A stretch of DNA of 64,000 bases from Massilia sp. 9096. GTDB lineage: Bacteria > Pseudomonadota > Gammaproteobacteria > Burkholderiales > Burkholderiaceae_D. The stretch lies in the NCBI RefSeq assembly GCF_000745265.1, contig NZ_JQNN01000001.1, forward strand, positions 124,001 to 188,000. Reading direction: 5' to 3'. This document shows positions 1 to 64,000 of this stretch, in pieces (the first letter of the stretch is position 1; the number at the start of each line of letters is the position of its first letter). The translations under genes and the position numbers were made by a program. The notes beneath the pieces are model-generated. The model searched no databases, was not told the origin of the DNA, and worked only from the letters and a program-made list of their open reading frames with translations.

Positions 1-1
1 G

Positions 2-49
2 GTGAAGGTGCCGGCGAAGGGCGTGATGGTGCTGGCGGTCCAAGGTTGA
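2..49 (+). CDS. C-terminal end of an upstream gene (partial), possibly a glycoside hydrolase
   Basis: An open frame enters from the left edge and ends at a TGA at 47-49, giving only 15 residues that finish VMVLAVQG. The tail, with a V-P-A-K-G-V step, resembles the last strand of C-terminal beta-domains in secreted glycosidases, and the next gene is a glycosidase. This is weak evidence. The fragment is too short to assign. Confidence 0.4.
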   Translation: MKVPAKGVMVLAVQG

Positions 50-57
50 TCGATGGG

Positions 58-79
58 GCGCCGGCCGCGCGGCCGGCGC
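58..79. terminator. Perfect GC-rich hairpin between two genes, possible attenuator
   Basis: GCGCCGGCC (58-66) and its exact complement GGCCGGCGC (71-79) flank a GCGC loop, and TGCGTTTCTT follows. It lies 9 bases after the upstream stop and just before the ribosome binding site of the next gene. The weak T-run suggests attenuation or mRNA protection rather than a strong terminator. Confidence 0.4.
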
Positions 80-101
80 TGCGTTTCTTGAGGTGACGAT
101 G

Positions 102-2525
102 ATGCCGATCCGGATTGCTGCGCTGCCGCTGCTGCTGTTATCGGCGGCGCTGCTGGGCGCGAGCGCCCATGCCGCCGAACTGTTCCCGCTGCGCGACGTG
201 CGCCTCGGTCCCAGCCCCTTCCTCGAGGCCCAGGCCACCGACCTGCATTACCTGATGGCCCTCGAGCCCGACCGCCTGGCCGCGCCGTTCCTGCGCGAAG
301 CAGGCCTGGCGCCGAAGCAGCCCAGCTATGGCAACTGGGAATCGTCCGGCCTGGATGGCCACATGGGCGGCCATTACCTGTCGGCGCTGGCGTTGATGTT
401 CGCCTCGACCGGCGACCCGGAAGTCAAGCGCCGCCTGGACGACTTCGTGGCGGAACTCAAGCGCGCGCAGCAAGCCAACGCCGAGGGCGACACGCAGGGT
501 GAACTGCGCGGCTACCTCGGCGGCATCCCGGGCGGACGCGCGGCCTGGCGCGACATCGCCGCCGGCAAGCTCCACGCCGACAATTTTTCCGTCAACGGCA
601 AGTGGGTGCCCTGGTATAACCTGCACAAGCTGTTCGCCGGCCTGCGCGACGCCTGGCGCTACGCCGGCAACGAGGATGCGCGCACCATGCTGGTGGCGCT
701 GTCCGACTGGGCGCTGCGCCTCACCGGCCACCTGGGCGATGAACAGATGCAGGCCATGCTCAAGAGCGAGCATGGCGGCATGAACGAAGTGCTGGCCGAC
801 GTCTACCAGATGACAGGCGAGCGCAAATACCTGGACCTGGCGCTGCGCTTTTCGGACCGGCGCATCCTGCAGCCGCTCGAACAGGGCCAGGACCGGCTTA
901 CCGGCCTGCACGCCAATACCCAGATCCCGAAGGTGATCGGCTTCGAGCGCATCGCCGCGCTGAGCAGCGACCCGGCCACGCGACGCGACATGGCGCACGC
1001 CGCCGAATTCTTCTGGCAGACCGTGGTCGACAACCGCACGGTTGCCATCGGCGGCAACAGCGTCAAGGAGCACTTCCACGACGAACACGACTTCAGTCCG
1101 ATGTTGGAAGAGGTCGAGGGACCGGAGACCTGCAACACCTACAACATGCTCAAGCTGACCGGGATGCTGTTCGCAGCCTCGGACAAGGCGCTCTACGCCG
1201 ACTATTACGAGCGCGCGCTGTACAACCACATCCTCGCCTCGCAGCGCCCGGACAGCGGCGGCTTCGTCTACTTCACGCCGATGCGGCCGAACGGGTACCG
1301 GGTCTACTCGCAGGTCGACCAGGCGATGTGGTGCTGCGTCGGCTCGGGCATCGAGAGCCATGCGAAGTACGGCGAATTCATCTACGCCCACGAAGGCAGC
1401 GGCAAGGAGGCGGCGCTGTTCGTCAACTTGTTCATCCCGTCGACCCTCGATTGGAAAGCGCGGGGCGTGCGCATCACCCAGGCCAACACATTCCCCGACG
1501 AGGCCAGCACGCACATCACCGTGGATGAGGTGGGCGCGAGTGCGCACTTCGTGCTGAAGATCCGCTATCCGGCCTGGGTCGCCGCCGGCAAGCTGGGGCT
1601 GCGCGTGAACGGCAAGCCGGTCCGCATCGACGCGCGTCCGGGTCGCTACGTCAGCATCGAGCGCACCTGGCGCAAAGGCGACCGCGTCGACGTCGACCTG
1701 CCGATGACGACCCGCCTCGAGCAGATGCCGGACAAATCGAAGTACTACGCCGTGCTGCATGGGCCGATCGTGCTGGCCGCGAAGACCAACCCGTTCCCGA
1801 CCGAGCACCTGAATTTCCTGGCCGACGACACACGCATGGGCCATGTGCCGTCCGGCCAGGTCTGCCCGCTGGACGCGGCGCCGACCTTCGTGGCCGACGG
1901 CACGGACTTCATCAAGCGCTTCAAGCCGGTCCCCGGCAAGCCGCTGACCTTTACCGCACCGGCGGGCCTGGTGCGGGGCGGCACTGGAGCGGCCGCCGAG
2001 TTCATCCCCTTCTTCCGCCTGCACGACTCGCGCTATGTCGTCTACTGGCCGCAATCCACGCCCGGCGACTACGCGCGCGAACGCGTACAGGTGGCCGCGC
2101 GCGAGGCCGAACGGCTGGCGCTCGACGCGCGCACCGTCGACCAGGTGGCGCCGGGCGAGCAGCAGCCCGAAGTCGACCACCAGTTCAAAGGCGAGGGCGC
2201 GGAAATGGGCGTGGACAAGGGCCGCCATTGGCGGCGCGCGAAAGAGTGGTTCAGCTACCAGCTGAGCGATCCGAAGCGGGAGGCCAAGCTGCTGAGCCTG
2301 ACGTTTGCCGGTGCGGACGCGGGCAAGCGCGTCGACCTGGTGGTCAACGGCGAGCGGGTGGCGGACATCACGCTCGCCGCGGACGCGGCGCAGCCGTTCA
2401 CCACGCAGGATGTCGACTTGCCGCCTGAGCTCGTGCAGCGCGCCGGCGGCCGCCTGGAAGTGAAACTGGTCGCGCACGAGGGAGCGACGATGGCGCCCCT
2501 GTATGGCATGCGGCTGATGCGTTAA
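102..2525 (+). CDS. Secreted beta-L-arabinofuranosidase, GH127/GH146 type
   Basis: This protein of about 807 residues starts with an exported signal peptide (MPIRIAALPLLLLSAALLG, cleavage after AHA). The middle is the (alpha/alpha)6 barrel of DUF1680 proteins. The Cys/Glu metal-and-nucleophile set of GH127/146 is visible as ETC near residues 342-344 and MWCCVGSG with adjacent cysteines near 411-412; in the family these coordinate Zn and one Cys is the nucleophile. The C-terminal 300 residues are beta-rich. Family members release L-arabinofuranose from plant arabinans and glycoproteins. ATG codons at 99 and 102 and a GTG at 93 are possible starts; AGGTGA at 91-96 best fits ATG 102. The next genes encode a furanose importer, so released sugar is probably taken up by it. 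The exact linkage specificity cannot be read from sequence. Confidence 0.85.
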   Translation: MPIRIAALPLLLLSAALLGASAHAAELFPLRDVRLGPSPFLEAQATDLHYLMALEPDRLAAPFLREAGLAPKQPSYGNWESSGLDGHMGGHYLSALALMFASTGDPEVKRRLDDFVAELKRAQQANAEGDTQGELRGYLGGIPGGRAAWRDIAAGKLHADNFSVNGKWVPWYNLHKLFAGLRDAWRYAGNEDARTMLVALSDWALRLTGHLGDEQMQAMLKSEHGGMNEVLADVYQMTGERKYLDLALRFSDRRILQPLEQGQDRLTGLHANTQIPKVIGFERIAALSSDPATRRDMAHAAEFFWQTVVDNRTVAIGGNSVKEHFHDEHDFSPMLEEVEGPETCNTYNMLKLTGMLFAASDKALYADYYERALYNHILASQRPDSGGFVYFTPMRPNGYRVYSQVDQAMWCCVGSGIESHAKYGEFIYAHEGSGKEAALFVNLFIPSTLDWKARGVRITQANTFPDEASTHITVDEVGASAHFVLKIRYPAWVAAGKLGLRVNGKPVRIDARPGRYVSIERTWRKGDRVDVDLPMTTRLEQMPDKSKYYAVLHGPIVLAAKTNPFPTEHLNFLADDTRMGHVPSGQVCPLDAAPTFVADGTDFIKRFKPVPGKPLTFTAPAGLVRGGTGAAAEFIPFFRLHDSRYVVYWPQSTPGDYARERVQVAAREAERLALDARTVDQVAPGEQQPEVDHQFKGEGAEMGVDKGRHWRRAKEWFSYQLSDPKREAKLLSLTFAGADAGKRVDLVVNGERVADITLAADAAQPFTTQDVDLPPELVQRAGGRLEVKLVAHEGATMAPLYGMRLMR

Positions 2526-2573
2526 ATCCTGGCAAGGATATACAAAGCGATATCGGACACCCTAAAAAAATGA

Positions 2574-2603
2574 TTGGTTGAGCATCCCTCACTGTCGTAG
2601 TAT
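2574..2603 (+). promoter_or_regulatory. Candidate sigma-70 promoter for the ytfQ operon
   Basis: TTGGTT at 2574-2579 is followed 18 bases later by TAGTAT at 2598-2603, inside the AT-rich gap before ytfQ. Spacing fits a sigma-70 promoter; the hexamers are only moderate matches. Confidence 0.35.
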
Positions 2604-2619
2604 TGTGTCCAGAACAATA
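2601..2619. promoter_or_regulatory. Candidate operator TATTGT-N7-ACAATA before ytfQ
   Basis: A perfect 6-bp inverted repeat with a 7-base spacer overlaps the proposed -10 box and ends 12 bases before the ytfQ start codon. It contains several T-N11-A steps of the kind LysR proteins bind, and a LysR gene closes this cluster at 7168. Linking the two is inference; a site at the -10 would suit repression. Confidence 0.4.
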
Positions 2620-2631
2620 TCGGAGACAAGC

Positions 2632-3609
2632 ATGACGCTCACCCGCAGGTCTTTCCTGGGCGTGGCAGCCGGCGCGGGGGCACTCGCAGCCGTCGGCGTG
2701 CCCATCCCGGCCCTGGCCGCCAACAAACCCCTGACGATCGGCTTTTCCCAGGTCGGCGCCGAGAGCGAGTGGCGTACCGCCAACACCGCGTCGATCAAGG
2801 CCGCCGCCAGGCAGGCCGGCGTCAACCTGAAGTTCGCCGACGCCCAGCAGCGCCAGGAAAACCAGGTCAAGGCGATCCGCTCCTTCATCGCCCAGCGCGT
2901 CGACGTGATCGCGTTTTCGCCGGTGGTCGAAACCGGCTGGGACACCGTGCTGCGCGAAGCGAAAGCCGCGAAGATCCCGGTGATCCTCACCGACCGTTCG
3001 GTCAAGGTCAGCGATCCGTCGCTGTACGTCAGCTTCATCGGTTCGGACTTCGTCGAGGAAGGGCGGCGCGCCGGGCGCTGGCTGCTCGAGTACGACAAGC
3101 AGATGGGCGGCAAGCCGCTCAACATCGTCGAGCTGCAGGGCACGGTCGGCTCGGCGCCGGCCACCGACCGCAAGACCGGCTTTGCCGAGATCATCGCGAC
3201 CAATCCCAAGCTGAAGATCATCCGCTCGCAAACCGGCGACTTCACGCGCGCCAAGGGCAAGGAAGTGATGGAAGCCTTCCTGAAGTCCGAGGGCAAGAAC
3301 ATCAACGTGCTGTACGCGCACAACGACGACATGGCGATCGGCGCGATCCAGGCGATCGAGGAAGCCGGCCTGAAACCCGGCAAGGACATCGCCATCGTGT
3401 CGATCGACGGCGTGCGCGGCGCCTTCCAGGCCATGGTGCAGGGCAAGCTCAACGTCACGATCGAGTGCAACCCGCTGCTCGGTCCCACGCTGATGCAGAT
3501 CGCGCAGGCGGTCGTCGCCGGCAAGCCGGTCGCCAAGCGCGTGACGATCGAGGAGGGCGTGTTCCCGGCCGACGTCGCGGCCAAGGTCCTCCCGACCCGC
3601 AAGTACTGA
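2632..3609 (+). CDS. ytfQ: Galactofuranose-type ABC transporter, substrate-binding protein
   Basis: The protein is 325 residues with an N-terminal TRRSFLG twin-arginine motif and a hydrophobic stretch ending ALAA, so it is probably exported by Tat. The mature part is a periplasmic binding protein of the LacI/ribose-binding fold (Peripla_BP_4). Segments GFSQVGAESEWR at the start and YAHNDDMAIGAIQAIEEAG in the second lobe match E. coli YtfQ, which binds galactofuranose. The ATG at 2632 is preceded by CGGAGA; an upstream in-frame TTG at 2578 would place the Tat motif internally and is rejected. ytfR follows after 6 bases. With an arabinofuranosidase upstream, L-arabinofuranose is a plausible alternative ligand. 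Confidence 0.9.
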   Translation: MTLTRRSFLGVAAGAGALAAVGVPIPALAANKPLTIGFSQVGAESEWRTANTASIKAAARQAGVNLKFADAQQRQENQVKAIRSFIAQRVDVIAFSPVVETGWDTVLREAKAAKIPVILTDRSVKVSDPSLYVSFIGSDFVEEGRRAGRWLLEYDKQMGGKPLNIVELQGTVGSAPATDRKTGFAEIIATNPKLKIIRSQTGDFTRAKGKEVMEAFLKSEGKNINVLYAHNDDMAIGAIQAIEEAGLKPGKDIAIVSIDGVRGAFQAMVQGKLNVTIECNPLLGPTLMQIAQAVVAGKPVAKRVTIEEGVFPADVAAKVLPTRKY

Positions 3610-3615
3610 TCCGCC

Positions 3616-5127
3616 ATGACCGGGCCAGTGCTCGAAATGCGCGGCATCCACAAGCGCTTCCCCGGCGTGCGCGCGCTGGCGGACGCCGGCCTGCGCCTGT
3701 TCCCCGGCGAAATCCACACGCTGATGGGGCAGAACGGCGCCGGCAAGTCCACGCTGATCAAGGTGCTGACCGGCGTGTACCAGCCCGACGCGGGCAGCAT
3801 CGTGCTCGAAGGCCAGGCGATCCGGCCGCGCTCGACCCAGGAGGCGCAGAACCTCGGCATCAGCACGGTCTACCAGGAAGTCAACCTGTGCCCGAATCTG
3901 TCGGTGGCGGAGAACATCTTCATCGGGCGCTACCCGCGCCGCTTCGGCATGGTCGACTGGCGCGCGATGCGGGCCCAAGCCGCCGAGCTGCTGGCGCGCC
4001 TGCAGGTGAACGTGGACGTGCGCCAGCCGCTGGCCAACTATCCGCTGGCGATCCAGCAGATGGTCGCGATCGCGCGCGCCTTGAGTGTCCAGTGCCGCGT
4101 GCTGATCCTGGATGAGCCGACCTCCAGCCTGGACGAAGCCGAGGTGCAGACCCTGTTCGCGGCGCTGCGCCGCCTGCGCGAGCAAGGCATGGCGATCCTG
4201 TTCGTGACCCACTTCCTGGACCAGACCTATGCGATTTCCGACCGCATCACGGTAATGCGCAACGGCGAGCGCGAAGGCGAGTATCCGTGCGCCGAGCTGT
4301 CGCGCCTGGCCCTGGTGAACAAGATGATCGGCGCGCCGGCCGACAGCGCGCCGCTCGATGCGCCCGATACGGGCCACGAGGAAGAAGCAAGCGCCGGCGA
4401 GGTCCTCGTGCGCACGCATGCGCTCGCGCGCAAGGGCGCGCTCGCGCCGGTGGACGTGGAACTGCGCCGCGGCGAGCTGCTCGGGCTGGCCGGCCTGCTC
4501 GGCTCCGGCCGCACGGAAATGGCGCGCCTGCTGTTCGGCGCCGACAAGGCCGACGGCGGCGCCATCGATGTCAACGGCAAGGCGGTCACGTTCTCGACCC
4601 CGCGCGACGCGATTGCACAAGGCATCGGCTTCTGTTCGGAAGACCGCAAGCACGAGGGCGCGATCCTGGCGCTGTCGGTGCGCGAGAACCTGATCCTGGC
4701 GCTGCAGGCGCGCGCCGGGCTGTGGCGCGCGATCCCTTTCAAGCGCCAGCAGCAACTGGCCGAGGACTTCGTCAGGCGGCTCGGCATCAAGACCGCCAGC
4801 ATCGAGACGCCGATCGGTTCGCTCTCCGGCGGCAACCAGCAAAAGGTGCTGCTGGCGCGCTGGCTGGCGACCGAACCCCAGCTGATGATCCTCGACGAAC
4901 CCACGCGCGGCATCGACGTGCGCGCCAAGCAGGAAATCATGGATCATGTACGCCAGCTGTGCCGCCAGGGCATGGCCATCCTCTTCATTTCGTCCGAACT
5001 GCCGGAAGTGCTGCGCGTGGCCGACCGCGTGCTGGTGATGCGCGACCGCCAGGCCTGCGCCAGCTACCGGCGCGGCGAACTCGACGACGGCTCGGTGCTG
5101 CGCGCGATCGCCGGGGAGGGCGCATGA
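3616..5127 (+). CDS. ytfR: Galactofuranose-type ABC transporter, ATP-binding protein (two NBDs)
   Basis: The 503-residue protein has two fused nucleotide-binding domains, as in RbsA/YtfR sugar ATPases. NBD1 has Walker A GQNGAGKS (38-45) and Walker B VLILDEPTSSLD (about 162). NBD2 has the degenerate P-loop GLLGSGRTE (about 293) usual for this family, an intact LSGGNQQK signature (about 403) and MILDEPTRGIDV. The asymmetry between a weak and a strong site is normal in class-2 sugar importers. It works at the inner face of the membrane with the two permeases encoded next. Its stop overlaps the start of ytfT (ATGA), indicating translational coupling. Confidence 0.92.
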   Translation: MTGPVLEMRGIHKRFPGVRALADAGLRLFPGEIHTLMGQNGAGKSTLIKVLTGVYQPDAGSIVLEGQAIRPRSTQEAQNLGISTVYQEVNLCPNLSVAENIFIGRYPRRFGMVDWRAMRAQAAELLARLQVNVDVRQPLANYPLAIQQMVAIARALSVQCRVLILDEPTSSLDEAEVQTLFAALRRLREQGMAILFVTHFLDQTYAISDRITVMRNGEREGEYPCAELSRLALVNKMIGAPADSAPLDAPDTGHEEEASAGEVLVRTHALARKGALAPVDVELRRGELLGLAGLLGSGRTEMARLLFGADKADGGAIDVNGKAVTFSTPRDAIAQGIGFCSEDRKHEGAILALSVRENLILALQARAGLWRAIPFKRQQQLAEDFVRRLGIKTASIETPIGSLSGGNQQKVLLARWLATEPQLMILDEPTRGIDVRAKQEIMDHVRQLCRQGMAILFISSELPEVLRVADRVLVMRDRQACASYRRGELDDGSVLRAIAGEGA

Positions 5128-6170
5128 ACGCGCCCGTCCAGAGCGTCGCCCCGGACGCGGTCCAGGACCAGGCCACGCGCTTCGCGCTGCTGCGCCACCC
5201 GCTCGCGCGTCCGCTGGCCGCGCTGCTGGTGCTGCTGGCGCTCGACGCCGTGCTGGTGCCCGGGTTCTTCCACGTCGCGCTGCGCGACGGCCACTTGTAC
5301 GGCAGCGTGATCGACATCGCCAACCGCGCCGCGCCGCTGATGCTGGCCGCGCTCGGCATGACGCTGGTGATCGCCACGCGCGGCATCGACATCTCGGTGG
5401 GCGCGGTGGTGGCGCTGTCGGGGACCGTGGCGGCGATGCTGGTGAACGGCACACCCGGCGCCCCAGCCACGCCGCTCGGCACGGCCCTGGCGGCGGCGCT
5501 CGGCGTGGCCCTGCTGTGCGGCCTGTGGAACGGCGTGCTGGTGGCCGGCGTGAAGCTGCAGCCGATCGTCGCCACGCTGATCCTGATGACGGCCGGGCGC
5601 GGCCTGGCCCAGCTGCTCACCGACGGCCAGATCGTCACGGTGTATGAGGAGTCCTTCTTCACCCTCGGCAGCGGATACCTGGGCGGGCTGCCGGTCTCGC
5701 TGTACGTGGTGGCCGCGGTGTTCGCGCTGCTGCTGTTCCTGGCGCGCCGCACCGCGCTCGGCCTGTTCATCCAGGCGGTCGGCCTGAACCCGGTGGCGGC
5801 GCGCCTGGCCGGCCTGCGCACGGCGACCCTGATCGTGTCGGTCTACGCGGCCTGCAGCCTGTGCGCCGGCATGGCCGGGCTGCTCATCACCTCGAACATC
5901 AAGAGCGCCGACGCCAACAACGCCGGCCTGCTGCTCGAGCTCGACGCGATCCTGGCAGTGACGCTGGGCGGCACCTCGCTGGCCGGCGGCCGCTTCAGCC
6001 TGGCCGGTAGCCTGGTCGGCGCGTTGATCATCCAGACGCTGACCTACACCATCTATTCGCTGGGCGTGCCGCCCGAGGTGAACATGGTGGTCAAGGCGAT
6101 CGTCGTGTTCGCGGTGTGCATCTCGCAGTCGGGCGAGCTGCGCGCGCTGCGGCAAAGGAGGCCGGCATGA
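5124..6170 (+). CDS. ytfT: Galactofuranose-type ABC transporter, permease 1
   Basis: This 348-residue integral membrane protein belongs to the BPD_transp_2 (RbsC-like) family, with about ten hydrophobic segments. The family signatures GMTLVIATRGIDISVGAVVALSG and the loop VTLGGTSLAGGRFSLAGSLVG are present. The start is the ATG at 5124 overlapping the ytfR stop, and its own stop overlaps the start of the second permease; both overlaps are ATGA. A two-permease layout is what E. coli has for the YtfQRT-YjfF system, which supports the galactofuranose-type call over the one-permease ribose or xylose systems. Confidence 0.9.
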   Translation: MNAPVQSVAPDAVQDQATRFALLRHPLARPLAALLVLLALDAVLVPGFFHVALRDGHLYGSVIDIANRAAPLMLAALGMTLVIATRGIDISVGAVVALSGTVAAMLVNGTPGAPATPLGTALAAALGVALLCGLWNGVLVAGVKLQPIVATLILMTAGRGLAQLLTDGQIVTVYEESFFTLGSGYLGGLPVSLYVVAAVFALLLFLARRTALGLFIQAVGLNPVAARLAGLRTATLIVSVYAACSLCAGMAGLLITSNIKSADANNAGLLLELDAILAVTLGGTSLAGGRFSLAGSLVGALIIQTLTYTIYSLGVPPEVNMVVKAIVVFAVCISQSGELRALRQRRPA

Positions 6171-7135
6171 GCGCCGCCGTCAAACAGTCCTTGGCCATGG
6201 CCCCGTGGTTCACCTCCGCCATCACCGTGCTGCTGCTGGCGGCCATGCTGGGCGTCGGCGGCGCCGTGTATCCGGGGTTGCTGTCCGAGCAGGTGCTGTT
6301 CAACCTGCTGATCGATAACGCGCACCTGGTGGTGCTGGCGATCGGCATGGGCTTCGTGATCCTGTCGGGCGGAATCGACCTGTCGGTGGGCGCGGTGCTG
6401 GCCCTGTCGACGATGGCCTGCGCCTGGCTGCTGCAGAGCGCGCACTGGCACCCGGCGCTGGTGATCGTCTGCGTGCTGGCGGGCGGCGCGGCCTTCGGCG
6501 CGCTGATGGGGACCATCATCCACCTGTTCCGGCTGCAGCCTTTCATCGTCACGCTGGCCGGCATGTTCCTGGCGCGCGGCCTGTGTTACCTGATCAGCAC
6601 CGATTCGGTCGCGATCGACCAGCCGTTCTTCGCCGCGCTGTCGCAGGCCCAGGTGCACCTGCTCGGCGGCTTCCTGTCGCCCGGCGCGATCATCGCGCTG
6701 GTCGTGCTGCTGCTGGCGGTATGGCTGGCGCACTTCACGGCGTTCGGGCGCGCCGTGTACGCGGTCGGCGGCAACGAAGCCTCGGCGGCGATGATGGGCC
6801 TGGACGTCGGCCGCACGCGGGTGCTGGCGTATGCGCTGTCCGGTTTCTGCTCGGCGCTGGCCGGCCTGCTGTTCTCGGTCTACACGCTGTCGGGCTACGC
6901 GTTGCACGGGCAGGGCATGGAGCTCGATGCGATCGCGGCGGTCGTCATCGGCGGCATGCTGCTCACCGGCGGCTACGGCTACATCGCCGGAGCGCTGTCG
7001 GGTGTGCTGGTGCTGGGCGCGATCCAGACCCTGATCGCCTTCGACGGCACGCTCAGCTCGTGGTGGACGCGGATCGTGATCGGCACGCTGCTGCTGGTGT
7101 TCTGCGTGGTGCAGCGGCTGCTGTCCAAGGGGTGA
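6167..7135 (+). CDS. yjfF: Galactofuranose-type ABC transporter, permease 2
   Basis: The 322-residue RbsC-family permease has GMGFVILSGGIDLSVGAVLALS and the C-terminal motif IGGMLLTGGYGYIAGALSGVLV, both typical of YjfF. The start ATG at 6167 overlaps the ytfT stop and is preceded by AAAGGAGG (6154-6161), a strong ribosome binding site; an upstream in-frame candidate at 6116 lies inside ytfT and is rejected. It should form the heterodimeric membrane channel with YtfT. The LysR gene begins 32 bases after its stop, so it may be co-transcribed. Confidence 0.9.
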   Translation: MSAAVKQSLAMAPWFTSAITVLLLAAMLGVGGAVYPGLLSEQVLFNLLIDNAHLVVLAIGMGFVILSGGIDLSVGAVLALSTMACAWLLQSAHWHPALVIVCVLAGGAAFGALMGTIIHLFRLQPFIVTLAGMFLARGLCYLISTDSVAIDQPFFAALSQAQVHLLGGFLSPGAIIALVVLLLAVWLAHFTAFGRAVYAVGGNEASAAMMGLDVGRTRVLAYALSGFCSALAGLLFSVYTLSGYALHGQGMELDAIAAVVIGGMLLTGGYGYIAGALSGVLVLGAIQTLIAFDGTLSSWWTRIVIGTLLLVFCVVQRLLSKG

Positions 7136-7167
7136 AAATCCGGGGTCGAGAATGCTATGATGGGCCG

Positions 7168-8112
7168 ATGGACACGACCAACCCGAACTGGTTTCTCAAG
7201 GCGCGCCTCAAGACGCGCCAGCTGCTGCTGCTGATCGCGCTCGACGACTTCCGCAACATCCATCGTGCGGCCGAGGAGCTGCACATGACCCAGCCGGCCG
7301 CCTCCAAGCAGGTCAAGGACCTCGAGGAGATGCTCGGCGTGAAGCTGTTCGAGCGCCTGCCGCGCGGAATGGAGCCGACGCTGTACGGCGAGACCATGAT
7401 CCGCCACGCGCGCATGGCGCTCACCAGCCTGGCGCTGGCGCACGACGACATCGCCACGCTCAAGGCCGGCCTGTCGGGCCAGGTCGAGGTCGGGGTCATC
7501 ATGACGCCGGCCATGTCGCTGCTGCCGCGCGCGATCGCACGGGTGAAGCAGGAGGCGCCGCTGCTGCGCATCGGCGTGCAGCTCGAGACCAGCAACGTCC
7601 TGCTCGACAAGCTCCAGCGCGGCACGCTCGATTTCATGATCGGCCGCATCGTCGATGGCGGCAGCGCCGCGGCGGGCCTGATCTACGAGGAGCTGACCGA
7701 GGAGCCGGCCTGCGCGGTGGTACGCCCCGGCCATCCATTGCTGGACCATCCGGCACCGACCCTGGCCGACATCGCCGGGCGTCCGTGGATCCTGCCGCCG
7801 CACGGCAGCATCCTGCGCTACCGCTTCGACATGATGTTCCGCCGCGCCGGCCTGGCGCCGCCGGCCAACGTGGTCGACACCACCGCCATGCTGGTCATCA
7901 CCGCCTTGCTGCAGCAGACCGATTCGCTGCACGTGATGCCGCGCCAGGTCGCGCAGTATTACGAGTCCCTGAACGTGATGCGCATCCTGCCGATCGATCT
8001 GCCGTGCACGATGGACGCCTTCGGCATCGTGCGCCAGCAGGACCATCTGCTGTCGCCGGGGGCCGAGCTGCTGCTGCACGCGGTACGGGCGTCGGCGCAG
8101 GAAATCTACTGA
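7168..8112 (+). CDS. LysR-family regulator, likely regulator of the furanose uptake genes
   Basis: The 314-residue protein has an N-terminal winged HTH (about residues 10-70, with HRAAEELHMTQPAASKQVKDLE) and a LysR substrate-binding domain from about residue 95. The HTH and the wing (LPRGMEPTLYGE) look like the GbpR/CbbR-like branch that controls sugar-binding protein operons in alpha- and betaproteobacteria. It is transcribed in the same direction as the transporter, not divergently, which is less common for LysR genes. The regulatory target is inferred from position. ATG at 7168 is chosen because the HTH begins about 10 residues later. Confidence 0.8.
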   Translation: MDTTNPNWFLKARLKTRQLLLLIALDDFRNIHRAAEELHMTQPAASKQVKDLEEMLGVKLFERLPRGMEPTLYGETMIRHARMALTSLALAHDDIATLKAGLSGQVEVGVIMTPAMSLLPRAIARVKQEAPLLRIGVQLETSNVLLDKLQRGTLDFMIGRIVDGGSAAAGLIYEELTEEPACAVVRPGHPLLDHPAPTLADIAGRPWILPPHGSILRYRFDMMFRRAGLAPPANVVDTTAMLVITALLQQTDSLHVMPRQVAQYYESLNVMRILPIDLPCTMDAFGIVRQQDHLLSPGAELLLHAVRASAQEIY

Positions 8113-8341
8113 GCCGTGCCGGGCAAGAGCGCTTCTTGCTGCCGGATTTGCAATTTCCGCAATCGCAACGAGCCTCTAATCCGGATTTTATTTTGAACTC
8201 GTTGTACATTCCACACATCTGACATCGGATATTTCCGAGAAATAACTTTCGATTATCGATTTTATCGTTTCTTTCGCTTATGCTGTCTCCCTGGTCAATA
8301 CAAGTGCGCAGCTGGTTGCGCACCGGTTGTGAAAGGGAAAC

Positions 8342-10090
8342 ATGAACATCGCAAATTTGAAAATCGGTACGCGCCTGGCGCTCGGCTTCGGCTTCGTCTG
8401 CACGGCGCTGGTCTTCATGGTCGGGCAGGGCACCGTCATGCTGGGCCGGGTCAACGACGGCACCCACGACATCGTCGACATGCGCATCCCGCGCGTCGAA
8501 ATGGTCACGCGCCAGCACTCGCTGACCAACGAAATCGCCATCGCCGTACGCAACGTGATGCTGAGCGACGATGCCGACGACAGGGCGAAGCAGCTCGAGA
8601 AGATCGCGGCGTCGCGCAAGGAAATCGACGAGATCCTCAAGAAGCTCGACGCAACGCTGCAAAACGAGAAGGCGCGCGAAGTGCTGGCTCGTGAACATGC
8701 GCTCAACGAGAAGTACGGGGCCAAGCTGCAGGTCCTGATCCAGATGTTCCAGGGCGGTGACGATGCCGGCGCACGCACACTCCTGCGCAAGGAAGTGCGC
8801 CCCATCCTGATCGAGTACAAGGAGGCGATGGACGAGCAGGTCCGCATTCAGCAGGCGTTGAGCACCCAGACTGCCGCCGACGCCCAGCACACCTACGAGT
8901 CGACCCGCACGCTGATGATCGTACTCGGCGCCGTCGTCGTCGCGTTCGCCGCGGCCCTGGCCTGGTGGATCACCAGCTCGATCACGCGCGGCCTGCGCAG
9001 CGCGCTCGACGTCGCCAACGCCGTCGCCGCCGGCGACCTGACCACCAAGGTCGAGGTGCACGGCAACGACGAGATCGGCCAGCTGCTGGCGGCCCTCAAG
9101 ACCATGAACGCCAACCTGGCCGAGACGGTGCGCACGGTGCGCACCGGCACCGAGACCATCTCGGTGGCCTCGCGCGAAGTCGCGGCCGGCAGCCAGGACC
9201 TGTCCAGCCGCACCGAGCAGCAAGCCGGTTCGCTGGAAGAGACCGCGTCTTCGATGGAAGAGCTGACCTCGACCGTGCGCCAGAACGCCGACAACGCGCG
9301 CCAGGCCAACCAGCTGGCCGCGACCGCGTCCGGCGTGGCTGCGCGCGGCGGCGAAGTGATCGAAAGCGTGGTCGCCACCATGGGCCAGATCCACGCGGCC
9401 TCGGGCAAGATCACCGACATCATCTCGGTCATCGACGGCATCGCCTTCCAGACCAACATCCTGGCGCTGAACGCGGCGGTGGAAGCGGCGCGCGCCGGCG
9501 AGCAGGGCCGCGGCTTTGCCGTGGTGGCGGGCGAGGTGCGCAACCTGGCCCAGCGCGCAGCCGCGGCGGCCAGGGAGATCAAGGGCCTGATCGACGATTC
9601 GAGCGGCCGGGTGGAAGAAGGCAGCCGCCTGGTGCAGGAAGCCGGCAGCACCATGAGCGAGATCGTCGAGAGCGTGCGCCGCGTCACCGACATCCTCGAT
9701 GAGATCGGCACCGCCAGCGGCGAGCAGAGCGCCGGCATCGAGCAGATCAACGAAGCGATCACGCAGATGGACGGCGTGACCCAGCAGAACGCGGCGCTGG
9801 TCGAAGAAGCCGCCGCAGCGGCCGAGTCGATGCAGGAGCAGGCCGGCAAGCTGGCCGAAGCGGTGGCGGTGTTCAAGCTGGACCACGCGGCGCCGGCGGT
9901 TGCCGCCTTCTCCGCCGGCGCCGCCAAGCCGGCCTTGGCCAAGGCCGCCGCCGCCAAGCCGGCCAGGCCGTTGCCGGCCCCGCGCGCCACGCCCGCCCCG
10001 GTGCGCGCCCCTGCGCCGGCACGCGCGCCGGCACGCACACCCGCGCGCGTACCCGCGCACGAGGCCGCAGGCGACTGGGAAGAGTTCTAA
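8342..10090 (+). CDS. Methyl-accepting chemotaxis protein (4HB-type) with CheR/CheB tether
   Basis: This is a 582-residue transmembrane chemoreceptor. A TM helix (about 12-32) is followed by a four-helix-bundle periplasmic sensor, a second TM (about 190-213), a HAMP domain (about 212-264) and a long MA signalling coiled coil with the conserved hairpin [20 protein letters not shown]. After an Ala/Pro-rich linker it ends in DWEEF, a form of the xWxxF pentapeptide that docks CheR and CheB in high-abundance receptors. No che genes are nearby, so it is an orphan receptor. The 229-base gap upstream is AT-rich and must carry its promoter. The ligand is unknown; location next to sugar uptake genes is only a hint. 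Confidence 0.92.
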
Positions 10091-10111
10091 GCCCGCGTCC
10101 CGCCAATCCTG

Positions 10112-10150
10112 AACGCCCCGGCCGCTTTTCGAAGCCGCCGGGGCGTTTTT
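10112..10150 (+). terminator. Rho-independent terminator after the chemoreceptor gene
   Basis: AACGCCCCGGC (10112-10122) pairs perfectly with GCCGGGGCGTT (10137-10147) and is followed by TTT, 21 bases after the chemoreceptor stop. Confidence 0.85.
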
Positions 10151-10260
10151 CGTCCGCGGGCATCCCCTCGTGGCGGCGGCGATTGTGATAGGCTGTCCGA
10201 TGCTGCCGGCTGCCGCGCCAGTCCGGCCGTCTTCGTGCAACCGTCTTTACAAGGACTCCC

Positions 10261-10974
10261 ATGACTGGCTTCGTCATCACCCCGCCCGCCGCCCCGGCAC
10301 TCGCCGTGGCCGGTTCCGACCAGACCTTCCCGCTGCGCCGCGTGTTCTGCGTCGGCCGCAATTACGCCGCCCACGCGCGCGAGATGGGCGCCGACCCGGA
10401 CCGCGAACCGCCGTTCTTCTTCACCAAGCCGGCCGACGCCGTGGTGTCGGCCAGCGGCACCGTGCCGTACCCATCCTCGACCCAGGACCTGCACCACGAG
10501 GTCGAGCTGGTGGTGGCATTGAAAGGCGGCGGCGCCAACGTCGCGCCCGAGCAGGCGCTCGACCTGGTGTGGGGCTACGGCGTCGGCGTCGACCTGACCC
10601 GGCGCGACCTGCAGGAAGTGGCCAAGAAGACCGGCCGTCCCTGGGACATGTCGAAGGGCTTCGACGCCTCCGGGCCGTGCAGCCCGCTGCAGCCGGCCAG
10701 CGCGACCGGCCATCCGCAGGAGGGACGCGTCTGGCTCGAAGTGAACGGCCAGCTCAAGCAGGAGGGCAACCTGAACGAGATGATCTGGCCGGTGGCCGAC
10801 ACGATCGCCTACCTGTCGCGCTTCGTGACCCTGCAGCCGGGCGACGTGATCTTCACCGGCACGCCATCGGGCGTCGGCAAGCTCGATCCGGGCGACCAGG
10901 TGCGCGGCGGCGTCGATGGCGTGACCACCTTCGAGTTCACCATGGGCCAGGCCCCGTCGGGTTCGAACGCATGA
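10261..10974 (+). CDS. Fumarylacetoacetate hydrolase family protein
   Basis: The 237-residue protein is a compact FAHD1/YcgM-type member of the FAH family. FCVGRNYAAHA near the N-terminus, the metal-binding HHEVELVV (Glu near residues 79-82), GVDLTRRDLQ and DVIFTGTPSGVG are family hallmarks. These enzymes hydrolyse fumarylpyruvate or acylpyruvates or decarboxylate oxaloacetate; the substrate cannot be chosen here. The start ATG 10261 follows CAAGGACT. Its stop overlaps the start of a 2-hydroxyacid dehydrogenase (ATGA), so both are co-translated and likely act on related 2-oxo/2-hydroxy acids. Confidence 0.88.
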   Translation: MTGFVITPPAAPALAVAGSDQTFPLRRVFCVGRNYAAHAREMGADPDREPPFFFTKPADAVVSASGTVPYPSSTQDLHHEVELVVALKGGGANVAPEQALDLVWGYGVGVDLTRRDLQEVAKKTGRPWDMSKGFDASGPCSPLQPASATGHPQEGRVWLEVNGQLKQEGNLNEMIWPVADTIAYLSRFVTLQPGDVIFTGTPSGVGKLDPGDQVRGGVDGVTTFEFTMGQAPSGSNA

Positions 10975-11891
10975 TCGAGCTGCTGCAAGTCGGGAGCTTC
11001 CCGCCGGAAGTGCAGGCCGAGCTCGACGCCGGGTTCAGCTGCCTGCAGGTCGAGGACCTCGAGCGCGACCCTGCGTCGGCCGCGCGCGTGCGCGGCATCG
11101 TCACGCGCAGCAACCAGCACGTGCCGGCCGAACTGGTCGAGCGCCTGCCGAACCTGGAGATCATCGCCACCAACGGCGTCGGCTACGACCTGATTCCGCT
11201 CGCACTGGCGGCGCGGCGCGGCATCGTCGTCGCCAACACGCCGGACGTGCTGAACGCGGCGGTGGCCGAGCTGTGCGTCGGATCGCTGCTGGCGCTGCTG
11301 CGGCGCCTGCCGCAGGCCGACCGTTTCGTGCGCGAGGGACGCTGGCGCGAAGCGCAGTTTCCGCTCGCGACCTCGCTGGCCGGCAAGCAAGTCGGCATCG
11401 TCGGCCTGGGCCGCATCGGCAAGGAGATCGCGCGCCGCCTCGACGCCTTCGGTGTGGTGCTGGCCTACCACGGCCGCAGCGACCAGAACCTGGACTGGCG
11501 CTACCAGCCGGACCTGCTGGCGCTGGCCAGGGAGGTCGACGTGCTGGTCGTGGTGGCGCCGGGCGGACCAGAGACGGCGCGGCTGATCGACACGCGCGTG
11601 CTGGATGCGCTGGGGCCGCAAGGCATTCTGGTGAACGTGGCGCGCGGCTCGCTGGTCGACCAGGCCGCGCTGGTCGAGGCGCTGCAGGGCGGCCGCCTGG
11701 GCGGCGCCGCGCTCGACGTGTTCGACGATGAGCCGCACGTCGACGAGCGCCTGTTCGGGCTGGACAACGTGCTGCTCACGCCGCACATCGGCAGCGCGAC
11801 CGCCGAGACGCGCGCGGCGATGGCGCAGCTGATGCTGGACAACCTGCGCAGCTGGTTCAGCACCGGGAAGGCGCTGACGCCGGTGGCGTAA
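10971..11891 (+). CDS. D-isomer specific 2-hydroxyacid dehydrogenase
   Basis: The 306-residue protein has the NAD-binding Rossmann motif VGIVGLGRIGKEIARRL (about 142-158) and the catalytic triad of the family: Arg in NVARGSLVD (about 224), Glu in FDDEPH (about 253) and His in TPHIGSAT (about 272). It resembles the GhrB/hydroxypyruvate and glyoxylate reductase branch that reduces 2-oxo acids with NAD(P)H. It is translationally coupled to the FAH-family gene and ends one base before the end of the opposing efflux operon, so the two transcription units converge. The specific substrate is unknown. Confidence 0.88.
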   Translation: MIELLQVGSFPPEVQAELDAGFSCLQVEDLERDPASAARVRGIVTRSNQHVPAELVERLPNLEIIATNGVGYDLIPLALAARRGIVVANTPDVLNAAVAELCVGSLLALLRRLPQADRFVREGRWREAQFPLATSLAGKQVGIVGLGRIGKEIARRLDAFGVVLAYHGRSDQNLDWRYQPDLLALAREVDVLVVVAPGGPETARLIDTRVLDALGPQGILVNVARGSLVDQAALVEALQGGRLGGAALDVFDDEPHVDERLFGLDNVLLTPHIGSATAETRAAMAQLMLDNLRSWFSTGKALTPVA

Positions 11892-11892
11892 C

Positions 11893-13047
11893 TCACTTCG
11901 CCATGTTCTTGGCCACGATCGCATCCGTGGCCTGCTGCGCCTCCTGCAGCGGCTGGTTCAGCACATTGGTCGAGTAGGCCGGCGCGGCGGTGGCGGCGGT
12001 GCCCAGGACGCCGGTACCGGGGTTGGCGATGTCCACGTCGGCCGTCATCGACAGGCCGATGCGCAGCGGGTGCTGCTGCAATTCCTTCGGATCGAGCGAG
12101 ATGCGCACCGGGACGCGCTGCACCACCTTGATCCAGTTGCCGGTCGCGTTCTGCGCCGGCAGCAGCGAGAAGGCGCTGCCGGTGCCGGCGCCCAGGCCCA
12201 TCACCTTGCCGTGGTAGGCCACCTTGCCGCCGTAGACGTCGGCTTCGAGCGTGACCGGCTGGCCGACGCGGATGTCGCGCAGCTCGGACTCCTTGAAGTT
12301 GGCGTCGACCCACAGCTGGTTCAGCGGCACGATCGACAGCAGCGGCGCGCCCGGGGCGATGCGGCTGCCGACCTGCACGCTGCGCTTGGCGACGTAGCCG
12401 GTCACCGGCGCCACGATGGCGTTGCGGCGCGCGGCCAGCCAGGCGGCCAGGTAGTCGGCCTTGGCCGCCTGCACCGACGGGTGATCCTGCGGCGACACGC
12501 CGGCCACGCTCACTCGGCCCGCGGCCAGCTGTTTCTCGGCCACTTCCAGCGCGGCTTTCGCATCCTCCACCGAGCGGCGCGCGTGCGCCACGTCTTCGCC
12601 CGAGACCACGTTGTCTGCGGCCAGCGGCGCGCGCCGGGCCAGGTCTTCCTGCGCGGTCTTGAGCGTCACGCGGCGCTGGTCGACCACGGCCTGCAGCTGG
12701 TCGACGTTCGAATAGCTGGCGCGCAGCTGGCGCACGGTGCTGCCCAGGCGCGCTTCGGCCTGGGCCAGGTTGACCTGGGCGTCGGCCGGATCGAGCACGA
12801 CGATCTCGGTGCCGGCGTTGACCATCTGGGTTTCGTCGGCGCGGATCTCGACCACGCTGCCGGTGACCTGGGACGAGACGTTGACCAGGTTGCCGCCGAC
12901 GTAGGCGTTGTCGGTCTCGACGCGCTTGGACGCGACCAGCAGGTAATAGGCGCCGTACGCCGCGCCGGCGGCGAGGAAGGCGACGGTGATGCCGGCCAGG
13001 ACGACGCGGCGCTTGTTCTTGTTCGGTGCTTGGGTCTCTGTACTCAT
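11893..13047 (-). CDS. EmrA-like membrane fusion protein of a tripartite efflux pump
   Basis: The 384-residue protein has one N-terminal TM (about 14-36) followed by an HlyD/EmrA periplasmic adaptor: RVETDNAYVGG, a lipoyl half-motif, a coiled-coil hairpin (about 90-185), then PVTGYVAKRSVQVGSRIAPGAPL. The start ATG at 13047 gives MSTETQ; upstream in-frame starts would run back into the outer membrane factor gene. It should bridge the EmrB-type pump in the inner membrane and the outer membrane factor encoded just upstream. It is the last gene of the minus-strand operon, 13 bases after the outer membrane factor gene. Confidence 0.88.
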   Translation of the reverse strand: MSTETQAPNKNKRRVVLAGITVAFLAAGAAYGAYYLLVASKRVETDNAYVGGNLVNVSSQVTGSVVEIRADETQMVNAGTEIVVLDPADAQVNLAQAEARLGSTVRQLRASYSNVDQLQAVVDQRRVTLKTAQEDLARRAPLAADNVVSGEDVAHARRSVEDAKAALEVAEKQLAAGRVSVAGVSPQDHPSVQAAKADYLAAWLAARRNAIVAPVTGYVAKRSVQVGSRIAPGAPLLSIVPLNQLWVDANFKESELRDIRVGQPVTLEADVYGGKVAYHGKVMGLGAGTGSAFSLLPAQNATGNWIKVVQRVPVRISLDPKELQQHPLRIGLSMTADVDIANPGTGVLGTAATAAPAYSTNVLNQPLQEAQQATDAIVAKNMAK

Positions 13048-13060
13048 GTCGTTGTCGGCT

Positions 13061-14536
13061 TTACTGTGGTCGGTTCGTGTTCGTGTTCGTGGCCGCTGCG
13101 GTGCGTTCGGCGTCGCCGGCGTGGTAGCCGCCGCCGAGCGCCTCGGCAAGCAGGACCTGCGCCTGCAACCGGGCGTCGATCAGCACCAGGTCGGCGTCGC
13201 GCTGGCGCAGCATGTTCTGGCGCGCCTGCAGCACGTCGGCGCGGTCGGCCAGGCCGCGGGTCAAGCGCGCCTGGGCGTTGTCGGCCAGCTTGCGGCTCGC
13301 ATCCGTGGCGGCGGCGTGCGCGTCCTGCTCGCGCGCCAGGCCCTGCAAGGTCGCGCCCTGCACGGCGACGTCGCGCACGGCGTCCAGCACGGCCAGGTTG
13401 TACTCGGCCAGCAGTTCGTCGCGGCCGGCGCGCGCCGCGCCCAGCTGGGCCTTCAGGCGGCCGGCGTCGAAGATCGGCAGGTTCAGCGTGCCGCCGACGA
13501 TCGGCGTGCGGCTCGGGTAGCGGAACAGTTTGCCGAGCGAGACCGCATCCAGGCCGATCCCGGCCATCAGGTTGATGTCGGGGTAGAACGCGGCCTGGGA
13601 GGCGGCGATGCGCCCGAGCTGGGCCTCGACGCGCCAGCGCGCGGCCTGCAAATCGGGCCGGCGCGCCAGCAGTTCCATGCCGAGGTCGTGCGGCAGCGTG
13701 TTGTCGGCCGGGCGCGGCTGGAAGCGGGCCAGGTCGGACAAGGCCTCCGCATCCCCGCCGATCAGCGCGCGCAGCGCCTCGCGTTCGCGCGCCGCCTGGG
13801 TATCGTAGCGGCTGGCCTGCTCGGTGAGCGTGCCCAGGTCCAGGCGCGCGCGCTGGACCGCATCCTGGTTGACCAGGCCATGCGCCATGCGCGCCTCGAC
13901 GTCGCGGATCAGATCGCGCTGCACGGCGATCAGGGCGTTCACGTTGTCCTGGCGCGCCCACAGCATCTGCAGGCGGAAGTAGCTCTGCGCGACGTTCGCG
14001 GCCAGGGTCTGGCGCGCCTGCGCGGCTTCGGCCTGGCTGGCGTTGGCTTCGCCCAGCGACGCCGCGATCAGGCTGCGGTGGCGTCCCCACCAGTCGAAGT
14101 CGTACGAGGCGCGCGCCTGCACCGAGAAGTCGTTGTAGTACTCGCCGCCCAGTGGCGGCGGGAAGAAGCCGTTGGACGAATAGCGCTGGCGGTTGGCGCC
14201 GGTGTTCAGGTCGACGCGCGCGCCTTCGTCGGCGCGCTGGCTGGTGACCGCGGCCTGCGCGTTCGTCACGCGCGCCTGCGCGACGACCAGGTCAGGGCTG
14301 TCCTGCAGCGCGCGCTGGATCAGGGTGTTCAGCTGCGGGTCCTGGTAGACCTGCCACCACTGTTCGGCCGGCCAGGCGCCGTCCGGCAGCGTGATGGCGG
14401 GGGCGACGCGCGCCTTGGCGAAGTCGGGGCCGGCGGCGCGGCTGGTGTCGACCGGGACGTGCACGCAGCCGGCCAGCAGCGCCGCAGCAAGCGCGGCAGG
14501 AACAAGTTTCAAGTGTCGCATTGTGGTTTTTCTCAT
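13061..14536 (-). CDS. NodT-family outer membrane efflux lipoprotein
   Basis: The 491-residue protein starts with a lipoprotein signal (AALLAGC lipobox) and carries two OEP (TolC-like) repeats with long helices, for example WWQVYQDPQLNTLIQRAL and LLARRPDLQAARWRVEAQLG. NodT/OprM-type factors form the outer membrane trimer of tripartite efflux pumps. It lies between the pump gene (24 bases upstream) and the adaptor gene, so all three parts of the pump are in one operon. A second ATG five codons downstream (14521) is an alternative start. Confidence 0.9.
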   Translation of the reverse strand: MRKTTMRHLKLVPAALAAALLAGCVHVPVDTSRAAGPDFAKARVAPAITLPDGAWPAEQWWQVYQDPQLNTLIQRALQDSPDLVVAQARVTNAQAAVTSQRADEGARVDLNTGANRQRYSSNGFFPPPLGGEYYNDFSVQARASYDFDWWGRHRSLIAASLGEANASQAEAAQARQTLAANVAQSYFRLQMLWARQDNVNALIAVQRDLIRDVEARMAHGLVNQDAVQRARLDLGTLTEQASRYDTQAAREREALRALIGGDAEALSDLARFQPRPADNTLPHDLGMELLARRPDLQAARWRVEAQLGRIAASQAAFYPDINLMAGIGLDAVSLGKLFRYPSRTPIVGGTLNLPIFDAGRLKAQLGAARAGRDELLAEYNLAVLDAVRDVAVQGATLQGLAREQDAHAAATDASRKLADNAQARLTRGLADRADVLQARQNMLRQRDADLVLIDARLQAQVLLAEALGGGYHAGDAERTAAATNTNTNRPQ

Positions 14537-14560
14537 GTGTTCTTCAGGTCCTGCGCGGAC

Positions 14561-16114
14561 TCACTCCATGGCCGCGTGGTCGACCTGGGCCGGTCCCGCC
14601 GAAGCCTTGGGCGGACGGATCAGGATCAGGAGCGGGATCACGATGACGGTCATCAGCATCATCAGCTTGTAGTCGTCGACGTAGGCGATCATCGAGGCCT
14701 GGCGCGTGACTTCGTTGTCGATCATCGCCGCGCCCAGTTGCGTCGCCGCGGAATAGCCGCTGGCCGGGTCGAGCAGCGCCGGGTTGGCGTTGGTGACGTG
14801 GGTGACCAGCGAGGCGTGCGCGATCTGCGTGTTCCGGACCAGCAGCGCCTGCACCAGCGCGATGCCGATCGACGAGCCGATGTTGCGGATCAGGCTGTAC
14901 AGCGCGGTGCCTTCGGCGCGCATCTCCGAGGTCAGCGTGGCGAAGGTGGCCGCCGACAGCGGCACGAACACCAGGCCCAGGCCGATACCCTGGATCACGC
15001 CCGGCCATACGATGTCGCCCTGCGACAGCACCAGCGTGTAGCCGGTCATCTGCCACAGCGAGAACGCGGTGATGGCAAAGCCCGCGCCCAGCAGCAGGCG
15101 CAGGTCGACCTTGCCGGTCATGCGCCCGACCACCAGCATCGCCGCCATCGTGCCCAGGCCCGAGGGCGCCGTGACCAGGCCGGCCAGCGCGGCCGGGTAG
15201 CCCATCAAGCCCTGCAGCATGGTCGGCATCAGCGCGCGCGTGGCGAACAGCACCACGCCGACCACGAAGATCAGCAGCAGGCCGGTGACGTAGTTCGGGT
15301 TCTTCAGCAGGCGGAAGTCGACGAAGGTCTTGCCGGCCGGGCTGGTCAGCGTGTGGCCGATGAAGTAGGCGAACGACAGCGTGGTCAGGATCAGTTCGAC
15401 CCAGGTCTCGGTGGAGGAGAACCAGTCGTTCTGTTCGCCGCGGTCGAGCAGCATCTGCAGCGCGCCGATGGCGATCGACAGCGTGACGAAGCCGAACATG
15501 TCGAAGCGGATGCGGCGTGCGCCCGCGCTGCCGTGGATGTAGCGCCAGATGCCGTAGAAGGCGAGTGCGCCGATCGGCACGTTGATGAAGAATACCCAGC
15601 GCCAGCTGTAGCTGTCGGTCAGCCAGCCGCCCAGGCTCGGGCCCAGGATCGGGCCGATCATCACGCCCATGCCCCACACCGCCATCGCCGAGCCGTGCTT
15701 TTCGCGCGGGTTGATGTCCAGCAGCGTCGCCTGCGACAGCGGCACCAGCGCCGCGCCGAACACGCCCTGCAGCATGCGCGCGACCACGATCTCGGTCAGC
15801 GTCGCCGACAACCCGCACAGCACCGAGGCGATGGTGAAGCCGGCCACCGAGACCAGGAACACGTTCTTCAGGCCGAAGCGGTCGACCAGCCAGCCGTTGA
15901 GCGGCGTGGCGATCGCGGCGGCCACGATGAAGGAGGTCAGCACCCAGGTGATCTGGTCCGATGACGCCGACAGCGCGCCCTGCATGTGCGGCAGCGCCAC
16001 GTTGGCGATGGTGCCGTCGAGCGCCTGGATGATCGTCGCCAGCATGATCGAGATCGTGATCATGGTGCGGTTGATCGGCTGGCGCTCGGACGCCAGGCTC
16101 GGGTTATCCGTCAC
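14561..16114 (-). CDS. EmrB/QacA-type DHA2 drug efflux MFS transporter
   Basis: The 517-residue protein has 14 predicted TM segments. DHA2-family signatures are present: QALDGTIANVALPHMQG in TM1, WLVDRFGLKNVF in the 2-3 loop, and motif C GMGVMIGPILGPSLGGWL in TM5. It extrudes drugs by proton antiport, working with the EmrA-like adaptor and the outer membrane factor. Translation begins at a GTG (16112-16114) that overlaps the TGA of the marR gene, so the two are coupled. The substrate is unknown; MarR-EmrAB systems often respond to phenolics, salicylate or uncouplers. Confidence 0.9.
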   Translation of the reverse strand: MTDNPSLASERQPINRTMITISIMLATIIQALDGTIANVALPHMQGALSASSDQITWVLTSFIVAAAIATPLNGWLVDRFGLKNVFLVSVAGFTIASVLCGLSATLTEIVVARMLQGVFGAALVPLSQATLLDINPREKHGSAMAVWGMGVMIGPILGPSLGGWLTDSYSWRWVFFINVPIGALAFYGIWRYIHGSAGARRIRFDMFGFVTLSIAIGALQMLLDRGEQNDWFSSTETWVELILTTLSFAYFIGHTLTSPAGKTFVDFRLLKNPNYVTGLLLIFVVGVVLFATRALMPTMLQGLMGYPAALAGLVTAPSGLGTMAAMLVVGRMTGKVDLRLLLGAGFAITAFSLWQMTGYTLVLSQGDIVWPGVIQGIGLGLVFVPLSAATFATLTSEMRAEGTALYSLIRNIGSSIGIALVQALLVRNTQIAHASLVTHVTNANPALLDPASGYSAATQLGAAMIDNEVTRQASMIAYVDDYKLMMLMTVIVIPLLILIRPPKASAGPAQVDHAAME

Positions 16115-16557
16115 AGCGACTCCTCGATGCGCTTGCGCAGGGTTTCCAGCACCTCGGCGGCGATGGCCAGCCGGGCCGGGTCGAGGCCGTCGAACAGGTC
16201 GGCGCGAAAGCCCTGGGCGACGGTGTGGACTTCGGCGTAGATCTTGCGGCCGGCGTCGGTCAGTTGGACCAGCTTGACGCGGCGGTCGTGCGCGGACGGC
16301 GCGCGCGTGACCAGGCCGCCGCGCTCGAGGCGGTCCAGCATCGAGACCATCGACGGACCTTCGACGCCGACCAGGTCGGCCAGCGCGCGCTGCGACAGCG
16401 GCTCGGCCGCCTTGGCGACCATCGCGATCGTCATCCAGCCCGACTGGCCGATACCGAGGTGCTTGAGGCGCTTGTCGAGCGCCTGGCGCCAGACGCGCGC
16501 GGCGCCGTGCAGGGCGCCCGAGATGCGCTCGTCGATCGAATTGGGTAGCTCACGCAT
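16111..16557 (-). CDS. MarR-family regulator of the efflux operon
   Basis: The 148-residue protein has the MarR winged helix: KHLGIGQSGWMTIAMVA, the recognition region QRALADLVGVEGPSMVSMLDRLE and the wing RAPSAHDRRVKLVQLTDAG with its conserved D-x-R. It is the first gene of the emrB-outer membrane factor-emrA operon and overlaps emrB by 4 bases. A perfect palindrome 13 bases upstream of its start is the obvious autoregulatory site. The likely logic is ligand-relieved repression of the pump. Confidence 0.9.
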   Translation of the reverse strand: MRELPNSIDERISGALHGAARVWRQALDKRLKHLGIGQSGWMTIAMVAKAAEPLSQRALADLVGVEGPSMVSMLDRLERGGLVTRAPSAHDRRVKLVQLTDAGRKIYAEVHTVAQGFRADLFDGLDPARLAIAAEVLETLRKRIEESL

Positions 16558-16570
16558 GATTAGGTGACGA

Positions 16571-16586
16571 ATAGATAGGTATCTAT
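16571..16586. promoter_or_regulatory. MarR operator-like palindrome ATAGATA-GG-TATCTAT
   Basis: A perfect 7-bp inverted repeat with a 2-base spacer lies in the divergent intergenic space between marR and the alpha/beta-hydrolase gene at 16671. Length and position fit MarR binding sites. It may also control the divergent gene. Confidence 0.6.
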
Positions 16587-16670
16587 CGAGTTTAATCTAT
16601 GCAAACCGGCTTGTCAAAGCCGGGTCCGCTAGCCAGAATGGATACCCAACCTTTACACAAGGAGACCCGC

Positions 16671-17555
16671 ATGCAGCAAGTCGCCCTGGTGACCCTCCAC
16701 GGCATGGGCGCCCAGCCGCTCGACTATGCCGAGCCGCTGTTCGCGGCGCTGCGCAAGCGCCTGGCGCCGCACCAGATCGAGGCCTGGATCAGCTTCCGCG
16801 CGGTGTATTACGAGGACATCCTGCAGGTCAACCAGGACATGGTCTGGGCGCGTGTCAAAACCGGCGCCCAGCTGCACTACGACGAGCTGCGGCGCTTTTT
16901 GCTGTTCGGTTTCGGCGAGGCGGCCGGGCTGGAGAACCGCAAGGAGATCGACGGCTCGGTGTACGAGCTGGCGCAGGAGGCGATCGCGCGCCAGCTGCTG
17001 GACGCCTGGGAGCACGGCCCGGACGCGAAGGTGGTGTTCCTGGCGCAGTCGCTCGGCTGCCAGGTGCTGTCGAGCTACCTGTGGGACGCGCAGAAGGCGG
17101 CGCGGGGCGGGCCGGTGGTGGCCGGCATCTGGAAGGACATCGACGCCTGGTCGCTGCGCGCGCTCGGCCGCATCCTGCTGCCCGAGCAAAAGGCCTTCCT
17201 GCGCGGCGCCAGCTGCGCCGGGCTGGTCACGACCGGCTGCAACATCCCGATTTTCGTCGCCGCCCACAAGACGATGGACGTCAAGCCGATCGACCGCACG
17301 CTGATGGGACCGGGCTTCGGCTGGCTCAACATCTACGATCCCGACGACGCGCTCGGCTGGCCGCTGCAGCCGCTCTCGCCCGAGTACGCGGCGCTGGTCG
17401 AGGACCGCGCGATCAATGCGGGGCAGGGGATGATCAACTGGATCCTCAAGAGCTGGAATCCGCTCTCGCACCTGGCCTACTGGACCGATGATCGGGTGCT
17501 GGAGCCGCTGGCGCAGGTGATGGTGCGGGCGGTGGGGACGGGGGAGGCCGGCTAA
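16671..17555 (+). CDS. Alpha/beta-hydrolase fold protein of unknown substrate
   Basis: The 294-residue protein begins ALVTLHGMG, a typical first strand with oxyanion loop of alpha/beta hydrolases, and has VVFLAQSLGCQVLSSYL where the nucleophile elbow (A-Q-S-L-G, Ser near residue 127) is expected. There is no signal peptide, so it is cytoplasmic. The start ATG 16671 follows AAGGAG (16659-16664); the longer frame back to 16599 crosses the promoter region. It is divergent from marR and shares its operator region, so co-control by MarR is plausible. It could be an esterase acting on a compound exported by the pump, but this is inference. Confidence 0.6.
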   Translation: MQQVALVTLHGMGAQPLDYAEPLFAALRKRLAPHQIEAWISFRAVYYEDILQVNQDMVWARVKTGAQLHYDELRRFLLFGFGEAAGLENRKEIDGSVYELAQEAIARQLLDAWEHGPDAKVVFLAQSLGCQVLSSYLWDAQKAARGGPVVAGIWKDIDAWSLRALGRILLPEQKAFLRGASCAGLVTTGCNIPIFVAAHKTMDVKPIDRTLMGPGFGWLNIYDPDDALGWPLQPLSPEYAALVEDRAINAGQGMINWILKSWNPLSHLAYWTDDRVLEPLAQVMVRAVGTGEAG

Positions 17556-17650
17556 TGCGAAACGATGGCTGACTCGTACAGTAGACTGATTGGAGGCGGG
17601 CTATCCGCCAGAAGGAATCGTTTCCCGTTCAGCAATAGAAAACCTTTTCG

Positions 17651-18082
17651 ATGAATATTCTCCCCTATACAATCGACCACTATGACGATGTGATGGCTTT
17701 GATGCACGGCACGTCCGGAGTAGCGATCCGCGATGCCGATTCTCGGCAAGCGACAGAGCGCTACCTCGCACGTAATCCGGGCATGAGTTTCCTGTGTATC
17801 GACGCAGGGCGGGTGGTGGGCTGTGCGATGTGCGGCCATGATGGGCGTCGCGGATATCTGCAGCACGTCGTCGTCGATGCGGCGTATCGCGGCCGTGGTA
17901 TCGCCAACGAACTGGTCGAGAGCTGCTTGGCGGAGCTATGCAAAATCGGGATCGAAAAAACCCATATCGATGTTTTTGTCGACAATGATCTCGCTAACCG
18001 TTACTGGACACGGCGCCGATGGCAGCGACGGCAAGACATCTACCGCTATTCACTGAATCGTTCAGGTAGAGAGAGCGCTTGA
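17651..18082 (+). CDS. GNAT-family N-acetyltransferase
   Basis: The 143-residue protein carries the acetyl-CoA motif A, HVVVDAAYRGRGIANELVESC (the R-G-x-G-I-A loop), followed by motif B around VDNDLANRYW. The N-terminal YTIDHYDDVMALM is typical of small stand-alone GNAT enzymes. It could acetylate a small molecule or a protein; nothing nearby points to the substrate. The gene marks the start of a stretch with visibly lower GC than its neighbours, suggesting acquisition by transfer. Confidence 0.82.
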   Translation: MNILPYTIDHYDDVMALMHGTSGVAIRDADSRQATERYLARNPGMSFLCIDAGRVVGCAMCGHDGRRGYLQHVVVDAAYRGRGIANELVESCLAELCKIGIEKTHIDVFVDNDLANRYWTRRRWQRRQDIYRYSLNRSGRESA

Positions 18083-18087
18083 AGTAA

Positions 18088-18423
18088 GGTCTGCAATGGG
18101 CCAACAGCGTACTGACTCGTGCCGGACAGGACCAGCGTTCCAGGCACCGATCGAATTGCTCAGATGCAAACGCTCGCGTACGCTTTTACGATACCGGGAA
18201 GTGGTATGTCGAGTCCTGGGTAACGAACCTGATCTTTTCCTGGACGATTGCCATGATCCTCTCCATGCTGTGTATTGCAGTCCTACACGCGTGGGCAGGT
18301 GTGATCCCGATTGTATTCATATCGATCGGGACGTTTTGGTACAGCCGTGAGGTTTATGAGTTGTTTTGCGCTAAGCAATTGATTGAACAGCTACGTGCGT
18401 CGACGCCAGGGGTACCGGCTTAA
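18088..18423 (+). pseudogene. Reading frame for a small two-helix membrane protein without a clear start
   Basis: Reading frame 1 is open from 18088 to a TAA at 18421-18423. It encodes a hydrophobic segment (WVTNLIFSWTIAMILSML, then VIPIVFISIGTFWY) and a charged tail ending LRASTPGVPA. The first ATG in frame is at 18253, leaving 56 residues that begin inside the first helix; no ATG or GTG precedes the upstream soluble part. It therefore looks like the remnant of a small membrane protein that lost its 5' end, or one starting at a rare codon. I do not recognise the family. The ATG-initiated frame at 18096-18350 in another phase has no protein-like character. Confidence 0.35.
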
Positions 18424-18545
18424 CAAAGATGGGCTCGACGTAGCATTTCAAGTTGCGTGGCGACTATCGCTTGTCGAAATGGATCAGGGTAATCCATAGG
18501 TATCCTTTTGCCCAAGCGGTGTGGAGTCGGGTTGGAATCGGATCG

Positions 18546-19037
18546 TCACGACACCCCTGGCGCATGTTCTTTTGCTTGTACCGCTTCCAGTAACCGTCCC
18601 CAGCTGATCGGCAGTTCGTCACGGCGGATGTTCAGCCTCGTGTATTCAATGTGCTGTACCGCAGAGCCCGATGTGGCTACGCCCTGGGTGTGCGCCGCGG
18701 CGCGGACGAAGCGCTCAATTGAGGCCTCGTCCGTCCACACCGTCGCGGTCCAGACTTCATTGCCAAACAATTGGCGCCGCACCGAATACCCGACCAGTCC
18801 CGGTTGGGAAGGCAGGCTGTCGAGCACGCGGTAAGCGGCATCATCGAAACTTTTCCGTTTGTCCGCATCGACGGTGGCGTGGGTGATGGCGACGATGAGT
18901 TGCTCGTGCGCGGTGCCGTTGTCGATTCCCTGTTGGTGGGACAGGCCGTCGATCCATTTGAAAGGCATCGAAATGCTGCAGCCGGTGACGAGGGCGGCCA
19001 GCGCCGTCAGGGAAAACATCCGTAATGAGGTGGGCAT
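18546..19037 (-). CDS. Putative lipoprotein with ABM-like (dimeric alpha/beta barrel) domain
   Basis: The protein is about 163 residues. MPTSLRMFSLTALAALVTGC gives a lipoprotein signal with lipobox VTGC. The mature part (HEQLIVAITHATVDADK, LPSQPGLVGYSVRRQLFG, VWTATVWTDEASIERFVRAAAH) has the strand-helix pattern of antibiotic-biosynthesis-monooxygenase-like or heme-degrading barrels. A lipid-anchored version is uncommon. An upstream ATG at 19055 is possible, but the signal peptide fits 19037 better. It is divergent from an AraC regulator 139 bases away, a pairing that suggests the regulator controls it. No catalytic role can be claimed. Confidence 0.6.
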   Translation of the reverse strand: MPTSLRMFSLTALAALVTGCSISMPFKWIDGLSHQQGIDNGTAHEQLIVAITHATVDADKRKSFDDAAYRVLDSLPSQPGLVGYSVRRQLFGNEVWTATVWTDEASIERFVRAAAHTQGVATSGSAVQHIEYTRLNIRRDELPISWGRLLEAVQAKEHAPGVS

Positions 19038-19176
19038 GGTTGACCTTGAAGTCATGTGTTACGCGAAGGCTTCGCCGCCGCGGTGGTCTTGATTGACTTG
19101 TTGGCATGGTATGCTCGGCGTTTCTTCCAGGCCATGCTTGGGAATCTGGATTGCTATCTCAATCGTCTGGAATGTC

Positions 19177-20103
19177 ATGGACCCACTGTCGGACCTGCTG
19201 TCCACGCTCAAGCCCAACGACTATATGTTTCGCGGGATCGACATGGCCGGCGCGTGGTCGCTCCAGTTTCCGGCAAACGACGGGCTTGGCTGCTATGCGG
19301 TGATTTCAGGCGAATGCTGGCTCGCGATGGAGGGCGATGCCGCGCCCATCCGGCTCGGTCCAGGCGACTGCGTTCTCCTGGCCAAGGGCAAGCCATTTCG
19401 CTTTGCAAGTGATCTCGACCTGCCTGCTATCGACGCTGTCGGATTTGTGACGTCCGCCGTGGCTGGGGGCATCGCAAGCATGCATGGCGGAGGCGAGGTC
19501 ACAGGAGTCGGCGGCTTTTTCCATTTTCCCGAGAAGGATGCTGGCGACCTGTTGCATGCGCTGCCGGAGGTCATACTCATCAATAATCCATCGAATAAAG
19601 CGGCGCTGCGCTTTTCGATGGAGCTTTTGATGCAGGAGCTGCGGGACATGCAATCCGGCGGCCACCTCGTCGCCATCCATCTCGCCCAGATGGCGCTCGT
19701 CCTTGCGCTGCGCGCCTACCTCGGGCGCGCGCCCGCGTTACGGCAAGGATGGCTCGCTGCGGTGGCCGACAAGCAGCTCGGCAAAGCCATCACTGCCATT
19801 CATAAAAACCCGGGGTGCGGGTGGACCTTGCAGACGCTGGCCGAACTGGCCTGCATGTCGCGCGCCACGTTCGCGTCCCGCTTCAAAACCACGGTAGGCG
19901 TCGCGCCGATCGAATATGTGCTGCGCTGGCGTATGCTGGTGGCCGGTGAGAGGCTGGCATCGGGCGCAAGGGATTCGATCGGCGCGATCGCTCTGTCGCT
20001 GGGCTATGCGACCGAGAGCGCATTCAGCGCCGCCTTCAAGAGAACGATGGGTTGCTCGCCCGACGCCTATCGGCGCAGGGCACGGTCCGCCCCAACCGCT
20101 TGA
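19177..20103 (+). CDS. AraC-family regulator with N-terminal cupin_6 sensor domain
   Basis: The protein is 308 residues. The first 170 form a cupin_6-type ligand domain (MDPLSDLLSTLKPNDYMFRG, CWLAMEG, LGPGDCVLLAKG). The C-terminal 100 residues carry two AraC HTH motifs: LQTLAELACMSRATFASRFK and GAIALSLGYATESAFSAAFK. ATG 19177 begins the conserved cupin start. It is divergent from the lipoprotein gene, its likely target, and the 139-base gap would hold shared promoters. Such regulators commonly sense small aromatic or reactive molecules; the effector here is unknown. Confidence 0.85.
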   Translation: MDPLSDLLSTLKPNDYMFRGIDMAGAWSLQFPANDGLGCYAVISGECWLAMEGDAAPIRLGPGDCVLLAKGKPFRFASDLDLPAIDAVGFVTSAVAGGIASMHGGGEVTGVGGFFHFPEKDAGDLLHALPEVILINNPSNKAALRFSMELLMQELRDMQSGGHLVAIHLAQMALVLALRAYLGRAPALRQGWLAAVADKQLGKAITAIHKNPGCGWTLQTLAELACMSRATFASRFKTTVGVAPIEYVLRWRMLVAGERLASGARDSIGAIALSLGYATESAFSAAFKRTMGCSPDAYRRRARSAPTA

Positions 20104-20160
20104 GATGCATGCGCGCCGGACCGGCACGCAGCGGCGATCGAACGCCCCTGCCCGCGACGC

Positions 20161-21174
20161 TCACTCCTTGCCCTTGCGCTCCTCGTCCTCGCGATGCATG
20201 CGCGCGCGCACGCCGCCATCGACTCCGGTTCCGGTCGGCGGCGACAGGTACAGCGAGCCGCTGGTCGGCGGCTGCGTGGCCGGGGCATGCTCCATCTGCG
20301 AGGTGTGCGCGACGTTGGCCGCCATGCGCTCGGTGATGTCGGGCGCGATGCGGTGCGACCAGTAGGCGCCGCGCGCCTTCCAGCCGGTCGGCACTTCCTC
20401 GCTCGGGTGCACCGAGGCGTAGACGATGTAGTCGACCACCTTCTCGGCGTCGTCCATCATCGGCATGCGCGCGGTGCGGCCGGTGTAGTTGGCGGCATGA
20501 TCGAAGAAGGGCGTGTCGGTCGCCCACGGCATGATGGTGGCGATCTCGATCGGACCGCGCACGCCTTCGAGGCGCAGCTCTTCGCGCAGCGCGCGGTCCA
20601 GCCCGAGGATGGCGGCCTTGGTGGCCGAATACGAGGCGTGGTAGGCCAGCGGGATCTCGCTCTCGACCGAACCCAGGTTGACCAGCACGCCGTGGCCCTG
20701 CTTGCGGAACTGCTCGAGCGCCAGGTGGCTGCCGTAGATCACGCCCTTCAGGTTGACGTCGACCACGCGCGCATGGTCCTCGGCCGGCACCTTGTCGAAT
20801 TCGCCGATCGCGCCGACCGCCGCGTTGTTGATCCAGACGTCGATGCGCCCGAAGCGCTGCAGCGTGGCGTCGCGCAGGTGGCGCATGTCGTCCAGCTTGG
20901 AGACGTCGGTGGTGACCACCAGCGGCGTACCGCCCGCGGCCTGGGCCTCGCTCGCGACCTGGTTCAGCACCTCGGTGCGGCGCGCGGCCAGCACCACGTT
21001 GGCGTGCATCTGCGCCAGCCGCAATGCGGCCCCGCGCCCGAAGCCGCTGGACGCGCCGGTGATCACGTAGGTCTTGCCGGCGATGCTTTGCCGGTCGTCG
21101 GCGCTCATCGTGGCGCAGCCGCCGAGGATCAGCGCCGAGCAGATCAGGGCGCCGCGCATCAGGAAGGACAGCAT
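20161..21174 (-). CDS. Lipid-anchored short-chain dehydrogenase/reductase
   Basis: The 337-residue protein begins MLSFLMRGALICSALILGGCATM, a clear lipoprotein signal with lipobox LGGC. A classical SDR follows: YVITGASSGFG coenzyme loop (about residues 37-47), NNAAVGAIGEF, the catalytic Ser in NLGSVES and YSATK. The C-terminal 60 residues are an SDR extension rich in charged residues. A nucleotide-dependent oxidoreductase attached outside the cytoplasm is unexpected, because NAD(P)H is not normally available there. The start at 21174 is supported by GGAGAG just upstream. Possible explanations are in the findings. Confidence 0.82.
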   Translation of the reverse strand: MLSFLMRGALICSALILGGCATMSADDRQSIAGKTYVITGASSGFGRGAALRLAQMHANVVLAARRTEVLNQVASEAQAAGGTPLVVTTDVSKLDDMRHLRDATLQRFGRIDVWINNAAVGAIGEFDKVPAEDHARVVDVNLKGVIYGSHLALEQFRKQGHGVLVNLGSVESEIPLAYHASYSATKAAILGLDRALREELRLEGVRGPIEIATIMPWATDTPFFDHAANYTGRTARMPMMDDAEKVVDYIVYASVHPSEEVPTGWKARGAYWSHRIAPDITERMAANVAHTSQMEHAPATQPPTSGSLYLSPPTGTGVDGGVRARMHREDEERKGKE

Positions 21175-21299
21175 GGTTTCTCTCCGGTCGTCGGTCTGGA
21201 TTCGAAACTGCATGCTAGCTGCACTGACGGCGAGCCCGGCGTTCGATACGTCGCGGCATTGGAATGGCCGCGCCCGCCCGCCCGCGCGCGCGCGCGGGC

Positions 21300-22334
21300 T
21301 CACCCGGGCATTTCGCCCGGCTGCAGCGTGAACACCGCGCGCACCTCGCCGGCCGGCGTGCCGCGCGCATTCTTGATGCCCGGGGCGCGGTAGGCCTCGA
21401 GGTGCGCGCGCCGCCTGGCATCGAGCAGCCCGAGCTGGTCGAGCACGCTGAACACCGCCGGGTGCAGCGCGCGCACGGCGCCGTCCGCGACCTTGATCGC
21501 GATGCCGATGCCGGCCGAGCGTACGCCGATCGCCTGCACCGCATCGGCGCCGATCTTGGCGACCCAGTCGCCGCCGCCGGCCGTCATCCAGGCAAGGTCG
21601 GTGCGCTCCGAGCCCGAGACCAGGTCGGGCCGCGCGCTCATCGCATCGAACAGGTCGCCCATGGCGCCGCCCAGCTTCGGGTCGCGGCTGCCTTGCGCCA
21701 GGCGCGCGTACAGGTGGGCCAGGCGGGCCAGGGGCATCGCGAAGTTGGGCGCCGAGCACCCGTCGATCCCGGTCGGCAGCATGTCCTGGTGCATCTGCAC
21801 GGCGTCGGCCAGCGTGGCGCGGATCGTCTGCTGCAGCGGGTGCGACGGGTCGACGTAGCCGCGCGTCGGCGCGCCGTGCATGCGGCACCAGGCCAGGAAG
21901 CCGCTGTGCTTGCCCGAGCAGTTGTGGTGGACGGTGCGCCAGCGCCGGCCGCTCGGCACCGGCAAGCCGGTGGTGTCGTAGTACAGCGGCGCGGCGCAGC
22001 CGCATTCGAGGTGGCTTTCGTCCAGCCCGATCTTGGCCAGGATCGATTCCACCCCGGCCAGGTGCTTTTCCTCGCCCGAGTGGCTGGCGCACAGCAGGGC
22101 CAGTTCGTCGCGCGTCAGGCCAAAGCGCGCCGGACCGTCGGCGAGCACGAAGGGCAGGGCCTGGAAGGGCTTCAGGGCCGAGCGCGTGAAGGTCATGAAG
22201 TCGGGATCGCCGGCGGAGAACAGCAGCCGGCCCGAGACGTCGACCACGGCCACCGAGCCGAAGTGGATGTTCTCGAGCGGGTAGCCGGTGTCGGGATAGC
22301 CACGCGTGGTGGCGACGAGCGGTACGGGATGCAT
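21300..22334 (-). CDS. L-asparaginase II (Rhizobium etli-type, PF06089)
   Basis: The protein is about 344 residues of the thermolabile R. etli asparaginase family, unrelated to the E. coli enzymes. RSALKPFQALP carries the S-x-x-K pair used for catalysis, CASHSGEE the second Ser, NCSGKHSGFLAWC the Cys/Lys metal and substrate site, and GIDGCSAPNFA a further signature. It hydrolyses L-asparagine to aspartate and ammonia and is cytoplasmic, with no signal peptide. I chose ATG 22334, which starts right before PVPLVATTRG; a GTG at 22406 is an alternative. It is not clearly in an operon; the SDR follows 125 bases later with a (CG)7 tract between them. Confidence 0.88.
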   Translation of the reverse strand: MHPVPLVATTRGYPDTGYPLENIHFGSVAVVDVSGRLLFSAGDPDFMTFTRSALKPFQALPFVLADGPARFGLTRDELALLCASHSGEEKHLAGVESILAKIGLDESHLECGCAAPLYYDTTGLPVPSGRRWRTVHHNCSGKHSGFLAWCRMHGAPTRGYVDPSHPLQQTIRATLADAVQMHQDMLPTGIDGCSAPNFAMPLARLAHLYARLAQGSRDPKLGGAMGDLFDAMSARPDLVSGSERTDLAWMTAGGGDWVAKIGADAVQAIGVRSAGIGIAIKVADGAVRALHPAVFSVLDQLGLLDARRRAHLEAYRAPGIKNARGTPAGEVRAVFTLQPGEMPG

Positions 22335-22609
22335 GGTGTAGCCCGCAAGGTGCGGCAGCGGTTGGGATGGCGCCACTGTAGCGGATTTCGCCGGCCCGCC
22401 GTGCACCCATGCGCCGATGCAAAAAATGTATGCATCTGGCGCCGTTCGGCCGGCTTTTTCGACGCTTTATCCCGCTTTTTCCGCGTTCCGGCGGATGCGC
22501 GCGGACGCTGGAGGCGGCCCTGCCTAGACTGGTCTCACTCGCCCCACATTGTTCAACACGGCGACATGAAACCACCGATCCCTTGCTCACTCATCGACCA
22601 GGAGCCATC

Positions 22610-22984
22610 ATGCGCATCTCTCAGGTTCTCGCCTTCGCCTTCGCCGCTGCCGCCGCCACCTTTTCCGTGTCCGCCTTCGCCGACCCGTCCATCCCGGCCA
22701 CCCACGCCGCCAACACCGTGCTGGTGCAGGCGTCTCCGCACGCCGCCTACCATCTGTCGCCGGACGAGGCGCGCCACATGGTCGGCACCTTCCAGCTCGA
22801 CGACGGCCGCACGCTGACCGTGACCAGCCAGCGCAGCAAGGTGTTCGCCGAGTTCGACGGCAAGCGCGAGGAACTGGTGCCGACCGGCGGCAAGCGCTTC
22901 GTCAGCCGCGACAGCGGCGCCGAGCTGACCTTCGATCGCGTGCCGTTCGCCGATGAGGTCGTCTTGAATCAAGCTAAGCACTGA
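22610..22984 (+). CDS. Small exported protein of unknown function
   Basis: The 124-residue protein has a classical signal peptide (MRISQVLAFAFAAAAATF, cleavage after AFA). The mature part is about 100 residues: HLSPDEARHMVGTFQLDDGRTLTV, then SKVFAEFDGKREELVPTGGKRFVSRD. This beta-rich pattern of short repeats around a G-x-F/Y core occurs in small periplasmic proteins of Oxalobacteraceae. No cysteines or known domain are seen. The start ATG 22610 follows CAGGAG. An inverted-repeat element begins 17 bases after its stop. Confidence 0.7.
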   Translation: MRISQVLAFAFAAAAATFSVSAFADPSIPATHAANTVLVQASPHAAYHLSPDEARHMVGTFQLDDGRTLTVTSQRSKVFAEFDGKREELVPTGGKRFVSRDSGAELTFDRVPFADEVVLNQAKH

Positions 22985-23001
22985 ATGGACGACACCCTCA
23001 A

Positions 23002-23133
23002 GGGAACCTCGAAAACCGTAGCGAGCGGAAGCCGAGGGCGAGGATCTGTCCGAGCGAGAAACGCAGCCGTACTTACGGTACGGCGAGTATCGCAGGCCGC
23101 CTCCGCGACGCGCAGTAGGTTTGCGAGGTTCCC
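23002..23133 (-). repeat. MITE-like intergenic element, copy 1 (132 bp)
   Basis: Terminal inverted repeats are GGGAACCTCGAAAACC (23002-23017) and GGTTTGCGAGGTTCCC (23118-23133), matching at 15 of 16 positions. The inside, read on the minus strand, contains CCTGCGATACTCGCCGTAC and GGCTGCGTTTCTCGC, then CCGCTCGCTACGG. The same order of motifs occurs at 31260-31395 on the plus strand. It fills the space between two convergent genes and ends one base before the stop codon of the pirin gene. Confidence 0.7.
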
Positions 23134-23134
23134 C

Positions 23135-23986
23135 TCACGAGCCGAACTTACCTGCCTGGTAGTCGCGGATGGCTTGATTGATTTCCTCGCGGGTGTTCAT
23201 CACGAACGGCCCGTGCGCCACCACCGGCTCGTTGATCGGGAACGCGTGACCCAGCAGCAGCACCGCATCGTGCGCGGCACGCACGCGCAGCTCGTCGCCT
23301 TGCGGCTCGAACTCGCACAGGTGCATGGCGCTGACGGTGTCCGGCATCGCCTCGATCACGCCGCGCACCACGTACAGGAACACGTTACGGTCGAGCAGGC
23401 CGTCGAGGTACAGCTCGCCGCCGGCCTTCATCTCGACGATCGAGAGGAACACGCCGGTGAGCGACTCGAACGGACCGGTCACGCCGCCGAACTGGCCGGA
23501 CGAGAGATGCACGCGTACCTTGCCGCCGTCGGCTTCCACCACCGGGATATCGTTGGCCTGCAGGCCGGTGTAGCGCGGCTCGGTCATCTTCAGCGCGGGC
23601 GGCAGGTTGACCCAGAGCTGCAGGATCTCGAGCGGGCCGCCGGCCTGCATGAATGATTGCGGCGAGATTTCCGCATGCACCAGGCCGCGTCCGGCGGTCA
23701 TCCACTGCACGCCGCCCGGGCCGATCACGCTTTCGTGGCCGGCGCTGTCGCGGTGCGCCAGCTCGCCGTCGAGGATGAAGGTGACCGTCTCGAAGCCGCG
23801 GTGCGGATGCGGGCCGAAGGGCAGGCCGCGGTTGTGCGGCGGATAGACCTGCGGACCATGGTGGTTCAGGAACAGGAAGGGATCGATCTGTTCGACGTGC
23901 GGACCCGGCACCGGCCGTTGCGTGATCAGGTCGCCGATATCGTCACGCATGGCGGGGTGCAGGCGCTGGATGGTCTTGAAGGTCAT
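23135..23986 (-). CDS. Pirin family protein
   Basis: The protein is 283 residues with two cupin domains. FGPHPHRGFETVTFILDGELAH and the HAEISP region supply the His/His/His/Glu metal site of pirins. Bacterial pirins such as YhhW have quercetin 2,3-dioxygenase activity or modulate metabolic enzymes; the physiological role is usually unknown. ATG 23986 is preceded by GGAGAA at good spacing; a longer frame to 24061 is not supported. The gene is monocistronic, convergent with the small exported protein gene, and the MITE-like element abuts its stop codon. Confidence 0.87.
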   Translation of the reverse strand: MTFKTIQRLHPAMRDDIGDLITQRPVPGPHVEQIDPFLFLNHHGPQVYPPHNRGLPFGPHPHRGFETVTFILDGELAHRDSAGHESVIGPGGVQWMTAGRGLVHAEISPQSFMQAGGPLEILQLWVNLPPALKMTEPRYTGLQANDIPVVEADGGKVRVHLSSGQFGGVTGPFESLTGVFLSIVEMKAGGELYLDGLLDRNVFLYVVRGVIEAMPDTVSAMHLCEFEPQGDELRVRAAHDAVLLLGHAFPINEPVVAHGPFVMNTREEINQAIRDYQAGKFGS

Positions 23987-24148
23987 GCCGGGTTCTCCTT
24001 TGATTGTTGGCGATACGATACCCGATTGCGCGTGCGGGCGACGCCGCGTCCGCCTTTGCACGCCTGGGCTTCCCTGCTAGACTCCTTGCGCTCCTGCAGC
24101 GGGAGCATGACGAGAACAAAGCACGAGAACCAGGAGACAGGGTATTTC

Positions 24149-25762
24149 ATGAAGAAGAAGTTTTTGCTGGCGGCGACGCTGCTGGCGCTGGCCGCGGGTG
24201 CGGGTGCGGGTGCGGGCGCACACGCAAGCGAGGCCGTCGCGGCGGGTGCGGCGGCACCGTCCGCCATCGCGCCGGCGGCGCCGAGCGAGACCGCCATGCG
24301 CGCGGCAAAGCACGCGTTGGACACCTACCAGGACGACGTCGTCGACACCCTGGCCAGGCTGGTGAGCTACGACACCGTCGCCGATCCCAAGCTGCCGTGC
24401 GAGCGCAATCCGCGCCACGCCGCCTTCAAGGCCGCGCTGAAAGCGGAAGCGGTCCGCCTGGGCCTGGACTTCACGGACTACGGCTGCGTGGCCGTGGTCG
24501 GCCTGGGGCAGGCGGTCGAGAACGGGCAAGCCCGGCCGCGCCTCGGCCTGGTGGCGCACGGTGATGTGCAGCCGGTCGACGCGTCCAAGTGGAAGCAGTC
24601 GCCGTTCACGCTCGACCGCACCAGCGAACCGGGCCGCCTGCTGGCGCGCGGCGCCGAGGACGACAAGGGGCCGATCGCCGATGCGCTGTACGCGCTGAAG
24701 TCGCTCGAGGACTTGCAGCTGCCGCTGAGCAAGCGCATCGAGCTGTACGTCTACATGGCCGAGGAATCGGACTGGGCGCCGCTGGAAGCGTTCGTCAAGG
24801 CGCATGCGATGCCGGAGATGAACATCACGCTCGACGCCGAATACCCGGCCGTGGTCGCCGAGAAGGGCTTCGGCATGCTGGCGGTGACCCTGCCCAGGCA
24901 AGCCGCGCCGGCGCCCGCGGACGCGCCCTGGATCCGCAGCTTCACGGGCGGCTTCTTCGCGGCCCAGATCCCCGAGGACGCCACGGCCGTCGTCGCCAAC
25001 GCCAACCCGGCCCTGGAAGCCCAGCTGCGCCAGCGCGCCGCCAGGCAGACGGCGCTGCGCACCACCTTCGCCTGGGACGGGCAAGACCTGAAAATCACGG
25101 CCAAGGGCGTCTCGGCGCACTCGTCGAAACCCGAGGACGGCGTCAACGCGATCAGCATGCTGGCCGACGTCCTTGGCGGGCGCACCTGGCCCGACACCAC
25201 CGCCGGGGCGCTGGTCAACTTCCTCAACGAGATGGTCGGCACCGGCTACTACGGCGAGAAGTTCGGCAACATCGCCTACCGCGACGCCTTCATGGGGCCG
25301 ATGACCTTCGCGCCGACGGTGATCCACGACCGCGGCGACGACCCCAAGCTGGCGCCCGAGCAGCGCGGCCTCGAGCTCGGCATCAACATCCGCCGCCCGC
25401 AGGGCAAGACCACGCAGCAGCTGTCGAACGAGATCAACGCCGCGCTGGCCCAGTGGCAGGGCGCGCACCTGCAGCTGGCCAACGTCCAGACCGAGATCGG
25501 CGAACCCTGGGTGCAGCTCGACGCGCCGCAGCTGCCCACGCTGCTCGGCGTGTTCTCGGCCTTTACCGGCATCAAGGACCCGAAGCCGGTCGCGATCGGC
25601 GGCGGCACCAACTCGCGCCTGTTCCCGCATGCCGTCAGCTTCGGCCCGTCGATGCCGCACACGGTCTATACCGGCCACACCGAGCACGAATTCATCGCCA
25701 CCAGACAGCTGTTGCTGAACCTGCAGATGTACACGGCCGTCATGGCCGAGCTCGCCAAGTAA
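24149..25762 (+). CDS. Exported M20-family dipeptidase
   Basis: The 537-residue protein starts with a signal peptide (MKKKFLLAATLLALAAG) whose end is a GAGAGAG stretch encoded by a short GGTGCG tandem repeat. The M20 metallopeptidase core shows the zinc ligands and base: LVAHGDVQPVD, GAEDDKGP, YMAEESD and the late His in HTVYTGHTEHEF. The insertion VSAHSSKPEDGVNAI is the dimerisation (lid) domain. It should cleave dipeptides or acylated amino acids in the periplasm. ATG 24149 follows CAGGAGA. A terminator lies 9 bases after the stop, so it is monocistronic. Confidence 0.88.
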   Translation: MKKKFLLAATLLALAAGAGAGAGAHASEAVAAGAAAPSAIAPAAPSETAMRAAKHALDTYQDDVVDTLARLVSYDTVADPKLPCERNPRHAAFKAALKAEAVRLGLDFTDYGCVAVVGLGQAVENGQARPRLGLVAHGDVQPVDASKWKQSPFTLDRTSEPGRLLARGAEDDKGPIADALYALKSLEDLQLPLSKRIELYVYMAEESDWAPLEAFVKAHAMPEMNITLDAEYPAVVAEKGFGMLAVTLPRQAAPAPADAPWIRSFTGGFFAAQIPEDATAVVANANPALEAQLRQRAARQTALRTTFAWDGQDLKITAKGVSAHSSKPEDGVNAISMLADVLGGRTWPDTTAGALVNFLNEMVGTGYYGEKFGNIAYRDAFMGPMTFAPTVIHDRGDDPKLAPEQRGLELGINIRRPQGKTTQQLSNEINAALAQWQGAHLQLANVQTEIGEPWVQLDAPQLPTLLGVFSAFTGIKDPKPVAIGGGTNSRLFPHAVSFGPSMPHTVYTGHTEHEFIATRQLLLNLQMYTAVMAELAK

Positions 25763-25771
25763 TGCCCACCC

Positions 25772-25798
25772 GCGCCGGCCCTTCGTGCCGGCGCTTTT
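25772..25798 (+). terminator. Rho-independent terminator after the M20 peptidase gene
   Basis: GCGCCGGC (25772-25779) and GCCGGCGC (25787-25794) form a perfect stem with a CCTTCGT loop, followed by TTTT. Confidence 0.85.
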
Positions 25799-25943
25799 CC
25801 ATCTCCGAAGCCATGCCCGATGCTGCGAGCGCACATGGCAAGCCCGGCACGATTTTGAACACTGATCGAATGCGTAGGTCAACTTCGCGCGGGAACAGGG
25901 AAAACCTTCCATTCATTATGTAAGCTAAGTCCTACATCAGGCC

Positions 25944-26013
25944 AGCGCTCATAGGAGAAACAGCCTGGATCGCAGCCCTTTCCCTAGGAGAGAAAGCAGG
26001 GCGGGGTAGCGCT
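25944..26013 (+). ncRNA. Candidate structured leader upstream of the galactose operon
   Basis: The 391-base gap before galT has no gene. AGCGCT at 25944-25949 can close with AGCGCT at 26008-26013. Inside, GCCCTTTC (25975-25982) pairs with GAAAG (25992-25996) and GGC (26000-26002). The purine-rich phrase TAGGAGAAACAG (25952) recurs as TAGGAGAGAAAGCAG (25985). I do not recognise a known riboswitch class. It could be a leader controlling galT or just local repeats. Confidence 0.25.
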
Positions 26014-26153
26014 AATCGGTAACACCTTCCAAGGCTTATTGAACCCTGGAAAATGTGGTGCATACGGAAATAAAATGTGTCGAAAACGCCATGATAGGAT
26101 CAACCCCTGACCGCGTTCGCGCTCGTTCGCGCCATTTGCCATCTTACTCAACC

Positions 26154-27248
26154 ATGCACAGCCAAGATCTCGTAAAACCTGACGGACGACAACTCACCCT
26201 GTACAGCAACCTGCCGATCCCGGCCGGCATCGTGGCGACCAGCCCATTCGCGGAGCCGCAGAACGCCAATCCGCACCTGCGCTGGCATCCATTGCGCGGC
26301 GAGTGGGTGACGTATGCCGCGTTCCGCCAGAACCGCACCTACCAGCCGCCGCCGCAGTACAACCCGCTGGCGGTCACCAAGGACCCCGAACATCCGACCG
26401 AGATGCCGGCGGGCGAATACGAGATCGCGGTGTTCGACAACCGCTTCCCGTCGCTGGCGCTGGAGTCGCACGATCCGCCGACGCTGACGGTGCCGACCGC
26501 GCCCGCCAACGGCAAATGCGAAGTCGTGGTGTTCACCCAGGATCCGCAGGCATCGCTGGGCCGGCTGCCGCTGTCGCGCATCGAGCTGCTGCTGGAAGTC
26601 TGGGGCGACCGCACCACGCGCATCGGCGCCAACCCGAACATCCAGTACGTGCTGCCGTTCGAGAACCGCGGTTCCGAAGTCGGCGTGACGCTGCACCATC
26701 CGCACGGCCAGATCTACTGCTATCCGTTCGTGCCGTCGGTGCCGGCGCGCCAGCTGGCGCAGGAACGCGAGTACTACCAGCAGCACGGCTCGAGCATGCT
26801 GGTCGACATGGCGCGCGATGAAGCCGCCGACGGCAAGCGCGTGCTGTACCAGGACGAGCATGCGATCGCCTTCGTGCCCGCCTGCGCGCGCTATCCGTAC
26901 GAGGTGTGGGTCATGCCGACCGCGCCGTGCAAGGATTTCGCCGCCCTGACGCCGCCGATGCGCGAGAGCCTGGCGCGCGCGCTCAAGACGGCGCTGCTCA
27001 AGTTCGACACGCTGTGGAACCGGCCTTTCCCTTACCTGATGGCCTGGTACCAGGCGCCGACCGACGGCGAAGCGCATCCGGAAACCCAGCTGCACGCCCA
27101 GTTCTATCCGCCGTATCGCACGCGCGACCGCTTGAAGTACCTGGCCGGCACCGAGCTGGCGGCCGGCATGTTCGCGATGGACGTGCTGCCCGAAACCACC
27201 GCCTACGAGCTGCAGCAGGTCGAAGTCAACCTGGAGGAAGGTGCATGA
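26154..27248 (+). CDS. galT: Galactose-1-phosphate uridylyltransferase
   Basis: The 364-residue protein has the HIT-type active site VTLHHPHGQIYCYPF, whose HPH histidine is uridylylated in catalysis. PHLRWHPLRGEWVTYAAFRQNR near the N-terminus and the C-terminal HAQFYPP are also typical. It exchanges UMP between UDP-glucose and galactose-1-phosphate in the cytoplasmic Leloir pathway. ATG 26154 is the conserved start; the frame is open upstream to 26055. It is the first gene of a four-gene operon with ATGA overlaps (galT, M24-like protein, galK, GH2). galE and galM are not in the window. Confidence 0.93.
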   Translation: MHSQDLVKPDGRQLTLYSNLPIPAGIVATSPFAEPQNANPHLRWHPLRGEWVTYAAFRQNRTYQPPPQYNPLAVTKDPEHPTEMPAGEYEIAVFDNRFPSLALESHDPPTLTVPTAPANGKCEVVVFTQDPQASLGRLPLSRIELLLEVWGDRTTRIGANPNIQYVLPFENRGSEVGVTLHHPHGQIYCYPFVPSVPARQLAQEREYYQQHGSSMLVDMARDEAADGKRVLYQDEHAIAFVPACARYPYEVWVMPTAPCKDFAALTPPMRESLARALKTALLKFDTLWNRPFPYLMAWYQAPTDGEAHPETQLHAQFYPPYRTRDRLKYLAGTELAAGMFAMDVLPETTAYELQQVEVNLEEGA

Positions 27249-28366
27249 CAGTGGCGAGCGGCGATCGCGCGGCCGAATCCGCGGCCAAGCTCGGACTGCT
27301 GCGCAACGCGCTGCTGCAGGCCGGTGCGGGCGCGATCCGGCTGCGCGGCGCCGACTGGTTTTCCTGGGCCACGGCGGGCGGCGATTGCGCGGTGCGGCTG
27401 GCGTCCGACTGCGGCGTCGCCGAACTGCTGGTGACCGCCGACGAAGCCTGTGTCTTGACCGACGAGGTCGAGGCCGAGCGTATCCGCCAGGAAGAAGTCC
27501 CGGCCGGCTTCACCTATCACATCGCGCCGTGGGCCGAGGCCGAGCTGCATGACACCTACGCCTTGAACGCGGCCGCAAGCGGCGGCAATGCCGGGATCGT
27601 GCTGTCGGACCGCCCGCGCACCGGCGAGCAAGCGCTGCCGCACGGCCTGCGCCTGCGCCGCATGGCCTTGACGCCGGCCGAGCAGGAACGCTACCGCGCG
27701 CTGGGCCGCGCGGCCGCCGAGGCGCTGAGCGACGTGCTGCGCGCCGCCAGGCCCGACTGGACCGAAGTGCGCCTTGCCGGCGCCGGCTGCGAGGCGCTGA
27801 TGCGGCGCGGCATCCAGCCGGCCCAGGTGCTGGCGGCCGGCAGCCGCCGCCTGCACCTGTACCGCCATCCGACCCCGACCTTCGAGCCGATCGGCGACCA
27901 TGCGATGCTGGTGTTCAGTGCGCGCCGCCACGGCCTGTACGCCAACCTGACGCGCTTCGTGACCTTCCGTCCGTTGAGCCTCGACGAGCGCAACGAGCAG
28001 CAGGACCTCCTGCAGGTCGAGGCCACCGCCCTGGACGCTGTGCGCCCGGGGCAGTCGCTGGCCGCGGTCTACCACGCGCTCGACGCGGCCTATCGCCACG
28101 CCGACCGGCCGGACGCGATCCGCGCCTACCACCAGGGCGGCATCACCGGCTACGCGGCGCGCGAACTTTCCGCCAGTCCGACCAGCGCGACCGGGCTGGA
28201 AGCCGGCATGGCGTTCGCATTCAACCCCAGCTTCGACGGGATCAAGATCGAAGACACCTTCCTGCTCGGCCCCGGCGGTCTTGAAAACCTGACCATCGAC
28301 CCGAGCTGGCCTACAACAACAATACGAGGCCGTGCGCGGCCGCTTTGGCTGGAGGCGACAACATGA
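27245..28366 (+). CDS. M24-fold (creatinase/aminopeptidase P-like) protein lacking most metal ligands
   Basis: The 373-residue protein has an N-terminal creatinase-like domain and a C-terminal pita-bread domain recognisable by AYHQGGITGYAARE and GIKIEDTFLLGPGGLENLT. M24 metallopeptidases use two Asp, one His and two Glu. Here the first two positions read FSARRHGLYANLTR (Ser and Asn in place of Asp), the His in YHQGG is kept, the first Glu (normally E-P) is Asn in AFNPSF, and only the last Glu (KIEDT) remains. It is thus probably not a dinuclear metallopeptidase. It may be a metal-free hydrolase like creatinase or a binding protein. It overlaps galT by 4 bases and galK by 4 bases, so it is tied to galactose metabolism. 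Confidence 0.75.
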   Translation: MTVASGDRAAESAAKLGLLRNALLQAGAGAIRLRGADWFSWATAGGDCAVRLASDCGVAELLVTADEACVLTDEVEAERIRQEEVPAGFTYHIAPWAEAELHDTYALNAAASGGNAGIVLSDRPRTGEQALPHGLRLRRMALTPAEQERYRALGRAAAEALSDVLRAARPDWTEVRLAGAGCEALMRRGIQPAQVLAAGSRRLHLYRHPTPTFEPIGDHAMLVFSARRHGLYANLTRFVTFRPLSLDERNEQQDLLQVEATALDAVRPGQSLAAVYHALDAAYRHADRPDAIRAYHQGGITGYAARELSASPTSATGLEAGMAFAFNPSFDGIKIEDTFLLGPGGLENLTIDPSWPTTTIRGRARPLWLEATT

Positions 28367-29463
28367 CTAGTCCAGAAACCTTTTTCGGCGGCGCCCCCGA
28401 GGCGCTGGCATCCGCGCCCGGGCGCGTCAACCTGCTCGGCGAACACACCGACTACAACGACGGCTTCATGCTGCCGGTGGCGACGCCGCAGCGCACCTCG
28501 GTTGCGCTGGCGCGTTCGCACGACGACAACCACCATTTCTACTCCGGCACGCTGGATGGCAACGTGACCTTCGCCGCGAAAGGCGGCAGCGCGCCGCAGG
28601 GCTTCGGCAGCTACATCGAGGGCTGCATCCGCCTGGTCGAAGCGACGGGCGTCGAGGTGCCGCCGCTGCGCGTGTTCGTCACCACCAACCTGCCGGTCGG
28701 CTCGGGCCTGTCGTCGTCGGCGGCGCTCGAAGTGGCGACCCTGCGCGCGCTGCGCCAACTGCTGAACTTCGAACTCGACGACGTCAAGCTGGCGCAGATC
28801 GCCCAGCGCGCCGAGATCGACTACGCCCACGTCAACTGCGGCATCATGGACCAGATGGCGTCCAGCCTGTGCGACGAGCGCAGCATGCTGTTCATCGACG
28901 CGCGCACGCTCGAGCACCGGCTGGTGCAGATGCCGCCCGATACCGAATTGATCGTGATCGACTCGGGGATGCCGCGCACGCTCGCGGCCAGCAAATACAA
29001 CGAACGCCGCGCCGAGTGCGAGGAAGCGTCGCGCAAGCTGGGCGTGCAGGCCCTGCGCGACGTGACCGATCCAGCGCTGGTCGAACAGCTGCCCGACGTG
29101 CTGCGCCGCCGTGCGCGCCACGTGGTGCTGGAAGACCTGCGCGTGCTGGAAGCCGCCGAAGGCGTGTCGGCCGAACGCTTCGGCGAACTGATGAACGCGT
29201 CGCACGACAGCCTGCGCGACGACTATGAAGTTTCGATTCCCGAGCTCGACCAGTTGGTGGACGCCTTGCGCGCCACCCCCGGCGTGCTCGGCGCGCGCCT
29301 GACCGGCGCCGGTTTCGGCGGGGCCACGGTCGCGTTGTGCCGTGCCGGCCAGGCTAGCCAAGCTGCACAAGCAGCACTCTCCACCTACAACAAAAACGGA
29401 CGCCAGGGACGCATCCTGATCCCGGTGTCCTCCCAAGGAAAGGAAAACAATGAGCCAGTTTGA
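28363..29463 (+). CDS. galK: Galactokinase
   Basis: The 366-residue GHMP kinase has the galactose signature GRVNLLGEHTDYNDGF near residue 22, the ATP-binding motif LPVGSGLSSSAALEVA (about 112-127), and the C-terminal GARLTGAGFGGATVAL. It phosphorylates galactose at C1, producing the substrate of GalT. The start ATG 28363 overlaps the stop of the M24-like gene; an in-frame ATG at 28345 would lengthen it by six residues and is less likely. Its 3' end overlaps the GH2 gene by 14 bases. Confidence 0.94.
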   Translation: MTSPETFFGGAPEALASAPGRVNLLGEHTDYNDGFMLPVATPQRTSVALARSHDDNHHFYSGTLDGNVTFAAKGGSAPQGFGSYIEGCIRLVEATGVEVPPLRVFVTTNLPVGSGLSSSAALEVATLRALRQLLNFELDDVKLAQIAQRAEIDYAHVNCGIMDQMASSLCDERSMLFIDARTLEHRLVQMPPDTELIVIDSGMPRTLAASKYNERRAECEEASRKLGVQALRDVTDPALVEQLPDVLRRRARHVVLEDLRVLEAAEGVSAERFGELMNASHDSLRDDYEVSIPELDQLVDALRATPGVLGARLTGAGFGGATVALCRAGQASQAAQAALSTYNKNGRQGRILIPVSSQGKENNEPV

Positions 29464-31261
29464 GTATCCCCGCCCCCAGCTGGTACGCGACAATTGGGTC
29501 AACCTGAACGGCAAGTGGCGCTTCCGCTTCGCCGACGGATCCGATAACCGTACCCCGGACAGCGATGCTGCCTGGACCCACGAGATCAACGTGCCGTTCG
29601 CACCCGAGACCGAGCTGTCCGGCATCCAGGACACCGGCTTTCACCGCTACTGCTGGTACGAGCGCGACTTCGAGCTGCAAGCCTCCGACGAGCGCACCAT
29701 CCTGCACTTCGGTGCGGTCGACTACTCGGCGCGCGTCTGGGTCAACGGCAAGCTGGTGGCGGAGCACGAGGGCGGCCACACGCCGTTCTCGGCCGACATC
29801 ACGCACGCCCTGAACAGCAACGGCAAGCAGACCGTGACCGTGTTCGTCGAAGACGATCCGGCCGACCTGGCCAAGCCGCGCGGCAAGCAGGACTGGCTGC
29901 TCGAGCCGCACTCGATCTGGTATCCGCGCACCACCGGCATCTGGCAGACCGTGTGGATCGAGCAGGTGCCGCGCAGCTTCATCCACCGCCTGCGCTGGAC
30001 CCCGATCTTCGAGACCTTCGAGATCGGCTGCGAAGTGTTCGCCGGCGGCGACATCCTGGAAGACATGTTCGTCGAGGTCAAGATCTGGCACGGCGAACAG
30101 CTGCTCGCCGACGATCATTACAAGCTGGTGGCGGGCGAAGCGAACCGCAAGATCGCGCTGTCCGACCCGGGCATCGACGACTCGCGCAACGCGCTGCTGT
30201 GGAGCCCGGAGACGCCGACCCTGCTCGACGCCGAGGTCATCCTGCGCTGCGGCGACCAGGTGGTCGACCACATCAAGTCGTACACCGCGCTGCGCTCGTT
30301 CCACATCAACCGCGACCGCCTGCTGCTCAACGGCCGCCCGTATCCGCTGCGCCTGGTGCTCGACCAGGGCTACTGGCCGGAGTCGTTCATGACCGCGCCG
30401 TCCGACGAGCACCTGAAGCGCGACGTCGAGCTGGCCAAGAAGATGGGCTTCAACGGCGTGCGCAAGCACCAGAAGATCGAAGACCCGCGCTACCTGTACT
30501 GGGCCGACAAGCTCGGCCTGCTGGTGTGGGAAGAGATGCCGTCGGCCTACCGCTTCACGCCGCGCGCGATCCAGCGCATCGTGAAGGAATGGACCGAGGC
30601 GATCGAACGCGATTACTCGCACCCCTGCATCATCGTGTGGGTGCCGTTCAACGAATCCTGGGGCGTGCCGAACCTGACGCTGACCCAGGCGCATCGCAAC
30701 GCGGTCGAGGCCCTGTACCACCTGACGCGCACGCTCGATGCGACCCGCCCGGTGATCGGCAACGACGGCTGGGAAGCCTCGGCCACCGACATCCTGGGCA
30801 TCCACGACTACGACTGCAACCCGGAAAAGCTGAAGGCGCGCTACGAGGTCAGCGACCCCGTGCGCACGCTGTTCGACCAGCGCCGCCCTGGCGGACGCAT
30901 CCTGACGCTGGACGGGTTCCCGCACCGCGGCCAGCCCATCGTGCTGACCGAATTCGGCGGCATCGCGTTCGACCCGAACGCGACCCCCGAGGACGGCACC
31001 TGGGGCTACACCCGTGCCCACACGGCCGAGAGCTATCTCGAGCTGTACCGCAACCTGCTGAAAGTGGTCAACGAGACCTTCATGTTCAGCGGTTTCTGCT
31101 ACACCCAGTTCGCCGACACCTTCCAGGAAGCCAACGGCCTGCTCAACGCGGACCGCACACCGAAGCTGCCATTCGAGGTGATCAGCGCTGCTACCCGAAA
31201 TGTCCAGTTGCAACAGACCAGTGACATCGACCCGGAGGAGAAGGGGGCAGGCCCAGCCTGA
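29450..31261 (+). CDS. Glycoside hydrolase family 2 protein, likely beta-galactosidase
   Basis: The 603-residue protein shows the three-domain GH2 core: a jelly-roll sugar-binding domain ([21 protein letters not shown]), an Ig-like domain, and a TIM barrel with WVPFNESWG (acid/base Glu after Asn, about residue 402) and IVLTEFGG (nucleophile Glu, about 503). It is much shorter than LacZ and near the beta-glucuronidase length. No signal peptide is seen, so it acts on imported oligosaccharides in the cytoplasm. Being last in the galT-galK operon supports galactoside cleavage, but substrate is inferred. GGAAAGGA before ATG 29450 lies within galK. Its stop codon lies on the edge of a MITE-like element. 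Confidence 0.85.
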
Positions 31262-31395
31262 GAGATCCGCAATAAGCTAGTGCGCGTTGCCGGTGCGTCG
31301 GGGACGCCGAGTCCTGCGATGCTCGCTGTACGCCTGTACAGCTGCGCTTCTCGGACGCACCGCCTGCCGCTCGCTACGCTTCTTGCGGACCTCTC
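31260..31395 (+). repeat. MITE-like intergenic element, copy 2 (136 bp)
   Basis: Ends are GAGAGATCCGCAATAA (from 31260) and TTCTTGCGGACCTCTC (to 31395), matching as inverted repeats at 14 of 16 positions. The interior carries CCTGCGATGCTCGCTGTAC, CAGCTGCGCTTCTCGG and CCGCTCGCTACGC in the same order as the minus strand of the copy at 23002-23133. The end sequences differ between copies while the interior is conserved. It begins within the stop codon of the GH2 gene. Confidence 0.65.
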
Positions 31396-31480
31396 TGACT
31401 AGACGGTCGGTCCTCGGAGTACCGCAAACATTTTCGATTAACCGACCGCCTGCATATGTCGCAGGCGCTAAGGAGTTATC

Positions 31481-33136
31481 ATGACTACGATCGTCGTTTT
31501 CAGCCATTTGCGTTGGGATTTCGTGTTCCAGCGGCCGCAGCACCTGCTGTCGCGCCTGGCCCAACACTATCCGATCCTCTTCGTCGAGGAACCGGTGCAT
31601 GACGACGGCGCGCCGTTCATGGAACGATCCAGTCCCGCTCCGAACGTGACCGTGTGCCGTGCGCACACGAATATCCACGCCGGCGGCTTCCACGACGACC
31701 AGCTGCGCCTGCTGCAGCCGATGGTGGCGCAGCTGGCACCGCCAGGAGAGGAAGTCGTCGCGTGGTTCTACACCCCGATGGCCCTGCCGCTGCTGCAAGC
31801 CGTGCAGCCCAAGCTGGTCGTCTACGATTGCATGGACGAGCTGGCATCGTTCAAGAACCCGCCGAAACAGCTGCTGCAGCGCGAAAGCGCACTGCTGTCG
31901 ATCGCCGACCTGGTGTTTGCCGGCGGTCCGAGCCTGTACGAGGGCAAGAAAAACCGCCACCCGAACGTGCACTGCTTCCCGAGCAGCGTCGACGTGGTGC
32001 ATTTCCAGCAGGCGCTCGACCGCTCGCGCGTGCATCCGCAGCAGGAAAACATTCCGCATCCACGCCTCGGCTTCTACGGCGTGCTGGACGAGCGCTTCGA
32101 TCCGGAACTGGTCGGGCAAGTCGCCGATGCCCACCCGGAATGGCAGATCGTGCTGGCCGGCCCGGTGGTCAAGATCGATCCGGCCAGCCTGCCGCAGCGC
32201 GCCAACATCCATTACCTGGGCCAGCAGTCGTATGACCGCCTGCCCGACCTGCTGGCCGGCTGGGACGTGTGCCTGATGCCGTTCGCAATCAACGAAGCGA
32301 CCAAGTTCATCAGCCCGACCAAGGTGCTCGAGTACATGGCGGCGCAGCTGCCGATCGTCAGCACGCCGATCGCCGACGTGGTCAACCCGTATGGCCACGT
32401 GGTCGCGATCGCCGACGGCGCGCAGCAGTTCATCGCCGCCTGCGAGGCCGCGCTGGCGCTCACGCCCGACCAGCGCCGCAAGATGGTCGAGGCCGAGAAC
32501 GCGATCGTCGCGGCCACGTCCTGGAACAACACGGCCAAGCACATGGCCGAACTGATAGCTTCGGCGCCGCCGCACACCGACCGCCGCGCCACGCCGCGCA
32601 CCGGCGACGAGGCCATCGATGCCACCGCCCATGCCCGCCGCGGCCCCAAGGTCAATGCGCTGCGCGCGCACGAGCCGCACGTGGGCGCGATCGTGATCGG
32701 CGCAGGGGCGGTGGGCCTGGCCGCGGCGAGCCACCTGGGCGCGGACGTGCTGCTGCTCGACCGCGAGGATGCCTCCGAAGCGCAGCACCACATCAAGGGC
32801 AAGATCGAGCCGAACGCCGACGTCGCCCAGGTCCTGCCGCGCGAGCACGTCGTCGCACTGCGCGACGGCCGCCGTTTCCGCTACGACGACCTGGTCTCGA
32901 CGGTGTCGCCGGCCGAGCTGATCAAGGCGATCGGCGACGAGGCGCCGGCCGAGCTGAAGGCCGCGCCGGGCAGCGACGCCTGCGTGCAGTGGCTCAAGCA
33001 ATTCGACATCGTCGTGGCCGCCGGCAATGCGGCCTCTGCTACCGGCGATGCCGACCAGGCGCTGCAGGCCGGCAAGCAGCTGGCCCAGGCCGTGCTGGCC
33101 AAGCGCAGCCGCGCCCAGAAGGCCGGGGCGGAGTAA
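31481..33136 (+). CDS. Glycosyltransferase fused to a collapsed flavoprotein-like domain
   Basis: The protein is 551 residues. Residues 1 to about 375 form a GT-B glycosyltransferase (family 1/4 like): HLRWDFVFQRPQHLLSRL at the start, RLGFYGVLDERFD in the middle and the donor-site region NEATKFISPTKVLEYMAAQ. From about residue 404 a second part starts with IVIGAGAVGLAAASHLG...LLLDRED, a dinucleotide-binding Rossmann start as in UDP-galactopyranose mutase or amine oxidases. It then jumps to LRDGRRFRYDDLVSTVSP and ends with VVAAGNAASATGDADQALQAGKQLA, which resembles the closing FAD strand and helix. At about 145 residues it is far too short for a full enzyme. The ATG 31481 follows AAGGAG. The acceptor sugar is unknown. 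Confidence 0.75.
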   Translation: MTTIVVFSHLRWDFVFQRPQHLLSRLAQHYPILFVEEPVHDDGAPFMERSSPAPNVTVCRAHTNIHAGGFHDDQLRLLQPMVAQLAPPGEEVVAWFYTPMALPLLQAVQPKLVVYDCMDELASFKNPPKQLLQRESALLSIADLVFAGGPSLYEGKKNRHPNVHCFPSSVDVVHFQQALDRSRVHPQQENIPHPRLGFYGVLDERFDPELVGQVADAHPEWQIVLAGPVVKIDPASLPQRANIHYLGQQSYDRLPDLLAGWDVCLMPFAINEATKFISPTKVLEYMAAQLPIVSTPIADVVNPYGHVVAIADGAQQFIAACEAALALTPDQRRKMVEAENAIVAATSWNNTAKHMAELIASAPPHTDRRATPRTGDEAIDATAHARRGPKVNALRAHEPHVGAIVIGAGAVGLAAASHLGADVLLLDREDASEAQHHIKGKIEPNADVAQVLPREHVVALRDGRRFRYDDLVSTVSPAELIKAIGDEAPAELKAAPGSDACVQWLKQFDIVVAAGNAASATGDADQALQAGKQLAQAVLAKRSRAQKAGAE

Positions 33137-33224
33137 TCGTGCTGCGCGTACGCGTGCATTCGTGCGCGCGTGCGTGTGCGCGCGACGCCATTGCGCGCTT
33201 TGCCGACGCATCGACGAGTGCGGC

Positions 33225-34256
33225 ATGCGTTGCCTGAGGCGCAGCCGGACGCGCCATGCCGATGCGCGGCTGCAGGCGCAACCGCCGGCGCACTTGTGGA
33301 CGCGTTTGCCGGTGTGGTTGCTGGCGCTGGCCGGCCTGGGCATCTGCCTCGATGCGAATGCCGCCGGCGCCGCGGCCTCGGCCGAGTATCTGCCCTACGG
33401 CTCGGCCAGCGTCGGTCCGCCGCCGGTTGCGGCGCGCAACCAGGGCGGGCTATACCGCATCAGCGATGGCGGCCGCGTCGCCTACCTGTTCGGCACCGTG
33501 CACATGGGCACGTCCGCCTTTTTTCCGCTGGCGCCCGAGGTCAGCCGTGTGCTGGGCCAGGCGCGCCGCGTGGTGGTCGAACTCGACACCCGCTCGAACG
33601 ACGATTTCCTGCGCGCGCTGGCGCGCCACGGCCGCTACCCGCCGGGCGACGACCTGCGCCGCCACCTGTCGCCGCCCGTGCTGGCGGCACTGACCGCAGC
33701 CTTGCACGCGCGCGGCATCAGCGTGGCCAGCATGGCCGATTGCAAGCCCTGGCTGGTGGCCAATCTGTTGCTGAGCATGGCGCTGGAAGGCAGGGGCTAC
33801 CGGCGCGACCACGGCGTCGAAGGTGCGCTGCTGGATGCGGCGCGCAGGCATGGCGCGCCCGTGACCCAGCTCGAGAGCGCGGACTACCAGCTGGCCTTGT
33901 TCGACACGATGAACGCGGCGCGCGCCGAGCGCTACCTGCAGGAGACCCTCGACGGTCTGCGGGACGGCAGCGCGCTGCGCAAGGCCCAGGCCGTGATGGA
34001 AGCCTGGGCCTCGGGCGACCCGCGCGCGCTCGACGGCCTGCTGCGCGAAGCGACCGCCGGCGACAGCGTGACGGCCGACTTCACCCGCCGCGTGCTGCTG
34101 GGGCGGCGCAATCCGGAAATGGCCGACGGGATCGCGCGCCTGATGCGCCGGGACAGCGTGACCTTCGTCGGCGTCGGTGTGCTGCATTTGCTCGGGGCGA
34201 ATGGCTTGCCCCAGTTGCTTGCGCGGCGCGGTTACCTGGTCGAGCGGGTCTATTAA
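33225..34256 (+). CDS. TraB/GumN family protein, exported
   Basis: The 343-residue protein has an N-terminal hydrophobic export segment (LPVWLLALAGLGICLDANA). Its body is the TraB/GumN (PF01963) domain: GRVAYLFGTVHMG near residue 90 and the closing FVGVGVLHLLGANGLPQLLARRG, the paired G-T-x-H and G-x-x-H motifs of this metal-dependent, Tiki-like family. It probably faces the periplasm. The start at 33225 is the only ATG giving a coherent signal peptide, but it lies 88 bases after the previous stop behind an alternating CG/TG tract and has no clear ribosome binding site. Its substrate is unknown. Confidence 0.78.
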   Translation: MRCLRRSRTRHADARLQAQPPAHLWTRLPVWLLALAGLGICLDANAAGAAASAEYLPYGSASVGPPPVAARNQGGLYRISDGGRVAYLFGTVHMGTSAFFPLAPEVSRVLGQARRVVVELDTRSNDDFLRALARHGRYPPGDDLRRHLSPPVLAALTAALHARGISVASMADCKPWLVANLLLSMALEGRGYRRDHGVEGALLDAARRHGAPVTQLESADYQLALFDTMNAARAERYLQETLDGLRDGSALRKAQAVMEAWASGDPRALDGLLREATAGDSVTADFTRRVLLGRRNPEMADGIARLMRRDSVTFVGVGVLHLLGANGLPQLLARRGYLVERVY

Positions 34257-34262
34257 TCGCGG

Positions 34263-34892
34263 CTAATGCGCGATCGCCCCGCCGGCCAGGTTCACGCGGT
34301 CGCCGGTGCGGAAGTCGGGCGTGGTTTCCTGGGTGACGACCTGGGTGCTGCCGTCGTCCATGTGCAGGGTGATGCGGTAGACGCGGTCGGAATCGCTGCC
34401 GCTGCCGGTGCTGCCTGCGGTCCCGCTGCCCCCCACGGCCGCGGCGCCCACCGCGCCGGCGCCCGAGGTGCTGGCGCTCTGGCGCGGCACGACTTCGATC
34501 GCGGCCACGGTCGCGTTCGGGCTGGAGCTGGGGGCGGTGACGCTGCTGCTGGCCATGCCGCCGCCCGTGCCGCTGCTGCCGGAGCTGCCGCTGCTGCCCG
34601 AACTGCCGGCGCTGCCCGTGGTGCCCGAGCCGGACTGGCCACCGGTACTGGAGCTGCCCGAGCCGCCGTAGCCGGCCGAGCCGCTGGTGCCGGTGCCGGC
34701 CCCGGTGCCGGACATGCCGCCGCTCCCGCCGCTGTCGCCGGTGCTGCCGCTTTCCATGCCGCTGCCGGTGCTGCCGCTGGCGCCGCTGCTGCCGCTGCTA
34801 CCGCCCATGCCCCGCATCGAATCGCACGCGGTCAGTGACAGTGCCAGCAAGCCCGCCAGCAGCACGCTCTGGTGTTTTTGCTTCATGATCAA
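34263..34892 (-). CDS. Gly/Ser-rich lipoprotein
   Basis: The 209-residue protein has a lipoprotein signal (LLALSLTAC lipobox). About 85 residues of Gly/Ser/Thr-rich low complexity follow (GSSGSSGASGSTGSG and similar), then a short folded end: YRITLHMDDGSTQVVTQETTPDF and RTGDRVNL. That end resembles the C-terminal strand motif of 17-kDa/SlyB-like outer membrane lipoproteins, though the glycine-zipper part is replaced by the linker. It is probably anchored in the outer membrane with a flexible spacer. It converges on the TraB/GumN gene with 6 bases between stops. The repetitive DNA is prone to length variation. Confidence 0.65.
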   Translation of the reverse strand: MIMKQKHQSVLLAGLLALSLTACDSMRGMGGSSGSSGASGSTGSGMESGSTGDSGGSGGMSGTGAGTGTSGSAGYGGSGSSSTGGQSGSGTTGSAGSSGSSGSSGSSGTGGGMASSSVTAPSSSPNATVAAIEVVPRQSASTSGAGAVGAAAVGGSGTAGSTGSGSDSDRVYRITLHMDDGSTQVVTQETTPDFRTGDRVNLAGGAIAH

Positions 34893-35049
34893 CTCCTTCT
34901 GATGGGATAGTGTCTGGATAGGTGCGTGACGATGCCGCCGGCCACTCGGGTAAGAGGGGCGTTTGGAATCGACGTTCCAGCTGACTCGGGTTGAACATGA
35001 GCCACGTCAAAGACATGGCCCGCTACGGGGAATTTTTCCGGAATAGAAC

Positions 35050-35448
35050 TCAGCGCTTTGCCAGCACCGCCGTCCGCAGCAAGGCGTACAGCAGCGCGCT
35101 GGCGACGATTGCCGCCGTGCAGTCGACCAGCCAGTCGGCCGCGCTGGCGCCGCGCCAGGGGAAAAAGCTCTGGATGATCTCGTCGAGCGCGCCCATCGCC
35201 GCGACCGCCAGCACGGCCCTGGCGGCGCGCGCGGCCGGGCTGCCATCGCTTCCGACGAACCACAGGGCGGCCAGCACGGCGTAGGCGATCGAATGCAGCA
35301 CCGGTCCCGGCGCGACCTGGCCGATGTCGGCGCGTGCGCCCGGGATGTTGCCGGTCGTGATGATGAGCAGATACATGGCGACCGCGGCTGGCAGGCACAG
35401 CCGGCGTACGGTCGGGTTCAGCAACAGGGCGGACAGGGCAGCGGACAT
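35050..35448 (-). CDS. VanZ-like membrane protein
   Basis: The 132-residue protein has about four hydrophobic segments and the VanZ-family motif MGALDEIIQSFFPWRGASAADWLVDCTAA, here with the D-E-I-x-Q pair in the third helix. VanZ itself confers low-level teicoplanin resistance by an unknown route; most chromosomal members have no known function. I took ATG 35448 as the start (MSAALSALL), because the upstream in-frame part to 35586 is Arg/Ala-rich and unlike a coding region. It is a single gene. Confidence 0.75.
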   Translation of the reverse strand: MSAALSALLLNPTVRRLCLPAAVAMYLLIITTGNIPGARADIGQVAPGPVLHSIAYAVLAALWFVGSDGSPAARAARAVLAVAAMGALDEIIQSFFPWRGASAADWLVDCTAAIVASALLYALLRTAVLAKR

Positions 35449-35605
35449 GGGGCAAGCGCGTTTTCGCAAAGCGCTGACATTATCATGCCGAGCCGGTGCC
35501 CGAGAAGCGGAGCAGGGAGCGGAGGCGGAAACGGATCGGAAGGGGCCGCCCTGGCCTGCGGCGGTCCGGCTGCGGACGTCGGCCAAGGGCGTGGATGCGG
35601 CGGCG

Positions 35606-35926
35606 TCAGATCGTGAGCGCCGGCGTCCCGTTCGGATAGTGTGCGTCGAAACAGCTGGTACAGTCGGCGCAGAAAAGATGGGCGATCCGGACCGCCGACT
35701 GGCGCAGGACCAGTGTCAGGTGGCCGGTACGGCACTTCGGACAGACTTCGCGGACCGTGCCGAAAGTGAGTACGTGAAGGGGCTGGCCTTCATCGTCGAG
35801 GTGGTCGACCACTGCGCGCGGATTGAGTTCGCTGAGCACGAGAGGTTCCTCGGGTGCGCAGCGGCGCGACGTGTGCGGGTTGATGTGCTGGGATGCGGAC
35901 ATCGTGTCAGGTACAGGTATCGTCAT
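35606..35926 (-). CDS. Small zinc-ribbon-like protein of unknown function
   Basis: The 106-residue protein contains two CxxC pairs, CPKC and CADC, about 25 residues apart in the C-terminal half, which suggests a zinc ribbon. The N-terminal half is polar with a segment VLSELNPRAVVDHLDDEGQPLHVLTFG. No known family is recognised. AAGGAG eight bases before the ATG at 35926 supports the start and real translation. The region upstream holds a perfect inverted repeat at 36008-36032. Confidence 0.6.
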   Translation of the reverse strand: MTIPVPDTMSASQHINPHTSRRCAPEEPLVLSELNPRAVVDHLDDEGQPLHVLTFGTVREVCPKCRTGHLTLVLRQSAVRIAHLFCADCTSCFDAHYPNGTPALTI

Positions 35927-36007
35927 CGGACCGGCTCCTTGTCGGGGATCTCGTGCGAGTCCCGTGGATTGTCTATCCCCACGCGACTTGTCACGAGACG
36001 CGAGGTG

Positions 36008-36032
36008 CGAGATTCATCATAGCGGAATCTCG
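36008..36032. promoter_or_regulatory. Inverted repeat CGAGATTC-N9-GAATCTCG
   Basis: A perfect 8-bp inverted repeat sits about 80 bases upstream of the zinc-ribbon-like gene, in a gene-free stretch. It could be an operator or a hairpin in a leader. No regulator can be named. Confidence 0.35.
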
Positions 36033-36101
36033 ATGCGGATCAAGCACTTGGCGAAACTTTTCCCTGCGCTGAAGCAAACGCCGCAATGACAGATACGGAA
36101 C

Positions 36102-36130
36102 AAAAAAATGCCCGTCGCTGAGGACGGGCA
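36102..36130 (-). terminator. Rho-independent terminator of the candidate small RNA
   Basis: TGCCCGTC (36109-36116) pairs with GACGGGCA (36123-36130); seven A on the plus strand at 36102-36108 give a U-run on the minus-strand RNA. Confidence 0.85.
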
Positions 36131-36231
36131 CAACCCAAGATCGGGCCAAGAGACGCAGAATCCGGTGCGGTGCGCCGCGCGCTGCGGCACACCTTTCCGC
36201 GATCACGCATATCGGTTGCGTGTATGCAGAT
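36102..36231 (-). ncRNA. Candidate small RNA with its own promoter and terminator
   Basis: The 598-base gap 35927-36524 has no convincing gene. On the minus strand a TATACT box (complement at 36238-36243) is followed about 130 bases later by a perfect hairpin TGCCCGTC-GCTGAG-GACGGGCA and seven U. The stretch between has further self-complementarity (TGCCGC/GCGGCA-like runs). A TTGAGA candidate -35 is at 36273-36278 but its spacing to TATACT is too long; it better fits an alternative -10 CATATT. I do not recognise 6S, 4.5S or tmRNA. The short frames across this stretch run through the terminator and look spurious. Confidence 0.45.
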
Positions 36232-36336
36232 GAAGCCAGTATAGGGATTGAATATGACCCGGGCATGACAGGTCTCAAGTGCATCACGGTTCGAGTGCGA
36301 ACGTTCCCTGCTGGGTCTGATCTAAAAAACCATTGG

Positions 36337-36367
36337 CAAAAAAAAAGCCCGCTGATTGAGCGGGCTT
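36337..36367 (-). terminator. Rho-independent terminator downstream of the minus-strand SDR gene
   Basis: AAGCCCGCT and AGCGGGCTT form a perfect stem around GATTG, with nine to ten A on the left, giving a strong U-run for minus-strand transcripts. It is 158 bases after the SDR stop codon. Confidence 0.8.
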
Positions 36368-36524
36368 CAAACTATTTTCTTGGAGGAGAATAGTGGAGAC
36401 AGGTGTGATTATGTTGCAACGCCATATATATGTCTAATTTTGTTTTTCGATAAGCAGATATTACACAGGGTGATAATTGCTGAGAACCGTGCAAGCACAA
36501 TTGCCATCGGCGTCTGCCCAGCGC

Positions 36525-37289
36525 TCAGTCGTGCACCGGCACCGTGTAATTGAGCGCCATGCGCCCGCCATCCGCGTACAGCGTCTGGCCCGTCATGTAG
36601 GACGCATCGTCGCTGGCCAGGAACGCGGCGATGCCCGCCACTTCCTCCGGCTCGCCGCAACGGCCCAGCGGGGTGCGCGACAGGATGGTGCGGCGCGCTT
36701 CCGGGCTGCCCATCACGGCTTGTTTTGCCAGATCGGTCAGGATGGTGCCCGGGCCGATCGCGTTCACGCGGATGCCGTGTTCGGCCAGCGCCAGCGCGCT
36801 GACGCGGGTCAGCTGGTTGACGCCGCCCTTGGACACCACGTACGGGATCTGGTTCGGGATCGCCAGCTCGGCGTTCACGCTCGACATGTTGATGATGCAG
36901 CCCGTCTTGCGCTTGACCATCTCGCGCGCGACCGCCTGGCTGCACAGGAACATCGATTTGAGGTTGATCCGCAGGACGCGATCGAAGTCTTCCTCGGTCA
37001 GCTCGAAAAAGCCGGCGGCGTGCGGCACGCCGGCATTGTTGACCAGGATGTCGACCTGGCCGAACGCCGCTAAAGTGGCCGCGAGCATGGTCTCGACGTC
37101 GGCCTTGACGCTGACGTCGGCCCGCACGAAGCGCGCGTTGTCGCCGAGCGCGGCGGCGGCCTGCGCGCCTTCCGGGCGCACGTCGGCGAGCATAACGCGC
37201 GCGCCCTCGCGCACGAGGCGCTCCGCGCAGGCACGGCCGATGCCCTGGCTGGCTCCGGTGACGATGGCGACTTTATGCTGAAGTTTCAT
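36525..37289 (-). CDS. SDR-family oxidoreductase
   Basis: The 254-residue classical SDR has the coenzyme loop TGASQGIG, ILVNNAG, the catalytic Ser in NMSSVNAELAIPNQ and Tyr/Lys in YVVSKGG. The C-terminal YMTGQTLYADGG is typical of 3-oxoacyl-ACP reductase, glucose dehydrogenase and sugar dehydrogenase relatives. It is cytoplasmic and reduces or oxidises a carbonyl/alcohol with NAD(P). The start ATG 37289 (MKLQHKVAIVTG) is conserved in position; the 15-residue upstream extension is not. The substrate is unknown; sugar dehydrogenase is possible given the sugar genes in the window. Confidence 0.85.
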   Translation of the reverse strand: MKLQHKVAIVTGASQGIGRACAERLVREGARVMLADVRPEGAQAAAALGDNARFVRADVSVKADVETMLAATLAAFGQVDILVNNAGVPHAAGFFELTEEDFDRVLRINLKSMFLCSQAVAREMVKRKTGCIINMSSVNAELAIPNQIPYVVSKGGVNQLTRVSALALAEHGIRVNAIGPGTILTDLAKQAVMGSPEARRTILSRTPLGRCGEPEEVAGIAAFLASDDASYMTGQTLYADGGRMALNYTVPVHD

Positions 37290-37374
37290 GGCGGGGTTTC
37301 CTATCGATCGACGATGACGTGGCAAAGCCGCCATTGTAGCGGCGCCGGCGCCGGCCGGGGCCAGCCGATCGGCC

Positions 37375-37911
37375 TCACAGCATCAGCGGCGCGTCGGGCA
37401 GTTCGTTCGAGTGCGCGCCGCCGCCCGCGGCGTCGACCGGAAAGTGGCGGCGCAGCAGTTCGTTGACCTGGTCCAGGGCCGTCAGCGTCGCGCCGCGGTG
37501 CTCGCCGCGCGCGAAGCCGGCCGTCATGCCGTCGCAGATCGCTTGCCATGTGGCGGCATCGACTTTGCGTGCGATGCCGCGGTCGGCCACGATGTCGACC
37601 GTGTGGTCGGCCAGGTTGACGTAGACCAGCACGCCGCAGTTTTCCTCGGTATCCCAGACGCCGTGGTCGGCGAACAGGGCCAGGGCGCGCCTGCGTCCGC
37701 GGATGCCGGCGCGCAGCTCGGGCCAGGGCAGGGCTTTCTCGAGGATCAAGCGGACCTGGCCGCGATGGGTGCGCTCGCCGGCCGCGATGGCTTCGGTGAG
37801 CGCATCCAGGGTCGCCGGCGCAAAGGCGCGCGCGGCCCGGGCGCGGGCGCCGAGCAGGTGGCGCAGCCAGCGCCGGATCGGGCTCCAGGAGCGTGCGGCG
37901 GCCGTCATCAC
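37375..37911 (-). CDS. TPM-domain protein (YgcG-like), cytoplasmic-side
   Basis: The 178-residue protein contains the TPM phosphatase-like domain (PF04536): AIAAGERTHRGQVRLILEKAL, NCGVLVYVNLADHTVDIVADRGI and a final helix DQVNELLRRHFP. There is no signal peptide, in contrast to the preceding gene, which carries the same domain with one. TPM proteins linked to LemA are thought to act in envelope or redox stress and photosystem maintenance in plants; the bacterial function is unclear. Its start overlaps the stop of the upstream TPM gene by 4 bases. Confidence 0.8.
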   Translation of the reverse strand: MMTAAARSWSPIRRWLRHLLGARARAARAFAPATLDALTEAIAAGERTHRGQVRLILEKALPWPELRAGIRGRRRALALFADHGVWDTEENCGVLVYVNLADHTVDIVADRGIARKVDAATWQAICDGMTAGFARGEHRGATLTALDQVNELLRRHFPVDAAGGGAHSNELPDAPLML

Positions 37912-38792
37912 CAGTCTCCCGACGCGCCGCCGCCGTCGAAGCTGCCGCCGCCGCCGGAAAAACCGCCCGAGGAATCGCCGCCGCCGAAGCCGCCATCGAA
38001 GCCGCCGCGCCGGCGCCGCTCTTCCTCGGCCTGCGCGTTGGCCAGGATGTTACCCAGGATGAAGCCGGTCGCGCCGGCGCCCCAGTCCGGCCGGCCATGG
38101 CGCGGGTCCGGCTGGTAGACGGCCGGGTGGCGCCGGCGCCGGAACAGCGACGCGATGAAGACGATGCCGAGCACGATCATGACGACGCCGAAGCCGATGC
38201 CCGCGCCATCGTCGTCCGCGGCCTGGGCGCCCGCCTGGGCCTGCGGGGCCGGCGCCGGAAATTTTTCCTTGTCGAGCAGGGCGGAAATCGCCCCCACGCC
38301 CGCGACCAGGCCGCCGTAGTAATCGTTCTGCCTGAAATGCGGTGCGATCGTGTCCTGCAGGATGCGCTTGGACTGGGCGTCGGTGAGCACGCCCTGCACG
38401 CCGCGCCCGGCCTCGATGCGCAGGCGCCGCAGCGCTTTCGGGTTGTCGCGCGCGACCAGCAGCAGCACGCCGTCGTCGACGCCCTTGCGCCCGAGCTGCC
38501 AGGCATCGGTGACGCGGATGCTGTACTGCTCGATCGCTTCCGGTTCGGTCGACGCGACCAGCAGCACGGCGATCTGGCTGCCGGTGCGTTTTTCGTAGTC
38601 GGCCAGCACGTTTTCCAGGCGCGCGCGCTGGTCCGGCGCCAGCATGCCGACTTCGTCGTTCACGCGCGCGCGCAGGGGCGGGACCGCTTTCAGTTGCTGC
38701 GCCTGCGCCTGCATCTGCAACAGGGCCTGGAGCATCAGCAAGGTGGCCAGCAGACCCGCCCGGGCCCAGCGCGGCAGCGCGTGCATGGCCAA
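37908..38792 (-). CDS. TPM-domain membrane protein (YgcG-like)
   Basis: The 294-residue protein has a signal peptide (LLATLLMLQALLQMQAQAQ), a periplasmic TPM domain (VNDEVGMLAPDQRARLENVL, GSQIAVLLVAST, RIEAGRGVQGVLTDAQ), a TM helix (GFGVVMIVLGIVFIASLF, about 200-217) and a cytoplasmic Gly/Ser/Asp-rich tail with GGGSFDGGGASGDW at the end, the usual YgcG C-terminus. It is the second gene of lemA-TPM-TPM, 3 bases after lemA. Confidence 0.87.
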   Translation of the reverse strand: MAMHALPRWARAGLLATLLMLQALLQMQAQAQQLKAVPPLRARVNDEVGMLAPDQRARLENVLADYEKRTGSQIAVLLVASTEPEAIEQYSIRVTDAWQLGRKGVDDGVLLLVARDNPKALRRLRIEAGRGVQGVLTDAQSKRILQDTIAPHFRQNDYYGGLVAGVGAISALLDKEKFPAPAPQAQAGAQAADDDGAGIGFGVVMIVLGIVFIASLFRRRRHPAVYQPDPRHGRPDWGAGATGFILGNILANAQAEEERRRRGGFDGGFGGGDSSGGFSGGGGSFDGGGASGDW

Positions 38793-38795
38793 TCC

Positions 38796-39419
38796 TTACT
38801 TGCCGAAGTTGACGGTCGGCGCGGTCGAGATCGACCGTTCGTTCTCGACCGTGAACGAGGGCTTGGGCTGGTAGCCGAACATCTTCGCCGTCAGGTTGGT
38901 CGGGAAGCTGCGCGCCAGCACGTTGTAGTCCTGCACCGAAGCGATGTAGCGCTGGCGCGCCACGGTGATGCGGTTTTCGGTGCCTTCAAGCTGCGATTGC
39001 AGATCACGGAACTGGGTGTCGGCCTTCAGTTGCGGGTAATTTTCCGAGACCGCCATCAGGCGCGACAGCGCGCCCGACAGCTCGCCCTGCACCTGCTGGA
39101 ACTTCTGGAACGCTTCCGGATTGTTCAGCACCTCCGGCGTGATCTGGAAACTGGTCGCGGCGGCGCGCGCGCGCGTGACGGCCTCCAGCGTATCCTTTTC
39201 GTGCGTCGCATAGCCCTTGACCGTGTTGACCAGGTTGGGGATCAGGTCGGCGCGGCGCTGATACTGGTTGACCACTTCGGACCAGGCCGCCTTGGTCGCT
39301 TCGTCCTTGGCCTGGAATTCGTTGTAGCCGCAGCCGGACAGCAGGGTCGTGGCCAGGACGCCGGCCAGCAGCAGGCCGGCAAGGCGCGAAAACAGGGAAG
39401 GCTGGGTGGGTCGGGTCAT
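38796..39419 (-). CDS. lemA: LemA family lipoprotein
   Basis: The 207-residue protein has a lipoprotein signal (LATTLLSGC) and the conserved LemA core GYNEFQAKDEATKAAWSEV, QYQRRADLIPNLVNTVKGYA and SYNxLxRSFPT-like VLARSFPTNLTAKMFGY. LemA forms helical bundles at the membrane. Pairing with TPM/YgcG proteins is widely conserved, and the operon here carries two TPM genes. The molecular function is unknown. Confidence 0.9.
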   Translation of the reverse strand: MTRPTQPSLFSRLAGLLLAGVLATTLLSGCGYNEFQAKDEATKAAWSEVVNQYQRRADLIPNLVNTVKGYATHEKDTLEAVTRARAAATSFQITPEVLNNPEAFQKFQQVQGELSGALSRLMAVSENYPQLKADTQFRDLQSQLEGTENRITVARQRYIASVQDYNVLARSFPTNLTAKMFGYQPKPSFTVENERSISTAPTVNFGK

Positions 39420-39550
39420 GTCGATTCGAAGGTTGTTGTCGGATGGTCAAAAATATACCCGAATTCCCAGGTGTCCGGCGAGGGGCGCACGCTGCATGCT
39501 GCGCTTCGCAGGCTACAATAATGGGTTTGCAATGACATAAAGGGCCTGCC

Positions 39551-40384
39551 GTGAACTTCATCGACAAATTGAATGCCGCCTGGACGCGCAACGATTCCCT
39601 GCTGTGCGTCGGACTGGACCCCGACCTGGCGCGCTTTCCGGCCCAGCTGCGCGACCAGCCGGACGGCATCGTACAGTTCTGCAAGGCCATCATCGACGCG
39701 ACCGCCGACCTGGCTTGCGCCTTCAAGCCGCAGATCGCCTATTTCGCGGCGCTCGGCGCGGAGAACCAGCTCGAAGCGATCTGCCGCTACCTGCGCGAGA
39801 CCTACCCGCACATCCCGCTGATCCTGGACGCCAAGCGCGGCGACATCGGCGCCACCGCCCGCCAGTACGCGCGCGAAGCCTTCGAGCGCTACGGCGCCGA
39901 CGCGGTCACGGTCAACCCCTACATGGGCTTCGATTCGGTCGAGCCGTACATGGAATGGACCGACCGCGGCGTGATCGTGCTGTGCCGCACCTCCAATGCG
40001 GGCGGCTCGGACCTGCAATTCCTCGACGTCGGTGCGCATGGGGAAACCAAGCCGCTGTACCAGCACGTGGCGCGCCTGGTCGCGCAAAAGTGGAACAAGA
40101 ACGGCCAGTGCGCACTCGTGGTCGGCGCGACTTTCCCGGACGAGCTGGCCCAGGTACGCAGCATCATCGGCGACATGCCGCTGCTGGTGCCCGGCATCGG
40201 TGCCCAGGGTGGCGACATCGAAGCCACCGTCAAGGCGGGTCGCAGCGCCGACGGCGCCGGCATGATGATCAATTCCTCGCGCGCGATCCTGTATGCGCAG
40301 CCGCAGGGCGGCGAAGACTTCGCCGCGGCCGCGCGCCGGGTGGCGCTGGAGACGCGCGACGCGATCAACCGCTTTCGCATCTGA
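39551..40384 (+). CDS. pyrF: Orotidine 5'-phosphate decarboxylase, type 2
   Basis: The 277-residue protein is a type 2 OMP decarboxylase: [13 protein letters not shown] at the N-terminus, the catalytic [17 protein letters not shown] (Lys near residue 95), [14 protein letters not shown] and [10 protein letters not shown]. It makes UMP in the last step of de novo pyrimidine synthesis in the cytoplasm. ATG 39551 follows AAAGGGCCTGCC, an adequate ribosome binding site. It stands alone, divergent from lemA. A short direct repeat (CTGAATTGCAG, twice) follows its stop. Confidence 0.93.
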
Positions 40385-40465
40385 ATTGCAGCTGAATTGC
40401 AGCTGAGCCGCCACTGAACTTCGGCTGAACCGGGGCAGATGAGTTCAATCGAACTATCGGATAGA

Positions 40466-40471
40466 TATACT
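40466..40471 (+). promoter_or_regulatory. Candidate -10 box (TATACT) for the kaiC-like operon
   Basis: TATACT at 40466-40471 lies 65 bases before the kaiC-like start, with a weak TTCAAT -35 candidate 16 bases upstream that is part of a small inverted repeat GTTC-AATC-GAAC (40443-40454). The gap is AT-rich compared with its surroundings. Confidence 0.35.
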
Positions 40472-40535
40472 TTCTGTACAATGAAATGATGCTTTGTAGT
40501 TAAAGAAGTACAACCTTCCATTGTCAAAGAGCTTC

Positions 40536-41978
40536 ATGTCCCAAGAACTCAGCCGTGTTGCCACCGGCGTTCCCGAGCTGGACGCCGTGTTAAGAGGCGG
40601 CATGCTGCGCAACCGTATCCACCTGATCGAGGGCCGGCCGGGCACCGGCAAGACCACCCTCGGTTTGCGCTACCTGATGCACGGGATCGCAAAAGGCGAG
40701 ACCTGCCTCTACGTCACGCTGTCGGAAACCAGGCAGGAACTGCACGCGACGGCGGCCAACCACGGCTGGTCGCTGGCCGGGATCTGCATCGAAGAACTGC
40801 TGCCGTTGCCGCCAGAAGGCGTTCAGGGACAGACCATCCTGCTGCCGACCGATAGCGAGCTGTCGGCCCTGGTCGACCGTATCTCGGATCTCGTGATCTC
40901 GGCGGACGCCGACCACGTCGTCGTCGACTCGATGGTCGAAATCCGGCTGCTGGCGCGCGACAGCGCCCATTACCGGCGGCAGATCATCGAATTGCGCCAG
41001 CGGCTGTCGTCGGCCGGCGCCACCGTCCTGCTGCTCGACGACCTGACCTCGGACGGCCGCGAATTCGAATTGCAGAGCGCCGTCCACGGCGTGCTGACGC
41101 TGGAGCAGATCGAGCGCAGTTTCGGCGCGGCGCGGCGCCGCATGCGCGTGGTGAAAATGCGCGGCGGCGATTTCCAGAGCGGCTGGCATGACTACGCCAT
41201 CCTGACCGGCGAAATCCTGGTCTTTCCCAGCCTGATCGCCCAGGAGCACCACCGGGACGAGCCGGAAATCCATGCCTTGAGCCACGTCGACGGCTTCGAC
41301 CGGATGTTCGGCGGGCCGATGAGCACCGGCAGCTCGACGATGCTGATCGGTCCCTCGGGCGTCGGCAAGTCGACGCTGGCCCTGCAATATGCGCTGTCGA
41401 TGGTGCGGGCCGGCCATCACGTCGGCTACTTCACGTTCGACGAAGACGAAAGCACGCTGCGCTCGCGCATCGTGGGCCACATGGGACTGGACGAGCGGAC
41501 GCGCCAGCCGCGCAATTTCCATCTGAATCGCATCAATCCCTCGCGCATTTCGCCCGGCGAATTCATCTGGAAAGTGCGGCGCCTGGTGGAGGACCAGAAT
41601 GCGCGCCTGGTCATCGTCGACAGCATCAATTCCTATCTGGATGTCATCCGCGAGGAAAAGTCGCTGCTGCTGCAGATGAACGAGTTGTTTTCCTACCTGG
41701 CCAACATGAATGTCATGTCGATCATCATCGGCGCGCATTCGGCCGGACTGGACACGTCGAAGGAACCGGATGCGCTGAGCATCATCACCGACAACATCAT
41801 CTCGCTGCGCTATTTCGAACGCGGCACCGCCGTCCACAAGGCGGTGTGCGTGCTGAAAAAACGGCACGGTCCGCATTCGCATGAAATCAGGTCGTTCCGC
41901 CTGACCGATGACGGTGTCGAGATCGGCGCGCCGGTCGACCCTGGCGGCAACGGCGGAGCCCTGCCAATTGAATCCTGA
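40536..41978 (+). CDS. KaiC-like double RecA ATPase
   Basis: The 480-residue protein has two KaiC/RecA domains. The first has Walker A EGRPGTGKTT and a Walker B-like DHVVVDSMVEIRLL; the second has GPSGVGKST and RLVIVDSINSYLD. Opposite the phosphorylation site of cyanobacterial KaiC (I-S-T-I-T-D) it reads LSIITDNI, so the Ser is kept and the Thr is Ile. The catalytic acidic pair of the second domain is present (FTFDEDES). ATG 40536 follows AAAGAG; an in-frame TTG at 40521 is less likely. The next gene, a histidine kinase, overlaps its end, mirroring the KaiC-SasA link in cyanobacteria. kaiA and kaiB are not in the window. Confidence 0.82.
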   Translation: MSQELSRVATGVPELDAVLRGGMLRNRIHLIEGRPGTGKTTLGLRYLMHGIAKGETCLYVTLSETRQELHATAANHGWSLAGICIEELLPLPPEGVQGQTILLPTDSELSALVDRISDLVISADADHVVVDSMVEIRLLARDSAHYRRQIIELRQRLSSAGATVLLLDDLTSDGREFELQSAVHGVLTLEQIERSFGAARRRMRVVKMRGGDFQSGWHDYAILTGEILVFPSLIAQEHHRDEPEIHALSHVDGFDRMFGGPMSTGSSTMLIGPSGVGKSTLALQYALSMVRAGHHVGYFTFDEDESTLRSRIVGHMGLDERTRQPRNFHLNRINPSRISPGEFIWKVRRLVEDQNARLVIVDSINSYLDVIREEKSLLLQMNELFSYLANMNVMSIIIGAHSAGLDTSKEPDALSIITDNIISLRYFERGTAVHKAVCVLKKRHGPHSHEIRSFRLTDDGVEIGAPVDPGGNGGALPIES

Positions 41979-43626
41979 CACCGGGATCGCCCTGCTGTTC
42001 GCGCCGATCGCCGGCGACAGCCAGACCCTGCAAGCCTTGTTGGCGGGCCAGGGGCTGGGCGTGGCCGTGTGCGCCAGCCCTCAGGCGTTCTACGACCAGC
42101 TCGGCCAGGATGCGATGCTGGCCGTGGTCACCGAGGAAGCGCTGGTGCGCTGCAATGCGCAGGCGATGCGCGCCGCGCTGGCGCGCCAGCCGGCCTGGTC
42201 CGACCTGCCGATACTAGGGCTGGTGGGCGGCGATGCGGCGCGCGTCGACAACGACCGCTTCCACAACCTGGCCGCCATCGGCAATGTCACGCTGGTCGAA
42301 CGGCCGACTTCGCGCGAGGTGCTGTTGACGTCGATCCGGTCCGCCATCCGCGCGCGCCGCCTGCAGTACGCGGTGCGCGGCCACTGGCGCGAACTCGAAC
42401 TGCATGCGTCCCGGCTCGAGACGATGGTGGATGAGCGCACGCACGCGCTGGCGCGCGAGGTGACCGAGCGCAGCCGGGTCGAAGCCGAACTGGAAGCGGC
42501 GCGCCGCCTCGAATCGCTCGGACGCCTGACCGGCGGTGTGGCGCACGATTTCAATAACCTGCTGCAAGTCATCGCCGGCGGTGAGACGCTGATCCGGCTA
42601 TTGCTGGGCAAGCAGATGGATCCGCGCATCGAGCGTGCGCTCGAAAGCGTCCACCGCGCCGCCGAGCATGGCGCTTCGCTGACCCAGCGGCTGCTGGCGT
42701 ATGCGCGCCGCCAGCCACTCGCGAATGTCACGCTCGACCTGCGCGCCCACCTGTTCTCCACGGCGGACTTGCTGTTGAGATCCTTGGACCGGCGAATCGA
42801 CTTGAGATCGAGCCTGGCCGCGGACTTGTGGCAGGTCGAGGCCGACCCGGCCCAGCTCGACGCCGCCATCCTGAACGTCGTCGGCAATGCCGGCGACGCC
42901 ATGCCGCACGGTGGACGCTTGACGATGGCGGCGCGCAACGTCGCCATGCCGGCCGCCGATTTGCCCGAGGCAAGGCAGCTGAGCGGCGACTATGCCTGCC
43001 TGACGATTACGGACAGCGGCGAAGGCATGTCGGACGACGTCGCCATCCGCGCCTTCGAGCCGTTCTACACGACCAAGGCGGTGGGCAAGGGAACCGGGCT
43101 GGGTTTGTCGCAAGTGTATGGTTTTGCGATGCAAAGCCGGGGGTTGGCGTTTATCCGGCGCGAACCCATCGGCACCACCATCGGCATCCTGTTGCCCAGG
43201 AGCGCTGCCGCGCAGGCGACAGCGGCCGTGCCCCAGGTCCGCGCCAGGCCCGACCGGCTGGAAGGGATGCATCTGCTGTACGTCGAAGACGATCCGGGGG
43301 TGGCCGAAATGACGGTGGAATTGTTGCGTGGGTTGGGCGCCGAGGTCGTGCTGGCGGAAAATGCCGACGCCGCCATCGCGCTCGACCTGGCAGGATTCGA
43401 CCTCGTGCTGTCGGACGTGATGATGCCGGGGAGCATGGACGGCTTCGGACTGGCGTGCTGGCTGTCCCAGCATCACCCGGCTTTGCCGATCGTACTGTGC
43501 AGCGGGTACATGCTGGACCCGCAGCGCCTGCAATCGCTGCAGGTGGAATTCGTCCGCAAACCGTACCGGTTCGCCGAGCTGATCGAAGTCATCCGGCGCG
43601 TGCTGGACAACGCGTCAAGCCGGTAA
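41968..43626 (+). CDS. Hybrid histidine kinase, cytosolic, coupled to the KaiC-like gene
   Basis: The protein is about 552 residues without TM segments. Residues 1-115 look like a degenerate receiver domain (TGIALLFAPIAGDSQTLQALL). A coiled coil (about 125-175) leads to the HisKA box GRLTGGVAHDFNNLLQVIAGG, an HATPase with NVVGNAGDAMPHGG, DSGEGM and GKGTGLGLSQVYGF, then a C-terminal receiver: LLYVEDDPGV, phospho-Asp in LVLSDVMMPG and FVRKPY. I prefer the TTG at 41968 as start, because the receiver-like fold begins right there and GGAG sits 10 bases upstream; an ATG at 41908 would add 20 residues and overlap kaiC by 71 bases. It probably reads out the KaiC-like protein. Confidence 0.85.
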   Translation: MNPDTGIALLFAPIAGDSQTLQALLAGQGLGVAVCASPQAFYDQLGQDAMLAVVTEEALVRCNAQAMRAALARQPAWSDLPILGLVGGDAARVDNDRFHNLAAIGNVTLVERPTSREVLLTSIRSAIRARRLQYAVRGHWRELELHASRLETMVDERTHALAREVTERSRVEAELEAARRLESLGRLTGGVAHDFNNLLQVIAGGETLIRLLLGKQMDPRIERALESVHRAAEHGASLTQRLLAYARRQPLANVTLDLRAHLFSTADLLLRSLDRRIDLRSSLAADLWQVEADPAQLDAAILNVVGNAGDAMPHGGRLTMAARNVAMPAADLPEARQLSGDYACLTITDSGEGMSDDVAIRAFEPFYTTKAVGKGTGLGLSQVYGFAMQSRGLAFIRREPIGTTIGILLPRSAAAQATAAVPQVRARPDRLEGMHLLYVEDDPGVAEMTVELLRGLGAEVVLAENADAAIALDLAGFDLVLSDVMMPGSMDGFGLACWLSQHHPALPIVLCSGYMLDPQRLQSLQVEFVRKPYRFAELIEVIRRVLDNASSR

Positions 43627-43633
43627 GCGCGAT

Positions 43634-45082
43634 TCAGTACCGGCTCGGGGCAATCATCTCCGCATAGTCGTACAGCGCGCCGAGGATGTCCTGCGCACGC
43701 TCGTCCGCGGTTTCCGACAGCGCGTCGATCTCGGCGAACAACTGGTCGACCGTGCGCGCCCCATGCATGCCTTCGAACAGGCGCGCGGCGCGGTGCTCTT
43801 CCCAGCTTTGCGCTTCCTCGCCTTGCAGGCTGTCGGGGAAGTTGCGCGCGCGGTAGCGGAACAGCAGGTCGGTCAGGCGCGTGTCCTCGAAGCCAGGGCG
43901 GCTTGCGGCCAGCTGGTGCGGCGCATGCCCCCGCAGCGTTTCCAGGCGGCGGCGGTCGCCTTGCGAGACGAACCCGCCGTACAGGTCTTCGTCGACGTCG
44001 ACCGGCGCCGTGGCCGCGTCGCGCTGGAACACCTGCTGCCAGGTGGCCGTCATGTCCGGCCCGGCGGCGGCCACGCGCGCGTGCGCGAGGCAGCGTTCGA
44101 GGTCGAGTTGCCACTTGGCCGCCATCTCAGGCTTGAGCGTTTTCAGGTTACCGACCAGCATCGGCGATTTGTTGATGTGCACGCTCTTGATCGGCAGGCG
44201 CGAGACGCCGTCGGGCAAATCGGCGCTGCGCGTGAACATGCGCTGGCGGATCGTCACCACGTCCAGGCCGAACAGTTCGGACGGGTCGTGGCGGCAATCC
44301 CAGACCAGCACTTCGTTCTTGTTGGTCGGGTGGGCGGCCAGCGGCCAGACCACGGCCAGGCAGCCTTGCTCGGCCGGGAACATGCCGGACACGTGCAGGA
44401 AGGGCTGGCGGCGCGATTTTTCCAGGTGCAGGCCCATCTCCGCCGAGACCTTGTCCTTGCGCCGCAGCTCGAGGCAGAAGTCGAACAGTTTCGGCTGGCG
44501 CTGGCGCAGCAGGCGCGCCATGCCGATGGTGGCGCGCACGTCGGACAGCGCGTCGTGCGCCGCCTCGTGCTGCAGGCCGTTGACGCGGGTGAGATCCTCG
44601 AGGCGGAAGCTGGGCCGGCCGTCGTCCTTTTGCGGCCAGGTGATGCCGTCCGGGCGCAGCGCATAGGCCATCCGCACCACGTCGAGCAGATCCCAGCGCC
44701 CGCAATTGTTTTGCCACTCGCGCGCGTACGGGTCGATCAGGTTGCGCCAGAACAGGAAGCGCGTGACTTCGTCGTCGAAGCGGATCGTGTTGTAGCCGAC
44801 GCCGATCGTGCCCGGCTCGCTGAACGCGGCGTGCACTTGCGCGGCGAACTCGTGCTCGGGCACGCCGTGCTCGAGGCAGTGCTGGGGCGTGATGCCGGTG
44901 ATCAGGCAGGCTTGCGGGTCGGGCAGGTAATCGGGCGCCGGCTGGCAATACAGCATGATGGGATCGCCGATTTCGTTCAGCTCGGCGTCGGTGCGGATCG
45001 CGGCGAACTGTGCGGGGCGGTCGCGGCGCGGCACGGCGCCGAAGGTTTCATAGTCGTGCCAGAGGAAGGTCAGGGAACTCAT
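43634..45082 (-). CDS. sbcB: Exodeoxyribonuclease I
   Basis: The 482-residue protein starts FLWHDYETFGAVPRRDRPAQFAAIRTD, the DEDDh exonuclease motif I (D-x-E). NTIRFDDEVTRFLFWRNLIDPY and HDALSDVRATIGMARLL supply motifs II and III. The SH3-like and C-terminal helical domains follow, giving the usual E. coli SbcB length (475). It degrades single-stranded DNA 3' to 5' in recombination and mismatch repair. It is a single gene convergent with the hybrid kinase (7 bases between stops). Confidence 0.93.
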   Translation of the reverse strand: MSSLTFLWHDYETFGAVPRRDRPAQFAAIRTDAELNEIGDPIMLYCQPAPDYLPDPQACLITGITPQHCLEHGVPEHEFAAQVHAAFSEPGTIGVGYNTIRFDDEVTRFLFWRNLIDPYAREWQNNCGRWDLLDVVRMAYALRPDGITWPQKDDGRPSFRLEDLTRVNGLQHEAAHDALSDVRATIGMARLLRQRQPKLFDFCLELRRKDKVSAEMGLHLEKSRRQPFLHVSGMFPAEQGCLAVVWPLAAHPTNKNEVLVWDCRHDPSELFGLDVVTIRQRMFTRSADLPDGVSRLPIKSVHINKSPMLVGNLKTLKPEMAAKWQLDLERCLAHARVAAAGPDMTATWQQVFQRDAATAPVDVDEDLYGGFVSQGDRRRLETLRGHAPHQLAASRPGFEDTRLTDLLFRYRARNFPDSLQGEEAQSWEEHRAARLFEGMHGARTVDQLFAEIDALSETADERAQDILGALYDYAEMIAPSRY

Positions 45083-45159
45083 GCCTGCATTCTAACTTGG
45101 CAGGCTGGCCCGTCCAAGGACCGGCTCGAGCGTCAGCTCAAGCACAACAGGGGAACCAA

Positions 45160-46116
45160 TCAGGTGCAGATACGGTCGCGCCCGGCCTGCTTGGCGCGGT
45201 ACAGCGCGGCGTCCGCATCTGCGACCAGGCTGCGTTCGTCCTGGTGCGAGTCCAGGCTGGCCACGCCGAACGAGCCGGTCAGGTGCGGCAGCGGCAGGCG
45301 CATGTCGTCGAACACCACGCTCTCGCGCAGGCGCGCGCACAGGCGCTCGGCGACCAGCACGGCGGCGCTCAGCGCGGTGTGCGGCAGGATCGCCATCATT
45401 TCCTCGCCGCCATAGCGCACCGCAAAATCGGCGGGGCGCAGGCCGGCGCGGATGACCCCGGCCGCCGTGACCAGCGCGTGGTCGCCGATCATGTGGCCGT
45501 GGGTGTCGTTGAAGCGCTTGAAGTGGTCGAGGTCGATCATCACGAGCGACAGCGGCATGCCGTCCTGGCGCGCGCGCCCGACCAGCTTGGGCAGCATGTC
45601 GTTCAGCCAGGCGCGGTTGTACAGGCCGGTCAGGCCGTCGTTCATCGACAGCTGGCGGTAGAATTCGCCCAGCTTCTGGCGTCGCCGCAGCAGGGCGTTG
45701 GCGGCGCGGATACGGAAAGACAGAAGGCGCAGCAGGTTGCGCGCGACGCCGTTGTGCTGCTCGATCAGTTGCCACACGAGCTCGGGCTCGATCACCAGCA
45801 CCTCGCTGTCCTCGAGCGCGACGATGGATTCGAGGTTGGCGGCTTCGTCCAGCACGGCTTGCTCGCCGACGCTTTCGCCGGGCAGGATGCGGGTCAGGCC
45901 GCTGTCGCCGACGAAGCCTTCGGCCTCGATGCCGAGCGCGCCCGCCAGCACGATCAGCAGGCGCGCGTGCAAGCCCTCGACCCGGTTCCCACGCGTTACG
46001 CGCAGGACCGCGCAGCCGGCCAGCAGCCGCGTCACGGCCGGGGTGTCGGCGTCGCGCAGCAACTGCAGGTCGCGGATGGCGTAGCGGGACGCACCGAAGG
46101 TGCCGATCGAGTCCAT
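45160..46116 (-). CDS. Diguanylate cyclase with cyclic-nucleotide-binding-like sensor
   Basis: The 318-residue protein has an N-terminal cNMP-binding fold (about 15-140; ILPGESVGEQAVLDEAAN and VALEDSEVLVIEPELVWQLIE) and a C-terminal GGDEF domain: LSMNDGLTGLYNRAWLNDML, the metal and substrate site MIDLDHFKRFND and the active-site loop RYGGEEM (GGEE form). No RxxD inhibitory site is evident before the loop. It is cytosolic and should make c-di-GMP under control of the cNMP-like domain. It is divergent from the BtuF-like gene; a 19-bp palindrome lies between them. Confidence 0.88.
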   Translation of the reverse strand: MDSIGTFGASRYAIRDLQLLRDADTPAVTRLLAGCAVLRVTRGNRVEGLHARLLIVLAGALGIEAEGFVGDSGLTRILPGESVGEQAVLDEAANLESIVALEDSEVLVIEPELVWQLIEQHNGVARNLLRLLSFRIRAANALLRRRQKLGEFYRQLSMNDGLTGLYNRAWLNDMLPKLVGRARQDGMPLSLVMIDLDHFKRFNDTHGHMIGDHALVTAAGVIRAGLRPADFAVRYGGEEMMAILPHTALSAAVLVAERLCARLRESVVFDDMRLPLPHLTGSFGVASLDSHQDERSLVADADAALYRAKQAGRDRICT

Positions 46117-46160
46117 GGTGGAATTACAATTTCCTGCGGGAAGTAATTGACAGCCTGCAA

Positions 46161-46179
46161 TGATAACCCAGGGTTATCA
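46161..46179. promoter_or_regulatory. Perfect 19-bp palindrome in a divergent promoter region
   Basis: TGATAACCCAGGGTTATCA is a perfect palindrome around a single central A, in the 110-base space between the GGDEF gene and the BtuF-like gene, 48 bases before the latter's start. This is the shape of a homodimeric regulator operator. I cannot name the regulator. Confidence 0.6.
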
Positions 46180-46226
46180 AACGGAACGTCCTGGCGCCCG
46201 ATAAACAACAGTGTTCCAATAGCGGC

Positions 46227-47081
46227 ATGAACCCTCTCCCTGACAAGCGCGACCTGGTCGACGCCGCCGGCCAGTTCCACCCACCCGCGCCGGATGCGCG
46301 CATCGTCTGCCTGGTGCCTTCGATTACCGAACTGCTGTGCACGCTCGGCCTGGCCGGCAAGCTGGTCGGCCGCACGGGCTTTTGCATCCATCCGCACGAG
46401 GTGGTCGCGAGCATTCCCAAGGTCGGCGGCACCAAGGACGTCAACGTCGAGAAGATCCGCAAGCTCGCGCCGACCCACGTGGTGGTCAATATCGACGAGA
46501 ACGAAAAGCCGACCGTCGAGCGCCTGGCCGAATTCGTGCCGCACGTGGTGGTCACGCACCCGAATGCGCCGAGCGACAACCTGGCCCTGGCGCGCCTGCT
46601 GGGCGGCATCTTCGGGGCGCAGGAGGCGGCCGAACGCTGGTGCGCGGCGTTCGAGGACGCTCATGCACGCCTGCGCGCGGACCTCATCGACACGAACTCG
46701 CGCGCACCCGCGCCCGCGCCCGCGCGAACGGTCCTGTACTGCATCTGGCAGGATCCGTGGATGACGGTCTCGAAAGACACGTACATCGCGAACATGCTGG
46801 CTGAGCTCGGCTGGCAGGTGCCGCACCTTGGGGAGTTGCGCTATCCGCGCTTCGACTGGTCGCAGGCGCTGGTGGACGGCCTGGATGCGGTATTGCTGTC
46901 GACCGAGCCGTACCGCTTTACCGAGGCGCATGCGGATGCGCTGGAAAAGCAGATCGGGATTCCGGTGCTGCTGGTCGATGGCGAGATGATGTCCTGGTAT
47001 GGCAGCCGCGCGCTGGCGGGCTTGGACTACCTGCGCGAATTGCGTGCGCAGGTCGAAGGCCAGGCCGGCTCGGTCAGCTGA
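46227..47081 (+). CDS. BtuF-like helical-backbone metal receptor without signal peptide
   Basis: The 284-residue protein has the PBP class III fold of BtuF/FhuD: RIVCLVPSITELLCTLGLAGKLVGRTGFC, then VGGTKDVNVEKIRKLAPTHVVVN and LLSTEPYRFTEAHADALE. The N-terminus (MNPLPDKRDLVDAAG) has no signal peptide, and no permease or ATPase genes are near. It would thus be cytoplasmic unless the start is wrong; no upstream start adds a hydrophobic stretch. It may be an intracellular corrinoid or metal-binding protein. A run of Pro/Ala (APAPAPA) marks a flexible inter-lobe linker. Confidence 0.75.
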   Translation: MNPLPDKRDLVDAAGQFHPPAPDARIVCLVPSITELLCTLGLAGKLVGRTGFCIHPHEVVASIPKVGGTKDVNVEKIRKLAPTHVVVNIDENEKPTVERLAEFVPHVVVTHPNAPSDNLALARLLGGIFGAQEAAERWCAAFEDAHARLRADLIDTNSRAPAPAPARTVLYCIWQDPWMTVSKDTYIANMLAELGWQVPHLGELRYPRFDWSQALVDGLDAVLLSTEPYRFTEAHADALEKQIGIPVLLVDGEMMSWYGSRALAGLDYLRELRAQVEGQAGSVS

Positions 47082-47103
47082 CCATGCCGGCCCGGCCGGG
47101 GCA

Positions 47104-47490
47104 TTACGCGTTGTCGGTCAAGCCCTTGTACGACTCGGGAGCGACGTCCTCATCCATCGGTTTCGGTTCGCGCTTGTTCTTGTCGTTCAGGCGGCCCAGC
47201 GAGTGGTCGAGCGCGCGCTGCAGCTTGCTGGCGGCGTTCGAGATCGACAGGTGCAGGTTTTCCGCGTGGGCGTGCACCACCACCGGCGCGTAGCCGGTCA
47301 CGCGCGCTTCCATCATGCAGCCGTTGCTGCCGTCTTCCTGCTTTTGGCTGTTTTCGTTGCTCAGGTGAACGTCAACGCGGCGGACGTGGTCGCCGAAACG
47401 GCCGATGGCCGATTCGACGGCGTCGCGCACGCGTTCGTCCAGGCCTTGGTGACGGTCGATAGTGTTGTCAGTATTGATATTGATTTCCAT
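47104..47490 (-). CDS. HPF/RaiA-family ribosome-associated inhibitor
   Basis: The 128-residue protein is a hibernation-promoting/sigma-54-modulation family member: MEININTDNTIDRHQGLDERVRDAVESAIGRFGDHVRRVDVHLSNEN, then MEARVTGYAPVVVHAHAENLHLSISNAASKLQRAL. ATG 47490 is preceded by GGAGGAAT; the longer frame to 47601 is rejected. It binds the 30S decoding centre in stationary phase. The C-terminal charged tail (KNKREPKPMDED) is unlike the long-HPF dimerisation domain. Monocistronic. Confidence 0.85.
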   Translation of the reverse strand: MEININTDNTIDRHQGLDERVRDAVESAIGRFGDHVRRVDVHLSNENSQKQEDGSNGCMMEARVTGYAPVVVHAHAENLHLSISNAASKLQRALDHSLGRLNDKNKREPKPMDEDVAPESYKGLTDNA

Positions 47491-47608
47491 ATATTCCTCC
47501 AATGTGGTGCCATTGGGGCCGATGTTACACGCTTTGCATGAAAACGCGCGTCCAGTAGGGTGCGCTCGGCCTCCAGGCTGGCAATTCGGCGAGGAATTCA
47601 ATGGCTCA

Positions 47609-48313
47609 TCAGCTATTCACCAGGCTGGCCGCGATGTTGACCGACAGCCCCAGGATCACCAGGTTGAAGAAGAAGGACAGCAGGCAGTGGCCCAGCACCA
47701 GCTTGCGCATGCCGCGGTTCATGATCTGCACGTCCGAGGTCTGGACCGCGATCGACAGCGTGAACGAGAAGTACAGGAAGTCCCAGTAGTTCGGCTGCAC
47801 GTGGCCTTCGGGGAACTTCAAGGGCAGCGTGTTCTTGTTGGCCGTGTAGTATAGGTGGGCGTAGTGGAAGCAGTACATCACGCCGACCAGCAGCCAGGAG
47901 CCGATCACGGTCAGCGCGGTGAAGGCGTAGCGCAGCGCCGCCTGGTGTCCCGATGCGTCCTTCATGTTCGACAGTTCGGACACGATCGCGTACACCGAGA
48001 ACATGGCGCCGATGATGACCGCGGTGAGCACCACGCCGCCGGTTTCGTCCTGGCGCTCGGCGATCGAGCGCACCTGGCTGTGGTCGGCGCGGATCATGGT
48101 CCAGCCCATCGTCATCAGGTAGGCCCAGGCGCCGCTGTTCCAGCCCATCAGGGCGCGCTGCAGGCCGCTATGCTGGCCCGGCGCCAGCAGGGCCACCGCG
48201 ATCCCGAGCAGGGCCGCGGCCAGCAGGTAGGGACGGCTGCGGATGAAGCGTACCAGCCAGTTGTCCTTGTGACGCTCGCCGCCGCGGTTACGTTGGGGGA
48301 TCGGATTGTCCAT
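47609..48313 (-). CDS. DUF1345 membrane protein
   Basis: The 234-residue protein has about five TM segments (RPYLLAAALLGIAVALLA, VLTAVIIGAMFSVYAIVSEL, ALTVIGSWLLVGVMYCFHYAHLYY, FLYFSFTLSIAVQTSDVQI, LGHCLLSFFFNLVILGLSVNIAASL). The FLYFSFTLSIAVQTSDV motif is characteristic of DUF1345. No function is known. The start at 48313 gives MDNPIPQ; a start at 48349 would overlap the MFS gene by 35 bases. It follows the MFS gene with one base between stop and start, so they form an operon. Confidence 0.82.
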   Translation of the reverse strand: MDNPIPQRNRGGERHKDNWLVRFIRSRPYLLAAALLGIAVALLAPGQHSGLQRALMGWNSGAWAYLMTMGWTMIRADHSQVRSIAERQDETGGVVLTAVIIGAMFSVYAIVSELSNMKDASGHQAALRYAFTALTVIGSWLLVGVMYCFHYAHLYYTANKNTLPLKFPEGHVQPNYWDFLYFSFTLSIAVQTSDVQIMNRGMRKLVLGHCLLSFFFNLVILGLSVNIAASLVNS

Positions 48314-48314
48314 G

Positions 48315-49574
48315 TCAGCCGGCCTTTTGCGCGGCTTCTTCGGCCGCATGGTGGGGGAAACGGTCCATCCGCGACAGGACCGTGAACAGTTTCATCCAGA
48401 TACCGGTGACGGCCAGCGTGGCGGCGCCGCCGATGACGATCGCGCGCACCAGGCCGAACCAGCTGGCGGTCAGGCCCGATTCGAATTCGCCCAGCTCGTT
48501 GGACGCGCCGATGAACACCGAGTTGACCGCGCTGACGCGGCCGCGGATCTCGTCCGGCGTCTCGTACTGCACCAGCAGATGGCGGATGTAGACGCTGACC
48601 ATGTCGCCGCAGCCGAGCAGGAACAGCGCCACCAGCGCCACCGCGAACTGGCCCGTCAGGCCCATCACCACGGTGGACAGGCCGAACAGCGCGACCCCGC
48701 CGAACATCCACTTGCCGACGTGGCGCTTGATCGGCCAGAAGGCCAGCGCGATCGAACACAGGGTGGCGCCGGCGCCGGGCGCGGTGCGCAGCCAGCCCAG
48801 GCTGGTCGGGCCGGCGTGCAGGACGTCGTGCGCGTAGGCCGGCAGCAGGGCGGTGGCGCCGCCGAACAGCACCGCGAACAGGTCGAGCGAGATCGCGCCC
48901 AGCACGATCGGGCGCGACCAGACGAAGCGGATGCCCTCGAACAGCGTGTGCCAGCTGACCGGCGCCGTGCTGCGCGCCTGCGGGGCGCTCTTGGTGCACG
49001 ACATCAGGATCACGGCGAGCACCAGCAGCGTGCTCGATACCGCATACACGACGTTCGGGCCGAAGCGGTATATCAGGCCGCCCAGCACCGGACCGAGGAT
49101 GATCGCCACCTGCATGCTGGAGGAGGCCAGCGCCACCGCCTGCGAGAAGTCCTTGGTCGAGACCAGGTTGCGCAGCACCGCCTGCTGCGCCGGCATCATG
49201 AAGGCGCGTGCGCTGCCATAGATGACCAGCACCGCGTACACCGGCCACACCGTGTGGCTGCCGGACAGCGTGAAGCCGACCAGCAGCAGGCTGCACAGCA
49301 GCTGGGTGGCCTGGCAGGCGATCACGATGTTGCGGCGGTCGTGGGTATCGGCGACGTGGCCGGCCCACAGGATCAGCACCAGGAAAGGCGCGAACTGCGC
49401 CAGGCCGATCAGGCCGAGGTCGAACAGGCTGTGGGTGATCTGGTAGACCTGCCAGCCGACCGCCACGCTCTGCATCTGGACGGCGAGCGTGCCGAGGAAG
49501 CGCGAGGACAGGTAGAACGAGACGTTGGGGATGCGCAGGACGCCGAGGCGTCCCGTGGAAGAAGGCACGGACAT
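48315..49574 (-). CDS. MFS transporter (MFS_3/EntS-like)
   Basis: The protein is 419 residues with about 11-12 TM segments. VGWQVYQITHSLFDLGLIGLAQFAPFL and GHVADTHDRRNIVI (motif A) identify an EntS/DHA3-type exporter, and YGSARAFMMPAQQAVLRNLV is typical of this group. It may export a siderophore or another small molecule, but no biosynthetic genes are near. ATG 49574 (MSVPSST) is preferred; an in-frame ATG at 49601 adds nine residues. Confidence 0.8.
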   Translation of the reverse strand: MSVPSSTGRLGVLRIPNVSFYLSSRFLGTLAVQMQSVAVGWQVYQITHSLFDLGLIGLAQFAPFLVLILWAGHVADTHDRRNIVIACQATQLLCSLLLVGFTLSGSHTVWPVYAVLVIYGSARAFMMPAQQAVLRNLVSTKDFSQAVALASSSMQVAIILGPVLGGLIYRFGPNVVYAVSSTLLVLAVILMSCTKSAPQARSTAPVSWHTLFEGIRFVWSRPIVLGAISLDLFAVLFGGATALLPAYAHDVLHAGPTSLGWLRTAPGAGATLCSIALAFWPIKRHVGKWMFGGVALFGLSTVVMGLTGQFAVALVALFLLGCGDMVSVYIRHLLVQYETPDEIRGRVSAVNSVFIGASNELGEFESGLTASWFGLVRAIVIGGAATLAVTGIWMKLFTVLSRMDRFPHHAAEEAAQKAG

Positions 49575-49721
49575 AGAAATGGAGAGGTGGCAAGAATGCA
49601 AACTCCATTGTGCCCGAACTATTCGATATACGCTGTCTTGACAGGGCCAACGTAATGCAGCGGTAATGCGCGGACGGCGTGGCCGCCCGCGCTGCGGCGT
49701 CCGATCACGCCGCGGCGGCCC

Positions 49722-50510
49722 TTATGGCTTGACGAAGCGGAGCGCGAACTTGTCGTCCGGCGCGCCGTTCATCTTGAAGAAAGGCTGGTCGCGCGGGTCG
49801 GACGGGGCGCGCAGGTAGTCGCTTTTCGCGTCGACCTTGAAGCCGGCGCGCGTGAATTCCTCGACCACGCTGTCCTCGTCGATGCGGTGCAGGGTCTTGG
49901 TCGCCGACAGGCCGCTGCCTTTCTTGGCGGCGTTGTCGATGACGACCACATGGCCGCCCGGCTTGAGCGCGTCGAACAGGTGCTTGTCCATCGCCGCCCG
50001 GTCGGTCGGGGTGTTGACGATGTCGTGGTAGTTCATGTTGATGGTGATGAGGTCGAGCGGCGGCGTGCCCTTCGGGATCGGGTCGTCGAAGCTGCTCACC
50101 ACGGCGTGCAGGTTGGCCACCGTGTTGTCGGCCAGACGCTCGCTCAGCTTGGTGTTGGGCTTGGTGTTCTGGGCCCAGACTTCGCCTTTCGGGCCGACCG
50201 CGGCGGTGAGCAGCGCGGCGGTGCTGCCGCCGGCCGAGACCAGGTCGAACGCCTTCATGCCGGGCTTGACCTGGGCAAAGGCGAGGAATTCGGCCGGCTT
50301 GCGGCGATCGTCGTCCTTGCGGTCGTCGCCGTTGCGGATCGGGCTGTTGATGGCGGCGGCGTACGGGCCGGCCGGCGCGCTGGAGGCGGCGGCTGGCTGC
50401 GTGGCCGACTGGGCAGAGACGCCGCCGGCCGCGAGGGCGGTGCACAGGGCGAGCAGCACTGGAGCAAAGACGGGAGCGAAGACGGGAGCTGAGCGAAGCG
50501 AGGTAGGCAT
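49722..50510 (-). CDS. Exported class I methyltransferase-like protein
   Basis: The 262-residue protein has a signal peptide in which FAPV is repeated by a short tandem DNA repeat, with cleavage likely after VSAQ. The mature domain has the fold order of SAM methyltransferases: motif I FDLVSAGGSTAALLTAAVG, DLITINMNYHD, then LKPGGHVVVID. Exported proteins of this type (COG4798) are common in proteobacteria with no known substrate; SAM is not thought to be available in the periplasm. The glycine motif DLVSAGGST departs from the usual D-x-G-x-G, so SAM binding may be lost. Confidence 0.75.
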   Translation of the reverse strand: MPTSLRSAPVFAPVFAPVLLALCTALAAGGVSAQSATQPAAASSAPAGPYAAAINSPIRNGDDRKDDDRRKPAEFLAFAQVKPGMKAFDLVSAGGSTAALLTAAVGPKGEVWAQNTKPNTKLSERLADNTVANLHAVVSSFDDPIPKGTPPLDLITINMNYHDIVNTPTDRAAMDKHLFDALKPGGHVVVIDNAAKKGSGLSATKTLHRIDEDSVVEEFTRAGFKVDAKSDYLRAPSDPRDQPFFKMNGAPDDKFALRFVKP

Positions 50511-50606
50511 GGTTGACCCTTGTTGGTTGTCGGGAAGCCGGCCGGCGCCGGCGCGGCTCCACCATACCTCAAAATCGCGTCGCTATACGGCTGTGACCGC
50601 GCTTTG

Positions 50607-51635
50607 TTACGGCTGGGCGGCGTCGGCCTCGGTGGTGAAGGCGTCGGCGTAGAACTCGTCCGCCGGCAGGCCGCATTGTCCGACGTAGTCGCGCCGCGCC
50701 GAATCGACCATGACGGGTGCGCCGCAGGCGTACACCTGGTGCTGCGACAGGTCGGGGATGTCCTGCATCACGGCCGCGTGCACGTAGCCGGTGCGGCCGG
50801 TCCAGGCATCTTCCGGCAGGGCGTCCGAGATCACCGGCACGTAGCTGAACCAGGGCAGCTCGCGCGCCCACTGTTCGCACAGTTCGTGCATGTACAGGTC
50901 TTGCGGACGGCGTCCGCCCCAGTAGAGTACGGTCGGACGTTCGGAACCCAGGTGGATCATGTGCTCGACCAGTGCCTTGACCGGCGCGAAGCCGGTGCCC
51001 GATGCCAGCATCACGATCGGCTTGTCGGAATCCTCGCGCAGGAAGAAAGTGCCCAGCGGCCCTTCGAAGCGCAGGATGTCGCGCTCCTTCATGGTCGAGA
51101 ACACGTGGTCGGTGAACACGCCGCCGGGCAGGTGGCGGATGTGCAGCTCGAGCGGCCCGCTGTACGAGGGCGCGTTCGAGATGCTGTAGGCGCGCCGTTT
51201 GCCGTCCCTGAGCAGGAATTCGAGGTACTGGCCGGCGCGGTAGGCCAGCGCCTCGTTGGCCGGCAGCTGCAGCGTCAGGACGACGACGTCGGGCGCGGCG
51301 CGGCGGATGCCGGTCACGCGGGTCGGCATCTTGCGGATCGGGTATTCGGTGCTGCCGCCGACTTCGCGCGCCTCGATCACCAGGTCGGACTGCGGCACGG
51401 CGCAGCAGAACAGCGCGTAGCCCTGCAGCTTTTCCTGGTCGGACAGGGCGCGCGGCTGGTGCGGCATGTGGCGGATCGTGCCTTCGACGACCTTGCCCTT
51501 GCAGGAACCGCAGGCGCCGTTCTTGCAGCCGTAGGGCAGCCCGATGCCATGGCGGATCGCAGCCGCGAGCACGGTGTCGTCCTGCTCGCACTCGTAGTGG
51601 TGGCTGCTGGGCTGGACAGTGATCTGGAACGTCAT
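50607..51635 (-). CDS. CDP-6-deoxy-delta-3,4-glucoseen reductase-like ferredoxin-NAD(P) reductase
   Basis: The 342-residue protein has an N-terminal plant-type [2Fe-2S] domain (CKNGACGSCKG, then LFCCA, the C-x4-C-x2-C...C set), an FAD domain (RAYSISNAPS) and an NAD domain (MLASGTGFAPVKALVEHM, VYACGAP). This is the AscD/Dmp-type order often named CDP-6-deoxy-delta-3,4-glucoseen reductase in Burkholderiales, where it is usually just an electron donor, perhaps to a riboflavin- or ubiquinone-linked enzyme. The start at 51635 has CCGAGGA upstream and is only 12 bases from the divergent gene. Confidence 0.87.
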   Translation of the reverse strand: MTFQITVQPSSHHYECEQDDTVLAAAIRHGIGLPYGCKNGACGSCKGKVVEGTIRHMPHQPRALSDQEKLQGYALFCCAVPQSDLVIEAREVGGSTEYPIRKMPTRVTGIRRAAPDVVVLTLQLPANEALAYRAGQYLEFLLRDGKRRAYSISNAPSYSGPLELHIRHLPGGVFTDHVFSTMKERDILRFEGPLGTFFLREDSDKPIVMLASGTGFAPVKALVEHMIHLGSERPTVLYWGGRRPQDLYMHELCEQWARELPWFSYVPVISDALPEDAWTGRTGYVHAAVMQDIPDLSQHQVYACGAPVMVDSARRDYVGQCGLPADEFYADAFTTEADAAQP

Positions 51636-51647
51636 ACAATCCTCGGA

Positions 51648-52553
51648 ATGAAAATCTTCAAAAACAAAACTCTTGGGCTCGGCAAGCCGCGCCTGCTCGT
51701 GGTCGGTTGCGGCGACGTCGGCATGCGCCTGCTGCCGTATGTGGCCGGACGCTTCCGTGTCTTTGCGCTGACCAGCCAGCCTGAACGGCGGCAGGCGCTG
51801 CGCGCGGCCGGGGCGATCCCGATCGTGGCCGACCTCGACCGCCCGCGCACGCTGGCGCGCCTGAAGGGGCTCGCGCAATACGTCGTGCACCTGGCGCCGC
51901 CGCCCGCGCAGGGCGCGTTGGATTTGCGTACACGCAATTTGACCGCCATTCTACCCGAGGGGGCGCGCGTCGTTTATATCAGCACCACCGGCGTGTACGG
52001 CGACCGCGCCGGCGCCTTGACGCCGGAAACCACGCCGGTGGCGCCGCGCAACGCCCGCGCCGGGCGCCGCGTCGACGCCGAACGGGTGCTGCGCGCCTGG
52101 GCGCTGGCTTCGAAAGGAAAGGTCGCGATCCTGCGCGCCCCGGGCATCTACGCGCTCGATCGGCTGCCGCTCGAGCGCCTGCAGCGCGGCACACCGGCCT
52201 TGCACGCGCAGGACGACGTGTACACCAACCACATCCACGCCGACGACCTGGCGCGCCTGGTCGCGCTGGCGCTGTTTCGCGCATTGCCCGGCCGGGTCTA
52301 CAACGCCTCCGACGACACGCGCATGCGGATGGGCGAGTACTTCGACGCCGTCGCCGATGCATATGGCCTGGCGCGTCCGCCGCGCCTGGCGCGCGCCGAG
52401 CTGGCGGCGGCGGTGTCGCCGATGCTGCTGTCGTTCATGTCGGAGTCGCGCCAGCTGGTCAACAACCGCATCAAGCGCGAGCTGCGCGCGCGCCTGCGCT
52501 ACACGCGGGTGGAGGATTTCCTGGCGGAGCAAATAGCTGGCCGAGGGAAATAA
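51648..52553 (+). CDS. NAD-dependent epimerase/dehydratase family protein (YeeZ-like)
   Basis: The 301-residue extended SDR has the shortened coenzyme motif LLVVGCGDVGMRLLPYV, then VVYISTTGVYGDRAGALTPETT (catalytic Tyr region modified) and VYTNHIHADDLARLVALAL. Such YeeZ-like proteins are annotated as epimerases, but the usual Y-x-x-x-K is altered and the reaction is unknown. The ATG 51648 is 12 bases from the divergent reductase start, so neither gene has room for its own promoter between them. Stop at 52551-52553. Confidence 0.8.
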   Translation: MKIFKNKTLGLGKPRLLVVGCGDVGMRLLPYVAGRFRVFALTSQPERRQALRAAGAIPIVADLDRPRTLARLKGLAQYVVHLAPPPAQGALDLRTRNLTAILPEGARVVYISTTGVYGDRAGALTPETTPVAPRNARAGRRVDAERVLRAWALASKGKVAILRAPGIYALDRLPLERLQRGTPALHAQDDVYTNHIHADDLARLVALALFRALPGRVYNASDDTRMRMGEYFDAVADAYGLARPPRLARAELAAAVSPMLLSFMSESRQLVNNRIKRELRARLRYTRVEDFLAEQIAGRGK

Positions 52554-52671
52554 GAACGGCTTAAGAAAACGATAACGGGCCTGCGTATGATTCGATTTCG
52601 CCAAAGAGCGGTTGAAATTACAAGACGCCGTCCCCAAACCTACCGTATGTCCCGTTATCCGAAAGTTGACC

Positions 52672-52938
52672 ATGGCCTTCAAACTCATCCCTGACGTCGC
52701 TGCCTATGACCCGAACCGGGTCCTCGACGCCGTCATCAAGAAACTCAAGCTCAAGAACGACGCCGCGCTTTCGCGCGTGCTGGAAGTCGCCCCGCCGGTG
52801 ATCAGCAAGATCCGCCACAACACGCTGCCGATCGGCGCTACCATCCTGCTGCGCATGCATGAGGTGTCGCATTTCAGTATTCGCGAGCTGCGTGCGCTGA
52901 TGGTGCGCCAGGATGGCGGCTCGCCTGCTGCGGCTTGA
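52672..52938 (+). CDS. Small Cro/CI-like HTH DNA-binding protein
   Basis: The 88-residue protein has a helix-turn-helix of XRE type: LKNDAALSRVLEVAPPVISKIRHNTLP, followed by ATILLRMHEVSHFSIRELRALM. Short proteins with this exact layout are common in Burkholderiales. It is possibly a stand-alone regulator. ATG 52672 fits; the upstream frame to 52612 is unlike protein. A terminator for the opposite strand lies just after its stop. Confidence 0.75.
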   Translation: MAFKLIPDVAAYDPNRVLDAVIKKLKLKNDAALSRVLEVAPPVISKIRHNTLPIGATILLRMHEVSHFSIRELRALMVRQDGGSPAAA

Positions 52939-52947
52939 GGCGAAATG

Positions 52948-52976
52948 AAAAAAGCCCGTCCTGCAAGGGACGGGCT
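52948..52976 (-). terminator. Rho-independent terminator for the minus strand
   Basis: AGCCCGTCC (52953-52961) and GGACGGGCT (52968-52976) form a perfect stem, with five to six A on the left giving the U-run. It would end the transcript of the frameshifted gene at 53068-53527. Confidence 0.8.
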
Positions 52977-53067
52977 GGCATGAGCGGCTGATGTCAGGCA
53001 CGCAGCGCGGATCGGCTGCGCTGGGGCGGAACGGTGCTGGCGCAATACGCGGCGCTGGCGCTGTGTT

Positions 53068-53527
53068 TCAAGCTTTTCCTGGGCCCGGACTGGCGCAGTA
53101 GGCCATAGCCTGTGCCTGCTCATCGAGCGTGGCGGGATAAGCCTCGGCAAAGCTGGCTTCGTACAGTTCACGCATGCGATTGCCGCTGTCGAGGCGGACC
53201 TGCTGGCCGTCGCTGCCACGCATGCCGACATAGGGCGAGTAGTGCAGGAAGTAGCCGAACACCTGTTCACAGTCGGCGGCGTACTTCATGGTGTCGAGGA
53301 TGTGGTAGTGCCAAAAAGAGGTCGACGTCCATTGACGGTGCAATATACGCATCTGGGAACAGCTTCATCACGCACAGGAAACGACGGTATTCTTTTTTCA
53401 CGGCATTGGCTTTATCCAGGCTCCAGCCGTCTCCCGAGTTCACGTGCATCAGCTTGCTTTTGATCCGGGTCAAGTCGAGTTTCGTGACTGCCATATTTGC
53501 TGTGGTAAACCCGTCATTCGCGTTCAT
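53068..53527 (-). pseudogene. Frameshifted paralogue of the repeat protein gene at 54133
   Basis: Two overlapping minus-strand frames together encode one homologue of the protein at 54133-54933. The first frame, from ATG 53527, gives GDGWSLDKANAVKKEYRRFL and ends its similarity at SMDVDL. The second frame resumes with FWHYHILDTMKYAADCEQVFGYF. The shift falls at a run of five T on the coding strand (AAAAA at 53313-53317); removing one T restores the frame. It has a ribosome binding site (GGAGAAGC) and a single tail unit AMAYCASPGPGKA instead of seven. It may be a real pseudogene, a slippage switch or a sequencing error in a homopolymer. Confidence 0.7.
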
Positions 53528-54036
53528 GCTTCTCCTTGTCAAACACTGCCAACGTGATTAATCCTCGGTTATGGCGTTTCAACATGAGTGAACGAAGGAA
53601 GCGCTATCGGAGCATCGGTCTGTTCCTTTGGTCATTCCTCCATTTTTTGCGTCAATTCGGCCGCGTCCATTATTGGTCCTTTTTAAGGTAATAGACAATG
53701 GTAGCCAAAAACCTACTTGATTTATAAGCTTGCGCAATGTCAATTTGCGTTAAGCCAATAGTGGATGAGCGGATCAGAGAATCCGAGAAACTACGCTAGC
53801 AAAAATATGTCGATCCGGCGGAAAAAGGACGCGGATCGTGCGATGAGTGAGGTAAATGTCGCGAAACCAGCAATAACGGAATGGATACAGATGGCTACTC
53901 GATCAAGTCATGCGTTCCATGACGCGCTGGGTGCGTTGCCGCTTGCGCGTGTTGCGTGCCGCGTGCGCCGGGCGAATCAGGCCGGCCTGGTAGAGCACAG
54001 CATGTCTATCCCCATCGCACTGAAATTCGATCGACC
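53528..54036. other. Gene-free, lower-GC stretch between the paralogues
   Basis: I see no supported gene in these 509 bases. A plus-strand frame at 53765-54142 lacks a ribosome binding site, has low-complexity codon choice and runs through the terminator at 54041-54069. The promoter of the frameshifted gene should lie within the first 150 bases. Confidence 0.5.
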
Positions 54037-54040
54037 AATA

Positions 54041-54069
54041 AAAAGGCCCGTCCTGGAAAGGAACGGGCC
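54041..54069 (-). terminator. Rho-independent terminator of the repeat protein gene
   Basis: GGCCCGT (54045-54051) pairs with ACGGGCC (54063-54069); A-rich plus-strand bases to the left provide the U-run for the minus-strand transcript. It lies 64 bases after the stop codon. Confidence 0.75.
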
Positions 54070-54132
54070 AGTTCGATGCGGCCGGCAGCGGAGAGCGATC
54101 TTATCGGATGATCGACGTTCGCAGGTTCGCGA

Positions 54133-54933
54133 TCAAGCCTGAAGCGCCAATCGGGTGTGCTGGACGGGCTGGTTCAAGTGCTTGCCGGGGCCGCTCGAAC
54201 AGTAGGCGATCGCTGCCGCCGGGTTCAAATGCTTGCCGGGACCGCTCGAGCAGTAGGCGATCGCTGCCGCCGGGTTCGAATGCTTGCCGGGGCCGCTCGA
54301 GCAGTAGGCGATCGCTGCCGCCGGGTTCGAATGCTTGCCGGGACCGCTCGAGCAGTAGGCGATCGCTGCCGCCGGGTTCGAATGCTTGCCGGGGCCGCTC
54401 GAGCAATAGGCGATCGCTGCCGCCGGGTTCGAATGCTTGCCGGGGCCGCTCGAGCAATAGGCGATACCTGCCGCCTGGTTGGCGTGTTGGCCGGGGCCGC
54501 TGGAGCAGTAGGCGGTGCCGGCGACAGATGGCGTGATAGCCTCGAGCGAATCCGGGTAGGCGTCGCCAAAGACGCTTTCATAGAGTTCCTGCATGCGCTT
54601 GCCACTGCTCAGGCGGTATTGCGCGTCCTCTTCGGAGCCGTCCATGCCGACGTAGGGATAATGGTGCAGGAAGTAGCCGAACACTTGTTCGCAATCGGCG
54701 GCGTATTTCATTGTATCAAGGATGTGGTAGTGCCAGAAGGTGTCGACATCCACGATCGGTGCCGTGTCCTCGTTCGGAAATAGTTTCATCAGGCACAGGA
54801 AACGGCGGTATTCCTTTTCGACGGCGGCAGCCTTGTCCAGACTCCATCCTTCTCCCGATATATGCATCAGCTTCATTTTGATGGGTTCCAGATCGAGTTG
54901 CATTACGGCGTTGAGCAGGTCGTTGGCGTTCAT
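54133..54933 (-). CDS. GRDP-like domain protein with seven 17-residue Cys/His repeats
   Basis: The protein is 266 residues. The first 140 form a compact domain (GEGWSLDKAAAVEKEYRRFL, VDTFWHYHILDTMKYAADC, FGYFLHHYPYVG, LYESVFGDAYP) that resembles bacterial 'glycine-rich domain-containing protein-like' proteins; its role is unknown. The tail is seven near-perfect units of AIAYCSSGPGKHSNPAA, 51 bp each, every unit with one Cys and one His. The last unit (HLNQPVQHTRLALQA) closes the protein. There is no signal peptide or TM segment. ATG 54933 has AGAGGA six bases upstream; ATG 54939 is too close to it. The paralogue at 53068 has just one unit. Metal binding or post-translational modification of the repeats is possible but unproven. 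Confidence 0.75.
   Translation of the reverse strand: MNANDLLNAVMQLDLEPIKMKLMHISGEGWSLDKAAAVEKEYRRFLCLMKLFPNEDTAPIVDVDTFWHYHILDTMKYAADCEQVFGYFLHHYPYVGMDGSEEDAQYRLSSGKRMQELYESVFGDAYPDSLEAITPSVAGTAYCSSGPGQHANQAAGIAYCSSGPGKHSNPAAAIAYCSSGPGKHSNPAAAIAYCSSGPGKHSNPAAAIAYCSSGPGKHSNPAAAIAYCSSGPGKHLNPAAAIAYCSSGPGKHLNQPVQHTRLALQA
54177..54519. repeat. 51-bp coding tandem repeat array
   Basis: Seven copies with exact 51-bp spacing (for example AGTAGGC at 54201 and again at 54252). Copies differ by only a few bases (gggacc/ggggcc, cagtag/caatag, tcaaat/tcgaat), so the array expanded recently and probably varies between strains. It encodes the tail of the protein at 54133-54933. Confidence 0.9.
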
Positions 54934-55156
54934 GATCATCCTCTGTAGTTGATGTCTTGTATTAACTGCTTCCCTAGTTTTGGTAATGGCTCATCAGGCC
55001 ATCAGCTAACGCATATTTACTTCTTGAATGATGACGTCAAGTGACATTTGCTGAGTTCTTGACGTGCGTTGCATATAGTCAATGTATTGTATACAACTAA
55101 TACGGTTATTGATATTTTTCAATCTTTCAACGAGGTCAGTAAAGTCCTACAAAATG

Positions 55157-55174
55157 TGATGTGCAATCACATCA
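55157..55174. promoter_or_regulatory. Inverted repeat TGATGTG-CAAT-CACATCA
   Basis: A perfect 7-bp inverted repeat lies in the 311-base AT-rich gap between the repeat protein gene and the first kinase. Read outward it also gives TGTGA-N7-TCACA, one base wider than a CRP site. It could control the repeat protein gene, whose start is 224 bases away on the minus strand. A TGACGTCA palindrome lies at 55032-55039. Confidence 0.4.
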
Positions 55175-55244
55175 TTGATTTCGGGCAAGAGGCAAAAGAG
55201 GGAAGTTGTAAGGTAAAAATGGCTTGATCGCACATGCTTTTTCT

Positions 55245-57095
55245 TCAGATGACGGCTGAGCCGGCGCTGTGCGCCTGCTGGAGGGACAGGGAGTAAGGCG
55301 GGCTGTCGACGACCGGCGCCGATACGATGACGGTCGTGCCGGCGCCGGGCTCGCTGAACACGGCGCAGGTGCCGCCCAGGATCACGATGCGCTCTTCGAT
55401 CCCGACCAGGCCGAACGAGCCGAATTTGTTACGCACGCCCGGCGGCAAACCGCAACCGTTGTCCTTGACGCTCATCGACAGCCAGCCCGCGCTCAGGCGC
55501 AACTCGACCACCACCTTGGTCGCGTGCGCATGACGCACGACGTTGGTCAGCGACTCCTGCAGGATACGGAAAAACGCGGTGGCGCAATGGTCGGGTAATT
55601 CAATCTCGCCATGATCGTCGCGCACCTCGCATTGGATGCCGGTGCGGCGCTGGAATTGGTCGACCTGCCATTCGACCGCGGCCGACAGGCCCAGGTCGAG
55701 CACGGTCGGACGCAAATCGTTGATGATCTGGCGCACGCTCTTGATGATGGTGTCGATCTGCTGCAGCGTTGCGCGTGCGCGCGCATGCAGGATGCGGTGC
55801 GTGGGCCCGGTGCGCGAGGCCAGGATCTCCGCCTCGATGCGCAGCGCCAGCAGGTTCTGGCCGAGGTCGTCGTGGATCTCGCGTGCGATGCGTTTGCGCT
55901 CGAGTTCCTTGATCTGGTAGGCGTGATCGGCCAGGCGGCGCAGCTTCTGGTGCGACAGCTGCAATTTGTTCTGGCTTGCGCGCAGCTCGCTGGTCATCTC
56001 TTGCGCGAGCTGGAGGGCGGCGCGACGCGACGAGGTCAGGGTGTGCAGCAGGGCATACAGCAGCATCGTGCCGATGAAGCCGAAGACCATGATCAGCTTT
56101 GGGTAATAGATGTCGAACTCGGTATAAAGTGCGGACTTCGGCACGCTGTACACGGTTTTCCAAAGCCGGCCATTGAAGTTGATTGGCAGCGTGACGGAAA
56201 ATGTATCGTCGCCGCTATCCAGCGCTGGCTTGGGATTGGCGGCAGAGCCGCGACTGTCAAATAAGGTTTGCACGTATTTGATCGGATGCCCGTCATAATC
56301 GAGGCGGGGCCCCACGTTGAAAAGGGTCATGCGCACGCCGGAAATCGGCATCTCGTCGAGCACGCCATGCAGCAATTTGGGAAGGCTGAACGCGATTCCG
56401 AGCGAGCCGATATAGGCGGCCCGGCGTTGTTCCACGGTGTCATGTGCAGCGCCAGGACGGTAGACCGCAATGCGCATGCCGAGGTGGGCGTCATTCGGTC
56501 TGGAGAGCGGAGGAATCGGTGTGCCGGCGGCTTGCACGGTACCTTCGTCGCGCTCGATCCTCAATTGGTCTCCGAAACTGAGATTGGCCATCAGATCGAC
56601 GCCATAGTGGCCGGGACTGAACAGATCAGGTTCGATGTAATAAACGACCAGGTAGGCAGGACGAATGCCACGCGGAGTGATATCGAGCGGCTCGGTGGAA
56701 TGGGTAAAAGCTTGCATGTCCTGCCGCAGTCTGGTCACGAATGCCTGTTTCTCTTCATCGGTCACGTAGACGGCGACATTGAAATTGTCAAACGCAGGGT
56801 AGTGCTTTTTCAAGTCGAGGCGACAAACGTATTCGTGGAACTGGCGGTGCGAAAAGTTGTGTGAACTCTGGATCATGCTGGCAGTGCGCCGCAGCAGGTC
56901 GGTATAGGACTTGACGCGCAGGGCGATCACGTTCTGTGCATAGGCAGCATCGTTGACAAAGCGCTGGCGCGCATCGCTCTCGATCGAACGGTCCATGACG
57001 ACATAAGCCAAGCCCCCGATTACGGACGATAACAGCACGCCGGTCCAGAACGAGAGCCGGGTGATCAAGAACGCGTCTCGCAATAACGTCGACAT
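55245..57095 (-). CDS. CHASE-type membrane histidine kinase (NarX-like), copy 1
   Basis: The 616-residue protein has TM1 (LSFWTGVLLSSVIGGLAYVV), an extracytoplasmic sensor of about 290 residues with the CHASE pattern (PAYLVVYYIEPDLF, ALLHTLTSS after TM2), TM2 (LIMVFGFIGTMLLYALLH), a coiled coil, HisKA_3 with phospho-His in IAREIHDDLGQNLLALR and an HATPase (ILQESLTNVVRHAHA, NGCGLP). The NarX-type kinases normally pair with LuxR-type regulators; none is adjacent. ATG 57095 follows AGGAA. Its catalytic half is almost identical in DNA to the next kinase. Confidence 0.88.
   Translation of the reverse strand: MSTLLRDAFLITRLSFWTGVLLSSVIGGLAYVVMDRSIESDARQRFVNDAAYAQNVIALRVKSYTDLLRRTASMIQSSHNFSHRQFHEYVCRLDLKKHYPAFDNFNVAVYVTDEEKQAFVTRLRQDMQAFTHSTEPLDITPRGIRPAYLVVYYIEPDLFSPGHYGVDLMANLSFGDQLRIERDEGTVQAAGTPIPPLSRPNDAHLGMRIAVYRPGAAHDTVEQRRAAYIGSLGIAFSLPKLLHGVLDEMPISGVRMTLFNVGPRLDYDGHPIKYVQTLFDSRGSAANPKPALDSGDDTFSVTLPINFNGRLWKTVYSVPKSALYTEFDIYYPKLIMVFGFIGTMLLYALLHTLTSSRRAALQLAQEMTSELRASQNKLQLSHQKLRRLADHAYQIKELERKRIAREIHDDLGQNLLALRIEAEILASRTGPTHRILHARARATLQQIDTIIKSVRQIINDLRPTVLDLGLSAAVEWQVDQFQRRTGIQCEVRDDHGEIELPDHCATAFFRILQESLTNVVRHAHATKVVVELRLSAGWLSMSVKDNGCGLPPGVRNKFGSFGLVGIEERIVILGGTCAVFSEPGAGTTVIVSAPVVDSPPYSLSLQQAHSAGSAVI
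55312..56080 (-). repeat. Near-identical kinase-core block, copy 1
   Basis: About 770 bp coding for the coiled coil, HisKA_3 and HATPase of this kinase match 57314-58082 at an offset of 2002 bp. By eye I count roughly a dozen mismatches (about 98% identity). Similarity falls sharply at the sensor side. Confidence 0.85.
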
Positions 57096-57246
57096 TGGAA
57101 TTCCTGATGCGTGATTCGGCCATAACTGCCGTTGCAATATTGATTATTCGAACGTACGAAATTTGGGTAAGCCGCGAACCTAGCTGTTCTTATAGTTGCA
57201 GCGGAAGATGAATTTCGGTCAGGGGGCGCAGACCCAATCCTTCCTG

Positions 57247-59097
57247 TCAGATGACGGCCGAGCCGGCGTTATGCTCCTGATGGTTCTGCAGAAGATGGCC
57301 AGGCGCATCGAGCACCGGCGCCGATACCATGACGGTCGTGCCGGCGCCGGGCTCGCTGAATACCGCGCAGGTGCCGCCCAGGATCATGATGCGCTCTTCG
57401 ATCCCGACCAGGCCGAACGAGCCGAATTTGTTACGCACGCCCGGCGGCAAACCGCAACCGTTGTCCTTGACGCTCATCGACAGCCAGCCCGCGCTCAGGC
57501 GCAACTCGACCACCATCTTGGTCGCGTGCGCATGACGCACGACGTTGGTCAGCGACTCCTGCAGGATACGGAAAAACGCGGTGGCGCAATGGTCGGGCAA
57601 TTCAATCTCGCCATGATCGTCGCGCACCTCGCACTGGATGCCGGTGCGGCGCTGGAATTGGTCGACCTGCCATTCGACCGCGGCCGACAGGCCCAGGTCG
57701 AGCACGGTCGGACGCAAATCGTTGATGATCTGGCGCACGCTCTTGATGATGGTGTCGATCTGCTGCAGCGTTGCGCGTGCGCGCGCATGCAGGATGCGGT
57801 GCGTGGGCCTGGTGCGCGAGGCCAGGATCTCCGCCTCGATGCGCAGCGCCAGCAGGTTCTGGCCGAGGTCGTCGTGGATCTCGCGTGCGATGCGTTTGCG
57901 CTCGAGTTCCTTGATCTGGTAGGCATGATCGGCCAGGCGGCGCAGCTTCTGGTGCGACAGCTGCAATTTGTTCTGGCTCGCGCGCAGCTCGCTGGTCATC
58001 TCTTGCGCGAGCTGGAGCGCGGCGCGACGCGACGAGGACAGGGCGTGCAGCAGGGCATACAGCAGCATCGTGCCGATGAAGCTGAACGCCATCATCAGCT
58101 TCGGATAGTAGGCGTCGAGTTTCGTGTACAGGGCAGTCTTGTGCACACTGTAGATGGCTTTCCACAGGCGGCCGTTGAATTCCAGCGGCAACGAGACGGA
58201 AAATACATCGGCGCCGGTGTCGAGAGGAGGACTTGGATCGCGCACGGTCCCGTGACTGTCGAACAGCGTGAGCAGGTGGCCCGGGTTATCGAGGTTGGGC
58301 GGAAGAGGGTGCCAGGTATCGTGCAGGGTCATTCGCAAGGGCGCGAGCGAGATTTCTTCCATCACGCTTTTCAGCAGCTTGGTCACGTTGAGTGCAATAC
58401 CCATCGAACCACGGTAGGCAGCACGGCGTTGCGCGACGTTGTCAAGCGGCATACCGATCCGATAAACGGGCATGCGCATGCCCAGGTAGGTCTCGTTCGG
58501 GTGGGACATGTGCGGGACCGGCGTGCCACTGGACTGTAAGCTGCCTTCGTCACGCTCTCGCGACAGCATATCGCCGAAATAGGGATTGGCCAGCAGGTCG
58601 AATCCGTACATTGCGGGAACCTGTGCCTGCGGCTCGATGTAGGCAACCGCGAGATAAGCCGGACGGATGCCCGGCGGCAGGATATCGAGATCGGCAGCCC
58701 GCGGCCCGAGGAAGCCCTTTTCCGCACGTAGTTGGCGAACGAAGGCCTCGCGTTGGTCGGCGCGTACATAAGTCGCAAAATTGATGAAGTCGAGCGCCGG
58801 ATAGTCCCTGGGCAGATTCAGTCCCTGCACGTATTCGTGGAACAGGGTCTGGGTCAGGCTGTCCGAGCTTTGCATGGCGCTGGCGCTGCCGCGCAGCAGG
58901 TCGGCGTAGGACTTGGTGCGCACTGCGATCACGCTTTGCGCGTACTTCGCGTGGTTGAGGAAACGCTCCTGCGCATCGCTTTCGATCGAACTCGCTGTCG
59001 CAAGATAGGCCCCGCCGCCGACGATGGACGACAGCAGCAGTCCGGTGCGGAACGAAAACCGGGTGAGTGAAAATGCGTTTCTCAGTACTGTCAACAT
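57247..59097 (-). CDS. CHASE-type membrane histidine kinase (NarX-like), copy 2
   Basis: The 616-residue protein has the same architecture as the kinase downstream: TM1 (FSFRTGLLLSSIVGGGAYLA), CHASE-like sensor, TM2 (LMMAFSFIGTMLLYALLHAL), HisKA_3 with IAREIHDDLGQNLLALR and HATPase. The sensor domain is only moderately similar (SIESDAQERFLNHAKYAQSVIAVRTKSYADLLR is a shared start), while the last 300 residues are nearly identical. No response regulator gene is adjacent. I chose ATG 59097, aligning with the other copy's start and preceded by AGGA; an ATG at 59127 adds ten residues. It is the upstream member of the pair; 151 bases separate the two. Confidence 0.88.
   Translation of the reverse strand: MLTVLRNAFSLTRFSFRTGLLLSSIVGGGAYLATASSIESDAQERFLNHAKYAQSVIAVRTKSYADLLRGSASAMQSSDSLTQTLFHEYVQGLNLPRDYPALDFINFATYVRADQREAFVRQLRAEKGFLGPRAADLDILPPGIRPAYLAVAYIEPQAQVPAMYGFDLLANPYFGDMLSRERDEGSLQSSGTPVPHMSHPNETYLGMRMPVYRIGMPLDNVAQRRAAYRGSMGIALNVTKLLKSVMEEISLAPLRMTLHDTWHPLPPNLDNPGHLLTLFDSHGTVRDPSPPLDTGADVFSVSLPLEFNGRLWKAIYSVHKTALYTKLDAYYPKLMMAFSFIGTMLLYALLHALSSSRRAALQLAQEMTSELRASQNKLQLSHQKLRRLADHAYQIKELERKRIAREIHDDLGQNLLALRIEAEILASRTRPTHRILHARARATLQQIDTIIKSVRQIINDLRPTVLDLGLSAAVEWQVDQFQRRTGIQCEVRDDHGEIELPDHCATAFFRILQESLTNVVRHAHATKMVVELRLSAGWLSMSVKDNGCGLPPGVRNKFGSFGLVGIEERIMILGGTCAVFSEPGAGTTVMVSAPVLDAPGHLLQNHQEHNAGSAVI
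57314..58082 (-). repeat. Near-identical kinase-core block, copy 2
   Basis: Counterpart of 55312-56080 in the same orientation. Direct repeats of this size and identity allow gene conversion or deletion of the 2 kb between them to yield a single chimeric kinase. Confidence 0.85.
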
Positions 59098-59216
59098 CAC
59101 CATCCTGAGCTTGCAGTAGTCATCCACTGCAACTTACGCACTTCGGATGTGCAGCGAACCTATCTATCCAACTAGTTGTGGCTTTGCGGGTTCCGGACAG
59201 GTGTAAGATGCAAGCC

Positions 59217-59244
59217 AAAAAAAAGCCCGGCAGGCACCGGGCTT
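59217..59244 (-). terminator. Rho-independent terminator after glnS
   Basis: AAGCCCGG (59223-59230) and CCGGGCTT (59237-59244) form a perfect stem; eight A on the left form the U-run. It is 16 bases after the glnS stop. Confidence 0.9.
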
Positions 59245-59259
59245 CGATGGGCAGGGGAC

Positions 59260-61014
59260 TTACTTGCCCCAGCTGTCCTTCAGCGTCGTGACGCGGTTGA
59301 ACACCGGCTTGCCCGCTTGCGAGTCGACCCGGTCGGCCACGAAATAACCGTGGCGCTCGAACTGGAAGCGCTCGTCCGGCTCGGCCTGGGCCAGGCCCGG
59401 CTCCAGATACGCGGTAACGGTTTCCAGCGCGTTCGGGTTGAGCACGCTCATGAAATCCTTGCCGCCGCCGTCCGGCTGCGGGTCGAGGAACAGGCGGTCG
59501 TACAGGCGCACTTCCGCTTCCAGGGCGTGCGTGGCGCTGACCCAGGTGATGTTGCCCTTGACCTTGTAATTGTCGGCGCCCGGCGTGCCTGATTTCGAAT
59601 CCTCGAAATAGTTCACGTGGACCGCGGTCACGTTGCCGTCCGCATCCTTGTCGAAACCGGTGCACTCGGCCACGAAGCCGTACTTCAGGCGCACGCGCGC
59701 GCCCGGCTTGTCGGCCGTCGGCGGGGTGAAGCGGAAGTAACCCTTGGTCGGGGTTTCCATGAAGTCTTCCTGCTCGATCCACAGCTCTCTCGTGAACGGG
59801 AACGAACGCTGGCCCATTTCCGGATGGTGCGGGTGGACCGGCGCGTTGCACTCGACCGTCTGGCCTTCCGGGAAGTTATCGACGATGAGTTTCAACGGGC
59901 GCAGCACGGCGATCGCGCGCGGGGCCTTCGGATCGAGGTCGTCTCGCAGGGATCCCTCCAGCGTGCTCATGTCGATCCAGCCGTCGGCCTTGGACACGCC
60001 GATGCGCTCGCAGAACAGCTGGATCGATTCCGGCGTGTAGCCGCGGCGGCGCAGGCCGACGATGGTCGGCATGCGCGGGTCGTCCCAGCCGCTGACGACG
60101 CCGGTGTCGACCAACTGGCGCAGCTTGCGCTTGGAGGTGACGACGTAGGTCAGGTTCAGGCGCGCGAACTCGTACTGGCGCGGCACCGGGCGTTCAAAAA
60201 AGCCGCCCTCGGCCAGCGTGTCGACCAGCCAGTCGTAGAACGGACGGTGGTCGGTGAACTCCAGCGTGCACAGCGAATGCGTGATGTTCTCGATCGCATC
60301 CGAGATCGGGTGCGTGTAGTCGTACATCGGGTAGATGCACCACTTGTCGCCGGTGCGGTGGTGATGCGCGTGGCGGATGCGGTACAGGGCCGGATCGCGG
60401 TTGGTCATGATCGGCGAGGACATCGCGTCTTCGCTCATCTTGGCGCGCAGGATGTGGGCGCCGTCCGGATATTTGCCGGCCTTCATGTCGCGCAGCAGCT
60501 GCAGCGATTCCTCGGCAGGGCGGTCGCGGAATGGCGAGTTGGTGCCCGGCGTGCTGAAGTTGCCGCGGTTTTTCGCCATCTCTTCGGCGCTCTGGCTGTC
60601 GACGTAGGCCTTGCCGGTCTTGACCAGGTACTCGGCCATCTCGTACAGGCGGTCGAAGTAGTCGGACGCGTAGTGCAGGTATTCCTGGCCGCCTTGCTCC
60701 CAGGTGAAGCCGAGCCACTTGACGCTGTCCATGATGGTGTCGACGTATTCCTGGTCTTCCTTTTCCGGATTGGTGTCGTCGAAGCGCAGGTGGCAGCGGC
60801 CGAGGTAGTCGCGCGCCAGGCCGAAGTTCAGGCAGATCGATTTGGCGTGGCCGACGTGCAGGTAGCCGTTCGGTTCCGGCGGAAAGCGCGTGATGACCGA
60901 AGGCATGCCTTCGCGCTTGTGGGTGCCGGACGCGAGGTCGGATTCGACGATCGCGCGCACAAAGTTCGACGACAGGGGCGGGACGCCCGCCGTGGCATTC
61001 TTGTCGTTGCTCAT
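59260..61014 (-). CDS. glnS: Glutaminyl-tRNA synthetase
   Basis: The 584-residue class I synthetase has the HIGH signature in [20 protein letters not shown] and the KMSKS-type loop in [12 protein letters not shown]. GlnRS-specific features include [39 protein letters not shown] and the C-terminal anticodon-binding beta-barrels with [35 protein letters not shown]. It charges tRNA-Gln directly. The start ATG 61014 is the conserved one. Single gene with its own terminator. Confidence 0.96.
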
Positions 61015-61225
61015 GAAATGGTGTTTTGGATGGGTAATATTCCGCGCATTTTACCGTAGATGGGCAGCCCTCAGGAAACCAGCCGGCGCTATGTTGGCAA
61101 GCGCACGGTCCGCGCCGATGCGCCATCCGATACTTGGGGCTAGCGACGCTGCCTGTCAAGATGTCGTTTTCTATAGGATAATCTCGCCCTTACCGTTGTT
61201 TTCGGCCACTGCCGGGGAGTTCCAA

Positions 61226-61516
61226 TTGGAAAATTTATACGCGATCCTTGGTGTCGCGCCCAACGCCACGGACGACGAGATCAAGAAGGTCTACCGCTCG
61301 CTCGCGATGCGCTACCACCCGGACCGCAACCAGGCCCCGGGCGCCGAGGCGCGCTTCAAGGCCGTCACCAAGGCTTATGAAGTCCTGTCGGACCGCGCGC
61401 AGCGCGCCGAGTACGACCAGAGCGTCAACCACCGCATCGTGCTGGACGCAGAAGGCGAGGCCTTCGAGCTCTGGCGCTCCTTGTTCGCCCTCAACGGCGT
61501 GAATCTACAGACCTGA
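61226..61516 (+). CDS. J-domain protein (TTG start)
   Basis: The 96-residue protein is little more than a J domain: [32 protein letters not shown] with the HPD tripeptide near residue 32, then [21 protein letters not shown]. The short tail ([19 protein letters not shown]) is specific. No ATG fits: the TTG at 61226 has GGGGAG six bases upstream and starts exactly at the domain. It should stimulate a DnaK-type chaperone. It leads an operon with three unrecognised proteins; the next gene starts 38 bases downstream. Confidence 0.85.
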
Positions 61517-61554
61517 TTTTCAGATCCGAATTACAGACCGACTACGAGCCCAAC

Positions 61555-62073
61555 ATGAAAAAAGTACATCCCGAATTCGCATTCCAGTCGCGCGAACTGG
61601 AAGGCCAGATCGAAGGCACCCTGGGCGACCCGCCCAACCGCAAGAACTACGACATGATGGTGCAGGCGCTGGTGTCGGAATACGCCAACGGCGACGGCCT
61701 GGACGACGTCAACATGATGGCCTTCGCGCTGGTCGATTGCATCCGCTTCACCGACCCGAAGGGCCTGGTGCGCGAAGCCGTCGACTATGAAGGCAACGGC
61801 GATCCCGCGCGCGTGTTCGCGATGGCCAATTGCGGCGACGATGGCGAAGGGAAGGCCATGTACGAGGCCATCTGCGCCAACCATCCGGAGCTGGCGCGCC
61901 AGGCGATCGTGACCGCCTTCCTGTACAAGAACCAGCAGCGCTGGGAAGACGACGACCAGTCGCTCGACCAGCTGGCGCGCGACGACGAGGGCGACGACGA
62001 CGAGCTGGATGAAACCGCCGTCGGCGACGATTTCACCCAGATCTTCGACCAGGAAGGCGGTGAGCGCGAATGA
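61555..62073 (+). CDS. Unrecognised acidic protein in the J-domain operon (first)
   Basis: The 172-residue protein has no recognised domain. It starts MKKVHPEFAFQSRELEGQIEGTLGDPPNRKNYDMM, has a helical middle (DVNMMAFALVDCIRF, GLVREAVDYEGNGDPARVFA) and a very acidic tail (DDEGDDDELDETAVGDDFTQIFDQ). It is soluble with no signal peptide. It overlaps the next gene by 4 bases. The helical middle hints at a repeat-like scaffold. Confidence 0.7.
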   Translation: MKKVHPEFAFQSRELEGQIEGTLGDPPNRKNYDMMVQALVSEYANGDGLDDVNMMAFALVDCIRFTDPKGLVREAVDYEGNGDPARVFAMANCGDDGEGKAMYEAICANHPELARQAIVTAFLYKNQQRWEDDDQSLDQLARDDEGDDDELDETAVGDDFTQIFDQEGGERE

Positions 62074-62867
62074 GCGACGACGACAAATCCGGCGACAACA
62101 AGGCCAACCTGCCGGCGCTGACCAAGCAGGTCGGCGACCTGGTGCTGGCCGGCTCGCTGCAGCACGCCGAGGAAGCGCTGTCGCACGCCGCCGACGAGCA
62201 CGGCGACTACGCGGTGGCCGAGGTGCTCTCGACGCTGCCGCCGCAGGTCACCGCGCTGCACCTGGCCGGCTTCGACGGCGCCAAGACCTCGCTGGCGACG
62301 CTGCTGGTGCCGCCCAAGGCCTGGGCCGAGAGCCTGGCCTACATCGCCGCGACCTGGCCGGACAACATGATCGAGGACGACCCCGAGCGCATCGCCGAGG
62401 GCCTGTTCAACCACATCCACGCCGTGGTCTACGCGACCGACGACGAGGAGCGCCGCCGTGAGCTGCTGAGCGAGGCATCGAGCACCGACTTCGGCGCCAC
62501 CGCCTTCGGCATCCTGTGGTCGCTGGCGCCGCACGAGATCCTGGAAACGGCGCGCGAGATCAACGAGCGCGGCCCGCACGCCAACATCCACACGACGTCG
62601 GACAGCGACGTCGTGCCGCTGGCGATCGACCTGGCCAAGGCCAGCGAGGATGGCTGGCAGCGTTCGCTGCTCGAGCTGTTCCCGCAATTTCGCAATACCC
62701 ATGACCTGGCCGACCTCGAACTGCCGGACGATCCGGACGAAGAGACGGAGTTCGAACAGCGCGACACGCGCGAACTGCTGTACCGCCTGCGCAAGCAGGT
62801 GCCGTCGGTGCGCAGCCAGCCGCGCCGCAGCAGCCGCCGCAGCCTGGGCACGGACATCTTCTCGTGA
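62070..62867 (+). CDS. Unrecognised helical protein in the J-domain operon (second)
   Basis: The 265-residue protein looks fully helical (LTKQVGDLVLAGSLQHAEEALSHAADEHG, AVAEVLSTLPPQVTALHLAGFDGAKTSLATLLVP) like an HEAT or armadillo repeat-type binding protein, and ends with a basic tail (QPRRSSRRSLGTDIFS). No known family. ATG 62070 overlaps the previous stop (ATGA), and its own stop overlaps the next start (GTGA), so all are translationally coupled. Confidence 0.7.
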   Translation: MSDDDKSGDNKANLPALTKQVGDLVLAGSLQHAEEALSHAADEHGDYAVAEVLSTLPPQVTALHLAGFDGAKTSLATLLVPPKAWAESLAYIAATWPDNMIEDDPERIAEGLFNHIHAVVYATDDEERRRELLSEASSTDFGATAFGILWSLAPHEILETAREINERGPHANIHTTSDSDVVPLAIDLAKASEDGWQRSLLELFPQFRNTHDLADLELPDDPDEETEFEQRDTRELLYRLRKQVPSVRSQPRRSSRRSLGTDIFS

Positions 62868-63775
62868 GCGGCGCCTCCATGCTGCCAGCGATCGTCATCG
62901 AAAAACCGCCGCGCCTGGTGCGCGCGATCAGGCTCATCCCCGGCAAGGCCGACGCTGAAGAAGCGGCGGCCCTGGCCGACGAGCTGTCCGGCATCACGGC
63001 GATGGTGGCCGAGAAGTTCACCAACGACCGCACCGCCGAAGGCATCCAGCGCGCCCAGCTGCTGACCATCGGCGGCGTCTCGCTCGGCCTGGAGCACCTG
63101 CTCGAGGACGAAACCGACGATGCGGTCGGCGACGAAGCCGCCATCGGCCTCCTGGTCTCGGAAGGCGCGGAGCTGGTGTTCCAGCAGGGCTTCCGCCTGA
63201 TCAAGGAACTGGCGGCGATGCCGGAAGACACCCTGGTCGGCGAATACGACGCCGACCCGGTGTATTCGCAGCGCCGCCTGAAGGAGCTGTTCGTCGACAT
63301 CTGCACGGCCGACCCCGGGGAAACCTGGTCCGGCTGGCAGCGCTACCTGGGCCAGCTCGAGCAGCGCCAGCAGGTGCAGGCGATCGTGCGTGCGGCCCAG
63401 TGGCTGCGCCGCCACCATTGGGACGGTGCGATCAAGGACCCGGACATCAACGCCGAGGGCGTGATCGCGCTGGCGATCGTGTTCGGCGTCGAGGGAACCG
63501 GACGCATCGTCGCGCGAACCGGGCAGAAGGAGTTCGAGCGGCTGGTCCAGGACGTGCGCAAGAAGTGGAAGGATGGCGCGCCCGACTTCGAGAGCGGCTG
63601 GGCGGCCCTGCTGGAGGCGATTCCGGCGCCGCACAAGGCGATCGTGGCCGAGCGCATCGACAGCTACCGCAACAGCCTCCTCATCAAGCACCTGGCCGAC
63701 AAGACGCCGCTCAAGCAGCTGGTCGTCGAGCTGGAAAACTTTGCCGGCTCGGAGCTGGACGCGGAGTATCCGTAA
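62864..63775 (+). CDS. Unrecognised helical protein in the J-domain operon (third)
   Basis: The 303-residue protein begins at a GTG at 62864 (or ATG 62879) overlapping the previous stop. It is helical with conserved-looking patches LGLEHLLEDETDDAVGDEAAIGLLVSEGAEL, TWSGWQRYLGQLEQRQQVQAIVRAAQWLRRHHWDG and an acidic end (GSELDAEYP). No signal peptide, TM segment or known domain is seen. With its two predecessors it could form a scaffold that recruits DnaK via the J-domain protein. Confidence 0.7.
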   Translation: MSGASMLPAIVIEKPPRLVRAIRLIPGKADAEEAAALADELSGITAMVAEKFTNDRTAEGIQRAQLLTIGGVSLGLEHLLEDETDDAVGDEAAIGLLVSEGAELVFQQGFRLIKELAAMPEDTLVGEYDADPVYSQRRLKELFVDICTADPGETWSGWQRYLGQLEQRQQVQAIVRAAQWLRRHHWDGAIKDPDINAEGVIALAIVFGVEGTGRIVARTGQKEFERLVQDVRKKWKDGAPDFESGWAALLEAIPAPHKAIVAERIDSYRNSLLIKHLADKTPLKQLVVELENFAGSELDAEYP

Positions 63776-63857
63776 CAAGCGTTCTGGTGCGGGCCTGTAT
63801 GGACAGGCTCGTCATCGATCGGCGTTATCATAAGGCGGTCTGTTCCTGGATTCCCTT

Positions 63858-64000
63858 ATGTCGCACCCCCGGTCTCACACCCGCATCGCCGCCGGCAGCC
63901 CGGCATTCCGGCGCATCAACCGCGCCATGGTCTTCGGCGGCTTTTCCACCTTCGCCCTGTTGTACTGCGTGCAGCCGCTGATGCCGCTGCTGGCCCACGA
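63858..64000 (+). CDS. MFS transporter, N-terminal part (runs off the window)
   Basis: The frame starts at ATG 63858 and is open to the edge. It reads MSHPRSHTRIAAGSPAFRRI, then a first TM segment FGGFSTFALLYCVQPLMPLL, the start typical of YnfM/AraJ-type MFS exporters. The rest lies beyond the window. Confidence 0.7.
   Translation, partial: MSHPRSHTRIAAGSPAFRRINRAMVFGGFSTFALLYCVQPLMPLLAH

Follow-up and report, generated by a model that had tools for sequence, protein, structure and literature searches.

The DNA analysed here, a 64,000-nucleotide stretch of the Massilia sp. 9096 genome (the window), contains a gene for a protein with a seven-unit repeat tail and, immediately upstream, a gene for a CHASE histidine kinase. 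The protein carries one motif in many copies, varies between strains and is nearly always encoded next to a membrane sensor of its own, features that suggest a peptide signal not described before and a receptor to match. We propose, with a probability of roughly 0.4, that the two genes form a module in which the repeat protein would be the multi-copy, oxygen-controlled precursor of a peptide signal and the kinase its receptor. This proposal is made because the sensor half of the kinase travels with the core of the tail, over a kinase half and a carrier domain that are alike between copies. The sequences themselves establish the pairing of the two genes, a sensor and a tail private to each copy, constraint on the core of the tail, and an FNR/Anr-type box in most of the relatives examined. 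An earlier sequence-only reading of this DNA had concentrated on the tail and was silent on the kinase, the main partner, and on the fact that each copy has a sensor and a tail of its own. The features are collected in Table 1.

Table 1. Features of the repeat gene locus in the window.
Feature	Position	Strand	Basis
MFS protein (MFS_1, MFS_3 'transmembrane secretion effector') of the syntenic block	48315-49601	-	
Terminator-like hairpin 3' of the paralogue; stem resembles that at 54045-54069	52953..52976	-	
Frameshifted paralogue: same N-domain, one unit (AYCASPGPGKA)	53068..53527	-	ORFs, sequence; searched as two pieces
Intrinsic-terminator-like hairpin 3' of the repeat gene	54045..54069	-	Stem of 9 pairs (7 GC) with a T-rich tail
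Repeat-tailed protein, 266 aa: helical GRDP-like N-domain and 7-unit tail	54133..54933	-	ORF list, sequence, homologues, Pfam
51-bp tandem array, seven units	54171..54514	-	TRF and unit DNA
Later cores, one per 51 bp	last 54190-54207	-	Sequence
First six-residue core, AYCSSG	54496..54513	-	Sequence; core limits from within-tail versus between-tail identity
N-terminal domain, invariant W-H-Y-H-I-L-D, D-C, H-H	54550..54933	-	Alignments of 12 and 50 sequences
Overlapping candidate -10 elements TACATT and TACAAT, 29 and 24 bp, respectively, from the box centre	55081..55091	-	
FNR/Anr-type box, one mismatch, TTGAAAAATATCAA	55109..55122	-	Consensus match
CHASE histidine kinase immediately upstream of the repeat gene	55245..57137	-	Pfam, hydropathy
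Second CHASE-type histidine kinase	57247..59127	-	Versus first kinase: kinase half 94% identical, sensor 52%

The open reading frame of the repeat gene spans 54133-54939, and the start at 54933 matches the database copy (P0001). The 17-residue unit AYCSSGPG[KQ]H... is present seven times in the protein, and TRF places the array at a period of 51 bp with 6.7 copies, 93% matches and a score of 569, compared with a score of 78 for the runner-up among the 14 rows of the window. The seven near-identical repeats described in the sequence-only reading are therefore borne out by the ORF, the sequence and TRF. Because units 2-6 differ pairwise by 0-3 of 51 bases, the array was amplified recently in the window strain. 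The earlier claim of recent amplification holds for this array and does not serve as an explanation of the family, in which the units of one tail differ at many synonymous sites and the core is unchanged. By inspection, neither an export signal nor a membrane segment was seen in the window protein. At E ≤ 0.001 the window genome contains two copies only, the array gene and the one-unit paralogue. This paralogue with a common front domain had also been pointed out before; it exists, and its reading frame is broken, being split over two overlapping ORFs by a shift in or near a T-run at ~53311-53320 that is either a true mutation or a sequencing slip, the two being indistinguishable. Both copies are followed by terminator-like hairpins, a class of site of which four were found in the scanned stretch and 2.8 were expected. 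Elsewhere in the window, TRF detects several overlapping short tandem arrays with periods of 9, 18, and 27 (34568-34804).

The AlphaFold2 model of the N-terminal domain (mean pLDDT 74) contains nothing but helices and loops. The window protein scores 22.2 bits against the GRDP-like Pfam family PF07173, just under the gathering cut-off of 22.7, and the relatives at L104 and L112 score 24.2 and 27.6 bits, respectively; a profile search of the window protein gave no match to the TIGR04222 domain. A protein search that scored 7998 candidates returned at least 1636 database relatives at E ≤ 0.001. In the wider phylum, a related domain was found in 20 of 299 sampled genomes, a count that includes the window's own genome and one congener. 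Several of these proteins end in Cys-bearing tails, some of them with Gly-Cys-rich termini and, judged by eye, membrane segments, and the one relative that was tested carries a TIGR04222 domain together with a WHxH region related to the window N-domain. Passages of one source propose some TIGR04222 proteins with Cys-rich tails as MNIO substrates, and the word GRDP does not occur in the main text of that source (PMC12452194). A short GRDP-like protein ending in NPCAATRCR (L149 of genome G196, 217-7183) is followed by genes for a TauD-like dioxygenase, a methyltransferase, a pentapeptide-repeat protein, and a UvrA-like ABC protein; the group has the appearance of a small biosynthetic cluster that brings its own self-resistance genes.

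The tails of relatives were compared in two sets. Among the best 120 of at least 1636 relatives, close ones found with a Cys-type query, the tails contain 815 Cys residues that are preceded by an aromatic residue in 99% of cases and by Ala at -2 in 98%, and are followed by Ala at +1 (95%), Gly/Ser at +2 (97%), and Pro at +3 (95%); His is not fixed in these tails. The broad set comprises 113 tails from family genomes and from named loci (76 distinct, from the best 80 of 197 confirmed), two of 115 ORFs having been dropped for unread bases. The constant part of the unit in relatives is Ala-[Tyr/Phe/Trp/His]-[Cys/Ser], and of the 113 tails, 52 are of the Cys type and 61 of the Ser type; their different majority cores number 54. 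The choice between Cys and Ser largely follows genus in these sequences: every tail from Janthinobacterium (20/20), Pseudoduganella (15/15), and Rugamonas (9/9) is Ser-type, Massilia has 32 Cys-type and 4 Ser-type tails (strain BJB1822, with 2 Ser, is counted separately), and Duganella has 3 and 7. His occurs at less than 0.5 per unit in 98 of the 113 tails. An RPxL-like motif, often FYxxRPxL, lies within the last 25 residues of 63 of the 113 tails (L034-L109, L138-L144), by eye mostly Ser-type ones.

The conservation of the core was examined in an alignment of 1031 units from the 111 tails with at least three units. The alignment was anchored on [ASGV][YFWH][CS], and core positions 0 to 2 are constant by construction because they are part of the search pattern. 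At the three positions that follow the pattern, units of the same tail agree at 0.92, 0.83, and 0.81, compared with 0.36, 0.17, and 0.28 between tails, and beyond the core the within-tail agreement drops to 0.65 or less. At core positions +1 to +3 within the 111 tails, pS is 0.48 and pN is 0.086 (ratio 0.18), the linker has a pN/pS of 0.67, and the core pN is below the linker pN in 105 of the 111 tails. Given a pS of 0.48 and a pN of 0.086 in the cores, the alike cores across the family are therefore not merely young copies. The comparison demonstrates, at the level of sequence, that a six-residue core, A-[YFWH]-[CS]-x-x-x, is under constraint inside each tail; each lineage keeps its copies to one core sequence, and lineages differ.

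The kinase has hydrophobic stretches at ~30-48 and ~348-366, a CHASE domain at 94-272, and HisKA_3 and HATPase_c domains. By a sequence pattern, 74 of the 76 named loci have such a kinase immediately upstream of the repeat gene and in the same orientation, and tblastn with the window kinase finds it in all 76; in the two loci missed by the pattern, the kinase ends ~0.26 kb before the repeat gene (L046) or a contig edge falls inside the kinase piece (L039). Since the surroundings of these loci are also syntenic (glnS is present in 73 of 76), the adjacency in named loci could come from synteny alone. The contig of L062, labelled as a Streptosporangiaceae MAG, also carries a kinase and two repeat genes, and the label is probably a binning error. 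The N-domain is matched at E ≤ 0.001 in 45 of 145 family genomes, 40 of them strongly (E ~1e-15 or better); the five weak-match genomes (G001, G023, G063, G085, and G104) were excluded from the pairing count. Among the matches listed, a kinase sensor lies within 4 kb of the repeat gene in 38 of the 40 strong-match genomes, the exceptions being G025, where the match is near a contig start, and G009, a fragmentary genome with the weakest match. The two genes are head-to-head in four genomes (G058, G115, G062, and G016), and within 20 kb of these sites glnS, the MFS gene, and the small XRE-like gene were not found. These four genomes represent three sites, because the congeneric G058 and G115 share neighbours (TPP enzyme). 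One kinase accompanies two repeat genes in 20 of the 74 pattern-scored loci, and the pairing is therefore not strictly 1:1. No kinase lies within 20 kb of the second G062 copy (L141), and in G081, G100, and G128 a kinase is present and no repeat gene was found in the surrounding 20 kb.

Two or three kinase-repeat units occur in tandem in seven named loci, and the window has two kinase genes in a row, then the intact repeat gene and the broken one. In comparisons of tandem copies, identity is 87-97% for the kinase halves (70% in two comparisons with the short third copy of L041) and 52-65% for the sensors; the N-domains are 84-99% identical and the tails dissimilar. Weighing against the proposal, kinase sensors commonly evolve faster than the kinase part. 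At the second hydrophobic helix of the window pair, DNA identity steps up from ~50-80% to 97-100%, and it drops again in the last 100 bp; each of the five other profiled loci has a similar step, in L038 a less sharp one, at about the same place in the alignment (residues 340-380). DNA profiles of six loci contain two alike blocks, the kinase and the N-domain, with a diverged stretch between them, so that one conversion tract is insufficient as an explanation. By sequence comparison, then, sensor and tail are private to each copy, and the kinase half and N-domain are alike between copies.

The association of sensor and tail was also measured as a correlation of distances. Over 86 pairs the correlations are 0.60 for sensor and tail, 0.57 for N-domain and tail, and 0.48 for kinase and tail, and the partial correlations with the other two fixed are 0.39, 0.33, and -0.21, respectively; the sensor-tail and N-domain-tail partial correlations each exceed all 500 permutations. 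In a swap test, tails were exchanged within six multi-cassette loci with 13 cassettes, which keeps genome relationships (L041, with unread bases, and the window, which did not qualify, were omitted). The true sensor-tail arrangement (r 0.71) is the best of 192; the ranks of the other combinations are 2 for sensor-kinase, 7 for N-domain-tail, 8 for kinase-N-domain, 10 for sensor-N-domain, and 77 for kinase-tail. Swapping thus costs most for sensor and tail, a match that linked descent of whole cassettes could also give, because cassettes are inherited as units.

The FNR/Anr consensus is TTGATNNNNATCAA. Matches to it with at most one mismatch number four in the 64-kb window, compared with 0.41 expected. 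Of the 115 350-bp regions upstream of repeat genes, many of which are from related strains and hence not independent, 75 contain a box with at most one mismatch and 38 a perfect box, where shuffles that keep the composition of each 50-bp piece give an expectation of 1.45 and 0, respectively; upstream of the kinase the box is found in 19 of 95 regions. Within the interval of 24-35 bp from the box centre that was searched, 43 of the 75 regions have the start of their best -10-like hexamer at 28-29 bp, which is the spacing of class II sites. A simple scan found no sigma-70 promoter at the window box. An inverted repeat, TGATGTG-ATTG-CACATCA, also lies upstream of the repeat gene (55157-55174).

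A Pfam scan of 20 neighbours found no protease or modifying enzyme recurring beside the repeat gene, in agreement with the earlier remark that there is no maturation enzyme nearby. The MFS gene, the only transporter gene noticed at the usual locus, is present in 61 of the 76 named loci, lies directly 3' of the repeat gene in L143, and is absent at the four rearranged sites; it could encode the exporter of the peptide at the usual locus. No export or processing gene was found to be common to all sites, which, like the lack of a visible export signal, counts against the precursor proposal.

Systems of the agr and ComX/ComP type have a gene for a peptide pheromone precursor beside that for the cognate histidine kinase. 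The window system resembles them in this adjacency and in having a variable sensor half, a common kinase half, and a variable core; it differs in placing many cores behind a folded domain, in its CHASE sensor, in its Gram-negative Oxalobacteraceae host, and in lacking an exporter or maturation enzyme common to all sites. A CHASE-domain histidine kinase, DhkA, answers the peptide SDF-2 in Dictyostelium, where the peptide comes from the larger protein AcbA (PMC1863423, PMC7316887). The same principle, a CHASE kinase and a peptide cut from a larger protein, may apply here; DhkA/SDF-2 is a eukaryotic system, and the passages concerned mention neither a repetitive precursor nor gene linkage to the receptor. 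Like TIGR04222 and other GRDP-like proteins, the window protein has a related WHxH region before a low-complexity or Cys-bearing tail, but it has no TIGR04222 match and no membrane segment by inspection, and the core motif of its tail is ordered. Buf_EGKCG proteins, as portrayed in passages of PMC12452194, combine 17-residue Cys repeats, each with two EGKCG motifs, with Sec signals and linkage to MNIO genes; the window protein shares the 17-residue repeats with Cys, whereas none of the other three features was seen for it.

It is somewhat unlikely that the tail acts instead inside the cell, as a multivalent docking array whose A-aromatic-Cys/Ser motifs bind a cytoplasmic partner, perhaps of the same pathway, and tune the kinase response under low oxygen. 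No export signal was seen by inspection, the motifs are arrayed on free linkers (pN/pS 0.67), the repeat gene is paired with a kinase, and both the identity of the aromatic residue and Cys/Ser switch between lineages, all of which would suit docking; the tail, however, goes with the periplasmic sensor and not with the cytoplasmic half (kinase-tail rank 77 of 192, partial correlation -0.21). The tail could also be a RiPP precursor in which an enzyme with its gene at another site, such as an MNIO, modifies Cys/Ser or aromatic-Cys/Ser pairs and the kinase senses the product, a reading that we consider unlikely. The sequence-only reading had raised the multi-core precursor, and this is the better half of that reading: as in RiPP precursors, a carrier region, the N-domain, is followed by repeated core sequence, and yet no modifying enzyme was found linked to the locus. 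An MNIO gene is located ~71 kb from the repeat gene in the window genome (G000:C1:249678-250469, outside the window) and ~47-76 kb from it in G018, G106, G040, and G094, distances that probably reflect synteny. MNIO genes are present in 33 of the 38 genomes with the gene-kinase pair versus 52 of the 107 others, and the MNIO-substrate proposal for TIGR04222 proteins in passages of PMC12452194, together with the WHxH kinship of one such protein, points the same way. Against this, the five pair genomes that lack an MNIO include G058 and G115, which have Cys-type tails, and 61 of 113 tails are Ser-type. YcaO, present in 117 of 145 family genomes, does not discriminate.

The association of sensor and tail may also reflect nothing more than linked inheritance of the fast-evolving parts of an old cassette; the repeat protein would then have an unrelated task, for example as a low-oxygen or redox protein, and would be the kinase's output or target. 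The FNR-type box and the tight linkage of the cassette would fit such an account, as would the finding that other cassette parts also correlate above most swaps; we regard it as improbable, because the core is held within tails and not between lineages and because two separate homogenised blocks flank a diverged stretch. Metal storage by Cys and His, which the sequence-only reading had entertained, is favoured by the Cys and His in every unit of the window strain. Among relatives it fails, since Ser replaces Cys in 61 of the 113 tails and 98 are His-poor; conserved Cys/His ligands are absent from the family repeats, and a metal-storage protein was rejected as a candidate. A neutral linker is opposed by the strong core constraint, and either of these last two roles for the tail is very improbable.

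In the proposed module of precursor and receptor, low oxygen would turn on expression of the repeat protein, whose GRDP-like domain would carry the tail, and the tail would serve to release or display many copies of a short peptide. The peptide would get to the periplasm or the outside by secretion or by release from dying kin, where the periplasmic CHASE sensor of the same cassette would recognise it, and the cytoplasmic kinase half, alike between cassettes, would relay the signal to a response regulator whose gene lies at another site. Tandem duplication, with joint divergence of sensor and core afterwards, would give rise to new cassettes. We tentatively extend this to a form of peptide communication or kin recognition in Oxalobacteraceae, in which a leaderless, oxygen-controlled precursor may show or release lineage-specific hexapeptides that are read by the matching CHASE receptor, with specificities multiplying via cassette duplication.

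No such system is described, by title or opening of the abstract, among the full-text literature matches listed, a search whose scope excludes most subscription journals. If the proposal is true, peptide signals of dozens of specificities would be in use in a large family, with at least 1636 relatives, that spans Massilia, Janthinobacterium, Duganella, Rugamonas, and Pseudoduganella, a ligand class would be suggested for bacterial CHASE kinases, and the GRDP-like domain would have a suggested job.
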